64,000 bases of DNA from Arthrobacter citreus. GTDB taxonomy: Bacteria; Actinomycetota; Actinomycetes; Actinomycetales; Micrococcaceae. Below, in pieces: positions 1-64,000 of this stretch (positions within the stretch are counted from its first letter, which is position 1; the number at the start of each line of letters is the position of its first letter). Below the pieces are notes generated by a model that was given only the letters and a program-made list of their open reading frames with translations, was not told the DNA's origin and ran no database searches. Made by a program: the position numbers and the translations under genes. Location of the stretch: NCBI RefSeq assembly GCF_038405225.1, contig NZ_CP151657.1:124001-188000 (forward strand), in the 5' to 3' direction.

Positions 1-2
1 AC

Positions 3-98
3 GTGACCCGGTGGTGGCTGGACCGGCTGGCCCGGGTGTATGCGCACCTTCCGGGCGTTTCTGGCGCTCAGGGGCCCACGGACGCCAGGCAGCAGTAG
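3..98 (+). CDS. C-terminal end of an upstream gene (partial)
   Basis: An open frame enters from the left edge and ends at TAG 96-98. It gives about 31 residues with a WWLDRLARVYAHLP stretch followed by a Gly/Ala/Gln-rich tail. It could be the end of a real gene cut by the window edge, but it is too short to assign to a family. The inverted repeat that begins 22 bp later would fit a gene end. Confidence 0.35.
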   Translation: MTRWWLDRLARVYAHLPGVSGAQGPTDARQQ

Positions 99-119
99 CC
101 AGCTGCGGTTTCCCTCCAC

Positions 120-192
120 TTTGGGAAATCCCTCCGCTGCGCAGTGGCAGGGATTTCCCAAACCGGAGGGTTTCTCCCAAAACGGAGGGTTT
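120..192. repeat. Inverted repeat plus short direct repeats
   Basis: TTTGGGAAATCCCT (120-133) pairs exactly with AGGGATTTCCCAAA (149-162) around a 15-nt loop. CGGAGGGTTT then occurs twice, at 164-173 and 183-192. The 14-bp stem could act as a terminator for the gene ending at 98, although no T-run follows it. It could also be an operator or a small repeat element upstream of the gene at 279. Confidence 0.55.
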
Positions 193-278
193 CGGCTCCT
201 CCGCTGGTGGCTTTGGTAGCCTCGCACCTACGAAGCAGGTTCACCGGAAGCTATGGCCAAACACGGGGGAGACAGACC

Positions 279-620
279 ATGCAGGTGTTGCAGCCAGGCG
301 TCATTGTTCTTATCGGGCTGAGCTTGGGCGTTGTGAGCGGCCCGGCGCGGATCCCGGACATGAAATGGATTCCCTGGCTGGCCGCTGCCGTCCTGACAGC
401 TTGGAGCTATACGGCGCTTCTGGTTCTCTGGGAGATTTCCCTGGCTGAAGCCCTTCTCTTCTTGGTCGCCCTGTTCGGGGGATCGGTCCTTTACGGCGGC
501 AGGCTGTGGCAGCAGCTTGGCCTGGAACCCGGACTTTCCTACTGGGAGTGGGTAAAGCGGGACTTTGTCCACACCCGGTACCTGCGCCGCCTCTACCGGA
601 CCTCCCGGGCCAACCGCTAG
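279..620 (+). CDS. Small membrane protein of unknown function
   Basis: A 113-residue protein starting at ATG 279, chosen because GGGGGAGA lies about 7 bp upstream. The frame is open further back but lacks a ribosome site there. It has two or three hydrophobic segments: residues 7-22 (VIVLIGLSLGVV), about 31-50, and about 52-72. The Arg- and aromatic-rich C-terminus (YLRRLYRTSRANR) is probably cytoplasmic. I do not recognise the family. It lies 117 bp upstream of another small membrane protein in the same orientation. Confidence 0.6.
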   Translation: MQVLQPGVIVLIGLSLGVVSGPARIPDMKWIPWLAAAVLTAWSYTALLVLWEISLAEALLFLVALFGGSVLYGGRLWQQLGLEPGLSYWEWVKRDFVHTRYLRRLYRTSRANR

Positions 621-651
621 AAACACAGGGGGACTCCGGGCCGCCGACGGC

Positions 652-693
652 GTTTCGACTCTTTCGTTTCGACGCCTTCGTTTTGACTCCGAT
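652..693. repeat. 14-bp tandem repeat, three copies
   Basis: Three imperfect 14-bp units begin GTTTCGAC, GTTTCGAC and GTTTTGAC, at 652, 666 and 680. They end 44 bp before the GTG start at 738, so they may lie in that gene's promoter or leader. Confidence 0.5.
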
Positions 694-737
694 GCACAGC
701 GGCGCAACGATGGAAAATTCCCCAAAGGAGGTTATTC

Positions 738-1004
738 GTGAAATATGCACGTTCCTTAGCGACTCTCTTCCTCGCCGCCGGTGGCCTGGTGGTGTGGATC
801 GTTGCCGATCATCTGTTGCTGGGCCTGGGAATGACGGCAGTGGCGCTGGCGCTATGGGCCGGCGCTCCCAGCGTCATAGGGCGGCTTGGATCATTCGCCG
901 GATCAACTGACGCCTCCGAGCCACAGCGGGTTCGCGAATACCGCGCCGGCCACCACGGCGCAACGATTGCCGACGGCATCCGTGCCGTGAGGCGGAAGGG
1001 CTAA
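738..1004 (+). CDS. Two-helix small membrane protein, paralog of the one at 4012
   Basis: An 88-residue protein from GTG 738, with AAAGGAGG at 724-731 fixing the start. Two hydrophobic segments (about residues 8-24 and 28-45, LLLGLGMTAVALALWA) are followed by a conserved tail PQRVREYR...GATIADGIRAVRR. By eye it is more than half identical to the protein at 4012, which sits directly behind a small secreted protein. I do not recognise a named family. The two-helix layout and that context suggest an immunity-like or accessory membrane protein. This copy has no secreted partner beside it. Confidence 0.75.
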   Translation: MKYARSLATLFLAAGGLVVWIVADHLLLGLGMTAVALALWAGAPSVIGRLGSFAGSTDASEPQRVREYRAGHHGATIADGIRAVRRKG

Positions 1005-1110
1005 CGGCCAGCTGGTTGTTCACCCGGCGTTAAACCTCCGGTCTCCAACGCGTCGCCTGCCCCTGCCAGCGTGGGCAGCGACATGCACCCCCGGAGGAAG
1101 GCCGATCCCT

Positions 1111-3228
1111 TTGACGAACCAGCTGAACGCACCCGCACCCGCAGACTCTGCACCCGCAAACCCTTCACCGGCAAATGCTGCCCTGCGGAAGAAGCTGCTG
1201 CCGATGCTCGGCCATACCCGCGGCAAGCGCAGCGCCGTCACCTGTGCCCTGAAATGTGACAATGCCTGCAGTAAGGCAGTGTGCAACACCTCCGCCAACA
1301 GTTACTTCCGGGACATCGTCTCCGCGGAGTTCTCCCGGCGCACCGCACTTGGCGCCGGAGCGGCGGGAGTCTTGGGCGCGGCGGTACTGGCGCTGAGCGG
1401 TCCGGCGACGACGGCGGCAGCGGCACCACCCGGCCGCGGGCCGAAGGCGGGGCGCCTGGCCTTCACACCGATCGCACCCGTGGATGCTGCCGTCGACAGC
1501 TTCGATGTTCCCGCCGGCTATGACTGGGAACCGCTGCTGCGGTGGGGAGACCCGTTGTTCGCAGATTCCCCCGAGTTCAACTTTGGCGCCCAGAACGCCG
1601 CAGCCCAGGCCCGCCAGTTCGGCTACAACAATGACTACTTGGAAATCCTCCGCCAGCCCAACGGCAAAAAGGGCCTGCTCGTCTGCAATCACGAGTACGT
1701 CAACCCGGAGATCATGTTCCCGGCGGCCCCGGCTTCAGCCGCTGAGGAACTGGAGCGGCGCAACATCTTCCGCAACGCCGTCGGCATGTCGGTGGTGGAA
1801 CTGGAACGCAGCAACCGCGGGAAGCCCTGGTCCTACGTCCGCGGCGCCAAGTTGAACCGGCGCATCACCCTGGACACTGTTTTTGAACTCACCGGTCCCG
1901 CAGCGGGTTCCGACCTGCTCAAAACGGCAGCTGACCCGCAGGGCCGGTATGTGTCGGGCACGCTGGGCAACTGCGCCGGCGGCAGCACTCCGTGGGGGAC
2001 CGTGCTCTCCGGCGAGGAAAACTTCAACGGGTTTTTCCGCACCGACGGCACCAGCGCCGAGGACAAGCGGTACGGGCTGGGCAGCGAGGCTACGGCCATG
2101 GGCTGGGAACAGGAAGACCCGCGGTTTGACGCCCGCACACCGGAAACCCGGAATGAACCGAACCGGTTCGGCTACATCGTGGAGCTGGACCCCGAGGACC
2201 CGGAATCGGTGCCGCGCAAGCACACCAGCCTGGGCCGGTTCAAGCACGAGGGCGCCAACGTCATCATTGCCCGCAACGGCAGGGCTGTTGCGTACTCCGG
2301 CGACGACGAGCGCTTTGACTACCTCTACAAGTTTGTCTCGAAGAACAAATACCGGAAGAACGACAAGCGCCACAACATGACCCTGCTCAGCGAAGGGGAC
2401 CTGTACGTGGCCCGGTTTGCCGGCAATTCACCGGAATCCGAAATTGACGGCACCGGAGCCGTACCCAGCGACGGCGGATTCGACGGTCGGGGCACCTGGC
2501 TGCCGCTGGTGGTGCGCGGCAAGTCGGCCGTGGCCGGGATGAGCGTGGAGGAAGTCCTCGTCTACACCCGGCTTGCCGCGGACAAGGCCGGAGCCACCAA
2601 GATGGACCGCTGCGAGGACGTGGAGCCAAACCCCGCCACCGGGCACGTGTATGTGGCCTGCACCAACAACTCCAACCGCGGCGTCGACGGCAAGGCACCC
2701 GTCGATGAGGCGAACCCGCGGCGCGAGAACCGCGACGGACACATCGTCGAAATCATCGAAGCCCGTGACGACGCGACGGCCACCGACTTCCGCTGGAACC
2801 TGCTGATGCTCTGCGGCGATCCCGCCCAGGGTGACGTCACCTATTTCAGCGGCTACCCCCGGGACAAGGTCAGCCCGATTTCCTGCCCCGACAATCTGGC
2901 CTTCGATTCGGCCGGCAACCTGTGGATTTCCACCGACGGGGCGCCGTCGGGCATCGGTTACAACGACGGACTCTTCAAAGTGGGGCTGTCCGGGCGGGAG
3001 CGCGGCAGGGTGGAACAGTTCCTGTCCGTGCCGCGCGACGGCGAAACCTGCGGACCGGTGATCCACGACGAGGAATCCATGGTGTTCGTGGCCGTGCAGC
3101 ACCCCGGGGAGGACGGCAGCTACGGCGCGCACACCTCCTACTTTCCCGACTACGTGCCCGACGGCGGAACACCGGGCAGGGGCGAAGTACGGGCCCCGCG
3201 ACCGTCAGTGGTGCAGGTCTTCACATAG
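1111..3228 (+). CDS. phoX: PhoX-family alkaline phosphatase, Tat-exported
   Basis: A 705-residue PhoX/DUF839-type phosphatase that should release phosphate from organic phosphomonoesters outside the cell. The N-terminus carries the PhoX-typical GKRSAVTCALKCDNAC stretch (39-53), then a twin-arginine signal (SRRTAL, Arg76-Arg77) with a hydrophobic run and an Ala-rich cleavage region near 100-105. The late DGETCGPVIHDEE segment is also typical of the family, whose members are Ca/Fe metalloenzymes. The start is TTG 1111, 13 bp after GGAGG; ATG 1204 is an alternative that still keeps the Tat signal. No Pho box was identified. Confidence 0.9.
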   Translation: MTNQLNAPAPADSAPANPSPANAALRKKLLPMLGHTRGKRSAVTCALKCDNACSKAVCNTSANSYFRDIVSAEFSRRTALGAGAAGVLGAAVLALSGPATTAAAAPPGRGPKAGRLAFTPIAPVDAAVDSFDVPAGYDWEPLLRWGDPLFADSPEFNFGAQNAAAQARQFGYNNDYLEILRQPNGKKGLLVCNHEYVNPEIMFPAAPASAAEELERRNIFRNAVGMSVVELERSNRGKPWSYVRGAKLNRRITLDTVFELTGPAAGSDLLKTAADPQGRYVSGTLGNCAGGSTPWGTVLSGEENFNGFFRTDGTSAEDKRYGLGSEATAMGWEQEDPRFDARTPETRNEPNRFGYIVELDPEDPESVPRKHTSLGRFKHEGANVIIARNGRAVAYSGDDERFDYLYKFVSKNKYRKNDKRHNMTLLSEGDLYVARFAGNSPESEIDGTGAVPSDGGFDGRGTWLPLVVRGKSAVAGMSVEEVLVYTRLAADKAGATKMDRCEDVEPNPATGHVYVACTNNSNRGVDGKAPVDEANPRRENRDGHIVEIIEARDDATATDFRWNLLMLCGDPAQGDVTYFSGYPRDKVSPISCPDNLAFDSAGNLWISTDGAPSGIGYNDGLFKVGLSGRERGRVEQFLSVPRDGETCGPVIHDEESMVFVAVQHPGEDGSYGAHTSYFPDYVPDGGTPGRGEVRAPRPSVVQVFT

Positions 3229-3328
3229 GACACCAACCCCGGCTGGCCCGGACACAAGGGACGGCATTGAATAAAAGATGCATTTACATTTACCATTCCG
3301 TGATAGTGCACCCTCTCCTCATTCCTGT

Positions 3329-3357
3329 TTGACATCTGCAGATGGGGCCGTAAGTAT
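3329..3357 (+). promoter_or_regulatory. Candidate sigma-70 promoter for the secreted protein gene
   Basis: TTGACA at 3329-3334 is a perfect -35 hexamer. Seventeen bp later a weak -10 (AAGTAT, 3352-3357) leads into an unusually A/T-rich leader before the ATG at 3415. The 186-bp gap 3229-3414 contains nothing else recognisable. Confidence 0.5.
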
Positions 3358-3414
3358 GGAAATGTAATAAGCAATAGCAAGTTGCAAATTCATGCACAAT
3401 GGGGGTAGTGAAAA

Positions 3415-3957
3415 ATGAATAACAACAAGCTTAGAACAACGCTGTTGAGTGCTGCGGTTACGGTTGGTCTCGTGATGGGTGGGGCCTCAGCGGCAGCGGC
3501 GCACCCAGCTGCGCCGGAGAAGTCCGGCTCGCCCGCGGCCGGATCAGTAAACGCCGCCACCGCGAATATCTCCACGGCCGATATGGAGGATGGGCTTAAC
3601 GTCCTCATGTCTATCCCGGATGCCGTACTGATGCAGGGCGACGCGGCCACTCAGCAGTGGCTGCAGCAGAACCCGGGAGTCTCCGGTTCCAGTAACGGCG
3701 TCGCAACAATGGCCGCGGACTTCTGGGGATGCTCAGGTTCCATCGTGCTGGCGTTGGGTGGAGTGGCGCTTCCCGCCGCGAAAATCCTCAAAATCAAGAA
3801 ACTCATGAACGAGCTCGGCGGCGTGACCGAAGCGGTCAGGACAATGTGGGGCGCCAGCTTCAGCTACGAGAAGATGCAGGCAGCAGGCGGCGCCCTGGGT
3901 GCACTGGGCGCAGAGCTGCTGGGAATAGCAGGAATTAAAGAAAAGTGCTTCAACTAG
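3415..3957 (+). CDS. Small secreted protein with two cysteines, bacteriocin-like
   Basis: A 180-residue precursor starting at ATG 3415 behind GGGGGTAG. A clear Sec signal peptide (NNNKLRTT, hydrophobic core, AAAA near 26-29) is followed by a Pro/Ser/Ala linker. Next comes a segment with MQGDAATQQWLQQNP (73-87), then a hydrophobic, Gly/Ala-rich C-terminal domain from about 100 that contains the only two mature cysteines, Cys106 and Cys178. That domain alternates hydrophobic and Lys-rich patches (KILKIKKLMNELGG), as membrane-active peptides do. I do not recognise the family. A two-helix membrane protein follows 54 bp downstream, an arrangement like bacteriocin and immunity protein; this role is inference. 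Confidence 0.7.
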   Translation: MNNNKLRTTLLSAAVTVGLVMGGASAAAAHPAAPEKSGSPAAGSVNAATANISTADMEDGLNVLMSIPDAVLMQGDAATQQWLQQNPGVSGSSNGVATMAADFWGCSGSIVLALGGVALPAAKILKIKKLMNELGGVTEAVRTMWGASFSYEKMQAAGGALGALGAELLGIAGIKEKCFN

Positions 3958-4011
3958 CTTCGAATGGTTTTATGCAATAAGTTTGACTATTTTCCTCAGG
4001 AGGAAATTGTC

Positions 4012-4272
4012 GTGAAGTATATTATTCCGTCTCTCATTCTCGTCCTGGCCGTTGCCGGCATCGCCGTCTGGCTGTTCGCGGACAACCTGATGCTGGGTCT
4101 TGGCATGACGGCTGCGGCCCTTGTCCTGTGGGCAATCGCCCCAAGCACCCTGGGCCAGCCCGGAGGTTCCAGCGGGACAACAGTCAAGGTCGATCCGCAG
4201 CGGGTCAAGGATTACCGCACCGAGAACCCGGGTGCCACGATTGCTGACGGGATCCGCGCCACGCGGCCGTAG
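4012..4272 (+). CDS. Two-helix small membrane protein, putative immunity partner
   Basis: An 86-residue protein from GTG 4012, with AGGAGG at 3998-4003 giving standard spacing; the longer frame from 3964 has no such signal. Two hydrophobic segments (about 5-22 and 26-44, LMLGLGMTAAALVLWA) precede the tail DPQRVKDYR...GATIADGIRATR, which it shares with its paralog at 738. It is probably co-transcribed with the secreted protein at 3415 and is followed by a strong hairpin. A role in protecting the producer is plausible but rests on position and topology only. Confidence 0.75.
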   Translation: MKYIIPSLILVLAVAGIAVWLFADNLMLGLGMTAAALVLWAIAPSTLGQPGGSSGTTVKVDPQRVKDYRTENPGATIADGIRATRP

Positions 4273-4280
4273 ACAAATGA

Positions 4281-4335
4281 ACCACACAACTGCAGGGTGC
4301 CCATGAGGAAGACGGGCAGCCTGCAGTTGTGTGGT
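4281..4335. terminator. Hairpin terminator after the secreted/membrane pair
   Basis: ACCACACAACTGCAGG (4281-4296) pairs perfectly with CCTGCAGTTGTGTGGT (4320-4335), and GCCC/GGGC extends the stem inside. No clear T-run follows, which is common in actinobacteria. The hairpin lies 8 bp after the stop at 4272. Confidence 0.7.
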
Positions 4336-4354
4336 CTTCGGATAGGTTGTCCCC

Positions 4355-5047
4355 ATGACGGCCTTTGACGCAGTGATCTTCGACTGGAGCGGCACCCTGG
4401 TGCATGATCCGCCGCTCCGCGACCGGGTGGCAGCCGCCGGAGCGAGGCTGGGACGGCCGGATTCTCCGGAGGCGGACCGGATCTGCGACGCCCTGGCCCG
4501 GCATGAAAACGATCCGGACATCGCCGCAGCCCAGCTTGAAGCCGACACCTCCAGCGCCAAGTACTGCGCCGCCGAAACCCTGCACTTTGACCGCGCAGGC
4601 CTGGACGAGGAGCTTGCCGAAAGCCTGCTGCACGTGGATGAGGACCCCGCGTTCCGCCCGTTATATCCGGATGCGCTGCCGGCACTGCGGCGGCTGAAGG
4701 AGTTCGGGTGCCGCATCGCCGTGCTGAGTGACATTCATTTCGACATCCGTCCGCTGCTTAAGGAACAGGGCGCCGGCGACCTTATTGACGACTACGTGCT
4801 CTCCTTCGAACACGGGGTCCAAAAGCCGGATCCCCGGATCTTCGAGTTGGCGCTGGCACGCCTGGAGCTGCCGGCGCACCGGGTACTGATGGTGGGAGAC
4901 CGGTCAACGCACGACGGCGCTGCGGCGGAATGCGGCATGGCCACGCTGCTGCTTCCCCGGCTTCAGGCATTTGGCTGCCGCGGCCTGTCCATGGTCGAGA
5001 ATCTGGTCCAGGGACACGGAAACGTCCAGGGGCAGGGGCAGGGGTAG
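4355..5047 (+). CDS. HAD-superfamily hydrolase
   Basis: A 230-residue HAD phosphatase-like protein. Motif I is FDWSGTLV (nucleophile Asp10), motif II is VLSD (Ser125), motif III is Lys157 in KPDP, and motif IV is GDRSTHDGA (Asp182, Asp187). In motif I the usual second Asp is replaced by Ser12, as DWxGT in some phosphonatase-like members, so the acid/base step may differ. The segment between motifs I and II forms an alpha-helical cap. The substrate is unknown. The methyltransferase gene starts 3 bp after its stop, so the two are probably co-transcribed. Confidence 0.85.
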   Translation: MTAFDAVIFDWSGTLVHDPPLRDRVAAAGARLGRPDSPEADRICDALARHENDPDIAAAQLEADTSSAKYCAAETLHFDRAGLDEELAESLLHVDEDPAFRPLYPDALPALRRLKEFGCRIAVLSDIHFDIRPLLKEQGAGDLIDDYVLSFEHGVQKPDPRIFELALARLELPAHRVLMVGDRSTHDGAAAECGMATLLLPRLQAFGCRGLSMVENLVQGHGNVQGQGQG

Positions 5048-5050
5048 GCC

Positions 5051-5815
5051 GTGGAACCGGGGAACTACTACGCCACTCCCGAACTCGCAGCCGCGTATGA
5101 CGCAGACAGTGCGGGCCGCCGGGACCTGGACTTCCATCTGGAGCTGGCTGCCGGGTTGAACGCCGTCCGGGTTGCCGACATCGGCGCCGGAACCGGTCTG
5201 CTGTGCAGCATGCTGGCCGGAGCGGGGCACGAGGTGGCCGGTGTTGAACCGCAGCGCACCATGCTGGATATCGCCCAACGGCAGGAACACGCCGCCGCCG
5301 TTTTGTGGCTGCACGGAACGGCCGAAAGACTGCCGGCCGGATGGGCCGACCTGGTGGTGATGACGGGGCACGTCGCCCAGTACTTCCTGGATGATGCAGC
5401 GTGGGCTGAAGCGGCTGCCCACGCCAAGCGGGCCCTGAGGCCGGGCGGTCGGCTGACCTTTGAAGTGCGCAATCCCTCGGTGGAAGCCTGGCGGACCTGG
5501 CCGACGGCGGGACGGAGCTGGCCGGCCCGGAGCATGGATCGGGGTGCCGGGCCGGGGACAGGGAATGCCCCAGGGCGGGGGATAGTCAGCACGGAAGTCC
5601 GCCGCGAAGGTGACCTGATAACCCACCTTGACACTTGGACCATGGACCACAGCTCTTGGACCACAACGGAAACCCTGAGATTCCCCTCAAAGGAAGCCGT
5701 GCTGGCGGGTCTGGAATCGGCGGGGTCGACGGTGGACCGCATCTGGGGGGATTGGGACCGCAGCCCGGTAACACCTCAGTCACCGGAATGGATCTTCCTC
5801 ACCCACCCGGTTTAG
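5051..5815 (+). CDS. Class I SAM-dependent methyltransferase
   Basis: A 254-residue Rossmann-fold methyltransferase starting at GTG 5051 with AGGGG 6 bp upstream. Motif I is VADIGAGTGL (41-50), the acidic end of strand 2 is GVEP (64-67), and a later RPGGRLTFEVRNP segment matches the post-motif strand of this superfamily. It lies 3 bp behind the HAD gene, so the two may act on the same small molecule. The substrate cannot be deduced. Confidence 0.85.
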   Translation: MEPGNYYATPELAAAYDADSAGRRDLDFHLELAAGLNAVRVADIGAGTGLLCSMLAGAGHEVAGVEPQRTMLDIAQRQEHAAAVLWLHGTAERLPAGWADLVVMTGHVAQYFLDDAAWAEAAAHAKRALRPGGRLTFEVRNPSVEAWRTWPTAGRSWPARSMDRGAGPGTGNAPGRGIVSTEVRREGDLITHLDTWTMDHSSWTTTETLRFPSKEAVLAGLESAGSTVDRIWGDWDRSPVTPQSPEWIFLTHPV

Positions 5816-5856
5816 CCCGGACCGCAGCGTCTACACTGGGCTCCCTGCGCCACCAC

Positions 5857-6010
5857 TGCCGCTCTGCCGCCACCATCACAGCTGCCGCTCTGCCGCCACC
5901 ATCACAGCTGCCGCCCTGCCAATACCACCGACCGCCTGCCGATAGCACCGACCGCCTGCCGATAGCACCGACCGCCTGCCGATACCACCGACCGCCTGCC
6001 GATACCACCG
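5857..6010. repeat. Two adjoining tandem-repeat arrays (26 bp and 20 bp)
   Basis: A 26-bp unit starting TGCCGCTCTGCCGCC occurs twice (5857-5908) with a degenerate third start. It is followed by four and a half copies of a 20-bp unit (ATACCACCGACCGCCTGCCG or its ATAGCACC variant) over 5921-6010. The last half unit supplies the GGAGG that serves the ATG at 6020, so the array forms the leader of the oxidoreductase gene. Confidence 0.9.
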
Positions 6011-6019
6011 GAGGACCCC

Positions 6020-6940
6020 ATGCCCGACTACGGCCGTAACCTGTTGTTTGGTTCCTTCATAACGCCGGCAGCGTCGCCGCCGCAGCATGCCGTGGAACTG
6101 ACGGTCACCGCCGAATCTTCGGGGCTGGACCTGGCCACCTTCCAGGACCATCCGTACCAGCCGCGGTTCCTGGACACCTGGACGCTGCTCTCCTACGCCG
6201 CTGCCCGCACCGAGCGGATTACCCTGGCCACCAACGTGCTGAACCTGCCGCTGCGCCAGCCCGTTATTGTGGCCCGCAGTGCAGCCAGCCTGGATCTGCT
6301 GAGCGGCGGCCGGTTTGAACTCGGGCTCGGCGCCGGAGCGTTTTGGGATGCCATTGTGGCCGTTGGGGGAGAGCGGCTGGAACCGGGAGATGCAGTCACC
6401 GGACTTGGCGAAGCGATCCGGATCATCCGGGGCGTCTGGGACGAGGCCGGGCGCACACCGCTGCGGGTGGACGGGAAGATCCACCAGGTGCGTGGCGCCA
6501 AGCGCGGGCCGGCGCCCGCGCACGACGTCGGTATCTGGCTCGGCGCCTACAAGCCCCGCATGCTCCGGCTCACGGGGCAAACGGGTGACGGGTGGGTGCC
6601 CTCGCTGAGTTACCTGCCGGGCGGCCCCGCCGATTTGGGCCCCATGAACGAGACGATCGACGACGCCGCCACAGCGGCGGGCCGGAACCCCGCCGTCGTG
6701 CGCCGGCTGCTGAACATCAGTGGCACCTTCTCCGCCACAGGCGGTGGGCTGCTGCAGGGACCGCCGGACCAGTGGGCGAAGGAACTGGCCGCGATGGCCC
6801 TGGAACACGGCATCTCCGGCTTCCTCCTGGCGACCGACAGTGGAGAGGACCTGGCCCGGTTCGGCCAGGAGGTGGCCCCGCAGGTGCGGGAACTGGTGGC
6901 CGCTGCCCGGGGTGGAACGCCGGAGGCCGGCCAGGCATAG
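6020..6940 (+). CDS. LLM-class (luciferase-like) flavin-dependent oxidoreductase
   Basis: A 306-residue bacterial luciferase-like TIM-barrel protein. Typical features are the early GLDLATFQDHPYQPRFLDTW stretch, TERITLATNVLNLPLRQP (about 64-82), LDLLSGGRFELGLGAGAF (about 92-109) and DVGIWLGAYKPRMLRL (about 167-182). These enzymes use reduced FMN or F420; the sequence does not decide which. The start is fixed by GGAGG at 6010-6014. It converges on the exporter gene at 6972. Confidence 0.88.
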   Translation: MPDYGRNLLFGSFITPAASPPQHAVELTVTAESSGLDLATFQDHPYQPRFLDTWTLLSYAAARTERITLATNVLNLPLRQPVIVARSAASLDLLSGGRFELGLGAGAFWDAIVAVGGERLEPGDAVTGLGEAIRIIRGVWDEAGRTPLRVDGKIHQVRGAKRGPAPAHDVGIWLGAYKPRMLRLTGQTGDGWVPSLSYLPGGPADLGPMNETIDDAATAAGRNPAVVRRLLNISGTFSATGGGLLQGPPDQWAKELAAMALEHGISGFLLATDSGEDLARFGQEVAPQVRELVAAARGGTPEAGQA

Positions 6941-6956
6941 CTCGGCCGGCCTCCGG
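6920..6956. terminator. Hairpin between convergent genes
   Basis: CCGGAGGCCGGCC (6920-6932) pairs perfectly with GGCCGGCCTCCGG (6944-6956). The loop contains the stop codon of the oxidoreductase, and the exporter gene ends 16 bp further on. It is suited to terminate transcription in both directions. Confidence 0.65.
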
Positions 6957-6971
6957 CCTGCGCCGAAACCG

Positions 6972-7886
<915 letters not shown>

Positions 7887-7894
7887 GGCAGGTG

Positions 7895-8479
7895 CTAGGC
7901 CTTCACAGCGGGCAGCGAGGCAATAACCGAGTCGCGGGTCGGTTCATTGGCCGTCTTGTTCCACGGCATCGCAGACAGTGCCTTGCCCATGGCGCAGGTG
8001 TTGGTGGCCGCGGAGAAGGTCAGCCCGGCGCCGATGAAACCGGCGACGGTGCGGAGCCGGGGGGACAGGAACTTTCCGCCGGCCAGGCCGGCAATCACCA
8101 GGGAACCGGCCGCCATGCGCACCTGGCGCTCCAGATCCCAGGTCTTGGCACCGGCAACGGTTTCGCCGCCGGCCTGGGAATAGGCGGGGACGCCGCCCAC
8201 CAGGACATGGGTGTCATTGAAGCCGACTCCGGCCAGGTTCTTCCGGGCTTCGGAGGCGCGGACACCTGACTGGCAGACGAGCACCACCTTGGTGTCCAGC
8301 TTGGCGGCAAGCTCATCGGTGTGTTCAGCCAGCAGGGGAAGCGGCACATTGTAGGAGCCCTTGATGTGCAGGGTTTCGAACTCGGCGGCGGAACGCACGT
8401 CCAGCACCACAACCTCCTTGCCGGAAGAGATCCAGTTCTTGAGGTCTTCGGAGATCACGGTCTGCGGGGTATTGCTCAT
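7895..8479 (-). CDS. Rhodanese with C-terminal membrane domain
   Basis: A 194-residue protein. Residues 1-110 form a rhodanese domain with the active loop CQSGVRA (Cys69). The rest (from about 115, RQVRMAAGSLVIAGL...) looks like a DUF2892-type pair of short membrane segments, which would anchor sulfurtransferase activity at the membrane. It should move sulfane sulfur between persulfide, thiosulfate and acceptors. It sits between the MBL-rhodanese fusion and the exporter in one operon. Confidence 0.88.
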   Translation of the reverse strand: MSNTPQTVISEDLKNWISSGKEVVVLDVRSAAEFETLHIKGSYNVPLPLLAEHTDELAAKLDTKVVLVCQSGVRASEARKNLAGVGFNDTHVLVGGVPAYSQAGGETVAGAKTWDLERQVRMAAGSLVIAGLAGGKFLSPRLRTVAGFIGAGLTFSAATNTCAMGKALSAMPWNKTANEPTRDSVIASLPAVKA

Positions 8480-8509
8480 GGGGTTCTTTTCTGTCGAAAG
8501 GTCAGCGGG

Positions 8510-9907
8510 TTAGGCGTTGTGCGTGAAGTTCCAGGCGTTCCAGCCCGCGTAGCTGCCTTCGAGCTCGACGACGTCGAACCCGGCGCGGCGCAGGGCCGAG
8601 GCTGCCACGGAGTTGCGGACTCCGGACTGGCAGTAAGTGACGATGGTTCCGTCAGCGGGCAGTTGATCCGTGTTCCACAGCACCCGTCCGGCGCTGAGCT
8701 GGGCGGAGCCGGGCACGTGGCCGGCGGCATGCTCGGTTTTGTTGCGGACGTCCAGTACCAGGGCCGCGTCGAAGTTCTCCAGTTCCGCCGGGGAAATGGT
8801 GCGGGGAACGGAGACCGGCAGTCCGTCGAGCGTGGTGAAGTAACCGGCGACGGCGTCGATGCCCACGCGGACCAGGTGATCCCACAGGTCCATGGCGCTT
8901 TCCTGGTTCCCTGCCAGCAGGATCACCGGGCGGTCATCCCGCTCGGGGTCCAGCGCCCAGGCTCCAAAGCTGGCGAACTTGGTTCCGGCCGGAATATTCA
9001 CGGCCCCCTGCACCGTGCCCTGGTGGACCAGGCTGTGGGGACGGGTGTCCACCACTGAGATTTCGTCGGCAGCCAGGCGGGCGGCAACTGTTTCCACCGG
9101 AATTTCAGGAAGCGGCGTACGCTCTCCCATCACAGCCGGACCCTGACGGTTCTGACGCTTCATCCGGCCAAAGTAGGCGTGGGCATCGGGCTGTCCGTCG
9201 AGCAGTGCGGCAATGAACCCTGCCTCGTCGTCCGCGGCCAGGAAGGGGCCCCACCAGGAGAAGTTGCGTTCGTAGCCCACGGTGGAGGAGGGGAGTGCGC
9301 CCAGTGCCTTGCCGCAGGCGCTGCCCGAGCCGTGACCCGGGAAGACCTGAACGTAGTCAGGCAGGGTAAGGAACTTCTCCTTCAGGGAGACGAACAGATC
9401 GTGCGCCCCGGCGAAGCGGGTGTCGACGCCGCCGGCGGCTTCGTCCAGCAAATCGGGGCGGCCCAAATCACCGGAGAAAACGAAGTCTCCGGAGAGCAGG
9501 AATCCGGGGCTGTTGCTGAAGGCACCGTCGGTGATCAGGAAGGACAGGTGTTCCGGCGTGTGCCCGGGGGTGTGCAGCGCCTTGACGGTGATGTTGCCCA
9601 GAGTGATCGCGGACTGGTCAAAGAGGCGCTCGCCGTCGAAGCCGTACTGCCAGTCTTCTCCGCCTTCACCGGAAACATAAATCTGCGCGCCCGTGGCAGC
9701 GGCAAGCTCCCGGGTTCCGGAGAGGTAGTCGGCGTGGATGTGCGTTTCGGTGACGGCGACGATCTTCATGCCGTTGGCTGCAGCCAGCCGGCGGTACACC
9801 TCGATGTCACGGCGGGCGTCCACCACCAGCGCCTCGCCCTTGGCCTGGCAGCCGATGAGGTAACTGGCCTGAGCCAGGTCTTCGTCATAGATGCGTTCGA
9901 GAAGCAT
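8510..9907 (-). CDS. cstB: Persulfide dioxygenase-rhodanese fusion (CstB-like)
   Basis: A 465-residue fusion. The N-terminal metallo-beta-lactamase domain carries THIHADYLSG (His56, His58, Asp60) and HTPGHTPEH (His112, His116), the pattern of non-heme iron persulfide dioxygenases. Two rhodanese-like domains follow. The first has LLAGNQES in place of a Cys loop and is probably inactive; the second has CQSGVRN (Cys426). Enzymes of this architecture oxidise persulfides to sulfite or thiosulfate. AAGGAG upstream supports the ATG at 9907. A CstR-type operator lies 26 bp upstream. Confidence 0.9.
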   Translation of the reverse strand: MLLERIYDEDLAQASYLIGCQAKGEALVVDARRDIEVYRRLAAANGMKIVAVTETHIHADYLSGTRELAAATGAQIYVSGEGGEDWQYGFDGERLFDQSAITLGNITVKALHTPGHTPEHLSFLITDGAFSNSPGFLLSGDFVFSGDLGRPDLLDEAAGGVDTRFAGAHDLFVSLKEKFLTLPDYVQVFPGHGSGSACGKALGALPSSTVGYERNFSWWGPFLAADDEAGFIAALLDGQPDAHAYFGRMKRQNRQGPAVMGERTPLPEIPVETVAARLAADEISVVDTRPHSLVHQGTVQGAVNIPAGTKFASFGAWALDPERDDRPVILLAGNQESAMDLWDHLVRVGIDAVAGYFTTLDGLPVSVPRTISPAELENFDAALVLDVRNKTEHAAGHVPGSAQLSAGRVLWNTDQLPADGTIVTYCQSGVRNSVAASALRRAGFDVVELEGSYAGWNAWNFTHNA

Positions 9908-9932
9908 GTGTCTCCTTGGGATTCGAGAGTTG

Positions 9933-9948
9933 ATACCCGGAGGGGTAT
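9933..9948. promoter_or_regulatory. CstR/CsoR-type operator A
   Basis: ATACCC-GGAG-GGGTAT is a 16-bp interrupted palindrome matching the G/C-tract operators of CsoR/CstR proteins. It lies just upstream of the MBL-rhodanese gene on the minus strand. Confidence 0.75.
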
Positions 9949-9995
9949 GAGGGGATCTTCACCGCCGCGCCTCCGGGGCATGGCGGCTACTTCGG

Positions 9996-10169
9996 CTAGC
10001 GGCCGAGAAGGCGCGTTAGCCAACCCTTTGACGGCGGCGCTTTCGGTGCGTTCCTGTCGCAGGTGCAGCGCTCGCTGCGGGGAATGTGCGACATGACCTG
10101 CTGGACATGCTGTCCGCATCCAGCCCACGTCATCTTCTGGCACTTACGGCAGGTAACTGCGCGGCACAT
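9996..10169 (-). CDS. Small cysteine-rich protein, zinc-ribbon-like
   Basis: A 57-residue protein starting at the ATG whose complement is 10167-10169, with AGGAG about 6 bp upstream; the frame upstream has no start signal. It has MCRAVTCRKCQKMTWAGCGQH and later RCTCD: six Cys plus His in zinc-ribbon-like spacing. Short proteins of this kind are common beside actinobacterial sulfur and metal genes, but their function is not established. It is the first gene of the minus-strand sulfur group, between operators A and B. Confidence 0.72.
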   Translation of the reverse strand: MCRAVTCRKCQKMTWAGCGQHVQQVMSHIPRSERCTCDRNAPKAPPSKGWLTRLLGR

Positions 10170-10227
10170 GTGTTTCTCCTCTGGTGTGGGTGGCTGGCGG
10201 TTGCTACCGCCACATCGAGTCTGGCAT

Positions 10228-10243
10228 ATACCCCCGGGGGTAT
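10228..10243. promoter_or_regulatory. CstR/CsoR-type operator B (perfect palindrome)
   Basis: ATACCCCC-GGGGGTAT is a perfect 16-bp palindrome in the gap between the divergent cysteine-rich gene and the repressor gene. It is the best of the three matching sites. Confidence 0.8.
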
Positions 10244-10271
10244 CCAAATCACTCATGCGGGGCGCCTGAGG

Positions 10272-10287
10272 AAACCCCCTGGGGTAT
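10272..10287. promoter_or_regulatory. CstR/CsoR-type operator C
   Basis: AAACCCCC-TGGGGTAT is an imperfect copy of the same site, 33 bp upstream of the repressor start. It suggests autoregulation. Confidence 0.7.
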
Positions 10288-10305
10288 AGGATGAATGGAC
10301 GTTAA

Positions 10306-10578
<273 letters not shown>

Positions 10579-10594
10579 TATCGCCCCCTGCGCC

Positions 10595-10650
10595 CAGATG
10601 CCTCGCCAATGTGGTCAGATGCCTCGCCAATGTGGTCAGATGCCTCACCA
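10595..10650. repeat. 21-bp tandem repeat
   Basis: CAGATGCCTCGCCAATGTGGT occurs at 10595-10615 and 10616-10636, and a third partial copy begins at 10637. It lies between the cstR stop and the riboswitch, in a stretch without genes. Confidence 0.85.
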
Positions 10651-10714
10651 AATTCTACGCCGGCTTCACGGCGTGAGAGCTTTAAGGCAGAGCCTCACCA
10701 TCACAGTGAGCCTC

Positions 10715-10759
10715 CCGGACGATGGGTGCCGTACCCGGTGTGCGACAAGACGGCCCATG
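10715..10759 (+). promoter_or_regulatory. Guanidine-III riboswitch
   Basis: The segment contains, in order, CCGGACGA, a variable stem strand (TGGGTGCCGT), ACCCGG, a short linker, GCGACAAGACGGC and a closing CCCAT. These are the conserved blocks of the guanidine-III (mini-ykkC-related) riboswitch pseudoknot. ACGGCCCAT pairs with ATGGGTGCCGT, and the segment runs into GGGAGA, the ribosome site of the exporter at 10770. Guanidine binding should therefore control translation of that exporter. The match is from memory of the consensus, not a covariance-model search. Confidence 0.88.
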
Positions 10760-10769
10760 GGAGATTGTT

Positions 10770-11084
10770 ATGGCGTGGATCATTCTTGTTGTGTCCGGCG
10801 TACTGGAAGCTGTATGGGCAACTGCCCTGGGCAAATCCGACGGCTTCAGCAAACTCGGACCGACTCTGGTGTTTATTCCGTCGCTGCTGGCCAGTATGGC
10901 CGGCCTTGCCTTTGCGATGAGGGAGCTGCCCACCGGCACGGCCTATGCGGTATGGGTGGGAATTGGCGCATCTTTGACCGTTGTTTATGCCATGGTCACC
11001 GGAGATGAGGCGTCATCGCTGCTGAAGGTTGTGTTCCTTATGATGATCGTTGGCGGGGTAGTGGGCCTCAAGCTCAGCCACTAA
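10770..11084 (+). CDS. gdx: Gdx/SugE-type SMR guanidinium exporter
   Basis: A 104-residue small multidrug resistance protein with four hydrophobic helices. MAWIILVVSGVLEAVWATALGKSDGFSK contains the essential membrane Glu13, and LPTGTAYAVWVGIGA is typical of the SugE/Gdx branch, which exports guanidinium in exchange for protons as an antiparallel dimer. The start is the ATG behind GGGAGA. The guanidine-III riboswitch directly upstream independently supports the substrate. The gene is monocistronic and followed by a long hairpin. Confidence 0.93.
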   Translation: MAWIILVVSGVLEAVWATALGKSDGFSKLGPTLVFIPSLLASMAGLAFAMRELPTGTAYAVWVGIGASLTVVYAMVTGDEASSLLKVVFLMMIVGGVVGLKLSH

Positions 11085-11127
11085 TCCCTTCGGCCTTGAA
11101 TGCGGCCGGCTAATCCATCAGGAAAAC

Positions 11128-11209
11128 GAAACCGGCCCGTGCCGGGCATAGCTGCGAAAACTCTCGCAAGTCCCCCAACTTTCGCAATGCCCGGCGGCGG
11201 GCCGGTTTC
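11128..11209. terminator. Long segmented hairpin after the exporter gene
   Basis: GAAACCGGCCCG (11128-11139) pairs with CGGGCCGGTTTC (11198-11209). Inside it CCGGGCAT pairs with ATGCCCGG, and TGCGAAA pairs with TTTCGCA. The result is a three-part stem of over 25 bp in total. It separates gdx from the next operon and is probably a terminator. Confidence 0.7.
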
Positions 11210-11218
11210 TCCATAATA

Positions 11219-11244
11219 CATGATCGGAACATGTTCCGATCATG
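11219..11244. promoter_or_regulatory. Perfect 26-bp palindromic operator
   Basis: CATGATCGGAACA is followed immediately by its exact reverse complement TGTTCCGATCATG. It ends 26 bp before the ImmA-type start at 11271, so it probably overlaps the promoter of the four-gene operon. The likely binder is the HTH protein encoded at the operon's end. The GAAC-N2-GTTC core has the wrong spacing for a LexA box. Confidence 0.8.
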
Positions 11245-11270
11245 AATGCAGCGGGACATCAGGTACATTG

Positions 11271-11750
11271 ATGGTTCCCATGGATGAACAGCTGCGCCGA
11301 ACCGCGAGAGACGCCTTTGACCGTCTCCGATTGCCCGAGCGCATAACCCTGGAATCGCTGATCAAGCACTTGGAAACCCTCCGCAACCGCAGAATCGTGA
11401 TTGTCGAGAGCGAAAAGCTCAACGGAAAGAAAATCTGCGGACTCTGGATTCCGCGGGAGCACGTTGACGTGGTTTATCACTCGGCAACAAAAGGAATCCT
11501 GCACCGCCAACAGCTGATTCTCCACGAGCTCTCCCACATGATCCTCCGGCATGATGAATACGAGGGCGCCACGTGGCAGGGGATAAAAATCTTCCAGGAA
11601 CTCTCCGGGGAGACGGTAACCAAAGCGTTGGCCCGCGGAGATTTCCGCTCCGACCTGGAAGCCACCGCCGAACACTTGGCTGACCTTCTGGCAGCGGCGC
11701 TGCGGGAATCCACCCAAGAGATCTTCAGATATGAGGCGTACTTCGAATGA
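11271..11750 (+). CDS. ImmA/IrrE-family metallopeptidase
   Basis: A 159-residue protein starting at ATG 11271; ATG 11280 is an alternative, and the open frame further back runs through the palindrome. The zinc motif is HELSH (His85, Glu86, His89) within LILHELSHMILRH, with an acidic C-terminal helix (EATAEHLADLLAAAL) that could give the third ligand. Family members cleave partner HTH repressors to switch gene expression. An HTH protein is encoded at the end of this operon, so it is the likely partner. The stop overlaps the next start by 4 bp (ATGA). Confidence 0.87.
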   Translation: MVPMDEQLRRTARDAFDRLRLPERITLESLIKHLETLRNRRIVIVESEKLNGKKICGLWIPREHVDVVYHSATKGILHRQQLILHELSHMILRHDEYEGATWQGIKIFQELSGETVTKALARGDFRSDLEATAEHLADLLAAALRESTQEIFRYEAYFE

Positions 11751-12745
11751 TGAACCTGCTGGTCGCGGCGTTCATGTGGCTGCTGGTCCTGACCCTGTCC
11801 CTCCGTGCCCGCGCCCGCCCGGACAACTCGATGCTGAAAGCCGCCGTGGTCATAGCGGCGTCCCTGACCACCAACATCAATGAGGTGTACCGGTGGGCTG
11901 CGGAGCTGCTGCCCTGGGCCAACGCACTGGACCTGGTCTCCAATATTCTGCTGATTACTGGCGTCTTTTACCTCTCCCGCGCCATCACCCTCGGCGCCAC
12001 GGCCGGGAGCAGCCGGGGCAGTGGAGGGGTGTGGGGGCGAGCTGGCGCGCTGGGGACCGCCGTGGTGATGGTGGTTACCTTCGCGGCAATCGACAATCCG
12101 ATGCCGTCCACAACATTCATGCTGGATTACGGCGACCAGCCCGCAGCCGCCCTGTACTCAGCCGTTCAATATGTCTACATCTTTGCCGTCATGGCGGCCA
12201 CACTCGGAACCTGCGTCCGGAACGTTCCCCACATGCGGCGCCGGCGGTTCCGGGCCGGATTCAGCATTATCGGCACGGGCTGCGGCGTGGGCCTGCTGCT
12301 GTGTGCGTCAGTGATTGTCATGGACGTCACGCATGTGACGGGGCAAGAGGGCATCATGAGGTCAGTCGGCGGCGTTTATGACGTGCTGTATCCCCTGACG
12401 GTTGTCCTGTTGTCCGTGGGCCTGGCAGTTCCTCCGCTCGGCAGGATCATCAATGACATCAGTATCAAGCGCCAGATCAGGCAGCTCGAGCCGCAGCTCA
12501 AAGCCCTCTGGACCAAAACTGCCGCCCGGACCCCCGACGTCAGCCTCATCGGAGGCACGCCGGACACAGCCCCTGCACTCCGGAAATCCGCGCGCGGCGC
12601 CACTGACGCCATCCACCGCCTGGTCATTGAGATCCATGACTGGATAGCGGTGACCGGAAACCCGGGCGCTGAATTGTCGACGGCGGATGCGGCGGCCCTG
12701 CGGGAGGCCGAGGCGCTGTGCCTGAAACAGGGGCGCATGCTTTGA
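11747..12745 (+). CDS. MAB_1171c-like polytopic membrane protein
   Basis: A 332-residue protein. Residues 1 to about 235 contain around seven hydrophobic segments, with Arg-rich loops (RARARPD, MRRRRFRAG). The last 100 residues are soluble, beginning RQIRQLEPQLKALWTKTAARTPDVSL. That layout matches the actinobacterial family annotated as MAB_1171c putative transporter, often found next to ImmA-like and XRE genes; no biochemical function is known. It overlaps the genes on both sides (4 bp and 1 bp), so translation is probably coupled. Confidence 0.82.
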   Translation: MMNLLVAAFMWLLVLTLSLRARARPDNSMLKAAVVIAASLTTNINEVYRWAAELLPWANALDLVSNILLITGVFYLSRAITLGATAGSSRGSGGVWGRAGALGTAVVMVVTFAAIDNPMPSTTFMLDYGDQPAAALYSAVQYVYIFAVMAATLGTCVRNVPHMRRRRFRAGFSIIGTGCGVGLLLCASVIVMDVTHVTGQEGIMRSVGGVYDVLYPLTVVLLSVGLAVPPLGRIINDISIKRQIRQLEPQLKALWTKTAARTPDVSLIGGTPDTAPALRKSARGATDAIHRLVIEIHDWIAVTGNPGAELSTADAAALREAEALCLKQGRML

Positions 12746-13923
12746 TGCGCCGCCTCGCTGTGCCGGCGGCAGGCGCCGTCGTCGTGCTGGGTGCCCTTGC
12801 CGCAGTGAGCGGTTCGCTGCTGCGGGCCAAAGTGACGGATGCGGGCCGGAGCCAACGGCTGATCCCGGTCCTGGGAAGCGGACAAACGGCAGGCCGGGAG
12901 TATCTGGAATTTGAGCCCGGAGGGTTTGCCGCGCACCCGGGACGGCTGAGCATGCGCGCACCGTCCGGTGGCGACCTCGTGGTGCTCGCTCCTCCCAGCG
13001 TGTCCGGCCAGCGGCTGCGTCGGACGGTGGAAAGAGGCAGCGCCTCCCATATTGCGCGCGACGGCGCGGGACAGTTGAGCGGACATCTGGGCGAAAGCCC
13101 CGCCGACTTCGGGTACCCCTATCAGGAGGTGTCGGTGGAAGGGCTCCCCGCGTGGGTGGTTCCGCCGCCTGTTCCGGCGAAATCCAGCGGGCTGTGGGTG
13201 ATCCATGTTCACGGGTTGGGCAGTTCGCGCAGCCAGTGCCTGCGTGGAGTGGAAGCCTTTGCCGGCCTCGGATTCACCTCTTTGCTGCCGTCGTACCGAA
13301 CGTCGCTGGATCTCTCGCCGGATCCGGGGCCCAGCCACTTGGGGGTCAGCGAGTGGGAGGACATTGACGCCGCGAGGCGTTACGCCCTGGACCATGGCGC
13401 GAAGCGCATTCTGTTTGTCGGGTGGTCCCTGGGCGCCTCCATCGTGCTCCGCACGATCGCCCGCGCGGGGGACAACAGCACGGCGGGAGTTGTCCTGGTG
13501 TCCCCGGCACTGGACTGGCCGGCCATTATCTCGGCACAGCTGCGGGGCATCGGCTGCCCGCGGATCATCGCCCGATTGCTGCCTCACACACTCAATCTGG
13601 TGCGTGCCAAGGGTGAGCCCGTTATCCGCTGGAAGGAGATGCCCGGGACATACATGCAAAAACATTTAACATTGCCCACTATGATTTTTCATGGGTCGGA
13701 TGATCATTCCGTGCCGGTGGAGCTCTCCCGAATACTCGTGTCCAGGCAAAAGCAGCCTGTCCGATTCGTTGAGTTTGAAGGCGCCCACCACACCTTGGAG
13801 TGGAATTCCGCTCCGGAGTTGTGGAATCAATCTGTTCAGGCCTGGTGCCGTTCCCTGGGCCTGGACGTTAGCGAAGACTTTATCGATCACCCTGTCGGAG
13901 GCGAAATAAACCATGGCCGCTGA
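12745..13923 (+). CDS. Membrane-anchored alpha/beta hydrolase
   Basis: A 392-residue protein from ATG 12745, whose A is the last base of the preceding TGA; a GTG 27 bp earlier is the alternative. A hydrophobic N-terminal helix (about 3-22, LAVPAAGAVVVLGALAAV) acts as signal or anchor. The hydrolase core has HVHGLGSS (oxyanion region), nucleophile elbow GWSLG (Ser228), acid HGSDD (Asp319/Asp320) and AHHTLEW (His348/His349). It probably works outside the membrane on an ester or amide. The substrate is unknown. Its end overlaps the HTH gene by 11 bp. Confidence 0.85.
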   Translation: MRRLAVPAAGAVVVLGALAAVSGSLLRAKVTDAGRSQRLIPVLGSGQTAGREYLEFEPGGFAAHPGRLSMRAPSGGDLVVLAPPSVSGQRLRRTVERGSASHIARDGAGQLSGHLGESPADFGYPYQEVSVEGLPAWVVPPPVPAKSSGLWVIHVHGLGSSRSQCLRGVEAFAGLGFTSLLPSYRTSLDLSPDPGPSHLGVSEWEDIDAARRYALDHGAKRILFVGWSLGASIVLRTIARAGDNSTAGVVLVSPALDWPAIISAQLRGIGCPRIIARLLPHTLNLVRAKGEPVIRWKEMPGTYMQKHLTLPTMIFHGSDDHSVPVELSRILVSRQKQPVRFVEFEGAHHTLEWNSAPELWNQSVQAWCRSLGLDVSEDFIDHPVGGEINHGR

Positions 13924-14344
13924 AAGCACTGCCCAGCGCAACCTGAGGGAATCGCAGATCCTCGCCCGCAAAATCGATCTGCTGCTCGATGTCATGGTGT
14001 CAGCCGACGGAAAGCCCTACGAGTTTCAGGACATTCAGACAGCCCTGGCCGCAAAGGGCGTAAAACTTTCCCGCACCCGCTGGCACCACATCAAGACAGG
14101 GGATACCACAGTCCGGCAGCCGGCGGAGGTGGTCATTGCCCTGGCCGAATTCTTCCAGGTCAAACCGGATTATCTCCTCGATTCCGACGGAGCGGTTCCG
14201 GAGCGGATTCAGCACGAACTCGAACTGCTGGCTGCCATGCGCCGGGCCAGGGTCAAGGAATTCGCCACGCGCACGTTAGCCGATGTGGACAATGAAACCC
14301 TTAATGCCATTGCGGCCCTTCTGGACGATTCGCAGAAATACTAA
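13913..14344 (+). CDS. EspR-like XRE-family HTH protein
   Basis: A 143-residue protein. The N-terminal half (DIQTALAAKGVKLSRTRWHHIKTGDTTVRQPAEVVIALAEFF) matches the helix-turn-helix layout of the mycobacterial EspR type. The C-terminal half (ERIQHELELLAAMRRARVKEFATRTLADV) resembles EspR's dimerisation helices. It overlaps the hydrolase gene by 11 bp, so it belongs to the same operon. The simplest model is that it binds the palindrome at 11219 and is removed by the ImmA-type protease. Both points are inference. Confidence 0.83.
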   Translation: MAAESTAQRNLRESQILARKIDLLLDVMVSADGKPYEFQDIQTALAAKGVKLSRTRWHHIKTGDTTVRQPAEVVIALAEFFQVKPDYLLDSDGAVPERIQHELELLAAMRRARVKEFATRTLADVDNETLNAIAALLDDSQKY

Positions 14345-14363
14345 CCGCCGCCCCGCCCGGCGG
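14345..14363. terminator. Weak hairpin after the four-gene operon
   Basis: CCGCCG (14345-14350) can pair with CGGCGG (14358-14363) directly behind the stop codon. The stem is only 6 bp without a T-run, so termination here is uncertain. Confidence 0.35.
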
Positions 14364-14524
14364 CTCCGGCGCTCAGCCTGTGCGGGGTCACGGCGGCAGG
14401 CGCCACTCCGAGCCGTGCCGGAACTGATGACTTTACTTAACGTTGCTTAACACTCTTGCGTCCCCTCTAATAGACACGGTGGCGTTCGTCACACTGATGA
14501 TCGCAGAGCCGCGGAGGAGGCAGC

Positions 14525-15613
14525 ATGACCGGCAGGGAAACCGCAACTGCTGTGCCGGACGAGGCATCGGCCCATGTGCCGGCAAGGCTCAGCAAGGTCT
14601 CCGCCGCTGCCGTCGCGCGTGCCTGCGGTGTGTCCCCGGCCACCGTCAGCTATGTGATGAACGGCAGGCCAGGGGTTTCCGCCGAGACCCGGCGGCACGT
14701 GGTCAAAATCGCCAACGAACTCGGTTTCCGCCCTGCCGGCCACGGCAACCTTCCGGACCCGCTGCTCACCCGCGTTGTGGGGCTGATCCTTCCGAACATC
14801 GTCAACCAGATGTACACCGGCTGGGCCCAGCACGTCATCACCGCCACCGCGGCCGAGGGCTTCGAGGTTTTTGTTGCCACCACCCAGGATGACCCGGAGT
14901 CACTCGCCCAGATAGCCTCGACGCTGGCGGCACGAAACGTTGACGGAGTCATTATCGCTGCGGCGCTGCGTGAGGACTCACGTGCGCTGCGCACCCTGAG
15001 GCAGAAGCGCATCCCCTACGTTTACCTGTCCCGGCGCTCCGAGCACAGTCCCGGAGACTTCGTGGGAATTGACGACGACGCCGCGGCTTCCGCGCTGATG
15101 TCCCATATCCTGGGCCACGGCTACACGGAAATTGCCACTGTCATTGGCCCGCGCTTCTCCACCGCATCACTGGCCCGCGAACAGGCGTTTGTCCGCACGG
15201 CAGCGGCAGCGGGCATCAGCATCTCCGGGGACCGGAAAATCAGCACCCGGCTCAATTCCGACGGAGGGCTGGTGGCAGCGGAAAAGCTGCTCAGCTCAGC
15301 CGCTCCGCCACGGGCGATCGTGTGCGGCTCGGACGAGATCGCCATCGGCGTGATGGAACACGCGCTCTCCCTGGGCCTTCGCATCCCGGAGGACCTCGCT
15401 GTGGCCGCCGGTGACGGCCTGCCCCACAGCCGCTCCAGGCTGATCGGTTTGACCACCATTGTGCAGCCGGTCAAAAAGATGGCCGAACTGGCCTTTGACC
15501 TGCTGCTGGACCAGATCACCACCCCGCGCAGCACTTATGCCCACGAAGTGTGCGGCCACCGCCTGCACCTCGGGACAAGCTGCGGCTGCCGGCCTGACCC
15601 GCCGGCAACATAA
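14525..15613 (+). CDS. LacI-family transcriptional regulator
   Basis: A 362-residue regulator with GGAGGAGG upstream of its ATG. The N-terminal HTH and hinge are AVARACGVSPATVSYVMNGRPGVSAETRRHVVKIANELGFRP (about 29-70). A periplasmic-binding-protein-like sensor domain follows, ending with a Cys-containing tail. It heads the ten-gene catabolic cluster and probably represses it until the sugar acid or a pathway intermediate is bound. The A/T-rich stretch around 14430-14480 is a plausible promoter/operator region, but no clear palindrome stands out. Confidence 0.92.
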   Translation: MTGRETATAVPDEASAHVPARLSKVSAAAVARACGVSPATVSYVMNGRPGVSAETRRHVVKIANELGFRPAGHGNLPDPLLTRVVGLILPNIVNQMYTGWAQHVITATAAEGFEVFVATTQDDPESLAQIASTLAARNVDGVIIAAALREDSRALRTLRQKRIPYVYLSRRSEHSPGDFVGIDDDAAASALMSHILGHGYTEIATVIGPRFSTASLAREQAFVRTAAAAGISISGDRKISTRLNSDGGLVAAEKLLSSAAPPRAIVCGSDEIAIGVMEHALSLGLRIPEDLAVAAGDGLPHSRSRLIGLTTIVQPVKKMAELAFDLLLDQITTPRSTYAHEVCGHRLHLGTSCGCRPDPPAT

Positions 15614-15689
15614 CCAGCAAAGTCACTCCCGCGCACCCAGCGCCGATTACCCTCCCAGCACCATCCGATCCCAGAAGGGCCATATCGTC

Positions 15690-16580
15690 ATGCTCCAGTC
15701 ACCGCACATTGAGGTGTTGCTCGACATAAAAACCACGTTGGGCGAAGGCCCGATCTGGGATGCGGAGTCCCAGCGGCTGCACTGGATCGACAGTGCCGAC
15801 GGGCGTATTTTCCGCGCCACCCATGAGGGCAGGGAGCTCCGCTCCTGGGACGTGGGAGAGCCCATTGGCTCCATGGCGGTTTCCCGGGACGGCAGCTTCT
15901 TCCTGGCCGCGCTGAAGAGCGGACTCCACCGGGTCGGCGTCGCGGACGGCGTGCAGGAACTGATCATTAACCCCGAACCCGATCTTCCCCACAACAGGCT
16001 GAACGACGGAAAGGTGGACCGGCAGGGACGCTTTGTCTTCGGCTCGATGGACACGCTGGAGGAGCAGGCCAGCGGAAAGCTGTACAGCTACACCCCCGAG
16101 GGGGAGCTGAACATCCTGGACAGCGGGATCGTGGTGTCCAACGGCCCGTGCTTTAGCCCGGACGGGCGCATCCTGTACTTCGCCGATACCTGGACCGGCC
16201 TGATCTGGGCCTATGACTACGATCCGGCAACCGGCCAGGCGAGCAACCGGCGCACCTTCGCCACCGTGGACACCAGCAGCGGCGGCGCCGCGGACGGCGC
16301 AACCGTTGATGCCGAGGGCTACCTGTGGCAGGCCCTGGTCTACGGCGGAAAAATCATCCGCTACGCACCCGACGGCACGGTGGACCGGGTCATCCAAACC
16401 CCGGTCCTGAAGGTCACCAGCCTCGCCTTCGGCGGCCCCGATCTGGACACGCTGTTCGTCACCTCCATGGCGCGACCGCCGCTTCCCCGCTTCCCCCAAG
16501 ACGGCCAGCAGCGCGGCTCACTCTTCGCCGTATCCGGCCTGGGCGTCCACGGACTCCCCGAACCCCGCTTCGGCGCCTAA
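15690..16580 (+). CDS. SMP-30/gluconolactonase-family lactonase
   Basis: A 296-residue beta-propeller lactonase starting at ATG 15690, where homology begins (LDIKTTLGEGPIWD); the open frame further back overlaps the LacI gene. Family signatures are GEGPIWD with the metal-binding Glu, HNRLNDGKVDRQGRFVFGSM, VVSNGPCFSPDGRILYFADT and GGAADGATVDAEGYLW. It hydrolyses sugar lactones to the open acid. In this cluster the fitting substrate is a deoxyribonolactone, entering the pathway before oxidation by the SDR. Confidence 0.9.
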   Translation: MLQSPHIEVLLDIKTTLGEGPIWDAESQRLHWIDSADGRIFRATHEGRELRSWDVGEPIGSMAVSRDGSFFLAALKSGLHRVGVADGVQELIINPEPDLPHNRLNDGKVDRQGRFVFGSMDTLEEQASGKLYSYTPEGELNILDSGIVVSNGPCFSPDGRILYFADTWTGLIWAYDYDPATGQASNRRTFATVDTSSGGAADGATVDAEGYLWQALVYGGKIIRYAPDGTVDRVIQTPVLKVTSLAFGGPDLDTLFVTSMARPPLPRFPQDGQQRGSLFAVSGLGVHGLPEPRFGA

Positions 16581-16594
16581 GCAGAAAGTCCGCC

Positions 16595-17947
16595 GTGTCT
16601 ACCTCGCCAAAACGCTCCCGTCTTTCCCTGAAATCCGTCCACAAATACTCGTGGGTGTCCCTCCTGGTGTGTTGGCTCATCTGGATCCTCAACGCCTATG
16701 ACCGGGAAATCATCCTGCGCCTGGGCCCCACCATCTCGGAGACCTTCAACCTCTCGCCCGAGGCATGGGGCGGCATTGCCTCCGTGGTGATGCTCGCTCT
16801 GGCCGTCATGGCCATCCCCGGCGCCGCCATGAGCGATAAATACGGAAGCGGCTGGAAACGCGCGCGCTTCCAGGTCCCGCTTGTCATTGGCTACGCGGCC
16901 CTGTCCTTTATCTCCGGCTTCAAGTTCATCAGCCACAACATCGTTGCCTTCATCGCCCTGCGCGTGGGCGTCAACCTCGGTGCCGGCTGGGCCGAACCGG
17001 TGGGAGTCAGCAACACCGCCGAGTGGTGGCCCAAGGAACGCCGGGGCTTTGCCCTGGGCGCGCACCACACGGGATATCCGATCGGCTCCCTGCTGTCCGG
17101 GCTGGTGGCGGCCATGATCATTTCACTCTTCGGACCGGAAAACTGGTCCTACGCCCTGTTCCTGGCCCTGATCATCGCCATCCCCCTGATGCTGTTCTGG
17201 GGAAAGTACTCCACGCCGGACAAAATCACGGCACTGTACGCGGACATCGAGGCCCAGGGCCTCACCCCGCCGGAACTCGCCGACCCGGCAGCCGAGCGCC
17301 CCAAGGGACTGCTGAAAAAAACCCTGAAGGAACGCACCATCATCCTGACGGCCGGCACCACGGCGCTCACCCAGATCGTCTACATGGGCATCAACATGGT
17401 CCTTCCCGCCTACCTGTTCAACGTCGTCGGCCTATCCCTTGCAGCATCAGCCGGCCTGAGCGTTGTTTTCGCCCTGACCGGCATCCTGGGCCAGATCATC
17501 TGGCCGACGCTCTCGGACATCATCGGCCGCAAAATCACCATCGTCATCTGCGGGGTGTGGATGGCGGCATCGGTTGCGGCATTCTACTTCGCGACATCCT
17601 CGCTCCTGGTGGTCATCATCCAGCTCGCCTTCGGGCTTGTGGCCAACGCCGTCTGGCCGATCTATTACGCGGCCGCCTCGGACGCCGCCCCCAAGGGAGC
17701 CACATCCACCGCCAACGGCATCATCACCACTGCCATGTTTATTGGCGGCGGAATCGCGCCGTTCCTCATGGGCCAGTTGATCACGCTGGGCGGAGGCTGG
17801 GAGGAACGCACCGGCTACGTCATCTGCTTCCTGGCCATGGCAGCGCTGGCCCTCCTCGGCGTCGTGCTGCAGCTTTTCACCCGCAGTGACGCGCACCCCG
17901 GGACCGGGGCAGCAGCAGAGCAAACCGAAGAGCCAGCCACCACTTAA
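16595..17947 (+). CDS. MFS transporter, likely sugar-acid uptake (first of two)
   Basis: A 450-residue major facilitator with about twelve helices, starting at GTG 16595, 14 bp after the lactonase stop. The loop MSDKYGSGWKRARF (after helix 2) is the MFS conserved loop, and WWPKERRGFALGAHHTGYPIGSLLSG is typical of transporters for organic or sugar acids. The C-terminus is short and acidic. It lies between the lactonase and a second, different MFS gene. One may carry the acid and the other the lactone or nucleoside-derived sugar. Confidence 0.85.
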   Translation: MSTSPKRSRLSLKSVHKYSWVSLLVCWLIWILNAYDREIILRLGPTISETFNLSPEAWGGIASVVMLALAVMAIPGAAMSDKYGSGWKRARFQVPLVIGYAALSFISGFKFISHNIVAFIALRVGVNLGAGWAEPVGVSNTAEWWPKERRGFALGAHHTGYPIGSLLSGLVAAMIISLFGPENWSYALFLALIIAIPLMLFWGKYSTPDKITALYADIEAQGLTPPELADPAAERPKGLLKKTLKERTIILTAGTTALTQIVYMGINMVLPAYLFNVVGLSLAASAGLSVVFALTGILGQIIWPTLSDIIGRKITIVICGVWMAASVAAFYFATSSLLVVIIQLAFGLVANAVWPIYYAAASDAAPKGATSTANGIITTAMFIGGGIAPFLMGQLITLGGGWEERTGYVICFLAMAALALLGVVLQLFTRSDAHPGTGAAAEQTEEPATT

Positions 17948-17998
17948 ATCCGCACTTTCCTCCACTTCCCCGCACCCCTCACCGAAAGTTCCTTCACC

Positions 17999-19321
17999 AT
18001 GTCCTCGACTGCGCAAACTACGGCCATGAGGCCGCAAGCTGTCATCAACAAGATCATTTTCCGCCGCGTCATGCCGCTGCTGATCGCCGCCTATGTCATG
18101 GCGTTCCTGGACCGGACCAACATCGGCATGGCCAAGGACCGGATGGAGATTGACCTCGGCATCTCCGCCACCGCGTACGGCATTGGCGCCGGCCTGTTCT
18201 TCCTGACCTACGCCCTCTCCGAAGTGCCGTCCAACCTGATCATGCACAAGGTCGGTGCCCGCTTCTGGATCATGCGCATCATGATCACCTGGGGCATCCT
18301 CTCCGCCTGCATGGCACTGGTCCAGGGCGAATGGTCCTTCTACATCCTGCGCATGCTGCTGGGAGTGGCCGAGGCCGGGCTTTTCCCCGGCGTCATTTAC
18401 TTCCTGACCCAGTGGTTTGTCGTCAAGGACCGGGCCAAGGCCAACGGCATGTTCCTGCTTGGCGTTTCGCTGGCCAACATCATCGGCGCCCCGCTCGGCG
18501 GGCTGCTGCTGACCATGGACGGCATTGGCGGCCTGCACGGCTGGCAGTGGATGTTCATCATTGAAGGCCTGCCCGCCTGCGCCCTGGCCTTCGTCGTCTG
18601 GAAGTACCTGCCGGACAAGCCCACCGACGCGAAGTTCCTGACCCGCGCGGAAGCCGAGGACCTCGAGGCCCGCATTGCAGCCGAGGAAAAAGCCGGCGCT
18701 GAAGCCTCCGGAAACTCCAAACTGCGCCACGTGCTCAAGGACAAGCAGATCCTCCTGGTGGTGTGCATCTACTTCACCCACCAGATTGCCGTCTATGCGC
18801 TGAGCTTCTTCCTGCCCTCCATCATCGGCAGCTACGGCGAGCTGGGCACCGTCCAGATTGGGCTGCTCACCTCGGTGCCCTGGATCTTCTCCGCCGTGGG
18901 CGCACTGCTGCTGCCCCGCCTGGCCACCAACGCATCGCGCTCCCGACTGATCGCCACCTGCACCATGGTGGGCATCGTCGCCGGGTTCACGCTTGGCGCC
19001 GTCGGGGGACCGGTGCTCGGCATGATCGGATTCTGCCTCGCCGCCTTCAACTTCTTTGCGCTACAGCCGATCCTCTTCACCTACCCGGCAACCCGGCTGT
19101 CCGGCGCGGCACTGGCCGGCGGCATCGCCTTCGTCAACAGTGTTGGCCTGCTTGGCGGCTTCCTCGGCCCCTACATCATGGGCTTCATGGAGGACATCAC
19201 CGGGTCCAAGGTCTCCGGCCTCTGGTTCATCGTGGCCATGTGCGCCATTGGCGCCGTCCTGACCCGCTCGCTCAAACGCGGCGCAGAAAACCCGGAGAAA
19301 TCCGCCGTCGCGGCCCACTAA
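17999..19321 (+). CDS. MFS transporter, anion:cation symporter (ACS) type
   Basis: A 440-residue MFS protein of the ACS group (hexuronate, galactonate and tartrate transporters). Recognisable stretches are MAFLDRTNIGMAKDRMEIDLGIS after helix 1, SEVPSNLIMHKVGARFWI, LGVAEAGLFPGVIYFLTQWF, and the central loop LPDKPTDAKFLTRAEAEDLEARI. ACS members import sugar acids with protons. It is not closely similar to the MFS gene immediately upstream. Confidence 0.9.
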   Translation: MSSTAQTTAMRPQAVINKIIFRRVMPLLIAAYVMAFLDRTNIGMAKDRMEIDLGISATAYGIGAGLFFLTYALSEVPSNLIMHKVGARFWIMRIMITWGILSACMALVQGEWSFYILRMLLGVAEAGLFPGVIYFLTQWFVVKDRAKANGMFLLGVSLANIIGAPLGGLLLTMDGIGGLHGWQWMFIIEGLPACALAFVVWKYLPDKPTDAKFLTRAEAEDLEARIAAEEKAGAEASGNSKLRHVLKDKQILLVVCIYFTHQIAVYALSFFLPSIIGSYGELGTVQIGLLTSVPWIFSAVGALLLPRLATNASRSRLIATCTMVGIVAGFTLGAVGGPVLGMIGFCLAAFNFFALQPILFTYPATRLSGAALAGGIAFVNSVGLLGGFLGPYIMGFMEDITGSKVSGLWFIVAMCAIGAVLTRSLKRGAENPEKSAVAAH

Positions 19322-19367
19322 AGCCTCCGCCAACCCCACACCTTTCCACCGTTTAGGAGCACCACCC

Positions 19368-20147
19368 ATGGAATCCACCGGACTCGACTACACCGGACGC
19401 AAGGTCCTCGTCACCGCCGGCGCTGCCGGCATCGGTCTGGCCATCGCCACCCGGTTCCAGGAACTCGGCGCCGCCGTCTTCGTCACCGACATCAATCCGG
19501 CAGCCGTCGAGGCCGCCCGCACCGCTGGTTTCGCCGCTGCCGTCAGCGACGTTTCCGACGAGGACCAGGTCCGGGTCCTGATGGACACCGTGCGCGCCGA
19601 ACTTGGCGGGCTGGACGTGCTGGTGAACAACGCCGGCATTGCAGGACCCACCGGACCCATCGACACGCTGGACGCAGAGGCCTGGAAAACCACCTTCGAC
19701 GTCAACGTCCACGGCCAGTTCTACTGCATCAAGCATGCACTGCCGCTGCTGCGCGATGCGGAGCAGGCCGCCGTCGTCAACCTGTCCTCCGCGGCGGGAC
19801 GGCTCGGCATGGCCGGACGCAGCCCCTACTCGGCCTCCAAATGGGCCATCGTGGGGCTGACCAAGACCCTGGCCATTGAGCTCGGCGGGGAAGGCATCCG
19901 GGTCAACGCGATCTGCCCCGGCGCCGTCAACGGCCCCCGCATTGGCGCCGTCATCGAGGCCAAAGCCGCCATGCTGGACCGCCCGGTGGAGGAAGTCACT
20001 GATCTGTACCACCGCCAGTCATCACTGAACCGGCTGGTCGAGGCACAGGACATTGCCAACATGGCCGTCTTCCTGGCCGGCAACCTTGCCCGCAACGTCA
20101 ACGGCCAGGCAATGGCCGTTGACGGCAACACCGAAAAACTCTACTGA
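19368..20147 (+). CDS. SDR dehydrogenase, candidate deoxyribonate 3-dehydrogenase
   Basis: A 259-residue classical SDR with AGGAG before its ATG. The cofactor loop is TAGAAGIGLA (16-25), followed by NNAG (87-90), catalytic Ser140/141, Tyr154 and Lys158 (YSASK) and NAICPGAVNGPR. Asp41 at the end of strand 2 suggests NAD preference. Immediately upstream of a beta-keto acid cleavage enzyme, it should oxidise a beta-hydroxy acid to the beta-keto acid. For deoxyribonate that is the 3-hydroxyl. Confidence 0.88.
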   Translation: MESTGLDYTGRKVLVTAGAAGIGLAIATRFQELGAAVFVTDINPAAVEAARTAGFAAAVSDVSDEDQVRVLMDTVRAELGGLDVLVNNAGIAGPTGPIDTLDAEAWKTTFDVNVHGQFYCIKHALPLLRDAEQAAVVNLSSAAGRLGMAGRSPYSASKWAIVGLTKTLAIELGGEGIRVNAICPGAVNGPRIGAVIEAKAAMLDRPVEEVTDLYHRQSSLNRLVEAQDIANMAVFLAGNLARNVNGQAMAVDGNTEKLY

Positions 20148-20175
20148 CCGCTGCTCCACCACGTAAGGAACCACC

Positions 20176-21108
20176 ATGGCCACGAAGCGTAAAGTCATCA
20201 TCACCTCCGCCGTCACCGGAGCCATTCACACCCCCACCATGTCCCCGCACCTGCCGGTTACGGCTGACGAAATTGCCGAAGCGGCAATCGGTGCGGCAAA
20301 GGCCGGAGCGGCAATTGTGCACATGCACGCCCGCGATCCGAAGGACGGCCGGCCGTCCCAGGACCCCAAGCACTTTGAGCCGATCCTGAACAAACTCAAG
20401 GCCAACACCGACGCGGTCATTAACATCACCACCGGCGGTTCTCCGCACATGACCGTGGAGGAGCGGATGCTGCCGGCGTCCACGTTCAAGCCGGAACTGG
20501 CATCCCTGAACATGGGGTCCATGAACTTTGGCCTGTACCCGATGCTGGAGCGGTACTCCGAGTTCCAGCACGAGTGGGAGCGGGAGGGGCTGGAGAAGTC
20601 CCGGGACCTGGTCTTCAAGAACACGTTCGCTGACATCGAGAACATTCTGGCCATCGGCAACGCCAACGGCACCCGCTTCGAGTTTGAGTGCTACGACATC
20701 TCGCACCTGAACAACCTGGCGCATTTCCACGGCCGCGGCCTGGCCCGCGGACCGCTGTTCGTGCAGTCAGTGTTCGGCCTGCTCGGCGGCATCGGGGCCC
20801 ATCCCGAAGACCTGATGCACATGCGCCGCACCGCTGACCGGCTCTTCGGCGCTGATTACCAGTGGTCCATCCTTGGCGCCGGTAAGAACCAAATGCCGCT
20901 GGCCACCATCGGCGCGGCCATGGGATCCCACGTCCGCGTGGGGCTGGAGGATTCCCTGTGGATTGGCCCCGGCCAGCTCGCCGCGTCCAACGCCGAGCAG
21001 GTCACCCGCATCCGCACCATCGTGGAGGCCCTGAACTTTGAGGTGGCCACACCGGATGAAGCCCGCGAAATGCTGCAGCTGAAGGGCAGCGTCAATGTTG
21101 GCTTCTAA
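20176..21108 (+). CDS. BKACE beta-keto acid cleavage enzyme
   Basis: A 310-residue zinc TIM-barrel enzyme of the 3-keto-5-aminohexanoate cleavage (BKACE) family. The metal-binding His49 and His51 lie in VHMHARDPKDGRP, and a Glu in RFEFECYDISHL probably completes the site. These enzymes combine a beta-keto acid with acetyl-CoA to give acetoacetate and a new acyl-CoA. Downstream genes handle acetoacetate and glycerate, so the expected substrate is 2-deoxy-3-ketoribonate, giving glyceryl-CoA. Confidence 0.92.
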   Translation: MATKRKVIITSAVTGAIHTPTMSPHLPVTADEIAEAAIGAAKAGAAIVHMHARDPKDGRPSQDPKHFEPILNKLKANTDAVINITTGGSPHMTVEERMLPASTFKPELASLNMGSMNFGLYPMLERYSEFQHEWEREGLEKSRDLVFKNTFADIENILAIGNANGTRFEFECYDISHLNNLAHFHGRGLARGPLFVQSVFGLLGGIGAHPEDLMHMRRTADRLFGADYQWSILGAGKNQMPLATIGAAMGSHVRVGLEDSLWIGPGQLAASNAEQVTRIRTIVEALNFEVATPDEAREMLQLKGSVNVGF

Positions 21109-21137
21109 CCCGCTTTCCGAGCAGAAGGACCGCGACC

Positions 21138-21932
21138 GTGGATAAAACGTACAGCTCCGCCGCAGCCGCCGTGGCCGACATACCTCATGGAGCTTCGCTG
21201 GCCGTTGGGGGCTTCGGCCTGTGCGGAGTGCCCTCGGCCCTGATTACCGCACTGCGGGAACAGGGCACCGGAGACCTGGAACTGGTGTCCAACAACTGCG
21301 GCGTGGATGACTGGGGACTGGGCGTGCTGCTCGCTGACCGCCGGGTCCGCCGGGTGGTCGCCTCCTACGTGGGAGAAAACCGTGAATTCGCGCGCCAGTA
21401 CCTGGCCGGTGAACTGGAAGTCGAACTGACCCCGCAGGGCACCCTCGCCGAGCGCCTGCGCGCCGGCGGGTCGGGGATTCCCGCGTTCTACACAGCCACG
21501 GGCGTGGGCACCCAGATCGCTGACGGCGGCCTGCCCTGGAAATACGACGGCGACGGGACCGTTGCGGTTGCCTCTCCGCCCAAGCCCACCGCCGAATTCA
21601 CCCTCGGCGGCGCCGCAGGGGAGTACGTCCTGGAAGAGGCCCTGGTCACCGACTACGCGCTGGTGCGTGCCGCCAAGGCTGACCGGCACGGCAACCTGGT
21701 CTTCCACAGCGCTGCCCGCAACTTCAATCCGCTGTGCGCGATGGCCGGAAAAATCACCATCGTCGAGGTCGAGGAGCTGGTGGAACCGGGTGAGCTGGAT
21801 CCGGACGAGATTCACCTGCCCGGCGTCTATGTCCACCGGGTGGTGCTCCTGAGCCCGGAGCAGATCACGGCCAAACGGATTGAGAAACGAACTACCAGTC
21901 CCGAACCACTCCCCGAAACGGAGCGCAACTAA
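21138..21932 (+). CDS. 3-oxoacid CoA-transferase subunit A
   Basis: A 264-residue alpha subunit of a family I CoA-transferase (ScoA/AtoD/PcaI type), starting at GTG 21138 behind AAGGA. It has the family signature [14 protein letters not shown] (about 23-36), then [15 protein letters not shown] and [25 protein letters not shown]. With subunit B it moves CoA onto acetoacetate released by the BKACE step. Its stop overlaps the start of subunit B by one base. Confidence 0.92.
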
Positions 21933-22603
21933 TGTCAGCTGACAAAGGCTGGAGCCGCAGCGAAATGGCTGCCCGTGCCGCACGGGAGCTTGAGGACGGA
22001 AGCTACGTCAACCTGGGGATCGGCCTGCCGACGCTGGTGCCCAACTTCGTGCCCGACGACGTCGAGATCACCCTGCAGTCCGAAAACGGGCTGCTCGGGC
22101 TCGGTCCCTATCCGCTGGACGCGGAGGTGGACCCGGACCTGATCAATGCCGGCAAGGAAACGGTAACCCTGCGCCGCGGTGCCTCCACGTTTGACTCCGC
22201 CATGAGCTTTGGCATGATCCGCAGCGGCAAGATCGACGCCGCCATCCTCGGCGCCATGCAGGTCTCCGCCGCGGGGGACCTGGCGAACTGGGCCATTCCC
22301 GGCAAGATGATCAAGGGCATGGGAGGGGCCATGGACCTGGTCCACGGCGCCCGCAGAATCATTGTCCTGATGGAACACACCGCCAAGGACGGCGCTGCCA
22401 AGATTGTCCGCGAATGCTCGCTGCCCTACACCGGCCGCGGCGTGGTCAACCGGATCATCACTGACCTGGCCGTTCTGGATGTGGTTCCGGGCGAGGGGCT
22501 CGTGCTGCGCGAACTGGCGCCGGGCGTCTCTGTGGCGGACGTGCATGCCGCCACAGAAGCCGAGTTCACCGTTGATGTCAGCCTGACCCAACCCGCACGC
22601 TGA
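21932..22603 (+). CDS. 3-oxoacid CoA-transferase subunit B
   Basis: A 223-residue beta subunit. [15 protein letters not shown] is followed by [14 protein letters not shown], where Glu51 is the residue that forms the CoA thioester. [34 protein letters not shown] is equally characteristic. It forms acetoacetyl-CoA from acetoacetate with subunit A, in step with the thiolase encoded 12 bp further on. Confidence 0.93.
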
Positions 22604-22615
22604 ATAGGACCTCCC

Positions 22616-23833
22616 ATGGCGCACACAACAGATTCCCGCAACCGGACCGTCATTGTCGGCGGCGCCCGCACCCCCTTCGGCAGGTTCCTCGGCGGCCTTT
22701 CCAGCCTCACGGCCGCGGAGCTTGGCGCAGCCGCGATCCGTGCCGCGCTGGAGCGTTACGACGTTCCGGCCGCAGCCGTGGACCATGTGGTCCTGGGCCA
22801 GGTCCTCACCGCGGGTGCCGGGCAGATACCGGCCCGCCAAGCGGCCAGCCTGGCCGGGCTGGACATGAGCGTTCCGGCCACCAACGTCAACAAGGTGTGC
22901 CTCTCCGGCATCGCCGCGATTGCTGACGCGGACCGGATGATCCGCTCCGGCGCCGCACAGGTGGTGATTGCCGGCGGCATGGAATCCATGTCCCAGGCAC
23001 CACATCTGCTGCCCGCTTCGCGCACCGGAAACCGCTACGGTGATTTCACCGCGGTGGACTCCATGAACCATGACGGCCTGTGGGACTACTTCACGGACCA
23101 GTCCATGGGGGCGCTGACCGACAGCGCCAATAACTCCGGGGACGGTTTCAGCCGCCGGCAGCAGGAAGAACTCGCGGTGCTCAGCCACCAGCGTGCCGCC
23201 CGCGCCCAGGAGGACGGCACCTTTGACGCCGAAATCACCCCAGTCGATGTTCCCCTGCGGCGGGGCCGGACCATTACCGTCTCCGCGGATGAATCAGTCA
23301 GGGCCGATGTCAGCGCCGAAGCACTGGCCGGCCTCCGCCCGGCTTTCGGCGCGGAGGGCACCATCACTGCGGCAACGGCGTCACCCATTTCCGATGGAGC
23401 GGCTGTGGTGATCCTCATGAGCCGGGCACGGGCCGAGGAACTGGGCCTGTCCTGGCTGGCCGAAATCGGCGAGTACGCCTCGGTGGCGGGACCGGATTCC
23501 ACCCTGCAGTACCAGCCCGCCCGGGCCATCCAACAGGCGGCATCCCGGGAAGGGCTGGCACCTGAGGAGCTGGACATCATCGAGATCAATGAAGCCTTTG
23601 CGCTGGTGGGGCTCGCCAGCGCCGGCATGCTGGGCGTGCCCGCTGAGAAGATCAACGCCAACGGTGGGGCCCTGGCATTGGGACACCCCATCGGGGCCTC
23701 CGGCGCGCGGCTGGTGCTGCACACAGCACTCGAGCTCAGCCGCCGCGGCTCGGGCACCGGTGCTGCGGCACTGTGCGGCGGCGGTGGACAGGGTGATGCG
23801 ATGATCCTGCACGCACCGGGCCGCACGCCGTGA
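22616..23833 (+). CDS. Acetyl-CoA C-acetyltransferase (thiolase)
   Basis: A 405-residue thiolase. The acyl-accepting Cys95 is in NKVCLSGIAAI, the catalytic His in GGALALGHPIGASGAR, and the second Cys in CGGGGQGDA near the C-terminus. It splits acetoacetyl-CoA into two acetyl-CoA, which repays the acetyl-CoA spent by the BKACE reaction. It overlaps the glycerate kinase gene by 4 bp (GTGA), so the two are translationally coupled. Confidence 0.94.
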   Translation: MAHTTDSRNRTVIVGGARTPFGRFLGGLSSLTAAELGAAAIRAALERYDVPAAAVDHVVLGQVLTAGAGQIPARQAASLAGLDMSVPATNVNKVCLSGIAAIADADRMIRSGAAQVVIAGGMESMSQAPHLLPASRTGNRYGDFTAVDSMNHDGLWDYFTDQSMGALTDSANNSGDGFSRRQQEELAVLSHQRAARAQEDGTFDAEITPVDVPLRRGRTITVSADESVRADVSAEALAGLRPAFGAEGTITAATASPISDGAAVVILMSRARAEELGLSWLAEIGEYASVAGPDSTLQYQPARAIQQAASREGLAPEELDIIEINEAFALVGLASAGMLGVPAEKINANGGALALGHPIGASGARLVLHTALELSRRGSGTGAAALCGGGGQGDAMILHAPGRTP

Positions 23834-24792
23834 ACATCCTGGTGGCACCGGACAGTTTCAAGGGCACGTATTCCGCTGCCGAGGTGGCCGCGCACATCGC
23901 GGCGGGTATCCGCTCCGCCGGGGGAACCGCCGAAGAGATGCCCGTTGCCGACGGAGGGGAGGGAACGTTCGACGTCGTCTTCCGCGGCCTGGATGCCCAA
24001 CCCCTTCCCCTGCAAACCGTTGGTCCCTGGGGCGATCCAACCGAGGCGGTGATCGGCCTCAGCGCATCGGGCACGGCCGTGGTGGAACTGGCATCGGCCA
24101 GCGGCCTGAACCTTCCCGCCAGCGGGAAGCGGGATCCGGTGACGGCGAGCACCTACGGCACCGGCGTACTGATAGCGGAGGCGGCCCGGCGCGGTGCCCG
24201 CCGGATCCTGGTGGCTGCCGGCGGATCGGCAACGACCGACGGCGGCGCAGGCGCGATCCGGGCCATCGACGACGGCGGCGGGCTGCGCGGCGCCGAACTG
24301 GTGGTCCTGTCCGACGTCACCACCCGCTTCACCGACGCTGCCCGCGTCTTCGCACCGCAGAAAGGCGCCGATGCGGCAACTGTGGAGCTGCTGACCAGAA
24401 GACTCAACGAGTTGTCCGGGACCCTGAAACGCGACCCCCGCGCCGTGGACCGGTCCGGTGCCGCCGGCGGATTTGCCGGCGGCATGTGGGCCCAATATGA
24501 CGCCGACTTGGTCTCCGGCGCGGATTTTGTCCTGGACCTGCTGGAAGCCGACGCACGGATCGCCGCCAGCGACGCCGTCGTCGTCGGTGAAGGCCGCCTG
24601 GACTCCCAAACCGGTCAGGGCAAAATCATCGCGGCCCTGCTGGCCCGCAGCGGTGAGATCCCGGTTTATGCGGTGGTCGGCTCGGTCCATGAGGATCTGG
24701 GCAGTTACGCCGACCGGTTCGCCGGAATCATCATTGCCGGCGACGCTCCGTCGATGGTGGCGGCCGGAGCGGCTATCGCGGCAGGGTCATGA
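23830..24792 (+). CDS. Glycerate kinase
   Basis: A 320-residue kinase of the GarK/GlxK family: ILVAPDSFKGTYSAAEVA at the N-terminus, EMPVADGGEGTFDVV, ASGLNLP, ILVAAGGSATTDGGAGAI and VVVGEGRLDSQTGQGKI. It phosphorylates D-glycerate to a phosphoglycerate for glycolysis. It takes the glycerate moiety left by the BKACE step, which closes the logic of the cluster. Its 3' end overlaps the convergent aminopeptidase gene by 20 bp. Confidence 0.93.
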   Translation: MNILVAPDSFKGTYSAAEVAAHIAAGIRSAGGTAEEMPVADGGEGTFDVVFRGLDAQPLPLQTVGPWGDPTEAVIGLSASGTAVVELASASGLNLPASGKRDPVTASTYGTGVLIAEAARRGARRILVAAGGSATTDGGAGAIRAIDDGGGLRGAELVVLSDVTTRFTDAARVFAPQKGADAATVELLTRRLNELSGTLKRDPRAVDRSGAAGGFAGGMWAQYDADLVSGADFVLDLLEADARIAASDAVVVGEGRLDSQTGQGKIIAALLARSGEIPVYAVVGSVHEDLGSYADRFAGIIIAGDAPSMVAAGAAIAAGS

Positions 24793-25540
24793 TTTCGGCG
24801 CCGTCCTCAGTGATGGCGATCGTGTGTTCGCTGTGGGCCGTCCGGCATCCGGTGGCGCTGCGCAGCGTCCAGCCGTCGGCGTCCGTCACCAGCTCGTCGG
24901 TGTCCGCCATGATCCACGGCTCCAGCGCCAGCAGCAGTCCGGGGCGCAGCTTGTAGCCTCGGCCGGGGCGTCCGGTGTTGGTGATGTGCGGGTCCTGATG
25001 CATGGTGGATCCGACGCCGTGGCCGCCGAATTCGGTGTTTACCGGGTAGCCCGCGGCGCTGAGCACCGTGCCGATGGCATGGGAGATGTCGCCAACCCGG
25101 GCTCCGGGCCTGGCGGCGGCGATCCCAGCCTTCAAGGCACGTTCCGTCACCGCGATCATGTCTGCATCCTGCTTCGACTGTGAGCCCACCGTGAAGCTAA
25201 TGGCTGAGTCCGCGACCACTCCGCCCAGGGATACCGCCAGGTCGAGGGACAGCAAATCGCCGTCGGCCACCGTGTAGTTGTGCGGGAGTCCGTGCAGCAC
25301 CGCATCATTCACCGAGGTGCAGATGTAGTGGCCGAAGGGTCCGCGCCCAAAGGACGGGGCATAGTCGACGTAGCAGGAAACGGCTCCCGCCTCGAGAATC
25401 ATGGCTTTGGCCCACTGGTCGATCTCCAGCAGGTTGGTCCCCACCGTGATGCGGCCCTTCAGCGTTTGCAGGATGTCCGCAACCAGCGCGCCTGTTTCCC
25501 TGGCGCGGACGAGCTCGGCGGGACTCATGATCTCGATCAT
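24773..25540 (-). CDS. map: Type I methionine aminopeptidase
   Basis: A 255-residue enzyme starting at the ATG complementary to 25538-25540. The metal ligands are visible in order: Asp in LSLDLAVSLGG, Asp in VVADSAISF, His in GGHGVGSTMHQDP, Glu in ALEPWIM and Glu in AHSEHTIAI. It removes N-terminal Met from new proteins. There is no ribosomal protein, adk or infA gene nearby, so this is probably a second, accessory copy. It is divergent from a small HTH gene and may be controlled by it. Confidence 0.92.
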   Translation of the reverse strand: MIEIMSPAELVRARETGALVADILQTLKGRITVGTNLLEIDQWAKAMILEAGAVSCYVDYAPSFGRGPFGHYICTSVNDAVLHGLPHNYTVADGDLLSLDLAVSLGGVVADSAISFTVGSQSKQDADMIAVTERALKAGIAAARPGARVGDISHAIGTVLSAAGYPVNTEFGGHGVGSTMHQDPHITNTGRPGRGYKLRPGLLLALEPWIMADTDELVTDADGWTLRSATGCRTAHSEHTIAITEDGAEIMTLPR

Positions 25541-25567
25541 GCGGAACCTTTCTGTTTTCCAATAACT

Positions 25568-25597
25568 ATCCCGGCAATAGTATCCCGGTATTAGTAT
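25568..25597. promoter_or_regulatory. Direct-repeat operator between aminopeptidase and HTH gene
   Basis: ATCCCGGCAATAGTAT (25568-25583) and ATCCCGGTATTAGTAT (25582-25597) repeat with a 14-bp period in the 64-bp divergent gap. They cover the region where both promoters must lie, and they end 8 bp before the HTH start. Confidence 0.6.
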
Positions 25598-25604
25598 TGG
25601 AGCC

Positions 25605-25907
25605 ATGGTTAGACTGCCGCACACTCCCGCCGAGGTTCAACGAGGACAGCGCCTCGGTGTTTTGCTGCGCCGGGCCAGGGGAGACCGGCCCATGTTAACG
25701 ACGGCGCTTGACGCCTCCGTTTCGCCGGAGACCCTCCGCAAGATCGAATCCGGCCGGGTGGCCACTCCGGCGTTTTCCACCATCGCCGCCATAGCCGGGG
25801 TGCTCGGGCTGTCCCTCGATGAAGTGTGGGCGGAAATTAGCCGGCCCGATCCCGGCGTGGCCTCCGCTGCACCGGACTCCGGCGCAGGGCAGCGGCTGGC
25901 CTCCTAG
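25605..25907 (+). CDS. XRE-family HTH regulator
   Basis: A 100-residue protein with one HTH domain (about 14-78): LGVLLRRARGDRPMLTTALDASVSPETLRKIESGRVATPAFSTIAAIAGVLGLSLDEVW. The tail is short, Pro/Ala-rich and probably disordered. It is divergent from the methionine aminopeptidase gene across a direct-repeat operator, so it probably regulates itself and that gene. Its last four bases overlap the convergent MFS gene. Confidence 0.85.
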   Translation: MVRLPHTPAEVQRGQRLGVLLRRARGDRPMLTTALDASVSPETLRKIESGRVATPAFSTIAAIAGVLGLSLDEVWAEISRPDPGVASAAPDSGAGQRLAS

Positions 25908-27118
25908 CCCGTCTCCCCGCGGCGGGGCGCGAAAACCAGTGCGCCCGCGGTGCAGGCGACGGCGGCGGTGAGGAACGCCGGCCCGAAACCCGCTGCCTCG
26001 ATCATGCCGCCGGTCACGGCTGATCCCGCGGATTGCCCCAGGACGAGGCCGATGAACAGGACTGACGTTCCGGCGGCGCTGCTGGCCGAGACCTGCGCGG
26101 CCCAGATGATGAGCACCGAGGTGGAGCTGGTGTAGGCGAGGCCAAAGAGTGCCGAGGCTGCGAAGCCGAGGAGGGGGATGTCCGGCGCCGCGGCAAAGGC
26201 GCCGGTGGCGGCGGCGACGGCCAGTACGGTGATCCGCCAGGTTGTCCGCACCGGGTGCCGGGCGAGCCACGGCGCTGCCAGGACGGCGGCCGCGCCGCCC
26301 AGCCCCAGCGCAATCCACGCCGCCGCAGTGGCTGCGGCCGGCAGCCCGCCCTGTTCTTCGAGCAGAAGCCGGCCGTGGACCCATACTGCAGCGGAGCCGG
26401 CACCGAAGATCAAGGCTGCGGCGATGGGGCGCCGGAGCTTCCGCATGCTCACAGTGCCGGCCGGCGGGACTGATGCGGCGCCCGGCTCACCATCCCCGCC
26501 ACGCTCCCCTCCCTGTCCACGGTCTTTACCGGAGCCGGAAGGAGCCGCTGAGGTGTCCGCGCGCAGCACGCCGATCATGGCCGCGAGCGTGATCACCGCT
26601 ATGAGGCCCCAGGCCAGCCGCCAGGACGAGCCCAGGGCAAGGGCGAGGGCACCGGCAGCCACCACCCCAAATCCGGTGCCCGAATTCACCACCGACTGGA
26701 ACTTCTTCTGCTTCCCCGATCCGACGTTGCGCTGGACCAGCTCCACCAGGGCCGGTGAGGCGAAGCCGGCCCCCAAGCCTGCAACCAGGACGGACCCGGT
26801 AAAAAACGCCGTGCCGGGCGCGACGGCGATGCCTGCGCTGCCCAGCGCCGCCGTCGTCCCGGCCAGCACCGTCATCAGGCGGGGACGGGTGGGGGCATAG
26901 CGGAAGCCCGCCAGCGCAGCGGCGCAGTACAGCACCGAAGTTCCGGATGCCAGCAGCCCGCCGATGGTGGGGCTGAGGCTGAAGGCCGCCGAAAAAGCCG
27001 GCAGGAAAAGACCGTAGCCGAGCCGCGCCAAGCCATACGTCGCGGCGACCAGGGCGACGGCACCCACCGCAAAAAGGGGACCGGCCGGCGTTTCTGTGGA
27101 CTGTAACGTACGTTTCAT
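25904..27118 (-). CDS. MFS transporter, probable drug/metabolite exporter
   Basis: A 404-residue MFS protein with about twelve hydrophobic helices. GLARLGYGLFLPAFSAAFSLSPTIGGLLASG opens the first half, and a Gly/Pro-rich loop (about 190-215, SAAPSGSGKDRGQGGERGGDG) divides the two halves. The annotated ATG at 27118 lies inside the palindrome at 27104-27132, so the mRNA may be leaderless or the true start slightly further in. Divergence from a TetR gene points to inducible export of the TetR ligand. Confidence 0.85.
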   Translation of the reverse strand: MKRTLQSTETPAGPLFAVGAVALVAATYGLARLGYGLFLPAFSAAFSLSPTIGGLLASGTSVLYCAAALAGFRYAPTRPRLMTVLAGTTAALGSAGIAVAPGTAFFTGSVLVAGLGAGFASPALVELVQRNVGSGKQKKFQSVVNSGTGFGVVAAGALALALGSSWRLAWGLIAVITLAAMIGVLRADTSAAPSGSGKDRGQGGERGGDGEPGAASVPPAGTVSMRKLRRPIAAALIFGAGSAAVWVHGRLLLEEQGGLPAAATAAAWIALGLGGAAAVLAAPWLARHPVRTTWRITVLAVAAATGAFAAAPDIPLLGFAASALFGLAYTSSTSVLIIWAAQVSASSAAGTSVLFIGLVLGQSAGSAVTGGMIEAAGFGPAFLTAAVACTAGALVFAPRRGETG

Positions 27119-27132
27119 TGAAACGGACGTTA
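27104..27132. promoter_or_regulatory. TetR-type operator
   Basis: TAACGTACGTTTCA and TGAAACGGACGTTA flank a single central base, making a 29-bp palindrome with one mismatch per arm. It fills most of the gap between the divergent MFS and TetR starts and overlaps the MFS start codon. Confidence 0.75.
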
Positions 27133-27144
27133 TAGCCTTGGGGC

Positions 27145-27741
27145 ATGACTGCGCAACCGAGTGCCCGTGAACGCCTGCTGGATGCCGCCGATGCCCTTGC
27201 CTTCAGGCAGGGGGTGGCGGCAACGCCGGTGGATGAGATCCTGCGGCAGGCCAACGTGGCGCCGGCCACCCTCTATGCGCACTTTGGCAATAAGGAAGGG
27301 CTCATTGTTTCCGCGCTGCAGCGCCGGCTTGCCCGCTGGGATGGGGTCTGGCAGCAGGAAATTGACGACGCGCCGTCGCCGGAGGGCAAGCTGCTGGCGG
27401 TGCTGCCGGCCATCCGGCGTTTCCGGGAGGCGGCCAGTGCTGCGCGGTGGTGCGCCTTCCTTGGTGTCGCGGCCGAATCGCCGCACCCGGGGCAGCCGCT
27501 GAAGGATGCGCTGGCCGGTGACACCCAGTTGCTGACCTCCCGCCTGCGCGGGCTTTCCGTGCCCGTGGCCGGAGCCGCACGGGCCGATGCCCTGGCGGGC
27601 CAGCTGGTGCTGATCTTCACCGGCGTGCTGGGGATGATTCTTCGCGGAATGGATACCGGTGACGCCGTGAGCATGGGACTCCGCACCGCTGAAGCAGCGG
27701 TTGAAGCCGTGCGCCGGCAGGCGTTCCGTCACGGAGCCTAG
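27145..27741 (+). CDS. TetR-family repressor
   Basis: A 198-residue regulator. The N-terminal HTH is RLLDAADALAFRQGVAATPVDEILRQANVAPATLYAHFGNKEGLI (about 10-55), and the C-terminal ligand domain is unlike well-known members. It is divergent from the MFS exporter and flanked by a 29-bp palindrome, the usual arrangement for a self-regulating repressor of an efflux pump. Confidence 0.9.
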   Translation: MTAQPSARERLLDAADALAFRQGVAATPVDEILRQANVAPATLYAHFGNKEGLIVSALQRRLARWDGVWQQEIDDAPSPEGKLLAVLPAIRRFREAASAARWCAFLGVAAESPHPGQPLKDALAGDTQLLTSRLRGLSVPVAGAARADALAGQLVLIFTGVLGMILRGMDTGDAVSMGLRTAEAAVEAVRRQAFRHGA

Positions 27742-27759
27742 CCAAACGGCCAGAGGCGA

Positions 27760-27771
27760 GTAACATGTTAC
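27760..27771. promoter_or_regulatory. GTAACATGTTAC palindrome, copy 1
   Basis: A perfect 12-bp palindrome 26 bp upstream of the dehydrogenase start at 27798. The same sequence recurs at 30665 before the permease gene, which suggests one regulator, probably the FCD-type GntR protein at 32327, controls both. Confidence 0.7.
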
Positions 27772-27797
27772 CCAGATCACCGGACGAGGGAGACCCC

Positions 27798-30659
27798 ATG
27801 CAGTTGAGCACCGACGTCAGAAGCCGCCTGCGCACCGACGGGGCCACTCTGGGCGCCTACGTGTCCGACGCCTCCATTTTCCGGCGCGTGCCGAAAGCTG
27901 TTTTTGAGCCCCGGAGCGTGGAGGACATCCGTGCCGTCCTGCAGGTGGCCCGGGACGAGAACTGGCCGGTCACCGTCCGCGGCGGCGGCACCTCGGTGGC
28001 CGGCAATGCCATTGGCGAAGGCCTGGTGATTGACACATCGCGCCACTTCAACCGCATTCTCGACATTGATCCGGCGGCGCGCACGGCACGGGTTGAACCG
28101 GGCGTGATCTGTGACCAGCTGCGCGACGCCGTGGCCGGGCACGGACTGACATACGGGCCCGATCCCTCCACCCATAACCGGTGCACCATCGGCGGAATGC
28201 TCGGCAACAACGCCTGCGGATCCCACTCGCTGCAGTGGGGGACTGCCGCGGACAACGTGGTGGAACTGACCGTCATGCGGCCCGACGGCGAACTGGTCCG
28301 CCTCTTCCGCGGCGGAACTGACGACGCCGCACTGAATGAAGCACTCACCGCGCTCCGGGACGCCGAACTGGCGCTGCTGCGGACCGAGCTGGGCCGTTTT
28401 CCCCGCCAGGTTTCCGGCTACGGACTGCACTACCTGAGCCCGGAAAAGGGCTTCGACGTGGCCAAGGCATTTGTGGGGACCGAAGGAACCTGCGGCATCA
28501 TTGTCGAAGCCGTGGTCAAACTGGTCGAGAAGCCGGCGGCAACGGCACTGGCCGTACTTGCCTTCGCCAGCGTTTTCGACGCCGCGGCAGCTGCCCCGCA
28601 GGTGCGCCGGGAGGGTGTTGCCACCGCCGAGGGGATGGGCGGAGACCTGCTCGACGCCCTGTACCTCAGCCAGGGGAACACGGGCGCCGAAGCCCTTCTT
28701 CCCGGGGCCGTTGGGACGCCCCGCCCCGCCGGCGGATGGCTGTTCTGCGAAACCACCGGTGCCACCCCGGACCAGGCGCGGCAGCGGGCCGCCGCACTGG
28801 CCGCGGAATTCGCGGTGCATCCCACCCGCCCCACCATTGCGTCCCTGGTGGTTAACGAGCCTGCCGAAATGCGGCAGCTGTGGCGCATCAGGGAGTCCGC
28901 AGCGGGCCTCGTCACCCGGCTCCCGGACGGACGTGAAGCGTGGCCGTCCTGGGAGGACTCCGCCGTCCCGCCGGAGAACCTGGCTGACTATCTCCGCGAC
29001 CTGTACGCGCTGCTCGAGCGGCACGGCCTGGAAGGGATACCTTTTGGCCACTTCGGCGAAGGGTGTGTGCACCTGCGCATCTCCTTCACGCTGGGGACGG
29101 AGGAGGGTGTGGCAGTCTTCCGTGCCTTTATGCTGGACGCCGCTGCCACCGTGGCCAGCCACGGCGGCTCCCTTTCCGGGGAGCACGGTGATGGACGGGC
29201 CCGTTCCGAACTGCTGCCGCTGATGTACTCGCCCGCCGCCCTGGCCGCCTTCGAGAAGTTCAAAGACATTTTTGATCCGGAGCGGGTGTTCAATCCCGGG
29301 GTCCTGGTCCGCCCGGAACCCCTCGACAAGGGACTGAGGCCCGGCCCCGGACAGCGGACGCGGGAATTCATTCCGCTGCACGCGCTCACCCGCGACGGCG
29401 GTTCGATGGTCAACGCCGTCAACCGGTGCGTGGGGGTGGGGCTGTGCCGGTCCGAGTCGGAAGCCATGTGCCCCTCGTTCCAAATCACCGGAGACGAGGT
29501 CCACAGCACCCGCGGGCGGGCCCGCGTCCTCTCCGAAATGTTCCGAGGTGAGACCTACCCCGAGGGAACGGATTCCGAGGACGTCAAGGACGCACTTGAC
29601 CTGTGCCTGAGCTGTCATGCGTGCGCCTCCGAATGTCCGGTCAATGTGGATATGTCCACTTACAAGTCCGAATTCCTGAACCAGCACTACACCTCACGCC
29701 GCCGTCCCATGGCGCACTACTCCATGGGATGGCTTCCCCTTTCGGCCCACCTGCTGCACCGGATTCCGGGTGCCGCCCGGGTTGCCGACAGTCTGCTGCG
29801 CCTGCGCCCGGTGGAAAAGCTCGTGATGCGCCTGGGCGGCATTGACTCCAGCCGCGGCATGATCCGCTTCGCTCCGCGCAGCTTCCAGTCGCTGGCCAGG
29901 CGCCGCAAGCCGCTCACCCGGGGCAGCGCCGGCAAGGTGGTGCTGTGGCCCGACAGCTTTTCCAACCACCTGGACACCGCAGTTCCCACCGCGGCAGCCG
30001 AAGTCCTCGAGGCCCTGGGCTATGACGTGATTGTGCCGCAGGGTTTCCTTTGCTGCGGCCTGACCTGGCACTCCACCGGCCAGCTGGAGACCGCGAAGAA
30101 GGTCATCAGTTCCACCCTGGACCGGATTGAAGAGCACCTTGACGGTTCCACCCCGGTGATCTGCCTGGAACCGTCCTGCACCTCGATGCTCATGGAGGAG
30201 GCGCCCCAGCTGCTTCATGACGATCCGCGGGTCCATTCCCTGGCCCGGCAGGTGGTGTCGCTCGGTGAGTTTATTGCCGCCCGGTCCGCGGAGGCCACGG
30301 ACCAGCCCTGGCCCTTCGGGGAAGTGCGTGCCGAGGCACTCAGCCAGGTCCACTGTCACGAGCGGTCCCGCAAGGGCCACGGCGGAACGTCCGAGGTGCT
30401 GGAGCAGCTGGGCGTCAACGAGTCGACGATAGAAACCGGATGCTGCGGGCTGGCAGGCAACTGGGGGTTCGAGCCGGGACACGGGCAGATGTCACGTGAT
30501 CTGGGGGAGCGGGAACTGTTCCCGCGCATCCGCGGACTCGAGGAGGATGCCCTCATCCTCGCTGACGGGTTCTCCTGCCGGACCCAAATCAAGGAAGGCA
30601 CCGGGATGGCGGGAAAGCACCTGGCGCAGGTTCTGAGGGGTGCAATAAAGGAGGAGTAA
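27798..30659 (+). CDS. FAD and Fe-S 2-hydroxyacid dehydrogenase (YdiJ/Dld-like)
   Basis: A 953-residue fusion starting at ATG 27798 behind GAGGGAG; the ATG at 27765 lies inside the operator and is rejected. In order it has an FAD_binding_4 domain (VTVRGGGTSVAGNAIGEGLVIDTSRHF, TYGPDPSTHNRCTIGGMLGNNACG), the matching FAD-oxidase C-terminal domain with SLSGEHGDGRARSELL, ferredoxin-type clusters near 543-606 (CVGVGLC, CLSCHACASECPVN), and two CCG motifs (about 751 and 881). Such enzymes oxidise D-lactate, glycolate or D-2-hydroxyglutarate and pass electrons to quinone. A permease gene follows, so the substrate is probably imported. Confidence 0.9.
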   Translation: MQLSTDVRSRLRTDGATLGAYVSDASIFRRVPKAVFEPRSVEDIRAVLQVARDENWPVTVRGGGTSVAGNAIGEGLVIDTSRHFNRILDIDPAARTARVEPGVICDQLRDAVAGHGLTYGPDPSTHNRCTIGGMLGNNACGSHSLQWGTAADNVVELTVMRPDGELVRLFRGGTDDAALNEALTALRDAELALLRTELGRFPRQVSGYGLHYLSPEKGFDVAKAFVGTEGTCGIIVEAVVKLVEKPAATALAVLAFASVFDAAAAAPQVRREGVATAEGMGGDLLDALYLSQGNTGAEALLPGAVGTPRPAGGWLFCETTGATPDQARQRAAALAAEFAVHPTRPTIASLVVNEPAEMRQLWRIRESAAGLVTRLPDGREAWPSWEDSAVPPENLADYLRDLYALLERHGLEGIPFGHFGEGCVHLRISFTLGTEEGVAVFRAFMLDAAATVASHGGSLSGEHGDGRARSELLPLMYSPAALAAFEKFKDIFDPERVFNPGVLVRPEPLDKGLRPGPGQRTREFIPLHALTRDGGSMVNAVNRCVGVGLCRSESEAMCPSFQITGDEVHSTRGRARVLSEMFRGETYPEGTDSEDVKDALDLCLSCHACASECPVNVDMSTYKSEFLNQHYTSRRRPMAHYSMGWLPLSAHLLHRIPGAARVADSLLRLRPVEKLVMRLGGIDSSRGMIRFAPRSFQSLARRRKPLTRGSAGKVVLWPDSFSNHLDTAVPTAAAEVLEALGYDVIVPQGFLCCGLTWHSTGQLETAKKVISSTLDRIEEHLDGSTPVICLEPSCTSMLMEEAPQLLHDDPRVHSLARQVVSLGEFIAARSAEATDQPWPFGEVRAEALSQVHCHERSRKGHGGTSEVLEQLGVNESTIETGCCGLAGNWGFEPGHGQMSRDLGERELFPRIRGLEEDALILADGFSCRTQIKEGTGMAGKHLAQVLRGAIKEE

Positions 30660-30663
30660 GGCA

Positions 30664-30677
30664 AGTAACATGTTACT
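30664..30677. promoter_or_regulatory. GTAACATGTTAC palindrome, copy 2
   Basis: A-GTAACATGTTAC-T is a 14-bp perfect palindrome placed directly after the dehydrogenase stop and 39 bp before the permease start at 30717. It contains the same 12-bp core as the site at 27760. Confidence 0.7.
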
Positions 30678-30716
30678 GTGATCCAGGTCGCAATAACATC
30701 TACCTGGAGCCGCCTC

Positions 30717-32060
30717 ATGGGCATCGTCGCCCTCCTCATCTTCATCGTCGTCACGGTGGTCATGAACGTCATCGTGAAGCGCCCGATTTCGGAATCCCTG
30801 CTGGTCGCCCTGGTGGGCGCATCGCTCGCCGGCGGCACGCAGGCTCTTCCGCTGCTGTGGAGGAGCGCAACGGGCGCGGTGTCCAATGACGTCACCTTCG
30901 CCGGCATGGCCTTCGTTTTCATGGGCGTAGTTGTCGCCGCAACCGGCCTCATCGAGAGGCTGATCGAGATCTTCAACTCGGTCTTCGGACGGCTCCGCGG
31001 GGGAGCGGCCTACGTTTCCACCGCAGGATCCGCCGCCGTCGGCTTGGTGGCAGGATCCACCGCCGGAAACGCGGCCACGGTCGGATCGGTGACCATCCCC
31101 TGGATGAAATCCACTGGATGGTCCGGCCCCCGGGCCGCCACCCTGGTGGCCGGCAACTCGGGCCTGGGCGTTTCCCTGCCGCCCAACTCGACCATGTTCA
31201 TCCTCCTGGCCACGCCCGCAGCCGTGGGCGTTTCCTCCGGCGACGTCTACGTATCGCTGGCCGTTGCCGGCACCTACTGCGTGCTGTACCGCCTGGCCTT
31301 GGTTTGGTTCTGGACGCGTAAGGACGGAATTCCCGCCACACCGGCCGAACTTGTGGTCCGGTTCGGCGTCGCCCTGCGGCAGGGCTGGTCCTCCACCCTC
31401 ATCTTCATCGGCATCCTGGTTCCGGTGCTGCTCACCTTCGGGCCGCTGTCCCGGTTCCTCTCCAGCCCGGAGCGCGTGGGCGAAGACGCCATTGGATCCA
31501 TCTCCATCATCGTGTGGGTTCCGATCCTGATCTCCGTGATCGCCCTGATCGAAGGCCGCAAGCGGCTCAGGGCACGATGGCCGGAATTCGTGAAGTCGAT
31601 GCGCAGGGAAATACCGCAGTTCTCCACCGTCGGCGTTTCGCTTTTTGCCGCGCTGGCCGCATCCGGGGTCATGGAAGAACTCGGGGTTGGGCCGCAGCTG
31701 AGCGGGATGCTTGATGGACTGGCCCTGCCCAAGGCCCTGATGGTTGCCGTGGTGTGCGTGCTCTGCGTCATTGTGGCTACGCCGCTCTCGTCCACGGCCA
31801 CTGCCGCAGCCATCGGAGCACCGGCCGTGCTCGGCCTGATCAGCGTAGGCGTGCCGCCGGTGGTGGCCATCTGCACCGTGCTGGTCTGCACCTCCACGGA
31901 AGGCGCCTCACCGCCCGTCGGCGCGCCGATCTACCTTGCCTCCGGCCTGGCGGAAGTGAATCCGTCAACAACCTTCCTGCCGCTGGTGACCTACTTCGTT
32001 ATCCCCATCATTTTTATTGGCTGGTTGCTCGGAATGGGCTTCCTCCCGATCCCCAGTTAG
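30717..32060 (+). CDS. TRAP-type large permease-like protein
   Basis: A 447-residue DctM-like membrane protein with eleven or more hydrophobic segments. ATG 30717, with TGGAG upstream, is preferred to GTG 30678, which abuts the operator. GGAAYVSTAGSAAVGLVAGSTAGNAATVGSVTIPWM and the mirrored late segment STEGASPPVGAPIYLASGL are typical of the DctM/IT superfamily. No periplasmic DctP-type binding protein is encoded nearby, unlike a complete TRAP system. It probably imports the hydroxyacid oxidised by the upstream enzyme. Confidence 0.82.
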   Translation: MGIVALLIFIVVTVVMNVIVKRPISESLLVALVGASLAGGTQALPLLWRSATGAVSNDVTFAGMAFVFMGVVVAATGLIERLIEIFNSVFGRLRGGAAYVSTAGSAAVGLVAGSTAGNAATVGSVTIPWMKSTGWSGPRAATLVAGNSGLGVSLPPNSTMFILLATPAAVGVSSGDVYVSLAVAGTYCVLYRLALVWFWTRKDGIPATPAELVVRFGVALRQGWSSTLIFIGILVPVLLTFGPLSRFLSSPERVGEDAIGSISIIVWVPILISVIALIEGRKRLRARWPEFVKSMRREIPQFSTVGVSLFAALAASGVMEELGVGPQLSGMLDGLALPKALMVAVVCVLCVIVATPLSSTATAAAIGAPAVLGLISVGVPPVVAICTVLVCTSTEGASPPVGAPIYLASGLAEVNPSTTFLPLVTYFVIPIIFIGWLLGMGFLPIPS

Positions 32061-32071
32061 GACCAGACACC

Positions 32072-32320
32072 ATGAAACGCATTCTCGAGATCCTTTTCTG
32101 GATAACCCTCGCCGCATTCCTGGTATCCGGCGCCGTCGTTGTCTTTGGGCAGATGGCAGGAGTGCTGCTGCTCAACGGGGACATTGTTGCCGGAGTGGAC
32201 GCCGCATTCGCGGACCTTACGTTCTCCCTCGCCACAGCCTGCGCCCTCATCGCCTTCATCCTCCAGTACTTCAAACGGACAGCGGACGACGGCGCCGGCG
32301 CAGGCCAGAGCGAAGGCTAG
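32072..32320 (+). CDS. Small two-helix membrane protein, permease partner
   Basis: An 82-residue protein starting 12 bp after the permease stop. Hydrophobic segments at about 5-33 and 44-65 are followed by the hydrophilic tail KRTADDGAGAGQSEG. Its size and place suit a reduced small (DctQ-like) subunit for the permease. Real DctQ proteins have four helices, so this is a weak analogy. Confidence 0.75.
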   Translation: MKRILEILFWITLAAFLVSGAVVVFGQMAGVLLLNGDIVAGVDAAFADLTFSLATACALIAFILQYFKRTADDGAGAGQSEG

Positions 32321-32326
32321 GAAAAG

Positions 32327-33070
32327 CTAGGAGAGGTAACCGGCGGTCAGCCGGTCCCATAGTTCGTCAGCGTCTTCGGAACCACCGGTGCGCTGCAGCG
32401 CCTGGTCAACCAGCAGGCGGCCGGTCGAAATCAGATGCTCCCGCATCGCCGCACCGGCCGCCTCGGCGTCTCCGCGTCCAATGGCCTCCAGGATCGGATC
32501 ATGCTCGCGGGTAATGTCCTCATATCCGCGGTGGGATACAGCGGTGGAGGCGCCCAGCAGCCGGGTGGCGGACCGCAGCCGGTCGATCACTTCCCGCGCC
32601 CGCCTGGCTTCGCCGGCCACAAGGATCGCATCGTGCAGGTCACGGTCAAGCTGGAAGAACAATTCCTCGTTATCGTCCGCTGCGGCCAGGTCCATGGCAG
32701 CGCGCAGTTCAGCTAGGCACGCGGCGCCGCCGGCCCGGGCTGCCCGGCGCGCGGCCGGAACTTCAAGGGCGATCCGGATGGAGAAGATTTCGGCGACATC
32801 GGCCGGCGTGGTGGGGATAACCCGGAATCCCCGGTTTTTGACGAACTGGATCAGTCCGGCTTCCTCCAGCCGCAGCAGGCCGTCCCTGACCGGCGACCGG
32901 GAAAAGTTCAGCTGGTCCGCCAGCTGGTACACGCTGTACCACTCCCCGGGAGCCATCGTCCCGGAGATTACCGAGGTGCGCACATGCTCCATGACCTGTT
33001 CGGTGAGGTTCGGCTTCCGCTGGTCTGCGGGGACGGAGGGGTTGGGCTGCATCACTTCATTCTGCCCCAC
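32327..33070 (-). CDS. GntR-family regulator, FadR/FCD subfamily
   Basis: A 247-residue regulator; the downstream Met at 33052 is an equally possible start. The winged HTH is LTEQVMEHVRTSVISGTMAPGEWYSVYQLADQLNFSRSPVRDGLLRLEEAGLIQF. The all-helical FCD domain has the usual metal-site pattern (DRDLHDAI..., HDPILEAIGRGDAEAAGAAMREHL). FCD regulators usually respond to carboxylic acids. It probably binds the two GTAACATGTTAC sites of the hydroxyacid genes, although it is also 14 bp behind the formamidase gene and could regulate that instead. Confidence 0.9.
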   Translation of the reverse strand: MGQNEVMQPNPSVPADQRKPNLTEQVMEHVRTSVISGTMAPGEWYSVYQLADQLNFSRSPVRDGLLRLEEAGLIQFVKNRGFRVIPTTPADVAEIFSIRIALEVPAARRAARAGGAACLAELRAAMDLAAADDNEELFFQLDRDLHDAILVAGEARRAREVIDRLRSATRLLGASTAVSHRGYEDITREHDPILEAIGRGDAEAAGAAMREHLISTGRLLVDQALQRTGGSEDADELWDRLTAGYLS

Positions 33071-33084
33071 CGATCCGCCCCTGC

Positions 33085-34341
33085 TTACCTGTTTGCGGCC
33101 CGTGGGGCGCCGATGCCGGGATCGATCCGGAACGGCCCGGATGCGGATGGCCGCACGTCGAAGTCAAAGATGGAAGTCGGGATGTACACGGTGGAACAGG
33201 AATTGGGGATGTCCACCACGCCCGACAGCCGGCCCTCGATCGGGGCGGCGCCCAGCAGGAGGTACGCCTGCTCGGGGCTGTAGCCGAACTTGGTCAGGTA
33301 ATCGATCGCGTGCAGGCAGGCCCGCTGATAGGACAGGTGCGAGTCGAGGTAGCGCTGCTCACCATCCAGCGTTACGGACGTGCCGGAAAACGCAATCCAC
33401 TCGCTGAACTGCGGATCCACTTTCCCGGGCATGAAGATCGCATTTTCGTGCACCCCGTAGGTGTCCATGCCGCCCTTGATGATGTCCACCCGTAAGTCAA
33501 TGAACCCGCCCATCTCGATGGCACCGCAGAAGGTGATTTCGCCGTCGCCCTGGGAAAAGTGCAGGTCCCCGACGGAGAGGTTCGCCCCGTCCACAAACAC
33601 CGGATAGAAGATCCGGGAGCCCTTGGACAGGTTTTTGATGTCCTGGTTGCCGCCGTTCTCCCGCGGGGGAGCGGTGCGCGCGGCTTCGGCGCCCACACGT
33701 TCCCATTGGTCGCGGGGCAGGCCGCCGAGCACCGCATGTTCGGCCTCGGGCGGCAGCGCCAGCGGCGGCACCCGGTGCGGGTCGGTGGCGATCAGATCGC
33801 CTTCACGCTGGTTCCACTTCGCCAGCAGGGCGGCCGACGGTGCGGTTCCCATCAGCCCGGGATGGATCAGGCCGGTGAAGGAAACGCCCGGTACATGCCG
33901 GGACGTGGCCACCTGTCCGGTGAAATCCCAGATGGCCTTGTACGCGTCCGGGAACTGCTCGGTCAGAAACCCGCCGCCGTTCTCCCGCGCGAAAATCCCG
34001 GTGTACCCCCACCCCTGCCCCGCCAGCGGACCGCTGTCCTCTTGGGGGATGGGCCCGACGTCGAGGATGTCCACCACCAGCAGGTCCCCGGGCTTGGCGC
34101 CCTCCACCGCAAACGGGCCGCTGAGCTTGTGCACGGTCAGCAGGGGAGCATCAAGGATGTCCTCGGCGGAGTCGTCATTGACAATCGCGCCGTCGAACCA
34201 TTCCCGGCAGTCCACCCGGAACGAGTCTCCGGGCTTCAGCACCGCCACCGGTGGAATTTCCGGGTGCCACCGGTTGTGGCCCAGCTTTTCCTGGTCCTCG
34301 AACTTCTTGGACGAATCCAGGGGAAAAACGACCTGAGGCAT
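33085..34341 (-). CDS. fmdA: Formamidase/acetamidase (FmdA/AmdA)
   Basis: A 418-residue member of the FmdA_AmdA family, which hydrolyses formamide or short amides to ammonia and the acid. Family stretches are PGDSFRVDCREWFDGAI, GDLLVVDILDVGPI, SFTGLIHPGLMGTAPS, NGGNQDIKNLSKGSRIFYPVFVDGANLSVGDLHFSQGDGEITFCGAIEMGGF and YLTKFGYSPEQAYLLLGAAPIEGRLSGVVDIPN. AAGGAG supports the start. It lies 33 bp behind fmdB, and together they suggest nitrogen scavenging. Confidence 0.94.
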   Translation of the reverse strand: MPQVVFPLDSSKKFEDQEKLGHNRWHPEIPPVAVLKPGDSFRVDCREWFDGAIVNDDSAEDILDAPLLTVHKLSGPFAVEGAKPGDLLVVDILDVGPIPQEDSGPLAGQGWGYTGIFARENGGGFLTEQFPDAYKAIWDFTGQVATSRHVPGVSFTGLIHPGLMGTAPSAALLAKWNQREGDLIATDPHRVPPLALPPEAEHAVLGGLPRDQWERVGAEAARTAPPRENGGNQDIKNLSKGSRIFYPVFVDGANLSVGDLHFSQGDGEITFCGAIEMGGFIDLRVDIIKGGMDTYGVHENAIFMPGKVDPQFSEWIAFSGTSVTLDGEQRYLDSHLSYQRACLHAIDYLTKFGYSPEQAYLLLGAAPIEGRLSGVVDIPNSCSTVYIPTSIFDFDVRPSASGPFRIDPGIGAPRAANR

Positions 34342-34374
34342 GGCAACTCCTTGGCTGGATACAGGATTTTCGGT

Positions 34375-34683
34375 TTATTCGGGGCGGGGCAGCTTTCGGT
34401 GGAGCGGATTTGTGCTGACTGCGGGATTTCTGGACACCGGACCCGCGGCACCGGGGGTGGCCGGGCCGGGGGAGCGGACGACGGCGGGCTCCGACGCCGA
34501 GCGCTGCGTGCTCTCGATCAGCCGGTATGCGCTGGAAGTCGCGCGGGAAAGATGCGGTGCGGTAAAACGGCGCGGAGAGGACGTTTTGCAGGCGGGGCAC
34601 TGGATATCGGCGGGAGCTTGGCCCATGTCGAAGGAGACCTCGAAGTCCGAGCACTCCGGGCAGCGGTACGCGTAGAGCGGCAT
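34375..34683 (-). CDS. fmdB: FmdB-family zinc-ribbon protein
   Basis: A 102-residue protein. The N-terminal zinc ribbon MPLYAYRCPECSDFEVSFDMGQAPADIQCPACKTSSPRRFT has two CxxC pairs typical of FmdB. The rest is Pro/Ser/Ala-rich and probably disordered. FmdB proteins accompany formamidase genes and have been proposed to regulate them. GGAAGG before the ATG supports the start. Confidence 0.9.
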   Translation of the reverse strand: MPLYAYRCPECSDFEVSFDMGQAPADIQCPACKTSSPRRFTAPHLSRATSSAYRLIESTQRSASEPAVVRSPGPATPGAAGPVSRNPAVSTNPLHRKLPRPE

Positions 34684-34983
34684 GGCGTTTTCCTTCCAGC
34701 AGCTGCGGGAGCGTGCGAGGCGGAAAAACGCGGTACGGCTCCGGCTTGCCCGTCAGCCTAAAGAGGGAACTGGCATGAGTCAACGGGAGTGGCTTCAAAC
34801 AGCCTGCCTCCATTTACGGCGGATATTCGCGGCATATTGATGGCATCATTCTCCGCGGGACGCAAACTATCTCATGGCTGCTGGCGATAAGCGCGCATTA
34901 TGACGGAATTTGAAGCCCCGGCATTCTGCTACGTCCGGGCACTGCTCTTCCCGGAAATCGGAGTTGTCATAATTCCTACGATA
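34684..34983. other. Intergenic gap before the first BCCT gene
   Basis: About 300 bp between divergent fmdB and the first BCCT gene. It must hold both promoters. I find no palindrome, repeat or convincing -35/-10 pair. The last 30 bp are A/T-rich and carry TAATGT 8 bp before the ATG at 34996, a spacing also seen before the second BCCT gene. Confidence 0.5.
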
Positions 34984-34995
34984 ATGTCATTGCTT

Positions 34996-36948
34996 ATGAA
35001 TTCTGACTTTTCACCTCCAGGCCACGTCTCGGGCAGCACCGACGGGTCATCCGTCACCGGTTCACCGGAGCGCAGGTCCTCCGGAGGCCGTCCGGTTGAA
35101 CGGGTGAAAAAAGCTCTGCGGCATGCTGCGTCGGAGCCGACATTTGGTATTCATCCTGGGCTCGTTCCGGGTATCAGCGTGGAGGATACCGGGGCCAGCT
35201 TCCCGACCAGGCGAAGTGTATTCATCGTCGCTCTGGCCGTCTCGCTCGCCGTCCTGGCCTGGGCCGCGATGGCGCCGGAGAACCTCAACCTGGCGGGCAC
35301 CACCATGCAGGGGTGGGTGGTCACTCATTTCGGCTGGTTGTTCAACGCCACTGTCGTGGCCATCGTGGTGTTCATGCTGGTGGTGGGCTTCGGACCCACC
35401 GGCAAGATCCGCCTTGGCGCCGACGACAGCACGCCGGAGTACTCCACCACTTCCTGGATCTCCATGCTGTTTGCCGCGGGCCTGGGCATCGGCCTGATCT
35501 TTTACGGGCCGATGGAACCGCTCAGCCACTTCCTGAGCCCCCCGCCCTCCACCGACGCCGAGGCCGGCACCTCCGACGCCATCCTCCCGGCCATGACGGA
35601 TGCTTTCCTGCACCAGGCCAGCATCGCCTGGTGCATCTACGCACTGGTGGGCGGGGCCCTGGCCTATGCATCGTATCGGCGCGGGCGGCTGCCGTTGATT
35701 TCTTCCCTGTTTGAACCGGTCTTCCCGGACGGCAACAACCGCGTTCTGGGAAAGATCATCGATATTTTCGCCGTCCTGGTCACCCTCTTCGGAACTGCGA
35801 CGTCGCTGGGCATCGGGGCGCTTCAAATCCGCACCGGAGTGTCGATCATTACCGGACAGGAGCTTGGCAACGGATTCGTCGTTGCGGCCATCAGCCTCTT
35901 GACTATTGTCTTCACGGTTTCCGCCGTGGCAGGCATCAAAAAGGGCATCCGGCTGATGTCCAATGCCAACATGACCCTGGTGATCCTACTGGCCGTTTTC
36001 GTTCTGCTGGCCGGGCCGACGTTCTTCGTGCTGGATCTGCTGCCAGCCTCGCTCATCGCGTTTGTCGGCAATATGCCGGACATGCTCACCGTCTTCGCCG
36101 GCCAGGGTGCCGGGGAAGAGGAATACCTGACCGCTTGGACCACTCTGTACTGGGCCTGGTGGATCTCCTGGTCCCCGTTTGTGGGCATGTTTATTGCGAA
36201 GATTTCCAAGGGCCGGACCCTGCGCCAGTTCGTCACCGTTGTGGTCTTTGTTCCCTCGGCTATTTCCATCGTGTGGTTCACCGTCTTTGGCGGCAGCGCC
36301 ATCTGGATGAACCAGAACGGCATGGATATGACCGTCAAGGGGGCGGGGGAGAACGTCATGTTCGACCTGCTGGGCAACCTTCCCTTCAACGCCGTCACGT
36401 CGATTGTCTGCCTGATTGCCATTCTGATCTTCTTCGTCACCGCTGCGGACTCCGCAGCCAACGTCATGGGGTCCATGTCCCAGTCCGGGCGGCCCGTGCC
36501 CTCCAAGGCGGTAACCATTGTCTGGGCGGCTGCCCTTGGGCTAATTTCGATGGCCCTGCTGCTGGCCGGCGGCCGGAACGCCCTCTCAGGACTCCAATCC
36601 ATCATGGTGACCTGCGCACTGCCGTTCACGATCATTCTGATCGGGGTGATGATCTCGTGGGCCAAGGACCTCCGCAACGATCCCTACATGATCCGGCGCC
36701 GCTACGCGCTGGAGGCCATCAGCGGCGGCGTGCGCCGCGGCATTGACGAGCACGGCGACGATTTTGTGTTCGGCGCTGCACACGTCCCGGAGGCCGAAGG
36801 CGCCGGAGCGGACTTTGAGAGCGACGACCCCGCGCTGATCGAGTGGTACACGGACAGCGTGCAGGATCCGGATGCAGTGGAAGGGCCGGAGGAAGAGCAC
36901 TCGGAGACGGAGGAGCCGGACAAAGCGAAGGCCGGCGCCATCGACTAG
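34996..36948 (+). CDS. BCCT-family osmolyte transporter, copy 1
   Basis: A 650-residue betaine/choline/carnitine transporter. The start MNSDFSPP is shared with the second copy. An in-frame ATG 12 bp earlier is also possible, and the frame opens further back without support. After a roughly 75-residue hydrophilic N-terminus come twelve helices, with FAAGLGIGLIFYGPMEPLSHF in the substrate region and TTLYWAWWISWSPFVGMFIAKISKGRTLRQF, the BCCT signature. The cytoplasmic C-terminus is long and acidic (about 560-650), as in osmosensing BCCT proteins. It probably imports a compatible solute with sodium. Confidence 0.93.
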   Translation: MNSDFSPPGHVSGSTDGSSVTGSPERRSSGGRPVERVKKALRHAASEPTFGIHPGLVPGISVEDTGASFPTRRSVFIVALAVSLAVLAWAAMAPENLNLAGTTMQGWVVTHFGWLFNATVVAIVVFMLVVGFGPTGKIRLGADDSTPEYSTTSWISMLFAAGLGIGLIFYGPMEPLSHFLSPPPSTDAEAGTSDAILPAMTDAFLHQASIAWCIYALVGGALAYASYRRGRLPLISSLFEPVFPDGNNRVLGKIIDIFAVLVTLFGTATSLGIGALQIRTGVSIITGQELGNGFVVAAISLLTIVFTVSAVAGIKKGIRLMSNANMTLVILLAVFVLLAGPTFFVLDLLPASLIAFVGNMPDMLTVFAGQGAGEEEYLTAWTTLYWAWWISWSPFVGMFIAKISKGRTLRQFVTVVVFVPSAISIVWFTVFGGSAIWMNQNGMDMTVKGAGENVMFDLLGNLPFNAVTSIVCLIAILIFFVTAADSAANVMGSMSQSGRPVPSKAVTIVWAAALGLISMALLLAGGRNALSGLQSIMVTCALPFTIILIGVMISWAKDLRNDPYMIRRRYALEAISGGVRRGIDEHGDDFVFGAAHVPEAEGAGADFESDDPALIEWYTDSVQDPDAVEGPEEEHSETEEPDKAKAGAID

Positions 36949-36965
36949 GACTTTGTCCGGGTAGG

Positions 36966-37001
36966 AACGGGAGCGGGAACCGGGTGGTTCCCGCTCCCGT
37001 T
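36966..37001. terminator. Rho-independent-like terminator after BCCT copy 1
   Basis: AACGGGAGCGGGAACC (36966-36981) pairs perfectly with GGTTCCCGCTCCCGTT (36986-37001) over a GGGT loop, followed by CTTTAAT. Confidence 0.85.
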
Positions 37002-37417
37002 CTTTAATGAGCGGTTGGGCTGGTCAAGGAATAAATCCCCGGGGTCTGGAATGCGCGGGATGGGTGCCTGGGGAGACAGAATCTTTGCCAACGATACGGC
37101 TGTTGGTAATGCGCCTAAGAATGATTGGAATAGTTAATGCAGAGAACTTAAATTGTTGGAAATTATGTATATCTGCCGACTGCACTGCCGGTAACTTCGA
37201 TGCACTCTTCCGGGAGCCGTGGCCGGGTATGGGGCGCGGTTCCGGCGATTTCGAGCGGCCGCACTGTGATCAACCGAACCTTAGGCCAGTGGGTGATTTA
37301 CGCCAGCGATAAGTGCTGCCGCGGTATGATGTAAGAGTGCTTGCGCCGCGCTTGCCGGGTTATATGTAAGGTGCGGAGCAATTCACATGAATTAGAGTAA
37401 TGTCCGCCCTTGCACTA
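37002..37417. other. Intergenic gap between the two BCCT genes
   Basis: About 415 bp without a convincing gene. A short frame at 37007-37312 has no ribosome site or coding bias. The stretch 37115-37175 is clearly A/T-rich against the background and is the best place for a promoter, but no clean hexamer pair can be named. Confidence 0.5.
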
Positions 37418-37429
37418 ATGTTTAGCGTT

Positions 37430-39361
37430 ATGAATTCCGACTTTTCACCACCAGAGCACGTCTCCGGCAGCACCGACGGATCGAGCGTGTCGGGGTCTCC
37501 GGTGCGCAAACCCGCCGGGCGTCCGGTTGAGCGTGTGAAAAAAGCGCTGCGTACCGCTGCTTCCTCCCCAGCGCTCAGCCTCCACCCCGGGCTGATCCCG
37601 GGCATCAGCGTTGAGGACACCGGGGTCAGCTATCCGACCCGGCGCAGCGTGTTCATTTTTGCCATGGCCATCTCTCTCGCCGTTCTGGCGTGGGCAATTT
37701 TTGCGCCCAGCAACCTCAGTTCCGTGGGCACCGGAATACAGGGCTGGGTGGTTGTGCATTTCGGCTGGCTGTTTAACGCCACCATGGTTGCCGCCGCGGT
37801 CTTTATGCTGGTGGTGGGCTTCGGGCCGACCGGCAAGATCCGGCTGGGGGCCGACGACAGCACGCCGGAGTACTCCACGACGTCCTGGATTTCCATGCTG
37901 TTCGCAGCTGGTCTGGGCATCGCTCTGATCTTCTACGGGCCGATGGAACCACTCAGTCATTTCCTCTCCCCGCCGCCCTCGACTGACGCCGAGGCCGGCA
38001 GTTCCGCCGCCATCCTGCCGGCCATGTCGACCACCTTCCTGCACCAGGCCAGCCTCGCCTGGATCATTTACGCCCTGGTGGGCGGAGCCCTGGCCTACGC
38101 GTCGTTCCGGCGCGGCCGGCTGCCGCTGATCTCGTCGCTGTTCGAACCGGTCTTCCCCGACGGCAACAACCGGGTGCTGGGAAAAATCATCGACGTTTCC
38201 GCCGTGCTGGTGACGCTGTTCGGCACCGCGACCTCGCTGGGCATCGGCGCGATCCAGATCCGCACCGGAGTCTCGATTATCACGGGCCAGGAGTTGGGCA
38301 ACGGCTTCGTCGTCGTCGCCATCAGCCTCCTGACGGTTGTCTTCACCATCTCCGCGGTAGCCGGCATCAAGAAGGGCATCCGGCTGCTCTCCAACCTCAA
38401 CATGACCCTGGTCATTCTGCTGACGCTCTTTGTCCTGCTGGCCGGGCCGACGTTCTTCCTGCTCGATCTGCTGCCGGCATCGCTCATCGCGTTTGCCGGC
38501 AGCCTGCCCGACATGCTGACCGTCTTCGCAGGCCAGGGCGCGGAACAGGAGGAATTCCTGACCGGCTGGACCACCCTGTACTGGGCATGGTGGATCTCCT
38601 GGTCGCCGTTCGTGGGCATGTTCATCGCCAAGATCTCCAAGGGCCGCACCCTGCGCCAGTTCGTCACCGTCGTCGTCTTCGTTCCCATGACCATCTCCAT
38701 CTGCTGGTACACGGTCTTCGGCGGCACCGCCATCTGGATGAACCAGAACGGGCAGGACCTGACGGTGACGGGTACCGGAGAGAACGTCATGTTCGATCTG
38801 CTCGGCAACCTGCCGTTCAGCTCCGTGACGCCGATCGTGTGCATGCTCGCGATTCTGGTCTTCTTCGTCACCGCTGCGGACTCCGCCTCGAACGTCATGG
38901 GTTCCATGTCCCAATCGGGCCGGCCCGTGCCCGCTAAATCGGTGACCATCATCTGGTCGGTGGCACTCGGGCTGATCGCCATGTTCCTGCTGCTGGCCGG
39001 CGGCCGCAACGCCCTCTCGGGACTGCAGTCCATCATGGTGACCTGCGCGCTGCCGTTCACCTTTATCCTGGTCGGCCTGATGATCTCATGGGCCAAGGAC
39101 CTGCGTAACGACCCGCTGATGATTCGGCGCCGGTACGCGCTGGAGGCCATCAGCGGCGGAGTGCGCCGTGGCATCGACGAGCACGGCGACGACTTCGTCT
39201 TCGGCACCGCCCACGTGCCCGAGGCCGAAGGCGCCGGCGCTGACTTCGAGAGCGACGATCCCGCACTCACCGAGTGGTACACGGACAGCGTGCAGGACCC
39301 GGAGGCAGTGGAAGGGCCGGAGGAACAGCCGGACAAGGTAAAAGCCGCCAGCGGCGACTAG
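37430..39361 (+). CDS. BCCT-family osmolyte transporter, copy 2
   Basis: A 643-residue BCCT transporter, identical to copy 1 over most of its length including the signature TTLYWAWWISWSPFVGMF and the tail WYTDSVQDPEAVEGPEE. The tail is slightly shorter and lacks the second acidic cluster. Differences concentrate in the N-terminal linker (SPVRKPAGRP, TAASSPALSL) and helix 1. It shares the MNSDFSPP start. Tandem duplication followed by divergence in the regulatory ends suggests different activation thresholds or solutes. Confidence 0.93.
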   Translation: MNSDFSPPEHVSGSTDGSSVSGSPVRKPAGRPVERVKKALRTAASSPALSLHPGLIPGISVEDTGVSYPTRRSVFIFAMAISLAVLAWAIFAPSNLSSVGTGIQGWVVVHFGWLFNATMVAAAVFMLVVGFGPTGKIRLGADDSTPEYSTTSWISMLFAAGLGIALIFYGPMEPLSHFLSPPPSTDAEAGSSAAILPAMSTTFLHQASLAWIIYALVGGALAYASFRRGRLPLISSLFEPVFPDGNNRVLGKIIDVSAVLVTLFGTATSLGIGAIQIRTGVSIITGQELGNGFVVVAISLLTVVFTISAVAGIKKGIRLLSNLNMTLVILLTLFVLLAGPTFFLLDLLPASLIAFAGSLPDMLTVFAGQGAEQEEFLTGWTTLYWAWWISWSPFVGMFIAKISKGRTLRQFVTVVVFVPMTISICWYTVFGGTAIWMNQNGQDLTVTGTGENVMFDLLGNLPFSSVTPIVCMLAILVFFVTAADSASNVMGSMSQSGRPVPAKSVTIIWSVALGLIAMFLLLAGGRNALSGLQSIMVTCALPFTFILVGLMISWAKDLRNDPLMIRRRYALEAISGGVRRGIDEHGDDFVFGTAHVPEAEGAGADFESDDPALTEWYTDSVQDPEAVEGPEEQPDKVKAASGD

Positions 39362-39406
39362 CAGTCAGGACCGGCTTGCGCTGCGCCGGCTCTGAAGGCG
39401 GCTGAA

Positions 39407-39440
39407 ATGGAAGCGGGAACCGAATGGTTCCCGCTTCCAT
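39407..39440. terminator. Terminator after BCCT copy 2
   Basis: ATGGAAGCGGGAACC (39407-39421) pairs perfectly with GGTTCCCGCTTCCAT (39426-39440) over a GAAT loop, followed by GGTTT. The core GCGGGAACC/GGTTCCCGC matches the copy 1 terminator, so the duplication included it. Confidence 0.85.
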
Positions 39441-39480
39441 GGTTTAACGGCGCCACTCCAGCTGATCGGGACAGCAGGGA

Positions 39481-39924
39481 TCAGTCCGCCCCCGGCTGAA
39501 CCCGCCACTGGTACCAGCGCTGCGCTGCCAGGACCATGACTATGACGGGCAGCGTGGGAATCCGCGGCCCAAACCACACGGTCACCGCGACAACAACAGC
39601 CCAAACAATGACCGTTGAAACCAGCCATCCGGCGACACCGCGGGACGTAACCTGCGGTTGAGTTTCCGCACCGGTGGCGTAGCTGTCCCGCAGCTCCAGC
39701 CATGCTGCCCGTCCGAGAGGGAACATGACCAGCAGCACCAGCCCAAGCGCAATGAGCGTTGCTGCGAAAGGTGAGGCGCCGAGGGCTTCCAGCGGAATGC
39801 AAGTCCCGGGGGCGATCAGAAACAGCAGCAGGACGAGCCACAGCCAGAACCGCCGCCGCTTGGGCGGCAGCTCAGTCCACGTTGGGTTCCACCCCGATGG
39901 GCGGGAATCGGTGTTCCCGCTCAT
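39481..39924 (-). CDS. Membrane protein of unknown function
   Basis: A 147-residue protein with GGAGG before its ATG. A basic N-terminal region (PPKRRRFWLW) leads into four hydrophobic segments at about 27-42, 52-71, 97-114 and 119-134. No family is recognised. It converges on the BCCT terminator and is divergent from the VOC gene across 185 bp in which I see no motif. Confidence 0.7.
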   Translation of the reverse strand: MSGNTDSRPSGWNPTWTELPPKRRRFWLWLVLLLFLIAPGTCIPLEALGASPFAATLIALGLVLLVMFPLGRAAWLELRDSYATGAETQPQVTSRGVAGWLVSTVIVWAVVVAVTVWFGPRIPTLPVIVMVLAAQRWYQWRVQPGAD

Positions 39925-40109
39925 CGGGCCTCCCCAAGATCGAAGTAGTGCGTGCGCACCTGCCCGCCGAGGCTACGGGCCGCGCTGATGTTCGTCAACG
40001 CTGACAACACCGGCGAACCCGGGCCGGGGGCTCCACACACCAGAGCTGAAGCCGGGGTACCCCGCCCGCTCCCGGGCCACTAGGCTGTGGCCGTGGAGGG
40101 GAGCAAGCC

Positions 40110-40937
40110 ATGACACCCAGGACCTACCCCGCGGGCGTGCCGTGCTGGATCGACACCGAGCAGCCCGACGTCGATGCCGCAGCAGACTTCTACGGCGGCC
40201 TCTTTGGCTGGACGTTCGAGGACGCCATGCCGCCGGGAGCGCCGGGCCGCTACCTGATTGCGCGGCTGAACGGCGCCGACGTCGGCGGACTGGCAGGCAA
40301 CGATGGACAGGCTGCGTCTTGGAACACCTATGTGGCCGTTGACGACGCCGATGCCGCAGCCGAGCGGCTGCAGTCTGCAGGCGCCACGGTGCAGTCGGAG
40401 CCGGCCGACGCGGGGGAGGGTGGCCGCGCCGCTTCGCTGTACGATCCGCAAGGTGCCGGGTTCCGCATCTGGCAGGCCCGGCGCCGGCCGGGAACACAGG
40501 CGGTCAACGTCCCCGGGGCGTGGAACTTCAGTGACTTGCACACGGCCGACGTCGGTGCTGCCGCCGCGTTTTACGGCAGCGCCTTCGGCTGGGAGGCCGA
40601 TGACCTGGGCTACGGATGGCTGGTCCGCAGGCCAGGTTACGGCAACCATCTTCAGTCCACGGTTGATCCCGGCATCCGGGAACGGCAGGCTGAAATCTCC
40701 GTCCCGCCCGGGTTCGAGGACGCCATTGCCTGGTACGTGGATGCCGCTGGCAATCAGCGGCCGCACTGGCATGTCACCTTCGCCGTGGAGGACCGCGATG
40801 GGACAGCAGACCAGGCAGAGCGGCTCGGCGCCGTCGTTGTGGACCAGAGCGACGAGGAATGGTCGCGCACCGCACGGATCCGAGACCCGCAGGGCGCGGA
40901 ATTCACCGTAAGCCAGTTCACGCCGCCTTCGGGATGA
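40110..40937 (+). CDS. Two-domain VOC (glyoxalase-like) protein
   Basis: A 275-residue protein with two VOC half-domains of similar layout: PCWIDTEQPDVDAAADFYGGLFGWTFED (about 11-38) and WNFSDLHTADVGAAAAFYGSAFGWEADD (about 137-164). Each ends with a strand like DPQGAGFRIWQ or DPQGAEFTVSQF. Related proteins include glyoxalase/bleomycin-resistance types. Metal ligands are not clear in both halves. GGAGGGG supports the start, and the SDR gene follows closely. Confidence 0.88.
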   Translation: MTPRTYPAGVPCWIDTEQPDVDAAADFYGGLFGWTFEDAMPPGAPGRYLIARLNGADVGGLAGNDGQAASWNTYVAVDDADAAAERLQSAGATVQSEPADAGEGGRAASLYDPQGAGFRIWQARRRPGTQAVNVPGAWNFSDLHTADVGAAAAFYGSAFGWEADDLGYGWLVRRPGYGNHLQSTVDPGIRERQAEISVPPGFEDAIAWYVDAAGNQRPHWHVTFAVEDRDGTADQAERLGAVVVDQSDEEWSRTARIRDPQGAEFTVSQFTPPSG

Positions 40938-40969
40938 AAAAGGACAACCGGGACGAGAAAGGAAACACT

Positions 40970-41758
40970 GTGCAGCTGGCAGGAAATGTTGCGATTGTGA
41001 CCGGTGGCTCCAAGGGCATCGGATACGCCGTCGCGGACTATCTCATGGCCCATGGGGCCGACGTCGTGATCACCTCCCGCACCCCTCCGGAAGTGGAAGC
41101 TGCCGCAGAGAAGCTCACCGCCGCCCATCCCGGCCGCCGCGCGCTGCCGGTTGTCGCCGATGCCGCGGTGGCGGCGGACGTGGAACGCATGTTTGAGACC
41201 GCCGAGACGGAGCTTGGGCCGGTGGCCGTCGTCGCCAATGTGGCCGGGAACTACAGCCTGGGCCTGATCGCGGATCTGTCGGAGGAGGATTGGAAAACCG
41301 TCCTCGACACTCATCTGACCGGGACGTTCCTGTGCACCCGCGCGGCGATCCGGCGGATGCGCGCCAGCGGCACCGCCGGCGCCGTCGTGAACATCGGGGC
41401 CGTTGACGTGTACGGGACCACCCGCGGCAACGCGCACTACGCCGCGGCCAAGGCCGGAATCCTGAAGTTCACCGAGGTGGCAGCCTTGGAAGCCGGCCGC
41501 TACGGCATCCGGGTCAACTCGGTTTCTCCCGGCGTGGTGCCGGCCGCGGGCGCCCTGCCCCAGACCCTCACCGACGCGTTTCACCGCAGCTTCGCAATTG
41601 ACCGGATGGGGGAACCCTCCGACGTCGCCAAAGCAGTGATCTTCCTCGCCTCCGACTATGCCACCTGGATCACCGGCGTCGACCTCCTGGTTGACGGCGG
41701 CACCCACCTGCGCGGACTGCCGGACTATGCCGAGCACCTTTTGGGTGAGAGCGGCTGA
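40970..41758 (+). CDS. SDR-family protein lacking the catalytic Ser
   Basis: A 262-residue SDR. GTG 40970 is chosen because GAAAGGA precedes it by 7 bp and homology begins there; an ATG at 40934 overlapping the VOC stop is the alternative. The cofactor loop is TGGSKGIGYA and the active site retains HYAAAK. The Ser normally 13 residues before the Tyr is Ala (VNIGAVDVYG), and NNAG reads NVAG. NSVSPGVVPAAG and a normal C-terminus show the fold is intact. Activity may be altered or lost. Confidence 0.85.
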   Translation: MQLAGNVAIVTGGSKGIGYAVADYLMAHGADVVITSRTPPEVEAAAEKLTAAHPGRRALPVVADAAVAADVERMFETAETELGPVAVVANVAGNYSLGLIADLSEEDWKTVLDTHLTGTFLCTRAAIRRMRASGTAGAVVNIGAVDVYGTTRGNAHYAAAKAGILKFTEVAALEAGRYGIRVNSVSPGVVPAAGALPQTLTDAFHRSFAIDRMGEPSDVAKAVIFLASDYATWITGVDLLVDGGTHLRGLPDYAEHLLGESG

Positions 41759-41763
41759 CCGGG

Positions 41764-42606
41764 TTAGGCGAAGGATTCAGCTAGTCCCAGAGGCAGGCCG
41801 GCACGCCAGTACTGGCGGGCCAGGAGAACTGCGGCGACCATCAGGACGACGCCGATGACCAGGGAAACCACGAACCCGGCGACAGCGTTGAACGGCAGCG
41901 CAATCAGGGACCCTCCGATGGCCGCTCCTCCCACAGCGCCCAGCCACAGGTCAAAGCGCCAGCGGAACGTGATCCACCGCCATATCCCGCGCTGCGGCTC
42001 ATTGGGCCGGAGATTGTCCGCAGCCTCCAGCGCCAGATAGTGCTGCTTCTTGAGGTGGGAGACCATGAGGGTGCCGGCGGCGGCCGCGGCGAGGCCGCCG
42101 TACAGGGCGAGGTTTACCCAAACGTGGTCCTGGGGGAGGTCCCGCACAGTGGCAGGCCACCCGCCCCCGAGTGCCAGGAAAACCGGCAGGGGAATCAGCG
42201 CGAACCAGAAAGCGGCTGCCACACCAAGCCAGGCCAGATGGGCACGGGGCGTGAGATAGGTGTTGAGGGATACAACGGATCCGCCCTCCAAACCTCTCGT
42301 ATCGACGGTGCCCACTTTGCCCCGCAGAACCCGCGCGGAACAGATCAAGCAGAAGGAGATCAGGAACAGGCCTCCCGGGACGGCGTCGAGGAGCGCCAGC
42401 TGGCTGATTTGTGATGGGGACAGGGCGAAGAGCCCTCCCGGCACCGTGACGTCCTTCTCCCAGGTCTCCAGGTCGTAAATGTGCGAGAAAAAGACCAGGT
42501 TCTGGACCAGCACGGCCAGGCCCAGCACGGCAAGTGCCAGGCCGAAACCCATAACAACCTTCAGCGTTCGGGACTTCACGCGTTTGTTGCGTTTGGTGTC
42601 GGCCAT
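41764..42606 (-). CDS. Membrane protein of unknown function
   Basis: A 280-residue protein with a strongly basic N-terminus (MADTKRNKRVKSRTLK) and about six hydrophobic segments: near 17-40, 62-85, 121-147, 164-181, 222-237 and 240-265. GGGGGG upstream supports the ATG. No family is recognised. It converges on the SDR gene, with 5 bp between their stops. Confidence 0.72.
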   Translation of the reverse strand: MADTKRNKRVKSRTLKVVMGFGLALAVLGLAVLVQNLVFFSHIYDLETWEKDVTVPGGLFALSPSQISQLALLDAVPGGLFLISFCLICSARVLRGKVGTVDTRGLEGGSVVSLNTYLTPRAHLAWLGVAAAFWFALIPLPVFLALGGGWPATVRDLPQDHVWVNLALYGGLAAAAAGTLMVSHLKKQHYLALEAADNLRPNEPQRGIWRWITFRWRFDLWLGAVGGAAIGGSLIALPFNAVAGFVVSLVIGVVLMVAAVLLARQYWRAGLPLGLAESFA

Positions 42607-42731
42607 CCGGTTCCCCCCAAGAATGAATAGTGTGCAGAAGTCACAATCTAGCCCGGCTGATAGCGTGGGCCGGAATATCGAAACAATCTGGATTGATTTG
42701 TTCGACAGGAAGAACGTTGGGAAGGCTGGTT

Positions 42732-42971
42732 ATGCAGCATAAACCGAACCGTCTGTTTCTTGGCACCTTTATGGGGATGGCAGTCCTGGGGGCCGCACTT
42801 CTGCTGTCGATTCCGGGGCTTTTCAGCCCCCATGATTCCCAACGCCTGTGGCTGACCGGGATCCTGGGTGGTTTGACCCTGCTGCTCGCAGTGGCCGTCC
42901 TCGGAATGCGGTTCCGGGAGCGGCGATTCCCGGAACGGCGGGGACAAAACGGACCCAGCCCCCGCCGTTGA
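42732..42971 (+). CDS. Small two-helix membrane protein
   Basis: A 79-residue protein from ATG 42732 with GGAAGG about 8 bp upstream. Hydrophobic segments at about 8-26 and 41-58 are followed by a very basic tail (RFRERRFPERRG). No family is recognised. It is divergent from the membrane protein at 41764 and converges on the epimerase-like gene. Confidence 0.6.
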   Translation: MQHKPNRLFLGTFMGMAVLGAALLLSIPGLFSPHDSQRLWLTGILGGLTLLLAVAVLGMRFRERRFPERRGQNGPSPRR

Positions 42972-42981
42972 CCGTCCCGCT

Positions 42982-43866
42982 CTACTGCTTGAGCGCTTTT
43001 CCTTCGGCATCCAGGTAGTCGCGCCAGGACCGCTTCGGCTCCCAGCCCAGCATTTTATGGGCCTTGCCGCTGGAAATCCCCGAGGCGTCGGGCCGGTCGA
43101 GGCCGCGCAGCTCGATCTGGTCGCCGTAGTACTTGGACAGGATCTCGGCGAAGTTGTGGCCGCCCACGTTGTCCGGTGAAGCGATATAGAAAACCTCGTG
43201 GCCGGGCAGGTCCGATTCGGTGGCGAGGACAATGGCGTCGGCCAGGTCATACACATCCACATAGCTCCACAAACCGGGGCTGAGCACCGAGCTGTCGCGG
43301 ATCTGCGGCCCGAGGTTTGTTTCGTAGTTGCCTTCAAACTGCACCCAGCTGGGACGGATGGAGATGCACTGAATGTCGGACCGCGCCACCGCGGCGTCCA
43401 TCAGCTGCTCGCCAAAATGCTTGGAGAGCGCGTAGGGGTCCTGAGGATGAATCGGATGATCTTCGTCCACCGGTGCGTACTCGGGAAGGAAATCGCGCTC
43501 GGCAAAGAAGAACCCGGGCACCGTTTCGCTGGAGATGTAAACGAAGCGTTTGACGCCGAAACGGACGGCGGCTTCCAGCACGTTGAACGTCGCCATCAAA
43601 TTCGTTTGGAAGACGACATGGGGCGGATGGCCCGACGGCTCGGGGATAGCTGCCACATGCACGACGGCGTCAGCTCCACGCACGACGGCGTAGGCCTCGC
43701 CCGCGTCGGTGAGGTCTGCCCGCGTGTATTTGGGGGTTCCTTCCGGCTTGCGCTCGTAACCGGGACGTGTGAGGTCAGTGGTCATGACTTCATGGCCGGC
43801 ATCGATCATCGCTTGCGTAACGGCGCGGCCCACTTTTCCGTGAGCGCCGGTGATGAGGACTTTCAT
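42982..43866 (-). CDS. NAD-dependent epimerase/dehydratase-like protein
   Basis: A 294-residue extended SDR starting at the ATG complementary to 43864-43866, with AAGGAG upstream; the frame opens further back through the MerR leader. MKVLITGAHGKVGRAVTQAM is the cofactor loop, DLTDAGEAY and VVHVAAIPEP follow, and the active site is YALSKHFGEQL with the preceding ISSET. The C-terminal substrate domain is of the sugar epimerase or uronate dehydrogenase type. It is divergent from a MerR-like gene that may control it. Confidence 0.88.
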   Translation of the reverse strand: MKVLITGAHGKVGRAVTQAMIDAGHEVMTTDLTRPGYERKPEGTPKYTRADLTDAGEAYAVVRGADAVVHVAAIPEPSGHPPHVVFQTNLMATFNVLEAAVRFGVKRFVYISSETVPGFFFAERDFLPEYAPVDEDHPIHPQDPYALSKHFGEQLMDAAVARSDIQCISIRPSWVQFEGNYETNLGPQIRDSSVLSPGLWSYVDVYDLADAIVLATESDLPGHEVFYIASPDNVGGHNFAEILSKYYGDQIELRGLDRPDASGISSGKAHKMLGWEPKRSWRDYLDAEGKALKQ

Positions 43867-44047
43867 GTTTCTCCTTGGGGTGCTGAGCGCCGGCTTCGTT
43901 GCCGTTACGGTGCCGAGACTACCGCTAACTTCCCGCCCCCGCCGCACCACACGCTTGCCCGCGGGCGGAGTGCCTGGAGTTGCAGCTTCCGTGGCGTTAT
44001 GTGGTTCAGTGGGCTCACGTCCTGTTTCCTTGAGGAAGGCCCCGGCC

Positions 44048-44875
44048 ATGCATCCATCCCTTATCCCGCCGCGTCAGGTCGGGATCAACGACGCCGCATT
44101 GTTCCTCGGCATGACACCGCAGGGGATTCGCCACTACCAGGAGGCAGGCCTGCTCCCCGAGCCTGGACGCGGCGGAGACGACCGCCAATATGGCTACGAA
44201 GATATGATCCGGTTGCTGTGGATCCGGAAGATGGTCGACGCCGGCATCGCCGTGGACGGGATCCGTGGCGCTTTCGACGACACGGCCCCGGCAGGTACCG
44301 GCGGTGACCGCGGCGTTGTGGTGCAGGCCATGCGCACCCCGGAGGGCAGGATGGGCCTGCTGTCCGACTTCGTCACCCGCCGGCTGAAGAGCATGCCCGG
44401 CGGTTCTCTGCGCCAGGCGGACCTGGACATCCTGCTGGTCACCGAGCGGATTTTCGGCCCGCTCGGCGCGGCCGTCCAAGCCGCCCGTTTCATCGCCGTG
44501 GCCACACACCCCGGTTTGCGGGAGGAATCCGACCGGGTTGATGCCGCCGAGGAATCACTTGATGACACGGTTGCCGTCGACGACCCCCGGGTGGCGCAGG
44601 TGGCTGCCGATCGGCACGCCTTCGAACTGATGATCCAGGCAGCCATCGAACATTCCGGCCTGGCGCAGGACGACGATGAGCTTTTCGACTCCTGGGATGC
44701 TCTGCACCCCGCTGTTGACAGTGGGGACAGCGACGGCCGGGCCTGCGGCGTGGGGCAAGGGGCCATGAGCCTGGTCGAAGCCGTTGGCAAGATGCCCTAC
44801 GACTTCTCCCCGGCGCGCCTGCGCTGCATGGAATTGACTGAAGAACTCTCCGCCCACGAGTTCCGCGCCTCGTAG
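44048..44875 (+). CDS. MerR-family regulator
   Basis: A 275-residue protein from ATG 44048 with GAGGAAGG upstream. The MerR HTH is INDAALFLGMTPQGIRHYQEAGLLPEPGRGGDDRQYGYEDMIRLLWIRKMVDAGIAVDGIR (about 13-72). The long C-terminal region (from about 80) is helical and acidic, unlike small metal-sensing MerR proteins. The conserved metal cysteines are absent, so it senses something else. It is divergent from the epimerase-like gene. Confidence 0.85.
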   Translation: MHPSLIPPRQVGINDAALFLGMTPQGIRHYQEAGLLPEPGRGGDDRQYGYEDMIRLLWIRKMVDAGIAVDGIRGAFDDTAPAGTGGDRGVVVQAMRTPEGRMGLLSDFVTRRLKSMPGGSLRQADLDILLVTERIFGPLGAAVQAARFIAVATHPGLREESDRVDAAEESLDDTVAVDDPRVAQVAADRHAFELMIQAAIEHSGLAQDDDELFDSWDALHPAVDSGDSDGRACGVGQGAMSLVEAVGKMPYDFSPARLRCMELTEELSAHEFRAS

Positions 44876-44882
44876 GCGGCGG

Positions 44883-45938
44883 TCAGGCGCTGAGGGAAAG
44901 CCAGACGAGAACGGTCATGGTCATGACCGCCAGCCCAGCCAGGCAGAGCAGCAGCCGGTGGCCGGCCATGACCGCTATGAACTCCCGAAGATAGGCGCTG
45001 GGCCAGAAGTACAGGGCGGTGGGGGAGCCGACGGCTTGGGCGTTAAGCCCGACTTTTCGGGCCAGCATCGCGGCCCGGGGCGCGTGGTAGTTGTTTGTCA
45101 CGATCAGGTAGGGCTGAGCTATGCCGGCCCGCTGCAGCAAACCCGCACTGTAGCGGAGGTTTTCCTCGGTGGTTCGCGCCCGGTCCTCCACCAAAATGTC
45201 CCGGTCAGGGACTCCTCGGCCGCGCAGCCAATCCGCCATGGCTTCCCCCTCAGAACGGGATTCATCGCGGCCCTGCCCGCCGCTTGGAACGATCGGAATG
45301 CTGCCGCCGGCTCCTGCTTGCCGCTGGGCCGCGGCTGCAAGGGCTCGCTCCAGGCGTCCTGCCAGGAGCGGTGGCACCTGCCCGGAAAGCAGGCCGGCAC
45401 CGAGCACGATCACCGCCTGGGCCGGTGCCCGGCGGGCCAGGACCGCATAGAGCGCGGTATGGGCGGCAAAGACCAGGAACAACAGACCCAGACAGGTCTG
45501 GGCGGTCAGCAGGCCGACCCCGATCGCGCCGGTCACCCTGTTCTCGTGCCTGAACAACCACACGACCAGCAGCGGAAGGACCAGAAGCGCGGCACCTGCC
45601 AGCAGCGAGAGCAGATTGCCCAGCGACCGATTCTCCCGGCGGACCATGAACACGCCGTTGACGATCAGCAGCAGGGGCAGCAGCAGCAGGCTCACGGCAC
45701 ATGCTCCCAGCACCGCGAGCAGAACCAGGTCAGCACCGAGGTTGACGACGGGAATCCTGCCGGTCACGAACGACACCAGGCCCAGGACATAGTAGGCAGC
45801 CACCACGGCAAGGAAACCATTGCGCAGCGGCCGGGGGTCCCGGCGCAGCGACCACCACAGCAAACCGCCGCTGATCACGGCCCCGAGGAAAGCCGCGAGG
45901 ATCTGGGCAAAAGCTGCCTGCCACGAGTCAACGTCCAT
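44883..45938 (-). CDS. YdcF-family (DUF218) membrane protein
   Basis: A 351-residue protein from the ATG complementary to 45936-45938. The first 170 residues hold five or so hydrophobic helices. The soluble DUF218 domain follows: AVIVLGAGLLSGQVPPLLAGRLERAL, SGGQGRDESRSEGEAMADWLRGRGVPDRDILVEDRARTTEENLRYS and YLIVTNNYHAPRAAMLARKVG. A last helix lies at the C-terminus. Relatives (ElyC, SanA) affect the cell envelope; the enzymatic role is unclear. Confidence 0.88.
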   Translation of the reverse strand: MDVDSWQAAFAQILAAFLGAVISGGLLWWSLRRDPRPLRNGFLAVVAAYYVLGLVSFVTGRIPVVNLGADLVLLAVLGACAVSLLLLPLLLIVNGVFMVRRENRSLGNLLSLLAGAALLVLPLLVVWLFRHENRVTGAIGVGLLTAQTCLGLLFLVFAAHTALYAVLARRAPAQAVIVLGAGLLSGQVPPLLAGRLERALAAAAQRQAGAGGSIPIVPSGGQGRDESRSEGEAMADWLRGRGVPDRDILVEDRARTTEENLRYSAGLLQRAGIAQPYLIVTNNYHAPRAAMLARKVGLNAQAVGSPTALYFWPSAYLREFIAVMAGHRLLLCLAGLAVMTMTVLVWLSLSA

Positions 45939-46020
45939 GAGCAGCCCCCCCACCCGCGGCGTCGGTCTTTTTCCCAGGGCAGCCCGCCGGTCACGCATGC
46001 CCTTTCCAGACCATATCCTC

Positions 46021-46072
46021 ACATGGAGCATTTCATTCCCACATGGAGCATTTCATCCCCACCTGGACCATT
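46021..46072. repeat. 20-bp tandem repeat
   Basis: ACATGGAGCATTTCATTCCC (46021-46040), ACATGGAGCATTTCATCCCC (46041-46060) and a third partial ACCTGGACCATT (46061-46072) lie between the YdcF gene and the TetR stop. The rest of the 164-bp gap shows nothing. Confidence 0.85.
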
Positions 46073-46102
46073 GCGGCTGAAGGGCGACCCCAGCAAGGGC
46101 CT

Positions 46103-46768
46103 TCAACCGCGCGGCAGCACCCCTACAAGGGCCGAGGTAAAGGCGGTTCGCAGGGCACTGTGCAGGTCCACGTTGAGCACGCCGAGCGAGGGATCCTCCG
46201 CATAGGCGGCAAGGACGCTGGGCGGCGGAGGCACATACGATGACAGGGCGCCGGCCGAAACGAGGGACATCAGGCAAAACAGCTGCGCGCCGTCGCCAAG
46301 CTCGGGCAGGTGACGGCGCAGGAGCCCGGACATGGCCGCGAGCCTCGCGAGGGAGGAACGCTTGTGCCGCTTGGCCACCTCCACCGACACGTTGCGCTCC
46401 AGGACGCCGCCCTGGGCGCCCAAAAGATCGCACAGCACCACCCGGTCCGCCAGCGACCGGCTCAGGATCCCTGCCAGCTGGTCAGCCCGCACATCGGCTG
46501 CCGGCTGCGGTTCGATGCCCGCGGCCAGCTCCTCCGCCAGATCGGTGAGCCACGCGCCCATATAGTCGTCGAGCAGCTCGAGCAGCACCGCCTCGCGCGA
46601 CTCGAAGTATCGCAGGACGTTGGACTTGGCCAGGCCCACCCGCCGGCTGAGCTCGTTGAGGCTCACCTCAGCCACCGGCATTTCGTCGAGCATCGCCGCC
46701 GCCGTGTCCAGGATCGCCCGGCGGCGGATCTGCCGCTGCTCCTCGCTTCGTGCCCGTTGGAATGTCAC
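46103..46768 (-). CDS. TetR-family repressor
   Basis: A 221-residue regulator starting at GTG. The N-terminal HTH is RRAILDTAAAMLDEMPVAEVSLNELSRRVGLAKSNVLRYFESREAVLLELLDDYMGAWL (about 15-73), a TetR_N domain of the type with LAKSNVLRYFxSRE. It is divergent from an SDR gene, and two copies of a 19-bp motif lie between them, so it probably represses both. Confidence 0.9.
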   Translation of the reverse strand: MTFQRARSEEQRQIRRRAILDTAAAMLDEMPVAEVSLNELSRRVGLAKSNVLRYFESREAVLLELLDDYMGAWLTDLAEELAAGIEPQPAADVRADQLAGILSRSLADRVVLCDLLGAQGGVLERNVSVEVAKRHKRSSLARLAAMSGLLRRHLPELGDGAQLFCLMSLVSAGALSSYVPPPPSVLAAYAEDPSLGVLNVDLHSALRTAFTSALVGVLPRG

Positions 46769-46808
46769 GGCCCCACTTTAGCTGAGGCACCGCTGGCCCC
46801 TTGACAGT

Positions 46809-46861
46809 AGACCGCCGGTCTCTTAGGTTTGCTTCTCATAACAGACCGACAGTTTCTTAGG
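46809..46861. promoter_or_regulatory. Paired TetR-type operator motif
   Basis: AGACCGCCGGTCTCTTAGG (46809-46827) and AGACCGACAGTTTCTTAGG (46843-46861) repeat 34 bp apart. The first contains the palindrome AGACCG-C-CGGTCT. TTGACA at 46801-46806 could be the -35 of the SDR promoter, so a repressor here would block it. Confidence 0.65.
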
Positions 46862-46867
46862 GGAATC

Positions 46868-47797
46868 ATGAGCAACACATGGACCAAACAGCACATCCCG
46901 GACCAGCATGGCCGCGTGGCCATAGTGACCGGCGCAAACACCGGGCTGGGCTTGGAAACCGCCCGGATGCTCGCAGCCCGGGGCGCAACGGTGGTCTTGG
47001 CCGTCCGCGACGTCGGGAAAGGCAAGCAGGCAGCGGCGGGGATTGCCGGTGACACCGCCGTCCAGGAGCTTGACCTGACCTCGCTGGAGTCGATCAGGTC
47101 CGCGGCGGCGGACCTTCGTGCCGCCTATCCGCGCATCGACCTTCTGATCAACAACGCGGGCGTGATGTACACCCCGAAGAGCACCACCGCAGACGGCTTC
47201 GAGTTGCAGTTCGGCACTAATCACCTCGGCCACTTTGCTCTCACCGGCCTGCTGCTGGACCATCTTCTGTCCGTTCCCGGCTCCCGCATCGTGACCGTCA
47301 GCAGCGTTGGGCACCGCATCCGGGCCGCCATCCACTTTGATGACCTGCAGTGGGAGCGTTCGTACAGCCGCGTGGGGGCCTACGGCCAGGCCAAGCTCGC
47401 CAACCTGCTGTTCACCTATGAACTGCAGCGCCGGCTCGCACCACTCGGCACCACGATTGCGGTGGCCGCCCACCCCGGCGTATCCAACACTGAACTGATG
47501 CGCAACGCTCCTGCCGCGCTTCGGGTGCCTATCACCCGGCTGGCGCCGCTGCTCATCCAGAAGCCGGAGATGGGAGCCCTGCCCATGCTCCGCGCCGCAA
47601 CAGATCCGGCCGTTGCCGGCGGCCAGTATTACGGTCCGGGCAACCGCGGTGAGGTGCGCGGATATCCCAAGCTGGTGGCCTCCAGCGCCGCGTCCCACGA
47701 TCAGGCCGTTCAGCGGCGGCTGTGGGCGGTCTCGGAGGAACTCACCGGAGTAACGTTCGGACTAGACGGCGATACACACCCAATGGGGGAACCCTAG
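46868..47797 (+). CDS. SDR oxidoreductase (retinol dehydrogenase-like)
   Basis: A 309-residue SDR starting at ATG 46868, where homology begins (the frame further back crosses the operator). VAIVTGANTGLGLETARMLA is the cofactor loop, INNAGVMYTP, FGTNHLGHFALTGLLLDHL, VTVSSVGH and YGQAKLANLLFTYEL the active region. The NHLGHF/YGQAK pattern is that of the retinol dehydrogenase/WW-domain-like SDR branch. It is under probable control of the divergent TetR protein. The substrate is unknown. Confidence 0.88.
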   Translation: MSNTWTKQHIPDQHGRVAIVTGANTGLGLETARMLAARGATVVLAVRDVGKGKQAAAGIAGDTAVQELDLTSLESIRSAAADLRAAYPRIDLLINNAGVMYTPKSTTADGFELQFGTNHLGHFALTGLLLDHLLSVPGSRIVTVSSVGHRIRAAIHFDDLQWERSYSRVGAYGQAKLANLLFTYELQRRLAPLGTTIAVAAHPGVSNTELMRNAPAALRVPITRLAPLLIQKPEMGALPMLRAATDPAVAGGQYYGPGNRGEVRGYPKLVASSAASHDQAVQRRLWAVSEELTGVTFGLDGDTHPMGEP

Positions 47798-47806
47798 GAT
47801 GGAGGA

Positions 47807-49546
47807 GTGACCGGATCCTCGAAGTCCCCCAGCCCGTCCTCCGCCGCCGGCCCCGCTGAGCCGGAAGCGGCAACCAACCTCAGCTCCCTGCAGGCAGCCC
47901 GCTCCGCCGTGTCAGCACTGACCGCGGCAGGAGTGACCGACGTCGTTATTGCCCCCGGATCGCGCAGCGCACCGCTGGCCTACGCCCTGGCGGAAGCCGA
48001 GGTGCAGGGCCGGGTGACGGTGCACGTGCGCATCGACGAACGGGTTGCCGGGTTTACCGCCCTGGGGCTGGCCCGCGGCGGACACCGCCCGGCCGCCGTC
48101 GTCACCACTTCCGGCACAGCGGTGGGCGAGCTGATGCCCGCAGTGATGGAAGCGCACCACGCCGGAGTGCCGCTGGTGGTGCTCTCCGCCGACCGCCCCG
48201 CTGAACTGCACGGCACCGGCGCCAACCAAACCACCGTCCAGCCGGGGATCTTTGCGCAATTCCCCGCCGCCACCGCCGATGTCCGTGCCGGAGATGATCC
48301 CGCCGGAGCCATCAGCGCCGCCTTTGACCAGGTCAGCGCCGGCAGCCCGGTGGGCCCGATCCACATCAACCTGCAGTTCCGTGAACCGCTGATTCCGCAG
48401 GACACCGGCGACGGCGACGGCGGGCTGCCGGCAGGAGCGCCGGCCGCGGACACGGAATTGTCCGCCGGGCCGGTTGCCACCGGCAGCGAAGCGGCAGTGC
48501 TGTCCAGGCACTCCGGCACCCGCCGCGCCGTCGTTATTGCCGGTGACGGCGCCGGGGAGATTGCCGCGCTCTTCGCCCGCCGCGCCGGACTGCCGCTGCT
48601 GGCCGAACCGTCATCAAACGCCCGCTTCGGCCCGAACGCGATTGGCGCGTACCGGCTGCTGCTGGAGGAACTGGGCCCGGAAATCGAGCGCGTGGTGGTC
48701 TTCGGCCGGCCCACCCTGTCCCGGCCGGTTGCCGGACTGCTCGCCCGCCGGGACGTGGAAAAGGCCATCTACGTGCCGCGACCGGTCAACTGGTTCACCG
48801 CCGGCCGCCGGTCCGAAACCGTCATCACCGACCTCGCCGGCCTGTTCGACTTCGCCGGCGAAGGCGCCCCGGGCTGGCTGGAGCGCTGGCAAACCGCCTC
48901 CGCCGCGGCGATGGCCGCCGTGTCCTCCTTGCTTGACGGGCAGAGCGAGTTGAACGGTCTGCACGTGGCGGACCTGGTCTGGGACCACACTGACGGAAAC
49001 CTCGTGCTCGGCTCCTCCAACCCCATCCGGGACATGGACCTGGTGGCCGCGCCGGACTGGCATCCGCTGGACGTCTATGCCAACCGCGGCCTGGCCGGCA
49101 TCGACGGCACCATTGCCACGGCGGCGGGTATTGCGCTGGCCAACGGCATTCCCACGCGGGTGCTGCTGGGTGACCTCACCTTCCTGCACGACGCCGGCGC
49201 CCTTCTTCTGGGCACCGGGGAACCGGAGCCTGACCTGCAGCTGGTGGTGCTGAACGACGGCGGCGGCGGCATCTTCACCACGCTGGAGCATGGGGAGCTG
49301 GGGGAGCGCGAAGAGTACGCCGCCGTTGTCGAGCGCTTTTTTGGCACCCCGCACACCGTGGACATCTCCGCCCTGGCCGCCGCCTACGGGGTGCCGCACA
49401 CGCTGGCGCGCACGGCCGACGAGCTCGACGCCGCCCTGGACGCCCCCGTCACGGGCCGTTCCATCCTGGAGGTTCCGGTGCGCCGGGACTCGCTGCGGGA
49501 ACTGCACGCGAAGGTGAAGAGCGCCGTGCGGGCAGTGCTCGCGTAA
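47807..49546 (+). CDS. menD: MenD, SEPHCHC synthase
   Basis: A 579-residue thiamine diphosphate enzyme that adds the 2-oxoglutarate-derived unit to isochorismate in menaquinone synthesis. It shows TDVVIAPGSRSAPLAYAL (about 44-61), catalytic Glu78 in RIDERVAGF, the STTSGTAVGELMPAVMEAHHAGVPLVVLSADRP-type region, and the ThDP/Mg motif GDLTFLHDAGALLLG with LNDGGGGIF. It starts at GTG with AGGA 7 bp upstream. menF and menG lie about 4-5 kb further on, separated by transporter genes. Confidence 0.96.
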   Translation: MTGSSKSPSPSSAAGPAEPEAATNLSSLQAARSAVSALTAAGVTDVVIAPGSRSAPLAYALAEAEVQGRVTVHVRIDERVAGFTALGLARGGHRPAAVVTTSGTAVGELMPAVMEAHHAGVPLVVLSADRPAELHGTGANQTTVQPGIFAQFPAATADVRAGDDPAGAISAAFDQVSAGSPVGPIHINLQFREPLIPQDTGDGDGGLPAGAPAADTELSAGPVATGSEAAVLSRHSGTRRAVVIAGDGAGEIAALFARRAGLPLLAEPSSNARFGPNAIGAYRLLLEELGPEIERVVVFGRPTLSRPVAGLLARRDVEKAIYVPRPVNWFTAGRRSETVITDLAGLFDFAGEGAPGWLERWQTASAAAMAAVSSLLDGQSELNGLHVADLVWDHTDGNLVLGSSNPIRDMDLVAAPDWHPLDVYANRGLAGIDGTIATAAGIALANGIPTRVLLGDLTFLHDAGALLLGTGEPEPDLQLVVLNDGGGGIFTTLEHGELGEREEYAAVVERFFGTPHTVDISALAAAYGVPHTLARTADELDAALDAPVTGRSILEVPVRRDSLRELHAKVKSAVRAVLA

Positions 49547-49557
49547 CACCCCCAACG

Positions 49558-49596
49558 CAGCAGCCCTCCCGCACATGACGTGCGGGAGGGCTGCTG
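49558..49596. terminator. Bidirectional terminator after menD
   Basis: CAGCAGCCCTCCCGCAC (49558-49574) pairs perfectly with GTGCGGGAGGGCTGCTG (49580-49596) over a 5-nt loop. It lies between the convergent menD and ABC ATPase genes. Confidence 0.85.
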
Positions 49597-49631
49597 TGCT
49601 GCTGTGGAAGGCGCCGCTGTGCGTAATGCGG

Positions 49632-50414
49632 CTAGAGCACCTTGGAAAGGAACTCGCGGGTGCGCGGGTGCTGCGGGTTGTCCAGCACGTCCGCGGGGCG
49701 GCCCTGCTCAACAACCACGCCGCCGTCCATGAAGACCACGCGGTCACCGACTTCGCGGGCAAAACCAATCTCGTGGGTCACCACCATCATGGTCATGCCT
49801 TCTTCGGCCAGGTTGCGCATGACGGCGAGCACGTCGCCCACCAGCTCGGGGTCCAGGGCTGAGGTCGGCTCATCAAAGAGCATCATGTCCGGATCCATGG
49901 ACAGGGCCCGGGCAATGGCCACGCGCTGCTGCTGTCCGCCGGACAGCTGGGCCGGGAACGCGTCGCCGCGGTCTGCCAGGCCCACCTTGGCCAGGTTCTT
50001 CCGGGCAATCTCCTCGGCCTCGACCTTGCCGCGCTTCTTGGCGCGGCGCTGGGCCAGGGTGAGGTTCTTCAGCACGTTCAGGTGCGGGAAGAGGTTGAAC
50101 TGCTGGAACACGATGCCAATCCGGGTGCGGACCTTGTCCAGGTCCGTTTCCTCATCGGTGATGTCCACGCCCTCCACCAGGATGGTGCCGCTGGTGGGCT
50201 CCTCGAGGCGGTTGACGCAGCGCAGCAGGGTGGACTTGCCGGACCCGGAGGGGCCGATCACGCACACCACTTCACCCTGGTCCACGTGGAAGTCGATGCC
50301 CTTGAGGACCTCGTTGGAGCCGAAGCTCTTGTGCAGGTTCCGCACCTGGATGGCGGGCACCGCGTTGCGGGCGGCGGCGGGGGAGCTGGATGCTGCAGTG
50401 CTCATGGCAGTCAC
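49632..50414 (-). CDS. Amino-acid ABC transporter, ATPase
   Basis: A 260-residue ABC ATPase of the polar amino-acid (GlnQ/HisP) type. Walker A is GPSGSGKST, then the Q-loop region [19 protein letters not shown], signature LSGGQQQR, Walker [17 protein letters not shown] and the switch His in VVTHEIGF. The start is GTG 50414, overlapping the permease stop (GTGA), with AGAGAGG upstream; ATG 50405 is possible. It forms an operon with the permease. Confidence 0.95.
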
Positions 50415-51196
50415 CGGCCTCTCTGGTTGTGGCGTTCAAGCTTTGCCACCAGCTGCGTCAGCGGCAGCGTGATGATCAGGTACATCAGGGCGGCCAGCAC
50501 CAGCGGAGTGGCGTTGGCATTCTGTGAGACGGCGTCGCGGGCGAAGGTGGTGAGTTCGCGGTCCGCCAGCGCCATGCCGGCGATGAACAACAGCGAGGTG
50601 TCCTTGATCAGGATCACCAGCTCGTTGGTCAGCGGGGGAGTGATGATGCGGAAGGCCTGCGGCAGGGTCACGGAGACCATGGTCCAGGCCGGGCCCATGC
50701 CCAGCGAACGTGCGGCTTCGACCTGGCCGGACGGAACCGCCTGGATGCCGGCGCGGATGGTCTCCGCGATGTAGGCGGCGGACACCACGATCAGGGCGAT
50801 CAGGCCGGCGCCGGCGTTGCCGCCCGGCGGACGCCAGGAGAAGGCGATCGGCACGGCGAAGGCAAAGGCGAAAATGACCAGCAGGGCGGGCAGGCCGCGG
50901 AAGATTTCAATGTAGGCGGTGGCAGCCCAGCGGTACGGTGCCACGGGGGAGAGTTTCATCAGGGCCAGGATCAGGCCAAGCAGCAGGCCGCCGGTAAACG
51001 CGATGGCCGTGTAGATGATGGTGTTTTTTGCGGCCACCGTGATGATGGTCGGGAAGGCTTCCTTGGCCACTTCGGGGTCAAAGAAGTTCACCCCGATGGC
51101 TTTCCAGTCCGCGAGCAGGACTACGGCCAGAACGACCAGGATAAAGACGGCATACAGGGCGCCCCGGAAGAGGCGTCTGCGGGTGGAGGGTTTCAA
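50411..51196 (-). CDS. Amino-acid ABC transporter, permease
   Basis: A 261-residue HisM/GlnP-type permease with five or six helices. The cytoplasmic coupling loop is [55 protein letters not shown]. The start is TTG 51196 with GGAAGG upstream, and no better start lies nearby. Only one permease gene is present, so the transporter is probably a homodimeric channel served by two binding lipoproteins. Confidence 0.94.
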
Positions 51197-51282
51197 GGTG
51201 GGGCCTTCCGCGGAAGATGTGTGGCGCCGTCCCGGAGTGGATCACAATCCGGGACGGCGGAACGTGCAGTGCTTATCAGTGC

Positions 51283-52071
51283 TTATTCAGCAAAGTATTT
51301 GTTGTAGATTTCGTCGTACTTGCCGTTGTCCTGAAGTTCAGCCAGCTGCGTGTTGACCTCTTCGATCAGGGCAGTGTTTTCCTTCTTGGTGGCGAAGCCG
51401 TAGGACTCGTCGGTTTCATATTCCTCCACGATGTCGAAGTCGCCTTCCTTCGTGTGGGAGGTATTCACCGCGATGTCCTGCAGAATGGCGTCGATGCTGC
51501 CGCCCTGAATGGCCTGGAACAGTTCGCCGTCGCCGGGGTATTCCACGATTTCGGCGTCCTTGACGTTTTCCTGCGCATAGGCTGCGCCGGTGGTGGTCTG
51601 CTGCACGCCCACCCGCTTGCCGGCCAGGTCATCGATGCCGGAGATGTCGGATCCCTTGGGAACCATCAGGGTCTGCAGCGAGTCATAGTACGGCTCGCTG
51701 AACAGGAGCCGTTCGGCGCGTTCCGGGGTGATCGTGACGGCGCTGGCGCTGAGGTCGCACATGTTGGCGCTGACGGCTGTGCCGCCCTGAATGGCCTCAA
51801 AGCCCTGCTGCTGGATTTCTGTTTCCAGCCCCATGCCGGTGGCGATTTCAGTGATCAGGTCGATGTCGAAACCGGTGTATTCCCCGTCCTCGACGTATTC
51901 GAAGGGAACGTAAGGAATCTCGGAGCAAACCGTCAGGGTTCCTTCGTTGACCAAACCCAGGTCGGAACCGGCACCGGCGTCGGTGGAGGAATTGTCGCCG
52001 CCGCAGGCGGTCAGCGCCAAGGCACTCAGCGTCACTGCGGCCAGGGCGGTTTTACGTGCTTTTGTCAGCAT
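51283..52071 (-). CDS. Amino-acid-binding lipoprotein 1
   Basis: A 262-residue family 3 solute-binding protein with a lipobox ending LTAC (Cys23). The core shows GTLTVCSEIPYVPFEYVEDGEYTGFDIDLITEIATGMGL, CDLSASAVTITPERAERLLFSEPYYDSLQTLMVP and the C-terminal NTQLAELQDNGKYDEIYNKYF. It is a close paralog of the lipoprotein at 52215, and both should feed the single permease/ATPase pair. Two Cys in the core (VCSE, NMCD) could form a disulfide, as in basic amino-acid binders. Confidence 0.93.
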   Translation of the reverse strand: MLTKARKTALAAVTLSALALTACGGDNSSTDAGAGSDLGLVNEGTLTVCSEIPYVPFEYVEDGEYTGFDIDLITEIATGMGLETEIQQQGFEAIQGGTAVSANMCDLSASAVTITPERAERLLFSEPYYDSLQTLMVPKGSDISGIDDLAGKRVGVQQTTTGAAYAQENVKDAEIVEYPGDGELFQAIQGGSIDAILQDIAVNTSHTKEGDFDIVEEYETDESYGFATKKENTALIEEVNTQLAELQDNGKYDEIYNKYFAE

Positions 52072-52141
52072 GGATCTATAACCTTTTCGTGGACGGAGCC
52101 AGTGGCGATTGCCCCTTCGTAAACAGATGAAAGCAATCTAG

Positions 52142-52147
52142 ATTCTA
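52142..52147 (-). promoter_or_regulatory. Candidate -10 box for lipoprotein 1
   Basis: On the minus strand GTGCG-TAGAAT resembles GTGCG-TATAAT before the second lipoprotein gene. It lies about 70 bp upstream of the ATG at 52071. No clear -35 is seen. Confidence 0.4.
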
Positions 52148-52214
52148 CGCACGTCTGATTTCCGTGAGGTTTCGACGGCGGAGCGCCGCTGGGCAACCGG
52201 TCCGCGGGCGGGCC

Positions 52215-53003
52215 TTATTCCGTGAAGTACTTGTTGTAGAGCTCGGTGTACTTGCCATTCTCGCGCATGGCGGCGAGCTGGCTGTTGACCTCTTTAACCA
52301 GTTCTTCGCTCCCGTCCTTCTTCATGGCCAGTCCGTAGACTTCGCCGGTGGGGAAGGTGGCCGCGATGGTGAAGGCATCCCCGTCGGTGTGCCCGAGGTT
52401 CACGGGCAGGTCCTGCAGGACGGCGTCGATGTTGCCGGCCTGGAGCGCCTGGAAGAGTTCGGCGTCGGTCTGGTAGGCAATGACCTCGGTGTCCGAAGGT
52501 GCCTTGTCCCGGGCATAGGTTTCGCCCGTGGTGCCCTGCTGGATGCCGATCTTCTTGCCCGCCATGTCCTCCAGGGACTTGGCCTTTGATTCGGAGGAGA
52601 CCAGCAGCGACTGCAGGGAGTCGTAGTACGGATCGGAGAACGCCAGGTTCTTCTCGCGCTCCGGGGTGATGGTCACGGCGGCGGCAATCAGGTCGCACTG
52701 GTTGGCGGCCAGGACGGTGCCGCTCTGGAGTCCGTCGAAACTGGCATTCTGGACTTCCAGCTCCAGTCCCATCCCGGCGGCGATTTCACGGGTGAGATCC
52801 ATGTCGAAGCCCGTGTACTCGCCGTCGTCGCCCACGTATTCAAAGGGCTCAAACGGAACGTTGGAGCAGACGGTGAGCGCGCCCTCGTTGACCAGGGGAA
52901 TCCCGGACTCGGTTTCCGCCGTGCCGCCGCCGCTGCAGGCAGTTGCGGTCAGGGCGCCGACGGCCAGGACGGCTGCAAGGGCGGTGCGTGCTTTGTTCAG
53001 CAT
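52215..53003 (-). CDS. Amino-acid-binding lipoprotein 2
   Basis: A 262-residue paralog of the preceding lipoprotein, starting at the ATG complementary to 53001-53003, where the signal peptide MLNKARTALAAV begins; the frame further back covers the palindrome. The lipobox ends LTATAC (Cys23). ALTVCSNVPFEPFEYVGDDGEYTGFDMDLTREIAAGMGLELEV and CDLIAAAVTITPEREKNLAFSDPYYDSLQSLLV match family 3 binders of basic or polar amino acids. It has its own promoter. Confidence 0.93.
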   Translation of the reverse strand: MLNKARTALAAVLAVGALTATACSGGGTAETESGIPLVNEGALTVCSNVPFEPFEYVGDDGEYTGFDMDLTREIAAGMGLELEVQNASFDGLQSGTVLAANQCDLIAAAVTITPEREKNLAFSDPYYDSLQSLLVSSESKAKSLEDMAGKKIGIQQGTTGETYARDKAPSDTEVIAYQTDAELFQALQAGNIDAVLQDLPVNLGHTDGDAFTIAATFPTGEVYGLAMKKDGSEELVKEVNSQLAAMRENGKYTELYNKYFTE

Positions 53004-53062
53004 GGGAAAGAACCTCAGATCGGAAAAAGGGACCGGTTCCGGCGAGCCGGAGCGCATCAGAT

Positions 53063-53094
53063 GCTGCATAATTATGCAGCCTCACTCAATTATA
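53063..53094 (-). promoter_or_regulatory. Promoter -10 and palindromic operator of lipoprotein 2
   Basis: On the minus strand a perfect TATAAT (complement of 53089-53094) lies 8 bp before a perfect 18-bp palindrome, GCTGCATAATTATGCAGC (53063-53080). The palindrome would cover the transcription start. Its TGCAT-AATT-ATGCA core resembles actinobacterial ARG boxes, so ArgR is a candidate regulator. Confidence 0.65.
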
Positions 53095-53160
53095 CGCACT
53101 CTGCGGAGGTGCTTCTACACGTCTTGGGTCACACGGTCAAGGGTTGTCCAGAGGCGGGGT

Positions 53161-54480
53161 CTAGGAGCTTTGCACGGCTCCCACGGCACGGTCCAGATCC
53201 AGGGCTTCCAGCATGGGCCGGAACTTGCTCCAGGTCTCCGCCAGCTCGGCGGCGGGGTTGGAGCCGGCGACAATGCCGCAGCCGGCATACAGCCGGACCG
53301 TGTGCGGGTCCTCAATGACGGCGCCGCGCAGCGCGATGCCCCATTCACCGTTTCCGGCGGCATCCATCCAGCCCACCGGACCGGCATACGGGCCGCGGTC
53401 CATGTGCTCAAGTTCACTGATCAGCTCACCGGCGACGCTGGTGGGGAAGCCGCATACGGCAGCGGTGGGATGCAGCGCCTCCACCAGCGCCAGTGACGTG
53501 GGGATGCCGCCGTCGGCTCCCGGCGCCAGGTCCGCGGCAACGTCGGAGGCCAGGTGCCACACGTTGGGCAGTTCCAGCACAAACGGCTCGGTGTGGGAGG
53601 TCATCGAGGAGGTGAATGGTTCCAAGTGGCGGGTCAGGGAATCGATGGCGATCTGGTGCTCGTGCCGCTGTTTGTCGGAGCCGGCCAGCACGCGCTGCGG
53701 GTACTCCGGGTCATCCGCCGGAGCCGAGGCGCGGTCCAGCGTTCCGGCCAGGACCCGGGCCCGGGCTACGCCGTGCTCCACCTTGATCAGCATTTCCGGC
53801 GTGGAGCCGATTAGGCCGTCCACCGAGTAGGTCCAGCAGCTGCGGTAGCGCAGGGCCAGCTCGCGCAGCACCTGTGCCGCGGACACCGGCGATCCCAGCG
53901 ATGCCACAATGTCGCGGGCCAGGACAATCTTGCTCAGGTCTCCGGCGTTGATGTGGGCCACCGAGCGGGCAACGGCGTTCTTCCACTCTGCCTCGCTGAG
54001 GATGCCCGGCAGGATGCGGTCTTCGGGGTCCGGCTCCCGGGCCACAGGAACCTCGTCCAGATAATGTGCCAGGGCCGTCTGCGCGGCGGCCAGGCTCAGC
54101 TCGGCGTCGGGGTCCGCGGTTGTCTGCGTCAGCCAGGTGACGCCGTCGCGGCAGCCAACCACGATTTCCGGAACAATCAGGCGGGATTCGAAGGGTGAGC
54201 GCTTGGAGAAGCCGAAGGAGCCAAAGGCGGCCAGGCCGCTGCCCGGAACGGTCAGCTCATTCTCGATCTCGGCGCCGGCAGCCAGCTTCAGCCACCACTG
54301 CTGCGCATCGGCGAACCGCTCCGGTCCGCTGGCGGTGAACCGCGCGGTTTCTCCGAAGCCCACCAGCCCCTCACCGCTGCGGATCCAGGCCAGCTGGTCA
54401 TTGAGGACCAGATACTCCAGGAGCCCGATTGTGGCGGACAGCTCACCAATGGGCACGGTCAGGGAACGCAGGGTGGTCAT
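53161..54480 (-). CDS. menF: MenF, isochorismate synthase
   Basis: A 439-residue chorismate-utilising enzyme that makes isochorismate for menaquinone. The C-terminal catalytic half has LRELALRYRSCWTYSVDGLIGSTPEMLIKVEHGVARARVLAGT, the helix SDKQRHEHQIAIDSLTRHLEP, LHPTAAVCGFPTSVA and HMDRGPYAGPVGWMDAAGNGEWGIALRGAVI with metal-binding acids near VRLYAGCGIVAGSNPAAELAETWSKFRPM. The TGGAG upstream supports the ATG. It is divergent from menG. Confidence 0.93.
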   Translation of the reverse strand: MTTLRSLTVPIGELSATIGLLEYLVLNDQLAWIRSGEGLVGFGETARFTASGPERFADAQQWWLKLAAGAEIENELTVPGSGLAAFGSFGFSKRSPFESRLIVPEIVVGCRDGVTWLTQTTADPDAELSLAAAQTALAHYLDEVPVAREPDPEDRILPGILSEAEWKNAVARSVAHINAGDLSKIVLARDIVASLGSPVSAAQVLRELALRYRSCWTYSVDGLIGSTPEMLIKVEHGVARARVLAGTLDRASAPADDPEYPQRVLAGSDKQRHEHQIAIDSLTRHLEPFTSSMTSHTEPFVLELPNVWHLASDVAADLAPGADGGIPTSLALVEALHPTAAVCGFPTSVAGELISELEHMDRGPYAGPVGWMDAAGNGEWGIALRGAVIEDPHTVRLYAGCGIVAGSNPAAELAETWSKFRPMLEALDLDRAVGAVQSS

Positions 54481-54633
54481 AATGACTCCAGACTACTCCC
54501 CGTGCAGAGGTGCATCGGGTTACCGGTCCCGCACCTGCCCCGTACCTGCTGCCCGGCGCGGCCCGGCACGTGAGCGACCAGACACAGCCGCCGCGGGTTC
54601 GGTCCCCTGCGCAATCTTTGAGACAATGATCGA

Positions 54634-55341
54634 GTGAATCGCGCATCGTTGGATAAACGCCCGGATGAAGTCGCCGCCATGTTTGACGACGTGGCACCGA
54701 AATACGACGTCGTTAACGACGTGCTGTCCCTGGGGCAGACACGCCGCTGGCGCCGCATCGTGGTGGACGCCGTGGGCGCCGTCCCCGGACAGCGGGTCCT
54801 GGACCTGGCCGCCGGCACCGGAACGTCCAGCGAGCCCTATGCCGACGCCGGCATCAACGTTGTGGCCTGCGACTTCTCCCTGGGCATGCTCAAAGTGGGC
54901 AAACGGCGCCGCCCGGACATCGACTTCGTGGCCGGTGACGCCACCAATCTGCCGTTCGATGACAACTCCTTTGACGCGTCCACCATTTCCTTTGGCCTGC
55001 GCAACGTGAATGAGCCGAAGAAGGCCCTTGCCGAAATGCTCCGGGTCACTAAGCCCGGCGGCCGCCTGGTCATCGCCGAGTTCTCCGCCCCCACCGTTCC
55101 GGTGTGGCGCACCATGTACACCGAATACCTGATGCGCGCCCTTCCGCCGATTGCCCGCAAGGTCGCGTCCAATCCCGACGCCTACGTTTACCTGGCCGAG
55201 TCCATCCGCGCCTGGCCCAACCAGGACGAGCTGGCAGCCTGGGTCGCGGAGTCCGGATGGGACAACGTGGCCTACCGCAACCTGACCGGCGGCATCGTGG
55301 CTATCCACCGCGCTGTAAAGCCGGGGAGGACAGCCATCTAA
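54634..55341 (+). CDS. menG: MenG/UbiE, demethylmenaquinone methyltransferase
   Basis: A 235-residue SAM methyltransferase performing the last ring methylation of menaquinone. It has [31 protein letters not shown] (UbiE signature 1), motif [34 protein letters not shown], and the second signature [39 protein letters not shown]. It starts at GTG. The menJ-like gene begins directly after its stop, so the two form an operon. Confidence 0.95.
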
Positions 55342-56688
55342 GTGAGCGTCCTCATTGTCGGGGCCGGCCCCGCTGGTTCCACCGCGGCCTACCACCTTGC
55401 CCGGGCCGGAGTGGAAGTCACCGTCCTGGAAAAAACATCCTTCCCCCGGGAGAAGGTCTGCGGCGACGGCCTGACTCCGCGTGCCGTCCGTGAAGTCCAG
55501 CTCATGGACCTGCCCCATGAGGAAGCCGGGGGATGGCGACGGAACAAGGGCCTGCGCCTCATTGCCGCGGGCCGCACGGTCGAGCTGCCCTGGCCTGTGC
55601 TCTCGGATTTCCCGGATTACGGACTGATCCGCACCCGGCTGGGCTTTGACGAGGCCCTCGCCCGCCATGCCGAGGCAGCCGGTGCCACCGTCCTCGAACG
55701 CCACTCGGTCACGTCAGCACTGCGCAACGACGCCGGCCGCGTCACCGGTGTGGTGGCGAACGTGCTCGACGACGCCGGCCGCCGGACCGGGGAAACCCGG
55801 GAGTTCTCCGCCGACGTCGTGCTGGCGGCTGACGGCAACTCCAGCCGCACCGCACTGAGCCTTGGCATCGAAAAGCGGGACGACCGGCCGCTGGGCGTGG
55901 CCGTGCGCACCTACTTCCAGAGTCCGCGCACCAATGACGACTGGATGGAAGGCTGGCTGGAACTCCCCGACGCCGCCGGCAATCCGCTGCCCGGCTACGG
56001 CTGGGTCTTCGGCGTCGGTGACGGCACCTCCAATGTGGGCCTGGGCATCCTGAACTCGTCCAAGGAGTTCGGCAAGCTCGACTACCGCAAGGTCCTGCGG
56101 GACTGGACCGCCGGCATGCCGGCGGAATGGGGCTTCACCCCGGAAAACCAGGTGGGGGAAATCCGCGGCGCAGCGCTGCCGATGGGTTTCAACCGGACGC
56201 CGCACTACTCGCCCGGGATGCTCCTGCTGGGAGACGCCGGCGGCATGGTGTCCCCGTTCAACGGCGAGGGCATCTCCTATGCGATGGAGTCCGCCCGGTA
56301 CGCCGCCGATTTCATCGTGGCCGCCCAGAGCGAAGCCCGCACGCCCGGACTGCTGTCCGCAGCGGCCGCGTTTGACCACCGTCTCTCCGGCTATTCCGAC
56401 CATATTCGCAACGAATGGGGCAGCCACTTCACCCTGGGCAAGATCTTCGCCGGGCTGATCGGCAAACCCGCCATCATGAAACTTGCCCTGCGCACGGGAA
56501 TGCCGATTCCCGTGCTGATGCGCTTTGTCGTGCGGATGCTGGCCAACCTCACCGACCACAGCAGCAAGGGTTTCGAGGATAGAGTTATCGCCGTGCTGGA
56601 AGCCCTGGTTCCGGCAGCCTCAAACCAAGACGCAGGACCCAGCCAGCCGTCCAACCCGCTCCGACGAAAAGTTAGTCTAAAACCGTGA
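55342..56688 (+). CDS. menJ: Geranylgeranyl reductase-family protein, probable MenJ
   Basis: A 448-residue FAD enzyme starting at GTG 55342 right after the menG stop. VLIVGAGPAGSTAAYHLARAGVEVTVLEK (3-31) is the dinucleotide fold, then FPREKVCGDGLTPRAV, the geranylgeranyl reductase signature, and LLLGDAGGMVSPFNGEGISYAMESARYAADF. In mycobacteria a reductase in this position, next to menG and a polyprenyl synthase, saturates one isoprene unit of the menaquinone tail. The same role is likely here. It overlaps the next gene by 4 bp. Confidence 0.9.
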   Translation: MSVLIVGAGPAGSTAAYHLARAGVEVTVLEKTSFPREKVCGDGLTPRAVREVQLMDLPHEEAGGWRRNKGLRLIAAGRTVELPWPVLSDFPDYGLIRTRLGFDEALARHAEAAGATVLERHSVTSALRNDAGRVTGVVANVLDDAGRRTGETREFSADVVLAADGNSSRTALSLGIEKRDDRPLGVAVRTYFQSPRTNDDWMEGWLELPDAAGNPLPGYGWVFGVGDGTSNVGLGILNSSKEFGKLDYRKVLRDWTAGMPAEWGFTPENQVGEIRGAALPMGFNRTPHYSPGMLLLGDAGGMVSPFNGEGISYAMESARYAADFIVAAQSEARTPGLLSAAAAFDHRLSGYSDHIRNEWGSHFTLGKIFAGLIGKPAIMKLALRTGMPIPVLMRFVVRMLANLTDHSSKGFEDRVIAVLEALVPAASNQDAGPSQPSNPLRRKVSLKP

Positions 56689-57746
56689 CTGAATCCTCGA
56701 ACACCAGCCCGGACATTGCCGCTGGCAATGCCGCACCTGTGCTGCCGGCCGGATTCGCACTGATCGCCGAAGACCCGCAGCTGGGTCCGTCGATCGCTGC
56801 GTCCCTGGAAATGGTCGAAGCCGAACTCCTGGACGCCATTTCCAACTCCGATCCCTTTGCCAACGCCACCTCCCGGCATCTGGCCGAAGCCGGCGGCAAA
56901 CGGATCCGTCCGCTGCTGGCACTGCTCGCGTCCCACCTGGGCCCGGAGCCGACCAATGCCAAGGTGATCCAGTCCGCCGTCGTCGTCGAACTGACGCACT
57001 TGGCCACTCTGTACCACGACGACGTGATGGACTCCGCGCCGCTGCGCCGCGGCGCCCCCACCGCCCACGAGGTCTGGGGAAACTCGGTGGCGGTGCTGAC
57101 CGGTGACCTGATTTTCGCCCGCGCATCATCGCTGGTGTCCGAACTCGGCGGCGAAGCCCTGGGCATCCAGGCACGCACCTTTGAACGCCTGTGCCTGGGC
57201 CAGCTGCATGAAACCGTGGGTCCGAATGAGGGCCAGGATCCGCTGGAACATTACCTCTCGGTCATCTCCGGCAAAACCGCATCGCTGATCGCAGCTTCGG
57301 GGCAGCTCGGCGCGCTGTTCTCCGGCGCCACCCGGCAGGCGATCGACATCATGGTGGAGTACGGCGAGAAGGTGGGAACCGCCTTCCAGCTGGCCGACGA
57401 CGTCATTGACGTGACCGGCCTCGAAGCCAAATCCGGCAAGACGCCCGGCACCGACCTGCGCGAAGGTGTTCCCACCCTGCCGGTGCTGCTGCTGCGCCGC
57501 AACGCCGCCGCCGGTGACGCGGATGCCGCCGCCGTGCTGGAACTGGTGGACGGGGATCTGACCTCCGACGCGGCATTGGCCGCCGCCGTCTCGGCCCTGC
57601 GGGAAAACCCGGCGACAGCCGAAGCATGGGCCGTGGCGCGGCAGTGGTCCGACGACGCCGTCGCCGTCCTGGAGCCGCTGCCGGACTCGGTGGTCAAGCG
57701 GGCGCTGGCCAGCTTCGCCGAAGCCGTGGTGGACCGGGACGTCTAA
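56685..57746 (+). CDS. Long-chain polyprenyl diphosphate synthase
   Basis: A 353-residue trans-prenyltransferase. GGKRIRPLLAL (70-80) binds the substrate diphosphate. The first Asp-rich motif is DDVMD (112-116) and the second is DDVID (238-242), with GKTASLIAASGQLGALFSG between. The small residues before the first motif suit a long product, so it should build the menaquinone side chain. It overlaps the menJ-like gene by 4 bp (GTGA). Confidence 0.93.
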   Translation: MTESSNTSPDIAAGNAAPVLPAGFALIAEDPQLGPSIAASLEMVEAELLDAISNSDPFANATSRHLAEAGGKRIRPLLALLASHLGPEPTNAKVIQSAVVVELTHLATLYHDDVMDSAPLRRGAPTAHEVWGNSVAVLTGDLIFARASSLVSELGGEALGIQARTFERLCLGQLHETVGPNEGQDPLEHYLSVISGKTASLIAASGQLGALFSGATRQAIDIMVEYGEKVGTAFQLADDVIDVTGLEAKSGKTPGTDLREGVPTLPVLLLRRNAAAGDADAAAVLELVDGDLTSDAALAAAVSALRENPATAEAWAVARQWSDDAVAVLEPLPDSVVKRALASFAEAVVDRDV

Positions 57747-57758
57747 ACTGCCGGAGCC

Positions 57759-58286
57759 TTACAGCCCGAAGTCGGAGACGGTGAGGACGGCCTTGAGCTC
57801 CCGGGCCTTAAGGGCCCGGACGGCCGGATCCACAATCGGGCGCTTGGGCGTGAAATAGAGCCCGTCATTGTCCCAGCGCGGCAGCACATGCTGGTGGTAG
57901 TGCCAGACGTGCTGGCTTCCCGCCGGCTCGTTGTGCTGGCGGGTGGTGACTCCGTCGGGCCGCCAGGCCTTCTTGATGGCCACCGCAATGTCGCGGGTGA
58001 CAATCATCAGGCGGGCGGCGACGTCGTCGGGCAATTCATACAGCAGTTCAAAATGCTCCCGCGGAGTCACCAGGACGTGTCCGGGCTCCGGATCGAACCC
58101 GTGCGATGCAATGAACGCCAGCACCAGGTCATCGGAGTACACCAGGTCCCCGGGTTCGCACAGATTGCCCGGGGCCTTGAACTCCCCGGAGGCCATGTCG
58201 CAGAACGGGCACTGGTAATTCTCCGGCGCATGGCTGGGCCAGGCGGAGTTTCGCGGCGCACCGTCAACGGTGCCGGGCTGCTGCAT
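57759..58286 (-). CDS. HIT-family protein
   Basis: A 175-residue HIT-superfamily protein. An N-terminal YQCPFCDMASGE zinc-type pair precedes GHVLVTPREHFELLYELPDDV, and the histidine triad is HVWHYHQHVLPRW (HxHxH). Such enzymes hydrolyse or transfer nucleotidyl groups. AAGGAG before the ATG is embedded in the end of the SUKH-like gene, so the two are probably one operon. It converges on the polyprenyl synthase gene. Confidence 0.9.
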   Translation of the reverse strand: MQQPGTVDGAPRNSAWPSHAPENYQCPFCDMASGEFKAPGNLCEPGDLVYSDDLVLAFIASHGFDPEPGHVLVTPREHFELLYELPDDVAARLMIVTRDIAVAIKKAWRPDGVTTRQHNEPAGSQHVWHYHQHVLPRWDNDGLYFTPKRPIVDPAVRALKARELKAVLTVSDFGL

Positions 58287-58296
58287 TCAGGGCTCC

Positions 58297-58713
58297 TTAG
58301 TTCGGATCTTCCTCAAAGACCCACTCGAACATGTCAAAAACGTACTCGCTGAAGGTTCCTTCTTCGCTCTGCCAGTCGCCGCGGGCATTGTTGCGCCGCC
58401 AGACAATGGGGTCGGGAACGTCGAGCTGGTCCACCCGGAACCCCCAGGCAAACTTCTCGTCCTCGTCCTCGAGGAAGAGCAGGTAGCCGTCTTCGATTTC
58501 CAGCTCGTCGGGGTCCCAGAAGAAGTGGAAGGCCTCCATGAGGTCCTCGTTGTTGCCGAGGGCAAGGTAGAACTCCCGCAGCACCAGGGGAATGGCGAAG
58601 TCGTGGGCGTCCAGCATTTCATTCAGGACGTCTGCGGGGATGCCGTCTTCTTCTTCGCGCCAGTCATCCTCAAGATACTTGGGGACCAGGGCTTTGAATT
58701 TGTCCAGGAACAT
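58297..58713 (-). CDS. SMI1/KNR4 (SUKH)-like acidic protein
   Basis: A 138-residue, strongly acidic protein. LNEMLDAHDFAIPLVLREFYLALGNNEDLMEAFHFFWDPDELEIEDGYLLFLEDEDEKFAWGFRVDQLDVPDPIVW follows the order of conserved blocks in the SUKH superfamily. ATG 58713 is used, but TTG 58722 has better spacing to GGAG. SUKH proteins often act as toxin immunity factors. No toxin gene is near, so the role is unknown. Confidence 0.72.
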   Translation of the reverse strand: MFLDKFKALVPKYLEDDWREEEDGIPADVLNEMLDAHDFAIPLVLREFYLALGNNEDLMEAFHFFWDPDELEIEDGYLLFLEDEDEKFAWGFRVDQLDVPDPIVWRRNNARGDWQSEEGTFSEYVFDMFEWVFEEDPN

Positions 58714-58779
58714 TTGACTCAATGGGGTCTCCAAAATTGCGGGTGGTGTACTTCAATCCTAGCTGGGTGCGGGCCGCGG

Positions 58780-59412
58780 TCAGCGCACGCGCACAGCCAG
58801 GCGGGGATAGTTGAGCACGGCGCCGTCGGCATCCACGGTCAGCTCCGCAGTGAAGTCGCGGGTGGCCGAGCTGTAGAGCACCACACCGTACCCGCGGTCC
58901 GCGTCGTAGGCCGAAACCTGCGAATAGACCTGGTTGCTGGGCAGCACCCGCAGGCTGGGCATCTCCACCCAGGCCATGGTGAGAGGGGTGTCATCATCGG
59001 GCGCGGCGGCGTTCAGCAGGTCCAGCCGGAGGATCGGCATGGTGTTGGTCAGCGGGCACAGCGCCAGATCCACATCCTGGGCGTTGTCCAGGGCCCGGGG
59101 ATCCGAGATGCCCGGTGCGGGGAGCGCGGCGTCGCCGGAGACCTGCGTTTCAGCGCTCCACTTGCCGTCCAGGGACCGGGTGAGTTCGAGGGACCGCGAC
59201 CAGTCAGCTCCCTCCACCTGGATGCTGAACCTGCGGGTGACCCAGGCCGTTGAGGTGGAAAGCGTCCAGGTGGCGGTGTAGTCCTCGGTCACCGAGGTTC
59301 CTCCGGCGGCGAGTTCCCGTTCGCGGAAGGACACAGCTGCGGTGTCCCGGCGTGCTGCGTTGTCCACGCCCTGCCAGCGGAGAATTCGGGCGGGCTGCAC
59401 GCTGTTATCCAT
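58780..59412 (-). CDS. Putative glycolipid-binding (DUF1089-type) protein
   Basis: A 210-residue all-beta protein without signal peptide. ILRWQGVDNAARRDTAAVSF at the start, TSTAWVTRRFSIQVEG, LTRSLDGKWSAETQVSG, DVDLALCPLTNTMPILRLDL and YDADRGYGVVLYSSATRDFTAELTVDADGAVLNYPRLAVRV match the family annotated as putative glycolipid-binding. No reaction is known for it. It is separately transcribed and ends 66 bp from the SUKH-like start. Confidence 0.85.
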   Translation of the reverse strand: MDNSVQPARILRWQGVDNAARRDTAAVSFRERELAAGGTSVTEDYTATWTLSTSTAWVTRRFSIQVEGADWSRSLELTRSLDGKWSAETQVSGDAALPAPGISDPRALDNAQDVDLALCPLTNTMPILRLDLLNAAAPDDDTPLTMAWVEMPSLRVLPSNQVYSQVSAYDADRGYGVVLYSSATRDFTAELTVDADGAVLNYPRLAVRVR

Positions 59413-59522
59413 CCCTACACCCTATGGTTCACGCGCTGCGGGCGGCAACGACGGGTTCGGGGAGGCCTTTCGGGGCCGGTTCCGGGGTGAGGCTGGTCCA
59501 AGGTGGGCCGTTCGGACATCTT

Positions 59523-59720
59523 TCGTGCAGATCAGGGGCTTTGCCGGAATCCTTCGTGCAGATCAAGGGCATTCCCGGATTCCTTAGTGCAGATCAGGGG
59601 CCCAAAAGGCCTCAAAAGTAGGTTTTGGGCCCGTTATCTGCACTATGGATGAGTTGAAGCCCCGTTATCTGCACTATGGATGAGTTGAAGCCCCGTTGTC
59701 TGCACTATGGACGGGCTGAG
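59523..59720. repeat. Intergenic repeat block built on GTGCAGAT/ATCTGCAC
   Basis: Three direct copies of a 17-bp unit (T-C/A-GTGCAGATCAGGGGC) at 59523, 59554 and 59585 are followed by three copies, in the opposite sense, of a 31-bp unit beginning GCCCCGTTATCTGCACTATGG at 59629, 59659 and 59690. GTGCAGATCAGGGGCCCAAA (59587-59606) can pair with its near complement ending at 59643, making a long hairpin. The remaining gap 59413-59776 shows no gene. Confidence 0.88.
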
Positions 59721-59776
59721 ACGATGGACGGGCTAAGACCATGATGGTTGAGTCCGTAAAGGGCTGATAGCCCGGA

Positions 59777-61219
59777 TCAACCCTGCCCCAGACCGATCCG
59801 GCGCACATGCAGCGCCAGGTACAGGTGCACGCGGTCCGCCGTGACGGCCGGATCGTAACCGGTGAGCTCGGTGATTTGTCCAAGCCGGTAGCGCACGGTG
59901 TTCCGGTGCAGCCCCAGGGCATCGGCCACCGCGGCCACGGAGCCGTTCAGCGCCAGATACTGCTCCAAGGTCTCCAGCAGCTTGGCGTCGTGAATGGCGT
60001 CGAAGCCCGTCAGGGGATCCAGCGCCTCGGCCGCCAGATCCGCCAGCGGAACATCGGCCCCGGACATCAGCAGCGAGGTGAGGCTCAGCCGTTCAGGCTC
60101 ATTGATGCCCTGCCCGCGCTGCAGGGATTCCTTGGCCTCGAAATAGCTCCACCGCAGCCCGGCAGGTTCGGTGTAGGAGCCGCCGAAGCCAATCTTCGCG
60201 GTGAGCCCGGTGCCGTAGAGATAGTCGGCAAGGATCCGTGCCAGTGCGGCGCCGTCGCCCTCGGCCAACACGATCACCAGGCGGCCATCGACGACGGCGG
60301 TTGCGGCGCCGTCGAACTCCGCCGGCAGCGGCAGGGTGGGCAGCGAGCGGACCTGGCCGGAGGCAACCTCCACCAGAAAGGTCAGCTGCCGCCGGGCAGT
60401 GGAGATTCCGGCGCCCAGCAGCCGCAGTGACGCATCACTGCCGGTCAGGCGTCCGGCCACGACGTCGGTGAGCAGCTGTCCGGTGACGGCGCGGTCGCGG
60501 GAGCGCCGGCGGGCCTGGTTGCTCAGTTCCACGCTGATCAGGCTTTGTGCGTAGGCGACGATATCCGGGCGCAGGTACGGTTCCGTGATCACCAGGGTGC
60601 AGCGGTCCCGCAGCCCGGTCGCGATGGGAATGCGGTGCCTGGAACCGGCCGCAGCCCCCGCACCGCCGTCCGCATCGACATCGGTGGCGAACACCCTGGC
60701 CCCGTACTGGTACAGCGCCACGCTGTTGCCCAGCAGGACGGATAACTCCTGCAGCAGTCCCGGCAGGCCGTTGCCGCCAAGCAGCGCCCCGGCGAGGGAC
60801 TGATGCGCGGCCAGCAGTTCCTGCAGCTGGGTGACGTGGTCGGCGGACAATGCGTCGGCGACCATCTTGCCCAGGGCCACAAACGGAGTTTCGTACGGCA
60901 CCTCGAACACCGGCAGGCCGAGGCCATCAGCGGCGTCGATCAGGGCGGCGGGCACCTTGGCATGGCTCAGTCCGGTGCCGAAGCCAATGGCCACCGCCCC
61001 GGCACGGTGCACGCTGTCCACAAAACTGCGCTGCACGGCCACGGTGCGCTGCCGCAGTCCGGTGGTCAGCACCACTTCGCCGCCGCCCAGGAACGGAAAG
61101 GGATCCTCAAGCTCGGTCACGGCCACCCAGTGCAGGGGAGCGGCGGCCGCGGGGACGGTGCCGTGCAGGCGCAGGTCCAGTCCCGGGGCGGCCAGCAGGT
61201 CGGAAAGGTAGATCGGCAT
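59777..61219 (-). CDS. PucR-family transcriptional regulator
   Basis: A 480-residue regulator. The N-terminal PucR domain reads YLSDLLAAPGLDLRLHGT...HWVAVTELEDPFPFLGGGEVVLTTGLR. A GGDEF-like central domain follows, and the C-terminal HTH_30 is LEQYLALNGSVAAVADALGLHRNTVRYRLGQITELTGYDP. It is divergent from the aldehyde dehydrogenase and transaminase genes. PucR-type activators are known for gab operons in actinobacteria, so activation of putrescine/GABA use is likely. Confidence 0.92.
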   Translation of the reverse strand: MPIYLSDLLAAPGLDLRLHGTVPAAAAPLHWVAVTELEDPFPFLGGGEVVLTTGLRQRTVAVQRSFVDSVHRAGAVAIGFGTGLSHAKVPAALIDAADGLGLPVFEVPYETPFVALGKMVADALSADHVTQLQELLAAHQSLAGALLGGNGLPGLLQELSVLLGNSVALYQYGARVFATDVDADGGAGAAAGSRHRIPIATGLRDRCTLVITEPYLRPDIVAYAQSLISVELSNQARRRSRDRAVTGQLLTDVVAGRLTGSDASLRLLGAGISTARRQLTFLVEVASGQVRSLPTLPLPAEFDGAATAVVDGRLVIVLAEGDGAALARILADYLYGTGLTAKIGFGGSYTEPAGLRWSYFEAKESLQRGQGINEPERLSLTSLLMSGADVPLADLAAEALDPLTGFDAIHDAKLLETLEQYLALNGSVAAVADALGLHRNTVRYRLGQITELTGYDPAVTADRVHLYLALHVRRIGLGQG

Positions 61220-61375
61220 GGAGCAACTATAGAGCCCCGGTTATTGGGCGGGTGCACAGTTACGGTCCAATACTCTTGTCGTTTCGCCCCTTTGGAACGG
61301 AGGGTTCACCGCCTAGGTTAGGAACAAAGCTCCGGACGCTGCCGTCCGGACTTCCCCTCCCGAAAGGACAGTGCC

Positions 61376-62806
61376 ATGGCGCAGACGCTGCAGAACTTTA
61401 TTAACGGAGAATTCGTCCAGGCCCGGGGAACCGAGCAGTTGGAAATCGTGAACCCCGTCAACGGGGAAGTGGTGGCCTCCTCGCCGGTGTCCGTGCAGGC
61501 CGACGTCGACGCCGCCATGGCCGCCGCCGCCGCTGCCTTTAAGACGTGGAAGCGGACCACGCCGTCGGAGCGGCAGCTGATGCTGCTCAAGCTTGCCGAC
61601 GCGCTGGAGGCCAACTCCGACGAACTGGTGGAGGCCCAGCACCGCAACACCGGCCAGGTCCGTTCGATCATTGCAGCCGAGGAAGTGGCGGTTGGCGCGG
61701 ACCAGCTGCGCTTTTTTGCCGGCGCCGCCCGGCTGCTGGAGGGCAAGGCCGCCGGGGAATACCTGGAGGGGCACACTTCCTTTGTCCGCCGCGAGCCCAT
61801 CGGCGTGGTTGCACAGGTGACCCCGTGGAACTACCCGCTGCTGATGGCCATCTGGAAGATTGGGCCCGCCCTGGCCGCGGGCAACACCGTGGTGCTCAAG
61901 CCCTCCGACACCACCCCGGAATCCACCCTGGTGCTGGCCCGCCTGGCCGGGGAGATCTTCCCCGCCGGCGTCCTGAACATCGTCCTGGGCACCGGGGTAA
62001 CCGGGGCCGCCATGGTGGAGCATCCCACCCCCGGACTGGTCTCCATCACCGGCTCCGTCCGTGCCGGCATCGCCGTCGCATCGGGCGCCGCGAAGACGCT
62101 CAAGCGGGCGCACCTGGAATTGGGCGGCAAGGCTCCGGCCGTGGTCTTCGCTGATGCGGACCTGCAGAAAACCGCCGAAGCCGTGGCCGAGTTCTCCTTC
62201 TTCAACGCCGGCCAGGACTGCACGGCCATCACCCGGGTGCTGGTGGAGGAGTCCGCGCAGGAGGACTTCGTTGCCGCCCTGGTGGCCCACACCAAGACGC
62301 TCGAAACCGGACACGAGGACGACGAGGCCAACTACTTTGGCCCGCTGAACAACATCAACCACTTCAACGCCGTCAACGCCGTCATCGACTCGCTGCCGGA
62401 GCACTGCAGCATCGCCACCGGCGGCAGGCGCGCCGGTGCCAAGGGCTTCTTCTTTGAGCCCACGGTGATCACCGGTGCCCGCCAGGACGACGACGTTGTG
62501 CAGAAGGAAACCTTCGGGCCGGTCATCACGGTGCAGACCTTCATCAGCGAGGACGAGGCCGTGGAAATGGCCAACGACGTCGAATACGCCCTGGCATCCT
62601 CCGTCTGGACCTCAAACCACGGCCGCGCGATGCGCCTGGCCCGGGACCTGGACTTCGGGGCCGTGTGGATCAACACGCACATCCTACTCACGGCCGAAAT
62701 GCCGCACGGCGGGTTCAAGAGCTCCGGCTACGGCAAGGACCTTTCCATGTACGGCGTGGAGGACTACACCCGGATCAAGCACGTCATGACATCGCTGGAC
62801 GCATAG
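61376..62806 (+). CDS. NAD-dependent aldehyde dehydrogenase (aminobutyraldehyde type)
   Basis: A 476-residue aldehyde dehydrogenase with GAAAGGA upstream. VAQVTPWNYPLLMAIWKIGPALAAGNTVVLKPSDTTP and ITGSVRAGIAVASGAAKTLKRAHLELGGKAPAVVFADADL are cofactor and active-site Glu regions; the catalytic Cys is in FFNAGQDCTAITR. LELGGKAP and the GQDCTA loop are typical of gamma-aminobutyraldehyde dehydrogenases (PatD/PuuC-like). It would make GABA for the next enzyme. Confidence 0.9.
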   Translation: MAQTLQNFINGEFVQARGTEQLEIVNPVNGEVVASSPVSVQADVDAAMAAAAAAFKTWKRTTPSERQLMLLKLADALEANSDELVEAQHRNTGQVRSIIAAEEVAVGADQLRFFAGAARLLEGKAAGEYLEGHTSFVRREPIGVVAQVTPWNYPLLMAIWKIGPALAAGNTVVLKPSDTTPESTLVLARLAGEIFPAGVLNIVLGTGVTGAAMVEHPTPGLVSITGSVRAGIAVASGAAKTLKRAHLELGGKAPAVVFADADLQKTAEAVAEFSFFNAGQDCTAITRVLVEESAQEDFVAALVAHTKTLETGHEDDEANYFGPLNNINHFNAVNAVIDSLPEHCSIATGGRRAGAKGFFFEPTVITGARQDDDVVQKETFGPVITVQTFISEDEAVEMANDVEYALASSVWTSNHGRAMRLARDLDFGAVWINTHILLTAEMPHGGFKSSGYGKDLSMYGVEDYTRIKHVMTSLDA

Positions 62807-62862
62807 TTTCCGGCATCACTGCATAACCCCAGACAACGAACACCGTTTTGAAAGGCACAACC

Positions 62863-64000
62863 ATGAGCATCCAGGCCGTCCCCGCGTTCCGGCTGGAACA
62901 GAGGCGCAGCATCAACGGCACCTTCCCGGGGCCGAAGTCCGTCGAACTGAACGCCCGCCGCGCCGCCGTGGTTGCCAAGGGCGTGGCCTCCTCGGTTCCG
63001 GTGTACGTGGCCGATGCCGACGGCGGCATCATCCGCGACGTGGACGGCAACTCCTTCATCGACCTGGGCTCGGGCATTGCCGTCACCAGCGTTGGCGCCT
63101 CGGATCCCGCCGTCGTGGACGCCGTCAAGGATCAGGTGGAGCACTTCACCCACACCTGCTTCATGGTCACCCCGTACGAGGGCTACATTGCGCTGGCTGA
63201 AAAGCTGCACGAGGTCACCCCCGGGGACCACGAGAAGCGCACCGTGCTGTTCAACTCCGGCGCCGAGGCGGTGGAAAACGCGGTGAAGATTGCACGCTCG
63301 GCCACGGGCCGCGACGCCGTCGTCGCCTTTGACCACGCGTATCACGGCCGCACCAACCTCACGATGGGACTGACCGCCAAGGCCATGCCCTACAAGACCG
63401 GGTTTGGCCCGTTTGCCTCCGAGATCTACCGGATGCCGATGAGCTACCCGTACCGCGAGGAGAACCCGGAGATCACCGGCGCCGAAGCGGCGGACCGGGT
63501 CATCCTGGCCATCGAGAAGCAGATCGGCGCGGACCAGACCGCCGCCATTTTGATTGAACCGATCCAGGGCGAGGGCGGCTTCATTGTTCCGGCCGAGGGC
63601 TTCCTGCCGCGCCTGGCCGAATGGGCCAAGGCCAACGGCGTCGTCTTCATTGCCGATGAGGTGCAGTCCGGTTTCTGCCGCACGGGCGAGTGGTTTGCCG
63701 TGCAGCACGAGGGCGTGGTGCCGGACCTGCTGACCATGGCCAAGGGCATTGCCGGCGGGATGCCGCTGTCAGCGGTCACCGGCCGCGCCGAACTGCTCGA
63801 CGCCGTCCATCCGGGCGGACTTGGCGGTACCTACGGCGGCAACCCGGTGGCCTGTGCGGCCGCACTGGCGGCGATCAGCACCATGGAAACGCAGGATCTG
63901 GCCGGCAAGGCCCGCCGCATCGAGGAGATCTGCATGCCGCGCCTGCGCGCGCTGGCGGCCGAAACCGGCGTGATTGGCGAGGTGCGCGGCCGCGGGGCCA
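62863..64000 (+). CDS. gabT: 4-aminobutyrate transaminase, 3' end missing
   Basis: The first 379 residues of a class III PLP transaminase, cut by the window end; ATG 62863 follows GAAAGG. VRDVDGNSFIDLGSGIAVTSVG-like opening, FNSGAEAVENAVKIARSATGR, FDHAYHGRTNLTMGLTAKAMPYKTGFGPF, IEPIQGEGGF, IADEVQSGFCRTG and the PLP lysine in TMAKGIAGG are all present. It converts GABA to succinate semialdehyde, which links to the upstream aldehyde dehydrogenase. Confidence 0.95.
   Translation, partial: MSIQAVPAFRLEQRRSINGTFPGPKSVELNARRAAVVAKGVASSVPVYVADADGGIIRDVDGNSFIDLGSGIAVTSVGASDPAVVDAVKDQVEHFTHTCFMVTPYEGYIALAEKLHEVTPGDHEKRTVLFNSGAEAVENAVKIARSATGRDAVVAFDHAYHGRTNLTMGLTAKAMPYKTGFGPFASEIYRMPMSYPYREENPEITGAEAADRVILAIEKQIGADQTAAILIEPIQGEGGFIVPAEGFLPRLAEWAKANGVVFIADEVQSGFCRTGEWFAVQHEGVVPDLLTMAKGIAGGMPLSAVTGRAELLDAVHPGGLGGTYGGNPVACAAALAAISTMETQDLAGKARRIEEICMPRLRALAAETGVIGEVRGRGA

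Follow-up and report, generated by a model that had tools for sequence, protein, structure and literature searches.

Closest described systems

The BlaR1-BlaI-BlaZ and MecR1-MecI systems join a membrane sensor, a zinc protease, a repressor and an exported hydrolase in one circuit, and CapH-CapP of CBASS pairs an XRE protein with an ImmA-like peptidase. EspR of Mycobacterium tuberculosis, a nucleoid-associated protein, binds at many sites. The operon of Arthrobacter citreus described here, situated in a 64-kb stretch of DNA (the window), encodes candidates for the same four kinds of component as the Bla and Mec systems; in BlaR1, sensor and protease form one polypeptide, whereas here they are encoded by separate, overlapping genes, and the families differ from those of the Bla and Mec systems. 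The XRE and ImmA-like pair, together with a weak capH match, recalls CapH-CapP, to which the module adds a membrane protein and an enzyme; no CBASS genes were present among the genes examined.

ImmR/ImmA of ICEBs1 (Bacillus subtilis) also consists of an XRE-type DNA-binding protein and an ImmA-type protease. The likeness extends to conjugative elements, found among the relatives of the module, and likely to autoregulation. According to PMC6540685, ICEBs1 control uses the cytosolic RapI and the peptide PhrI, whereas the module co-encodes a predicted seven-helix membrane protein and a predicted exported enzyme, and the window copy lies off any element. The same review describes PrgY of the pheromone plasmid pCF10 as a membrane-bound protein that faces the surface, with a proposed role in reducing the signal of its own element (PMC6540685). 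A similar signal-lowering role is suggested for the hydrolase of the module; PrgY belongs to another family, and pCF10 uses peptide pheromones. The open-licence PubMed Central literature yielded one paper on MAB_1171c (PMC8707978), no paper on DUF6545, none joining CapP/CapH with ImmA and peptidase and, judged by the listings, no description of the module with ImmA, XRE, EspR, Streptomyces, GPCR-like or Arthrobacter.

The operon and its products

The coordinates (Table 1) agree with the overlaps of 4, 1 and 11 bp claimed in the preliminary description, the ATG of the hydrolase gene starting at the last base of the membrane protein gene, and the gene identities proposed there were recovered: an HExxH protease, a MAB_1171c-family protein, a serine hydrolase and an EspR-like protein. 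The mechanical ORF of gene 1 begins at 11220, within the palindrome; alignment of orthologs sets its start at about 11280, and the palindrome is therefore upstream DNA rather than coding sequence. A search of the window operon revealed no promoter-like site.

Table 1. Features of the four-gene operon and its upstream region (positions in the window)
Feature	Position	Strand	Remarks
Very stable hairpin	11128..11209	.	Predicted RNA fold; separates the upstream gene from the palindrome
Perfect palindrome, putative operator of the EspR-like protein	11219..11244	.	CATGATCGGAACATGTTCCGATCATG; proposed from position and conservation
ImmA-like zinc-protease gene	11280..11750	+	HELSH motif; E127 likely the third zinc ligand
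MAB_1171c-family (DUF6545) membrane protein	11747..12745	+	Seven helices and a helical tail (predicted)
Alpha/beta hydrolase	12745..13923	+	Hydrophobic N-terminal helix; likely anchored outside
Putative EspR-like XRE/HTH DNA-binding protein	13913..14344	+	Similarity to EspR

In the protease, H82, E83, H86 and E127 are invariant in 13 of 13 aligned sequences; L032, which has frame-shifted genes, was excluded from the protein alignments. The Pfam ImmA/IrrE profile (Peptidase_M78) failed to match the window protease at E 1 or any of 13 relatives at E 0.01, and the protein is for this reason called ImmA-like. The original ImmA-type assignment is supported by the HExxH motif and a further conserved acidic residue, but not by a significant match to the Pfam model. 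A plasmid protein annotated as ImmA/IrrE has 47% identity to the window protease, and a sequence search of the PDB revealed no relative.

The membrane protein scores 100.7 bits against NF042915 (MAB_1171c_fam), barely above the cut-off of 100. Its structure model suggests a seven-helix, receptor-like bundle followed by a long helical tail. The 50 VIA-align matches listed for this model are GPCRs, GPCR-domain proteins or designed GPCR-like folds, a similarity of fold that shows no function; transporter folds are absent among these 50, which is no evidence against such a fold. Foldseek with the receptor model found no significant relative (best E 0.033), and the membrane profile matched only mL100 in the PDB by sequence (E 0.001), a match judged irrelevant.

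The third product matches alpha/beta hydrolase Pfam families and, like the protease, has residues conserved among relatives. Its fold search returned a wide mix of esterases, dehalogenases and acylaminoacyl peptidases, which points to no single substrate. The HTH protein resembles EspR over residues 16-121 (E 8.7e-7 against the PDB), with matches to 3qwg, 3r1f, 3qf3 and 4ndw at E about 1e-6 from residue 15 or 16 to 121; its match to capH is weak (1.1e-4).

Conservation of the module

Among the best 80 of 542 hydrolase loci, at least 55 have adjoining protease and membrane protein genes, in several gene orders, when the count takes matches that begin at 2.5-9.5 kb of each locus. Genes in the loci were called with a simple script. 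The count is a lower bound because some loci are short; in L181, for example, the membrane protein gene appears only in the tree set. Mapping covered 52 of the 55 (L174, L185 and L189 were left out). A class-wide set comprised the best membrane-protein match in each of 80 matching genomes, the window's own excluded. An ImmA-like gene is adjacent in 79 of these loci and an EspR-like gene is near in 65, with none near in the other 15. The profiles were built by iteration on the same loci, so recall is partly circular. The co-occurrence expected in the preliminary description is therefore found in other genomes, which rules out chance neighbours; judged by gene content, the four genes are a conserved module.

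Of the 38 class-wide loci in which a gene was called after the membrane protein gene, 32 have one for a small-molecule enzyme there, such as PAP2, FAD oxidoreductase, amidohydrolase, amidase, P450 or methyltransferase. Each enzyme cluster was named from one or two of its members. The best reading is of an exchangeable enzyme slot, filled by a hydrolase, PAP2, FAD oxidoreductase, P450, amidase or another predicted enzyme.

The palindrome and the upstream hairpin

The single palindrome reported ahead of the operon is indeed perfect over 26 bp. A search for its inner 24 bp, allowing up to 3 mismatches, gave no further match in the window and none in 100 shuffles. The core, GGAACATGTTCC, is invariant in all nine genus sequences and recurs in two plasmid copies. 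The shuffles, the genus conservation and the ortholog start together rule out chance or coding sequence as its origin. With up to 2 mismatches allowed, the genome of 3.88 Mb contains the inner 16 bp a single time, a unique core site that distinguishes the window module from EspR.

By its sequence, the palindrome is a member of a family of operator-like sites, mostly centred on CATG. The 80 class-wide regions contain 22 perfect palindromes of at least 12 bp against 14.6 expected, which is not a clear enrichment, and one of them is CATG-centred. A palindrome common to the whole MAB_1171c family is accordingly not supported, and the operator-like site holds for the hydrolase-type lineage. Within that lineage, L177, L185 and L189 have no CATG-centred palindrome and L216 has imperfect palindromes only.

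The hairpin has a predicted folding energy of -53.8 kcal/mol (z -6.9). It is kept in the nine genus sequences, where 10 of 31 pairs are changed on both sides, the palindrome's 6 included; as far as the alignments indicate, its conservation is limited to the genus level. Nothing near a gathering score was found in Rfam at the hairpin.

Mobile-element context

Many hydrolase-type relatives sit on plasmids or integrative elements. Their modules adjoin ArdC, primase-polymerase, TrbC-like or TrwC genes, and some of the plasmids are typed as conjugative. The CATG-centred motif was first noticed in the related locus L041 and then counted across loci, which gave 96 operator-like sites beside ardC-primase genes in 27 loci against 0.6 expected. 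In six of eight transfer-type loci, a second site follows the HTH gene and precedes the transfer genes. The mobile-element reading had been put aside at the outset because no phage genes were present; the genes adjoining the relatives and the sites recurring before element genes speak for it in those relatives. The four proteins gave weak PHROGs matches only, a general esterase family excepted, and on this basis a prophage switch at the window site was rejected.

The window copy is chromosomal and groups with plasmid copies in the tree, in which the chromosomal label of L039 and L177 is putative (one species, short contigs). The two plasmids nearest to it are typed as mobilizable and non-mobilizable, not conjugative, and have no good second site. 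The mobile gene clusters have no match in the window, and a transfer role therefore cannot hold for this copy. The ICEBs1-type arrangement, with an XRE and an ImmA-like protein on a mobile element and sites before element genes, is present in many relatives but not at the window copy. Because the module often lies beside DNA-transfer genes on mobile elements in related bacteria, an envelope signal would probably turn such genes on.

Proposed mechanism and alternatives

We consider it reasonably probable that the module is an ImmR/ImmA-like repressor switch, relieved by the protease, placed under a membrane receptor and fitted with an exchangeable enzyme. Site position and conservation suggest that the operon is repressed by its own EspR-like protein, bound to the CATG-centred palindrome. 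The seven-helix protein may sense something in or outside the membrane, and its cytoplasmic tail may activate or release the ImmA-like protease. Just as ImmA inactivates ImmR, the protease would then inactivate the EspR-like protein, which would turn the operon on. In the weakest step, the induced hydrolase, once exported, may modify the cell surface or the signal itself. Operator-like sites are repeated in front of transfer or replication genes on related plasmids and integrative elements, and the same regulator probably also controls these genes; the chromosomal window copy, without such targets, would retain its own site only. The membrane sensing module proposed earlier is in keeping with the conserved module, the operator-like palindrome, the seven-helix model and the conserved protease and hydrolase residues, but that proposal missed the mobile context.

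An unlikely alternative is a sense-and-degrade operon, comparable to BlaR1-BlaI-BlaZ split into separate proteins. A harmful or foreign small molecule sensed by the membrane protein would lead the protease to remove the repressor, and the enzyme thus induced would break the molecule down; for mobile elements the operon would be no more than useful cargo. The prevalence of small-molecule enzymes after the membrane protein gene and the lack of transfer genes at the window copy are consistent with this. In relatives, however, operator-like sites face ardC-primase and transfer genes, and such sites therefore exceed the needs of a plain detoxification operon.

We regard it as improbable that the module regulates or belongs to an anti-phage defence island in the manner of CapH-CapP, and the same sites facing ardC-primase genes also argue against this. 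In several mobile loci the module is followed by defence-type genes, namely HmaA, BrxA/BrxB, type IIG restriction-modification, HKD+Snf2, HsdM, Eco57I-type and DUF3375 genes, and the HTH protein has its weak capH match, but a profile search gave no defence match for the other three proteins, and the X-A-M-H locus L206 has a metabolic gene next instead. Least probable of all is a transporter that would move envelope or biofilm material, processed by the hydrolase, into or out of the cell: the family is named 'putative transporter', and a MAB_1171c knockout in Mycobacterium abscessus formed about half the biofilm, from which its authors inferred transport (PMC8707978), but the model shows a single bundle of seven helices, a long tail and GPCR-type matches, a likeness of fold rather than function, and the near-constant ImmA-like neighbour would be odd for a transporter.

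Implications

To our knowledge, it is poorly understood how actinobacterial conjugative elements time their transfer. One speculative and rather doubtful extension of the repressor switch is that the GPCR-like seven-helix receptor and the ImmA-like protease time this transfer. The exported hydrolase, or PAP2 in its place, would clear away the hydrophobic or envelope signal that the element itself gives off; transfer would then respond only to signal from neighbours that lack the element. Exchange of the enzyme together with receptor divergence would supply each element with a private channel. The window copy, taken up into the chromosome, could then eavesdrop on incoming plasmids or disturb them.

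The module represents a testable controller, comprising a receptor candidate, a protease, a DNA-binding protein, sites before element genes and an exchangeable enzyme, whose nature offers a clue to what the signal is chemically. A further outcome is a candidate role for the MAB_1171c/DUF6545 family, now named as a putative transporter only.

Gene content and distribution of the module

The preliminary description held that all four genes of the module overlap, and the coordinates agree, giving overlaps of 4, 1 and 11 bp. The G+C content of the module (11201-14344) is 62.0% against 65.4% for the whole window, and is lowest in the protease (56.5%) and HTH (58.3%) genes. This is in keeping with a foreign origin. 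The window spans positions 124001-188000 of contig C1 of its genome. Among the best 80 of 542 hydrolase loci, the closest match in a named genome is in Arthrobacter gandavensis JCM 13316 (90%), so the host is probably closely related to that species.

A close orthologue of the membrane gene is present in 9 of 29 genus genomes, including that of the window, and the remaining eight loci (L031-L038) preserve the window's gene order. In one of them, L032, frame shifts split the protease gene, the membrane gene and one neighbour; these are perhaps assembly errors. In other genera of the family the membrane gene was found in three genomes (46%, 34% and 33% identity), and in one of these, L041, the HTH gene comes first. 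Across the class, 81 of 394 genomes contain NF042915. One of these is the genome of the window; for each of the remaining 80, the best match was taken into the class-wide set.

The proposed search for co-occurrence elsewhere bore out the linkage: it holds for 8/8 genus orthologues, an ImmA-like gene adjoins the membrane gene in 79/80 class-wide loci (upstream and co-oriented in 76), and protease and membrane genes both lie near the hydrolase gene in 55/80 loci of the hydrolase-alignment scan of named genomes (best 80 of 542). The linkage is conserved, as are the catalytic residues. In 65/80 class-wide loci there is an EspR-like gene at a distance of about 4 kb or less. In 13 of the 80 it is close behind the membrane gene on the opposite strand, with no enzyme between; these are a variant without the fourth gene.

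Coordinates of the module and associated features
Feature	Sequence	Position	Strand
ImmA-like protease gene	window	about 11280-11750	+
Membrane protein gene	window	11747-12745	+
Hydrolase gene	window	12745-13923	+
EspR-like HTH gene	window	13913-14344	+
Palindrome	window	11219-11244	
Hairpin	window	11128-11209	
Frame-shifted genus locus	L032 (G013)	3476-7280	
Diverged second module	L042 (C1, about 2.597 Mb)	4630-7843	
Site pair, 11 bp apart	L224	7599/7610	
Site pairs, 11 bp apart	L255	6432/6443, 9604/9615	
Site pairs, 11 bp apart	L256	5361/5372, 8528/8539	
Defence-type cargo	L192, L195, L203, L205, L207, L225, L239, L250	about 6.9-12 kb in each	
Variant without enzyme gene	L087, L097, L110, L117, L121, L124, L131, L134, L137, L140, L149, L153, L159		

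The exchangeable enzyme

A same-strand gene was called directly after the membrane gene in 38/80 class-wide loci. This slot holds a PAP2 (10), FAD oxidoreductase (10), amidohydrolase (3), amidase (2), P450 (2) or window-type hydrolase (2) cluster member, or a single MPAB/Lcp oxygenase, methyltransferase or short-chain dehydrogenase; the other six genes are a second membrane gene, a membrane-gene fragment, a DUF222/HNH protein, a different esterase and two without clear family. An extra window-type hydrolase at L085 was recognized by profile evidence only. The enzyme is swapped inside one backbone, both ArdC-type (hydrolase in L041 and L084, PAP2-cluster gene in L091 and L116) and TrbC-type (hydrolase in L040, PAP2-cluster gene in L081). 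Class-wide adjacency and the slot counts indicate a core of protease and membrane protein, joined in most cases by the HTH protein, with the enzyme exchangeable.

The window's own genome carries a diverged second module, L042, encoding a protease, a membrane protein, a PAP2-like protein and an HTH protein. Its third gene weakly resembles PAP2 membrane enzymes (its relative in L043, E 0.0043), and this own-genome copy had no Pfam match. A further PAP2-like gene lies directly upstream (E 2e-4, below the cut-off).

Operator-like sites and upstream hairpin

The palindrome is perfect across 26 bp, as first described. Its inner 24 bp have no second match in the window (up to 3 mismatches), nor its inner 16 bp a further copy in the 3.88-Mb genome (up to 2 mismatches). 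The core GGAACATGTTCC is unchanged in 9/9 genus sequences, in some of which the arms extend further, and recurs in the copies carried by the A. agilis and Citricoccus plasmids. Outside the genus there are lineage-specific versions: CTCTGGACATGTCCAGAG in 7/7 loci with the HTH gene third, CGAACATGTTCG in L176, TGAAACATGTTTCA in L224 and the ATAT-centred TGAAACATATGTTTCA in L178. No CATG-centred palindrome was seen at L177, L185 or L189, and L216 has imperfect palindromes only.

The sites are also repeated. Between ardC and the HTH gene, TTGAGCATGCTCAA occurs in 96 copies (up to 3 mismatches; 0.6 expected), present in 26 of the 27 loci with both genes called, frequently spaced by about 45, 22 and 22 bp. 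Transfer-type loci have a second site directly 3' of the HTH gene, where it precedes the transfer genes. Its mismatches number 0-1 in L178, L224, L255 and L256 and 2 in L176 and L216; the L176 case is weak because so short a motif is frequent by chance (4.9 expected in the locus at 3 mismatches). The A. agilis plasmid has this site only at 3 mismatches, and the Citricoccus plasmid has none after its HTH gene. In L224, L255 and L256 a good and a poorer copy are paired 11 bp apart, one helical turn; the ArdC-type arrays are spaced by about 22 and 45 bp.

In our own reading of the alignment, a TAnnnT hexamer lies 3' of the palindrome in six genus orthologues and both plasmids, which would fit repression. 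It is absent from the window, L031 and L032, and a search for a sigma-70 site at the window operon found none.

Upstream of the palindrome is a very stable hairpin (z -6.9). It is kept in 9 genus sequences, all of which share the loop AGTCCCCCAAC unchanged. Hairpin and palindrome together show both-sided changes in 10/31 modelled pairs, and shuffles matched the real value in 0/500 cases for four of five measures and 113/500 for the fifth, the structure being predicted from these same 9 related sequences. It occurs once in the window's genome, and Rfam gave no match close to its gathering score. It may act in termination, as a small RNA or as a binding site for a protein.

Mobile-element context and origin

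Many relatives lie on mobile elements. The 55 hydrolase-scan loci are ordered HTH-protease-membrane-hydrolase (36), as in the window (7), with the HTH gene third (7), with the hydrolase first (1) or with the hydrolase gene alone on its strand (1); in 3 the HTH gene was undetected. Among the 52 whose neighbours were mapped, a divergent ArdC-like gene and a divergent primase-polymerase gene each occur in 30 (Pfam identities from one representative each) and a DUF2637 gene in 27. A second group neighbours TrbC-like pilin and M23 or CHAP wall hydrolases. On mobile elements, varied defence-type genes lie directly 3' of the module, and a small HTH_17 gene often precedes them. Genes found downstream at single loci include HmaA, BrxA, BrxB, type IIG restriction-modification, HKD+Snf2, TrwC relaxase, HsdM, Eco57I-type methylase and DUF3375; L206 has a metabolic gene instead. 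The position after the module is a cargo hot spot.

A PLSDB search with the membrane protein gave matches on 15 plasmids, typed as conjugative (10), non-mobilizable (4) or mobilizable (1); several of these come from Arthrobacter and Paenarthrobacter linked to tobacco roots or nicotine. The A. agilis and Citricoccus plasmids are the two closest to the window. The tested mobile gene clusters had no match in the window or L031-L039. In a FastTree phylogeny of 88 membrane proteins (midpoint root), the window group forms a clade (support 1.0) with the A. agilis plasmid copy (typed mobilizable), the Citricoccus plasmid copy (non-mobilizable) and a transfer-type A. echini copy, plasmid-type branches being nested inside. 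The simplest account is that the chromosome captured a plasmid switch; movement in the opposite direction, from chromosome to plasmid, is possible.

Proposed mechanism

ImmA/XRE switches are already known from conjugative elements. Here, the HTH protein would bind the operator-like site and repress, and the receptor-like membrane protein would control the ImmA-like protease. The protease would inactivate the HTH protein much as ImmA cleaves ImmR in ICEBs1, and the exported enzyme would alter a signal or the cell surface, perhaps sharing the signal-modifying role proposed for PrgY of pCF10 (both in PMC6540685). A sense-and-degrade operon is a fair rival, because the slot enzymes are typical small-molecule enzymes. 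No description of such a module was found in the searched open-licence PubMed Central literature. The new features of the proposed switch are a receptor-like partner in the membrane, an enzyme that can be exchanged and arrays of sites that face ardC-primase genes.
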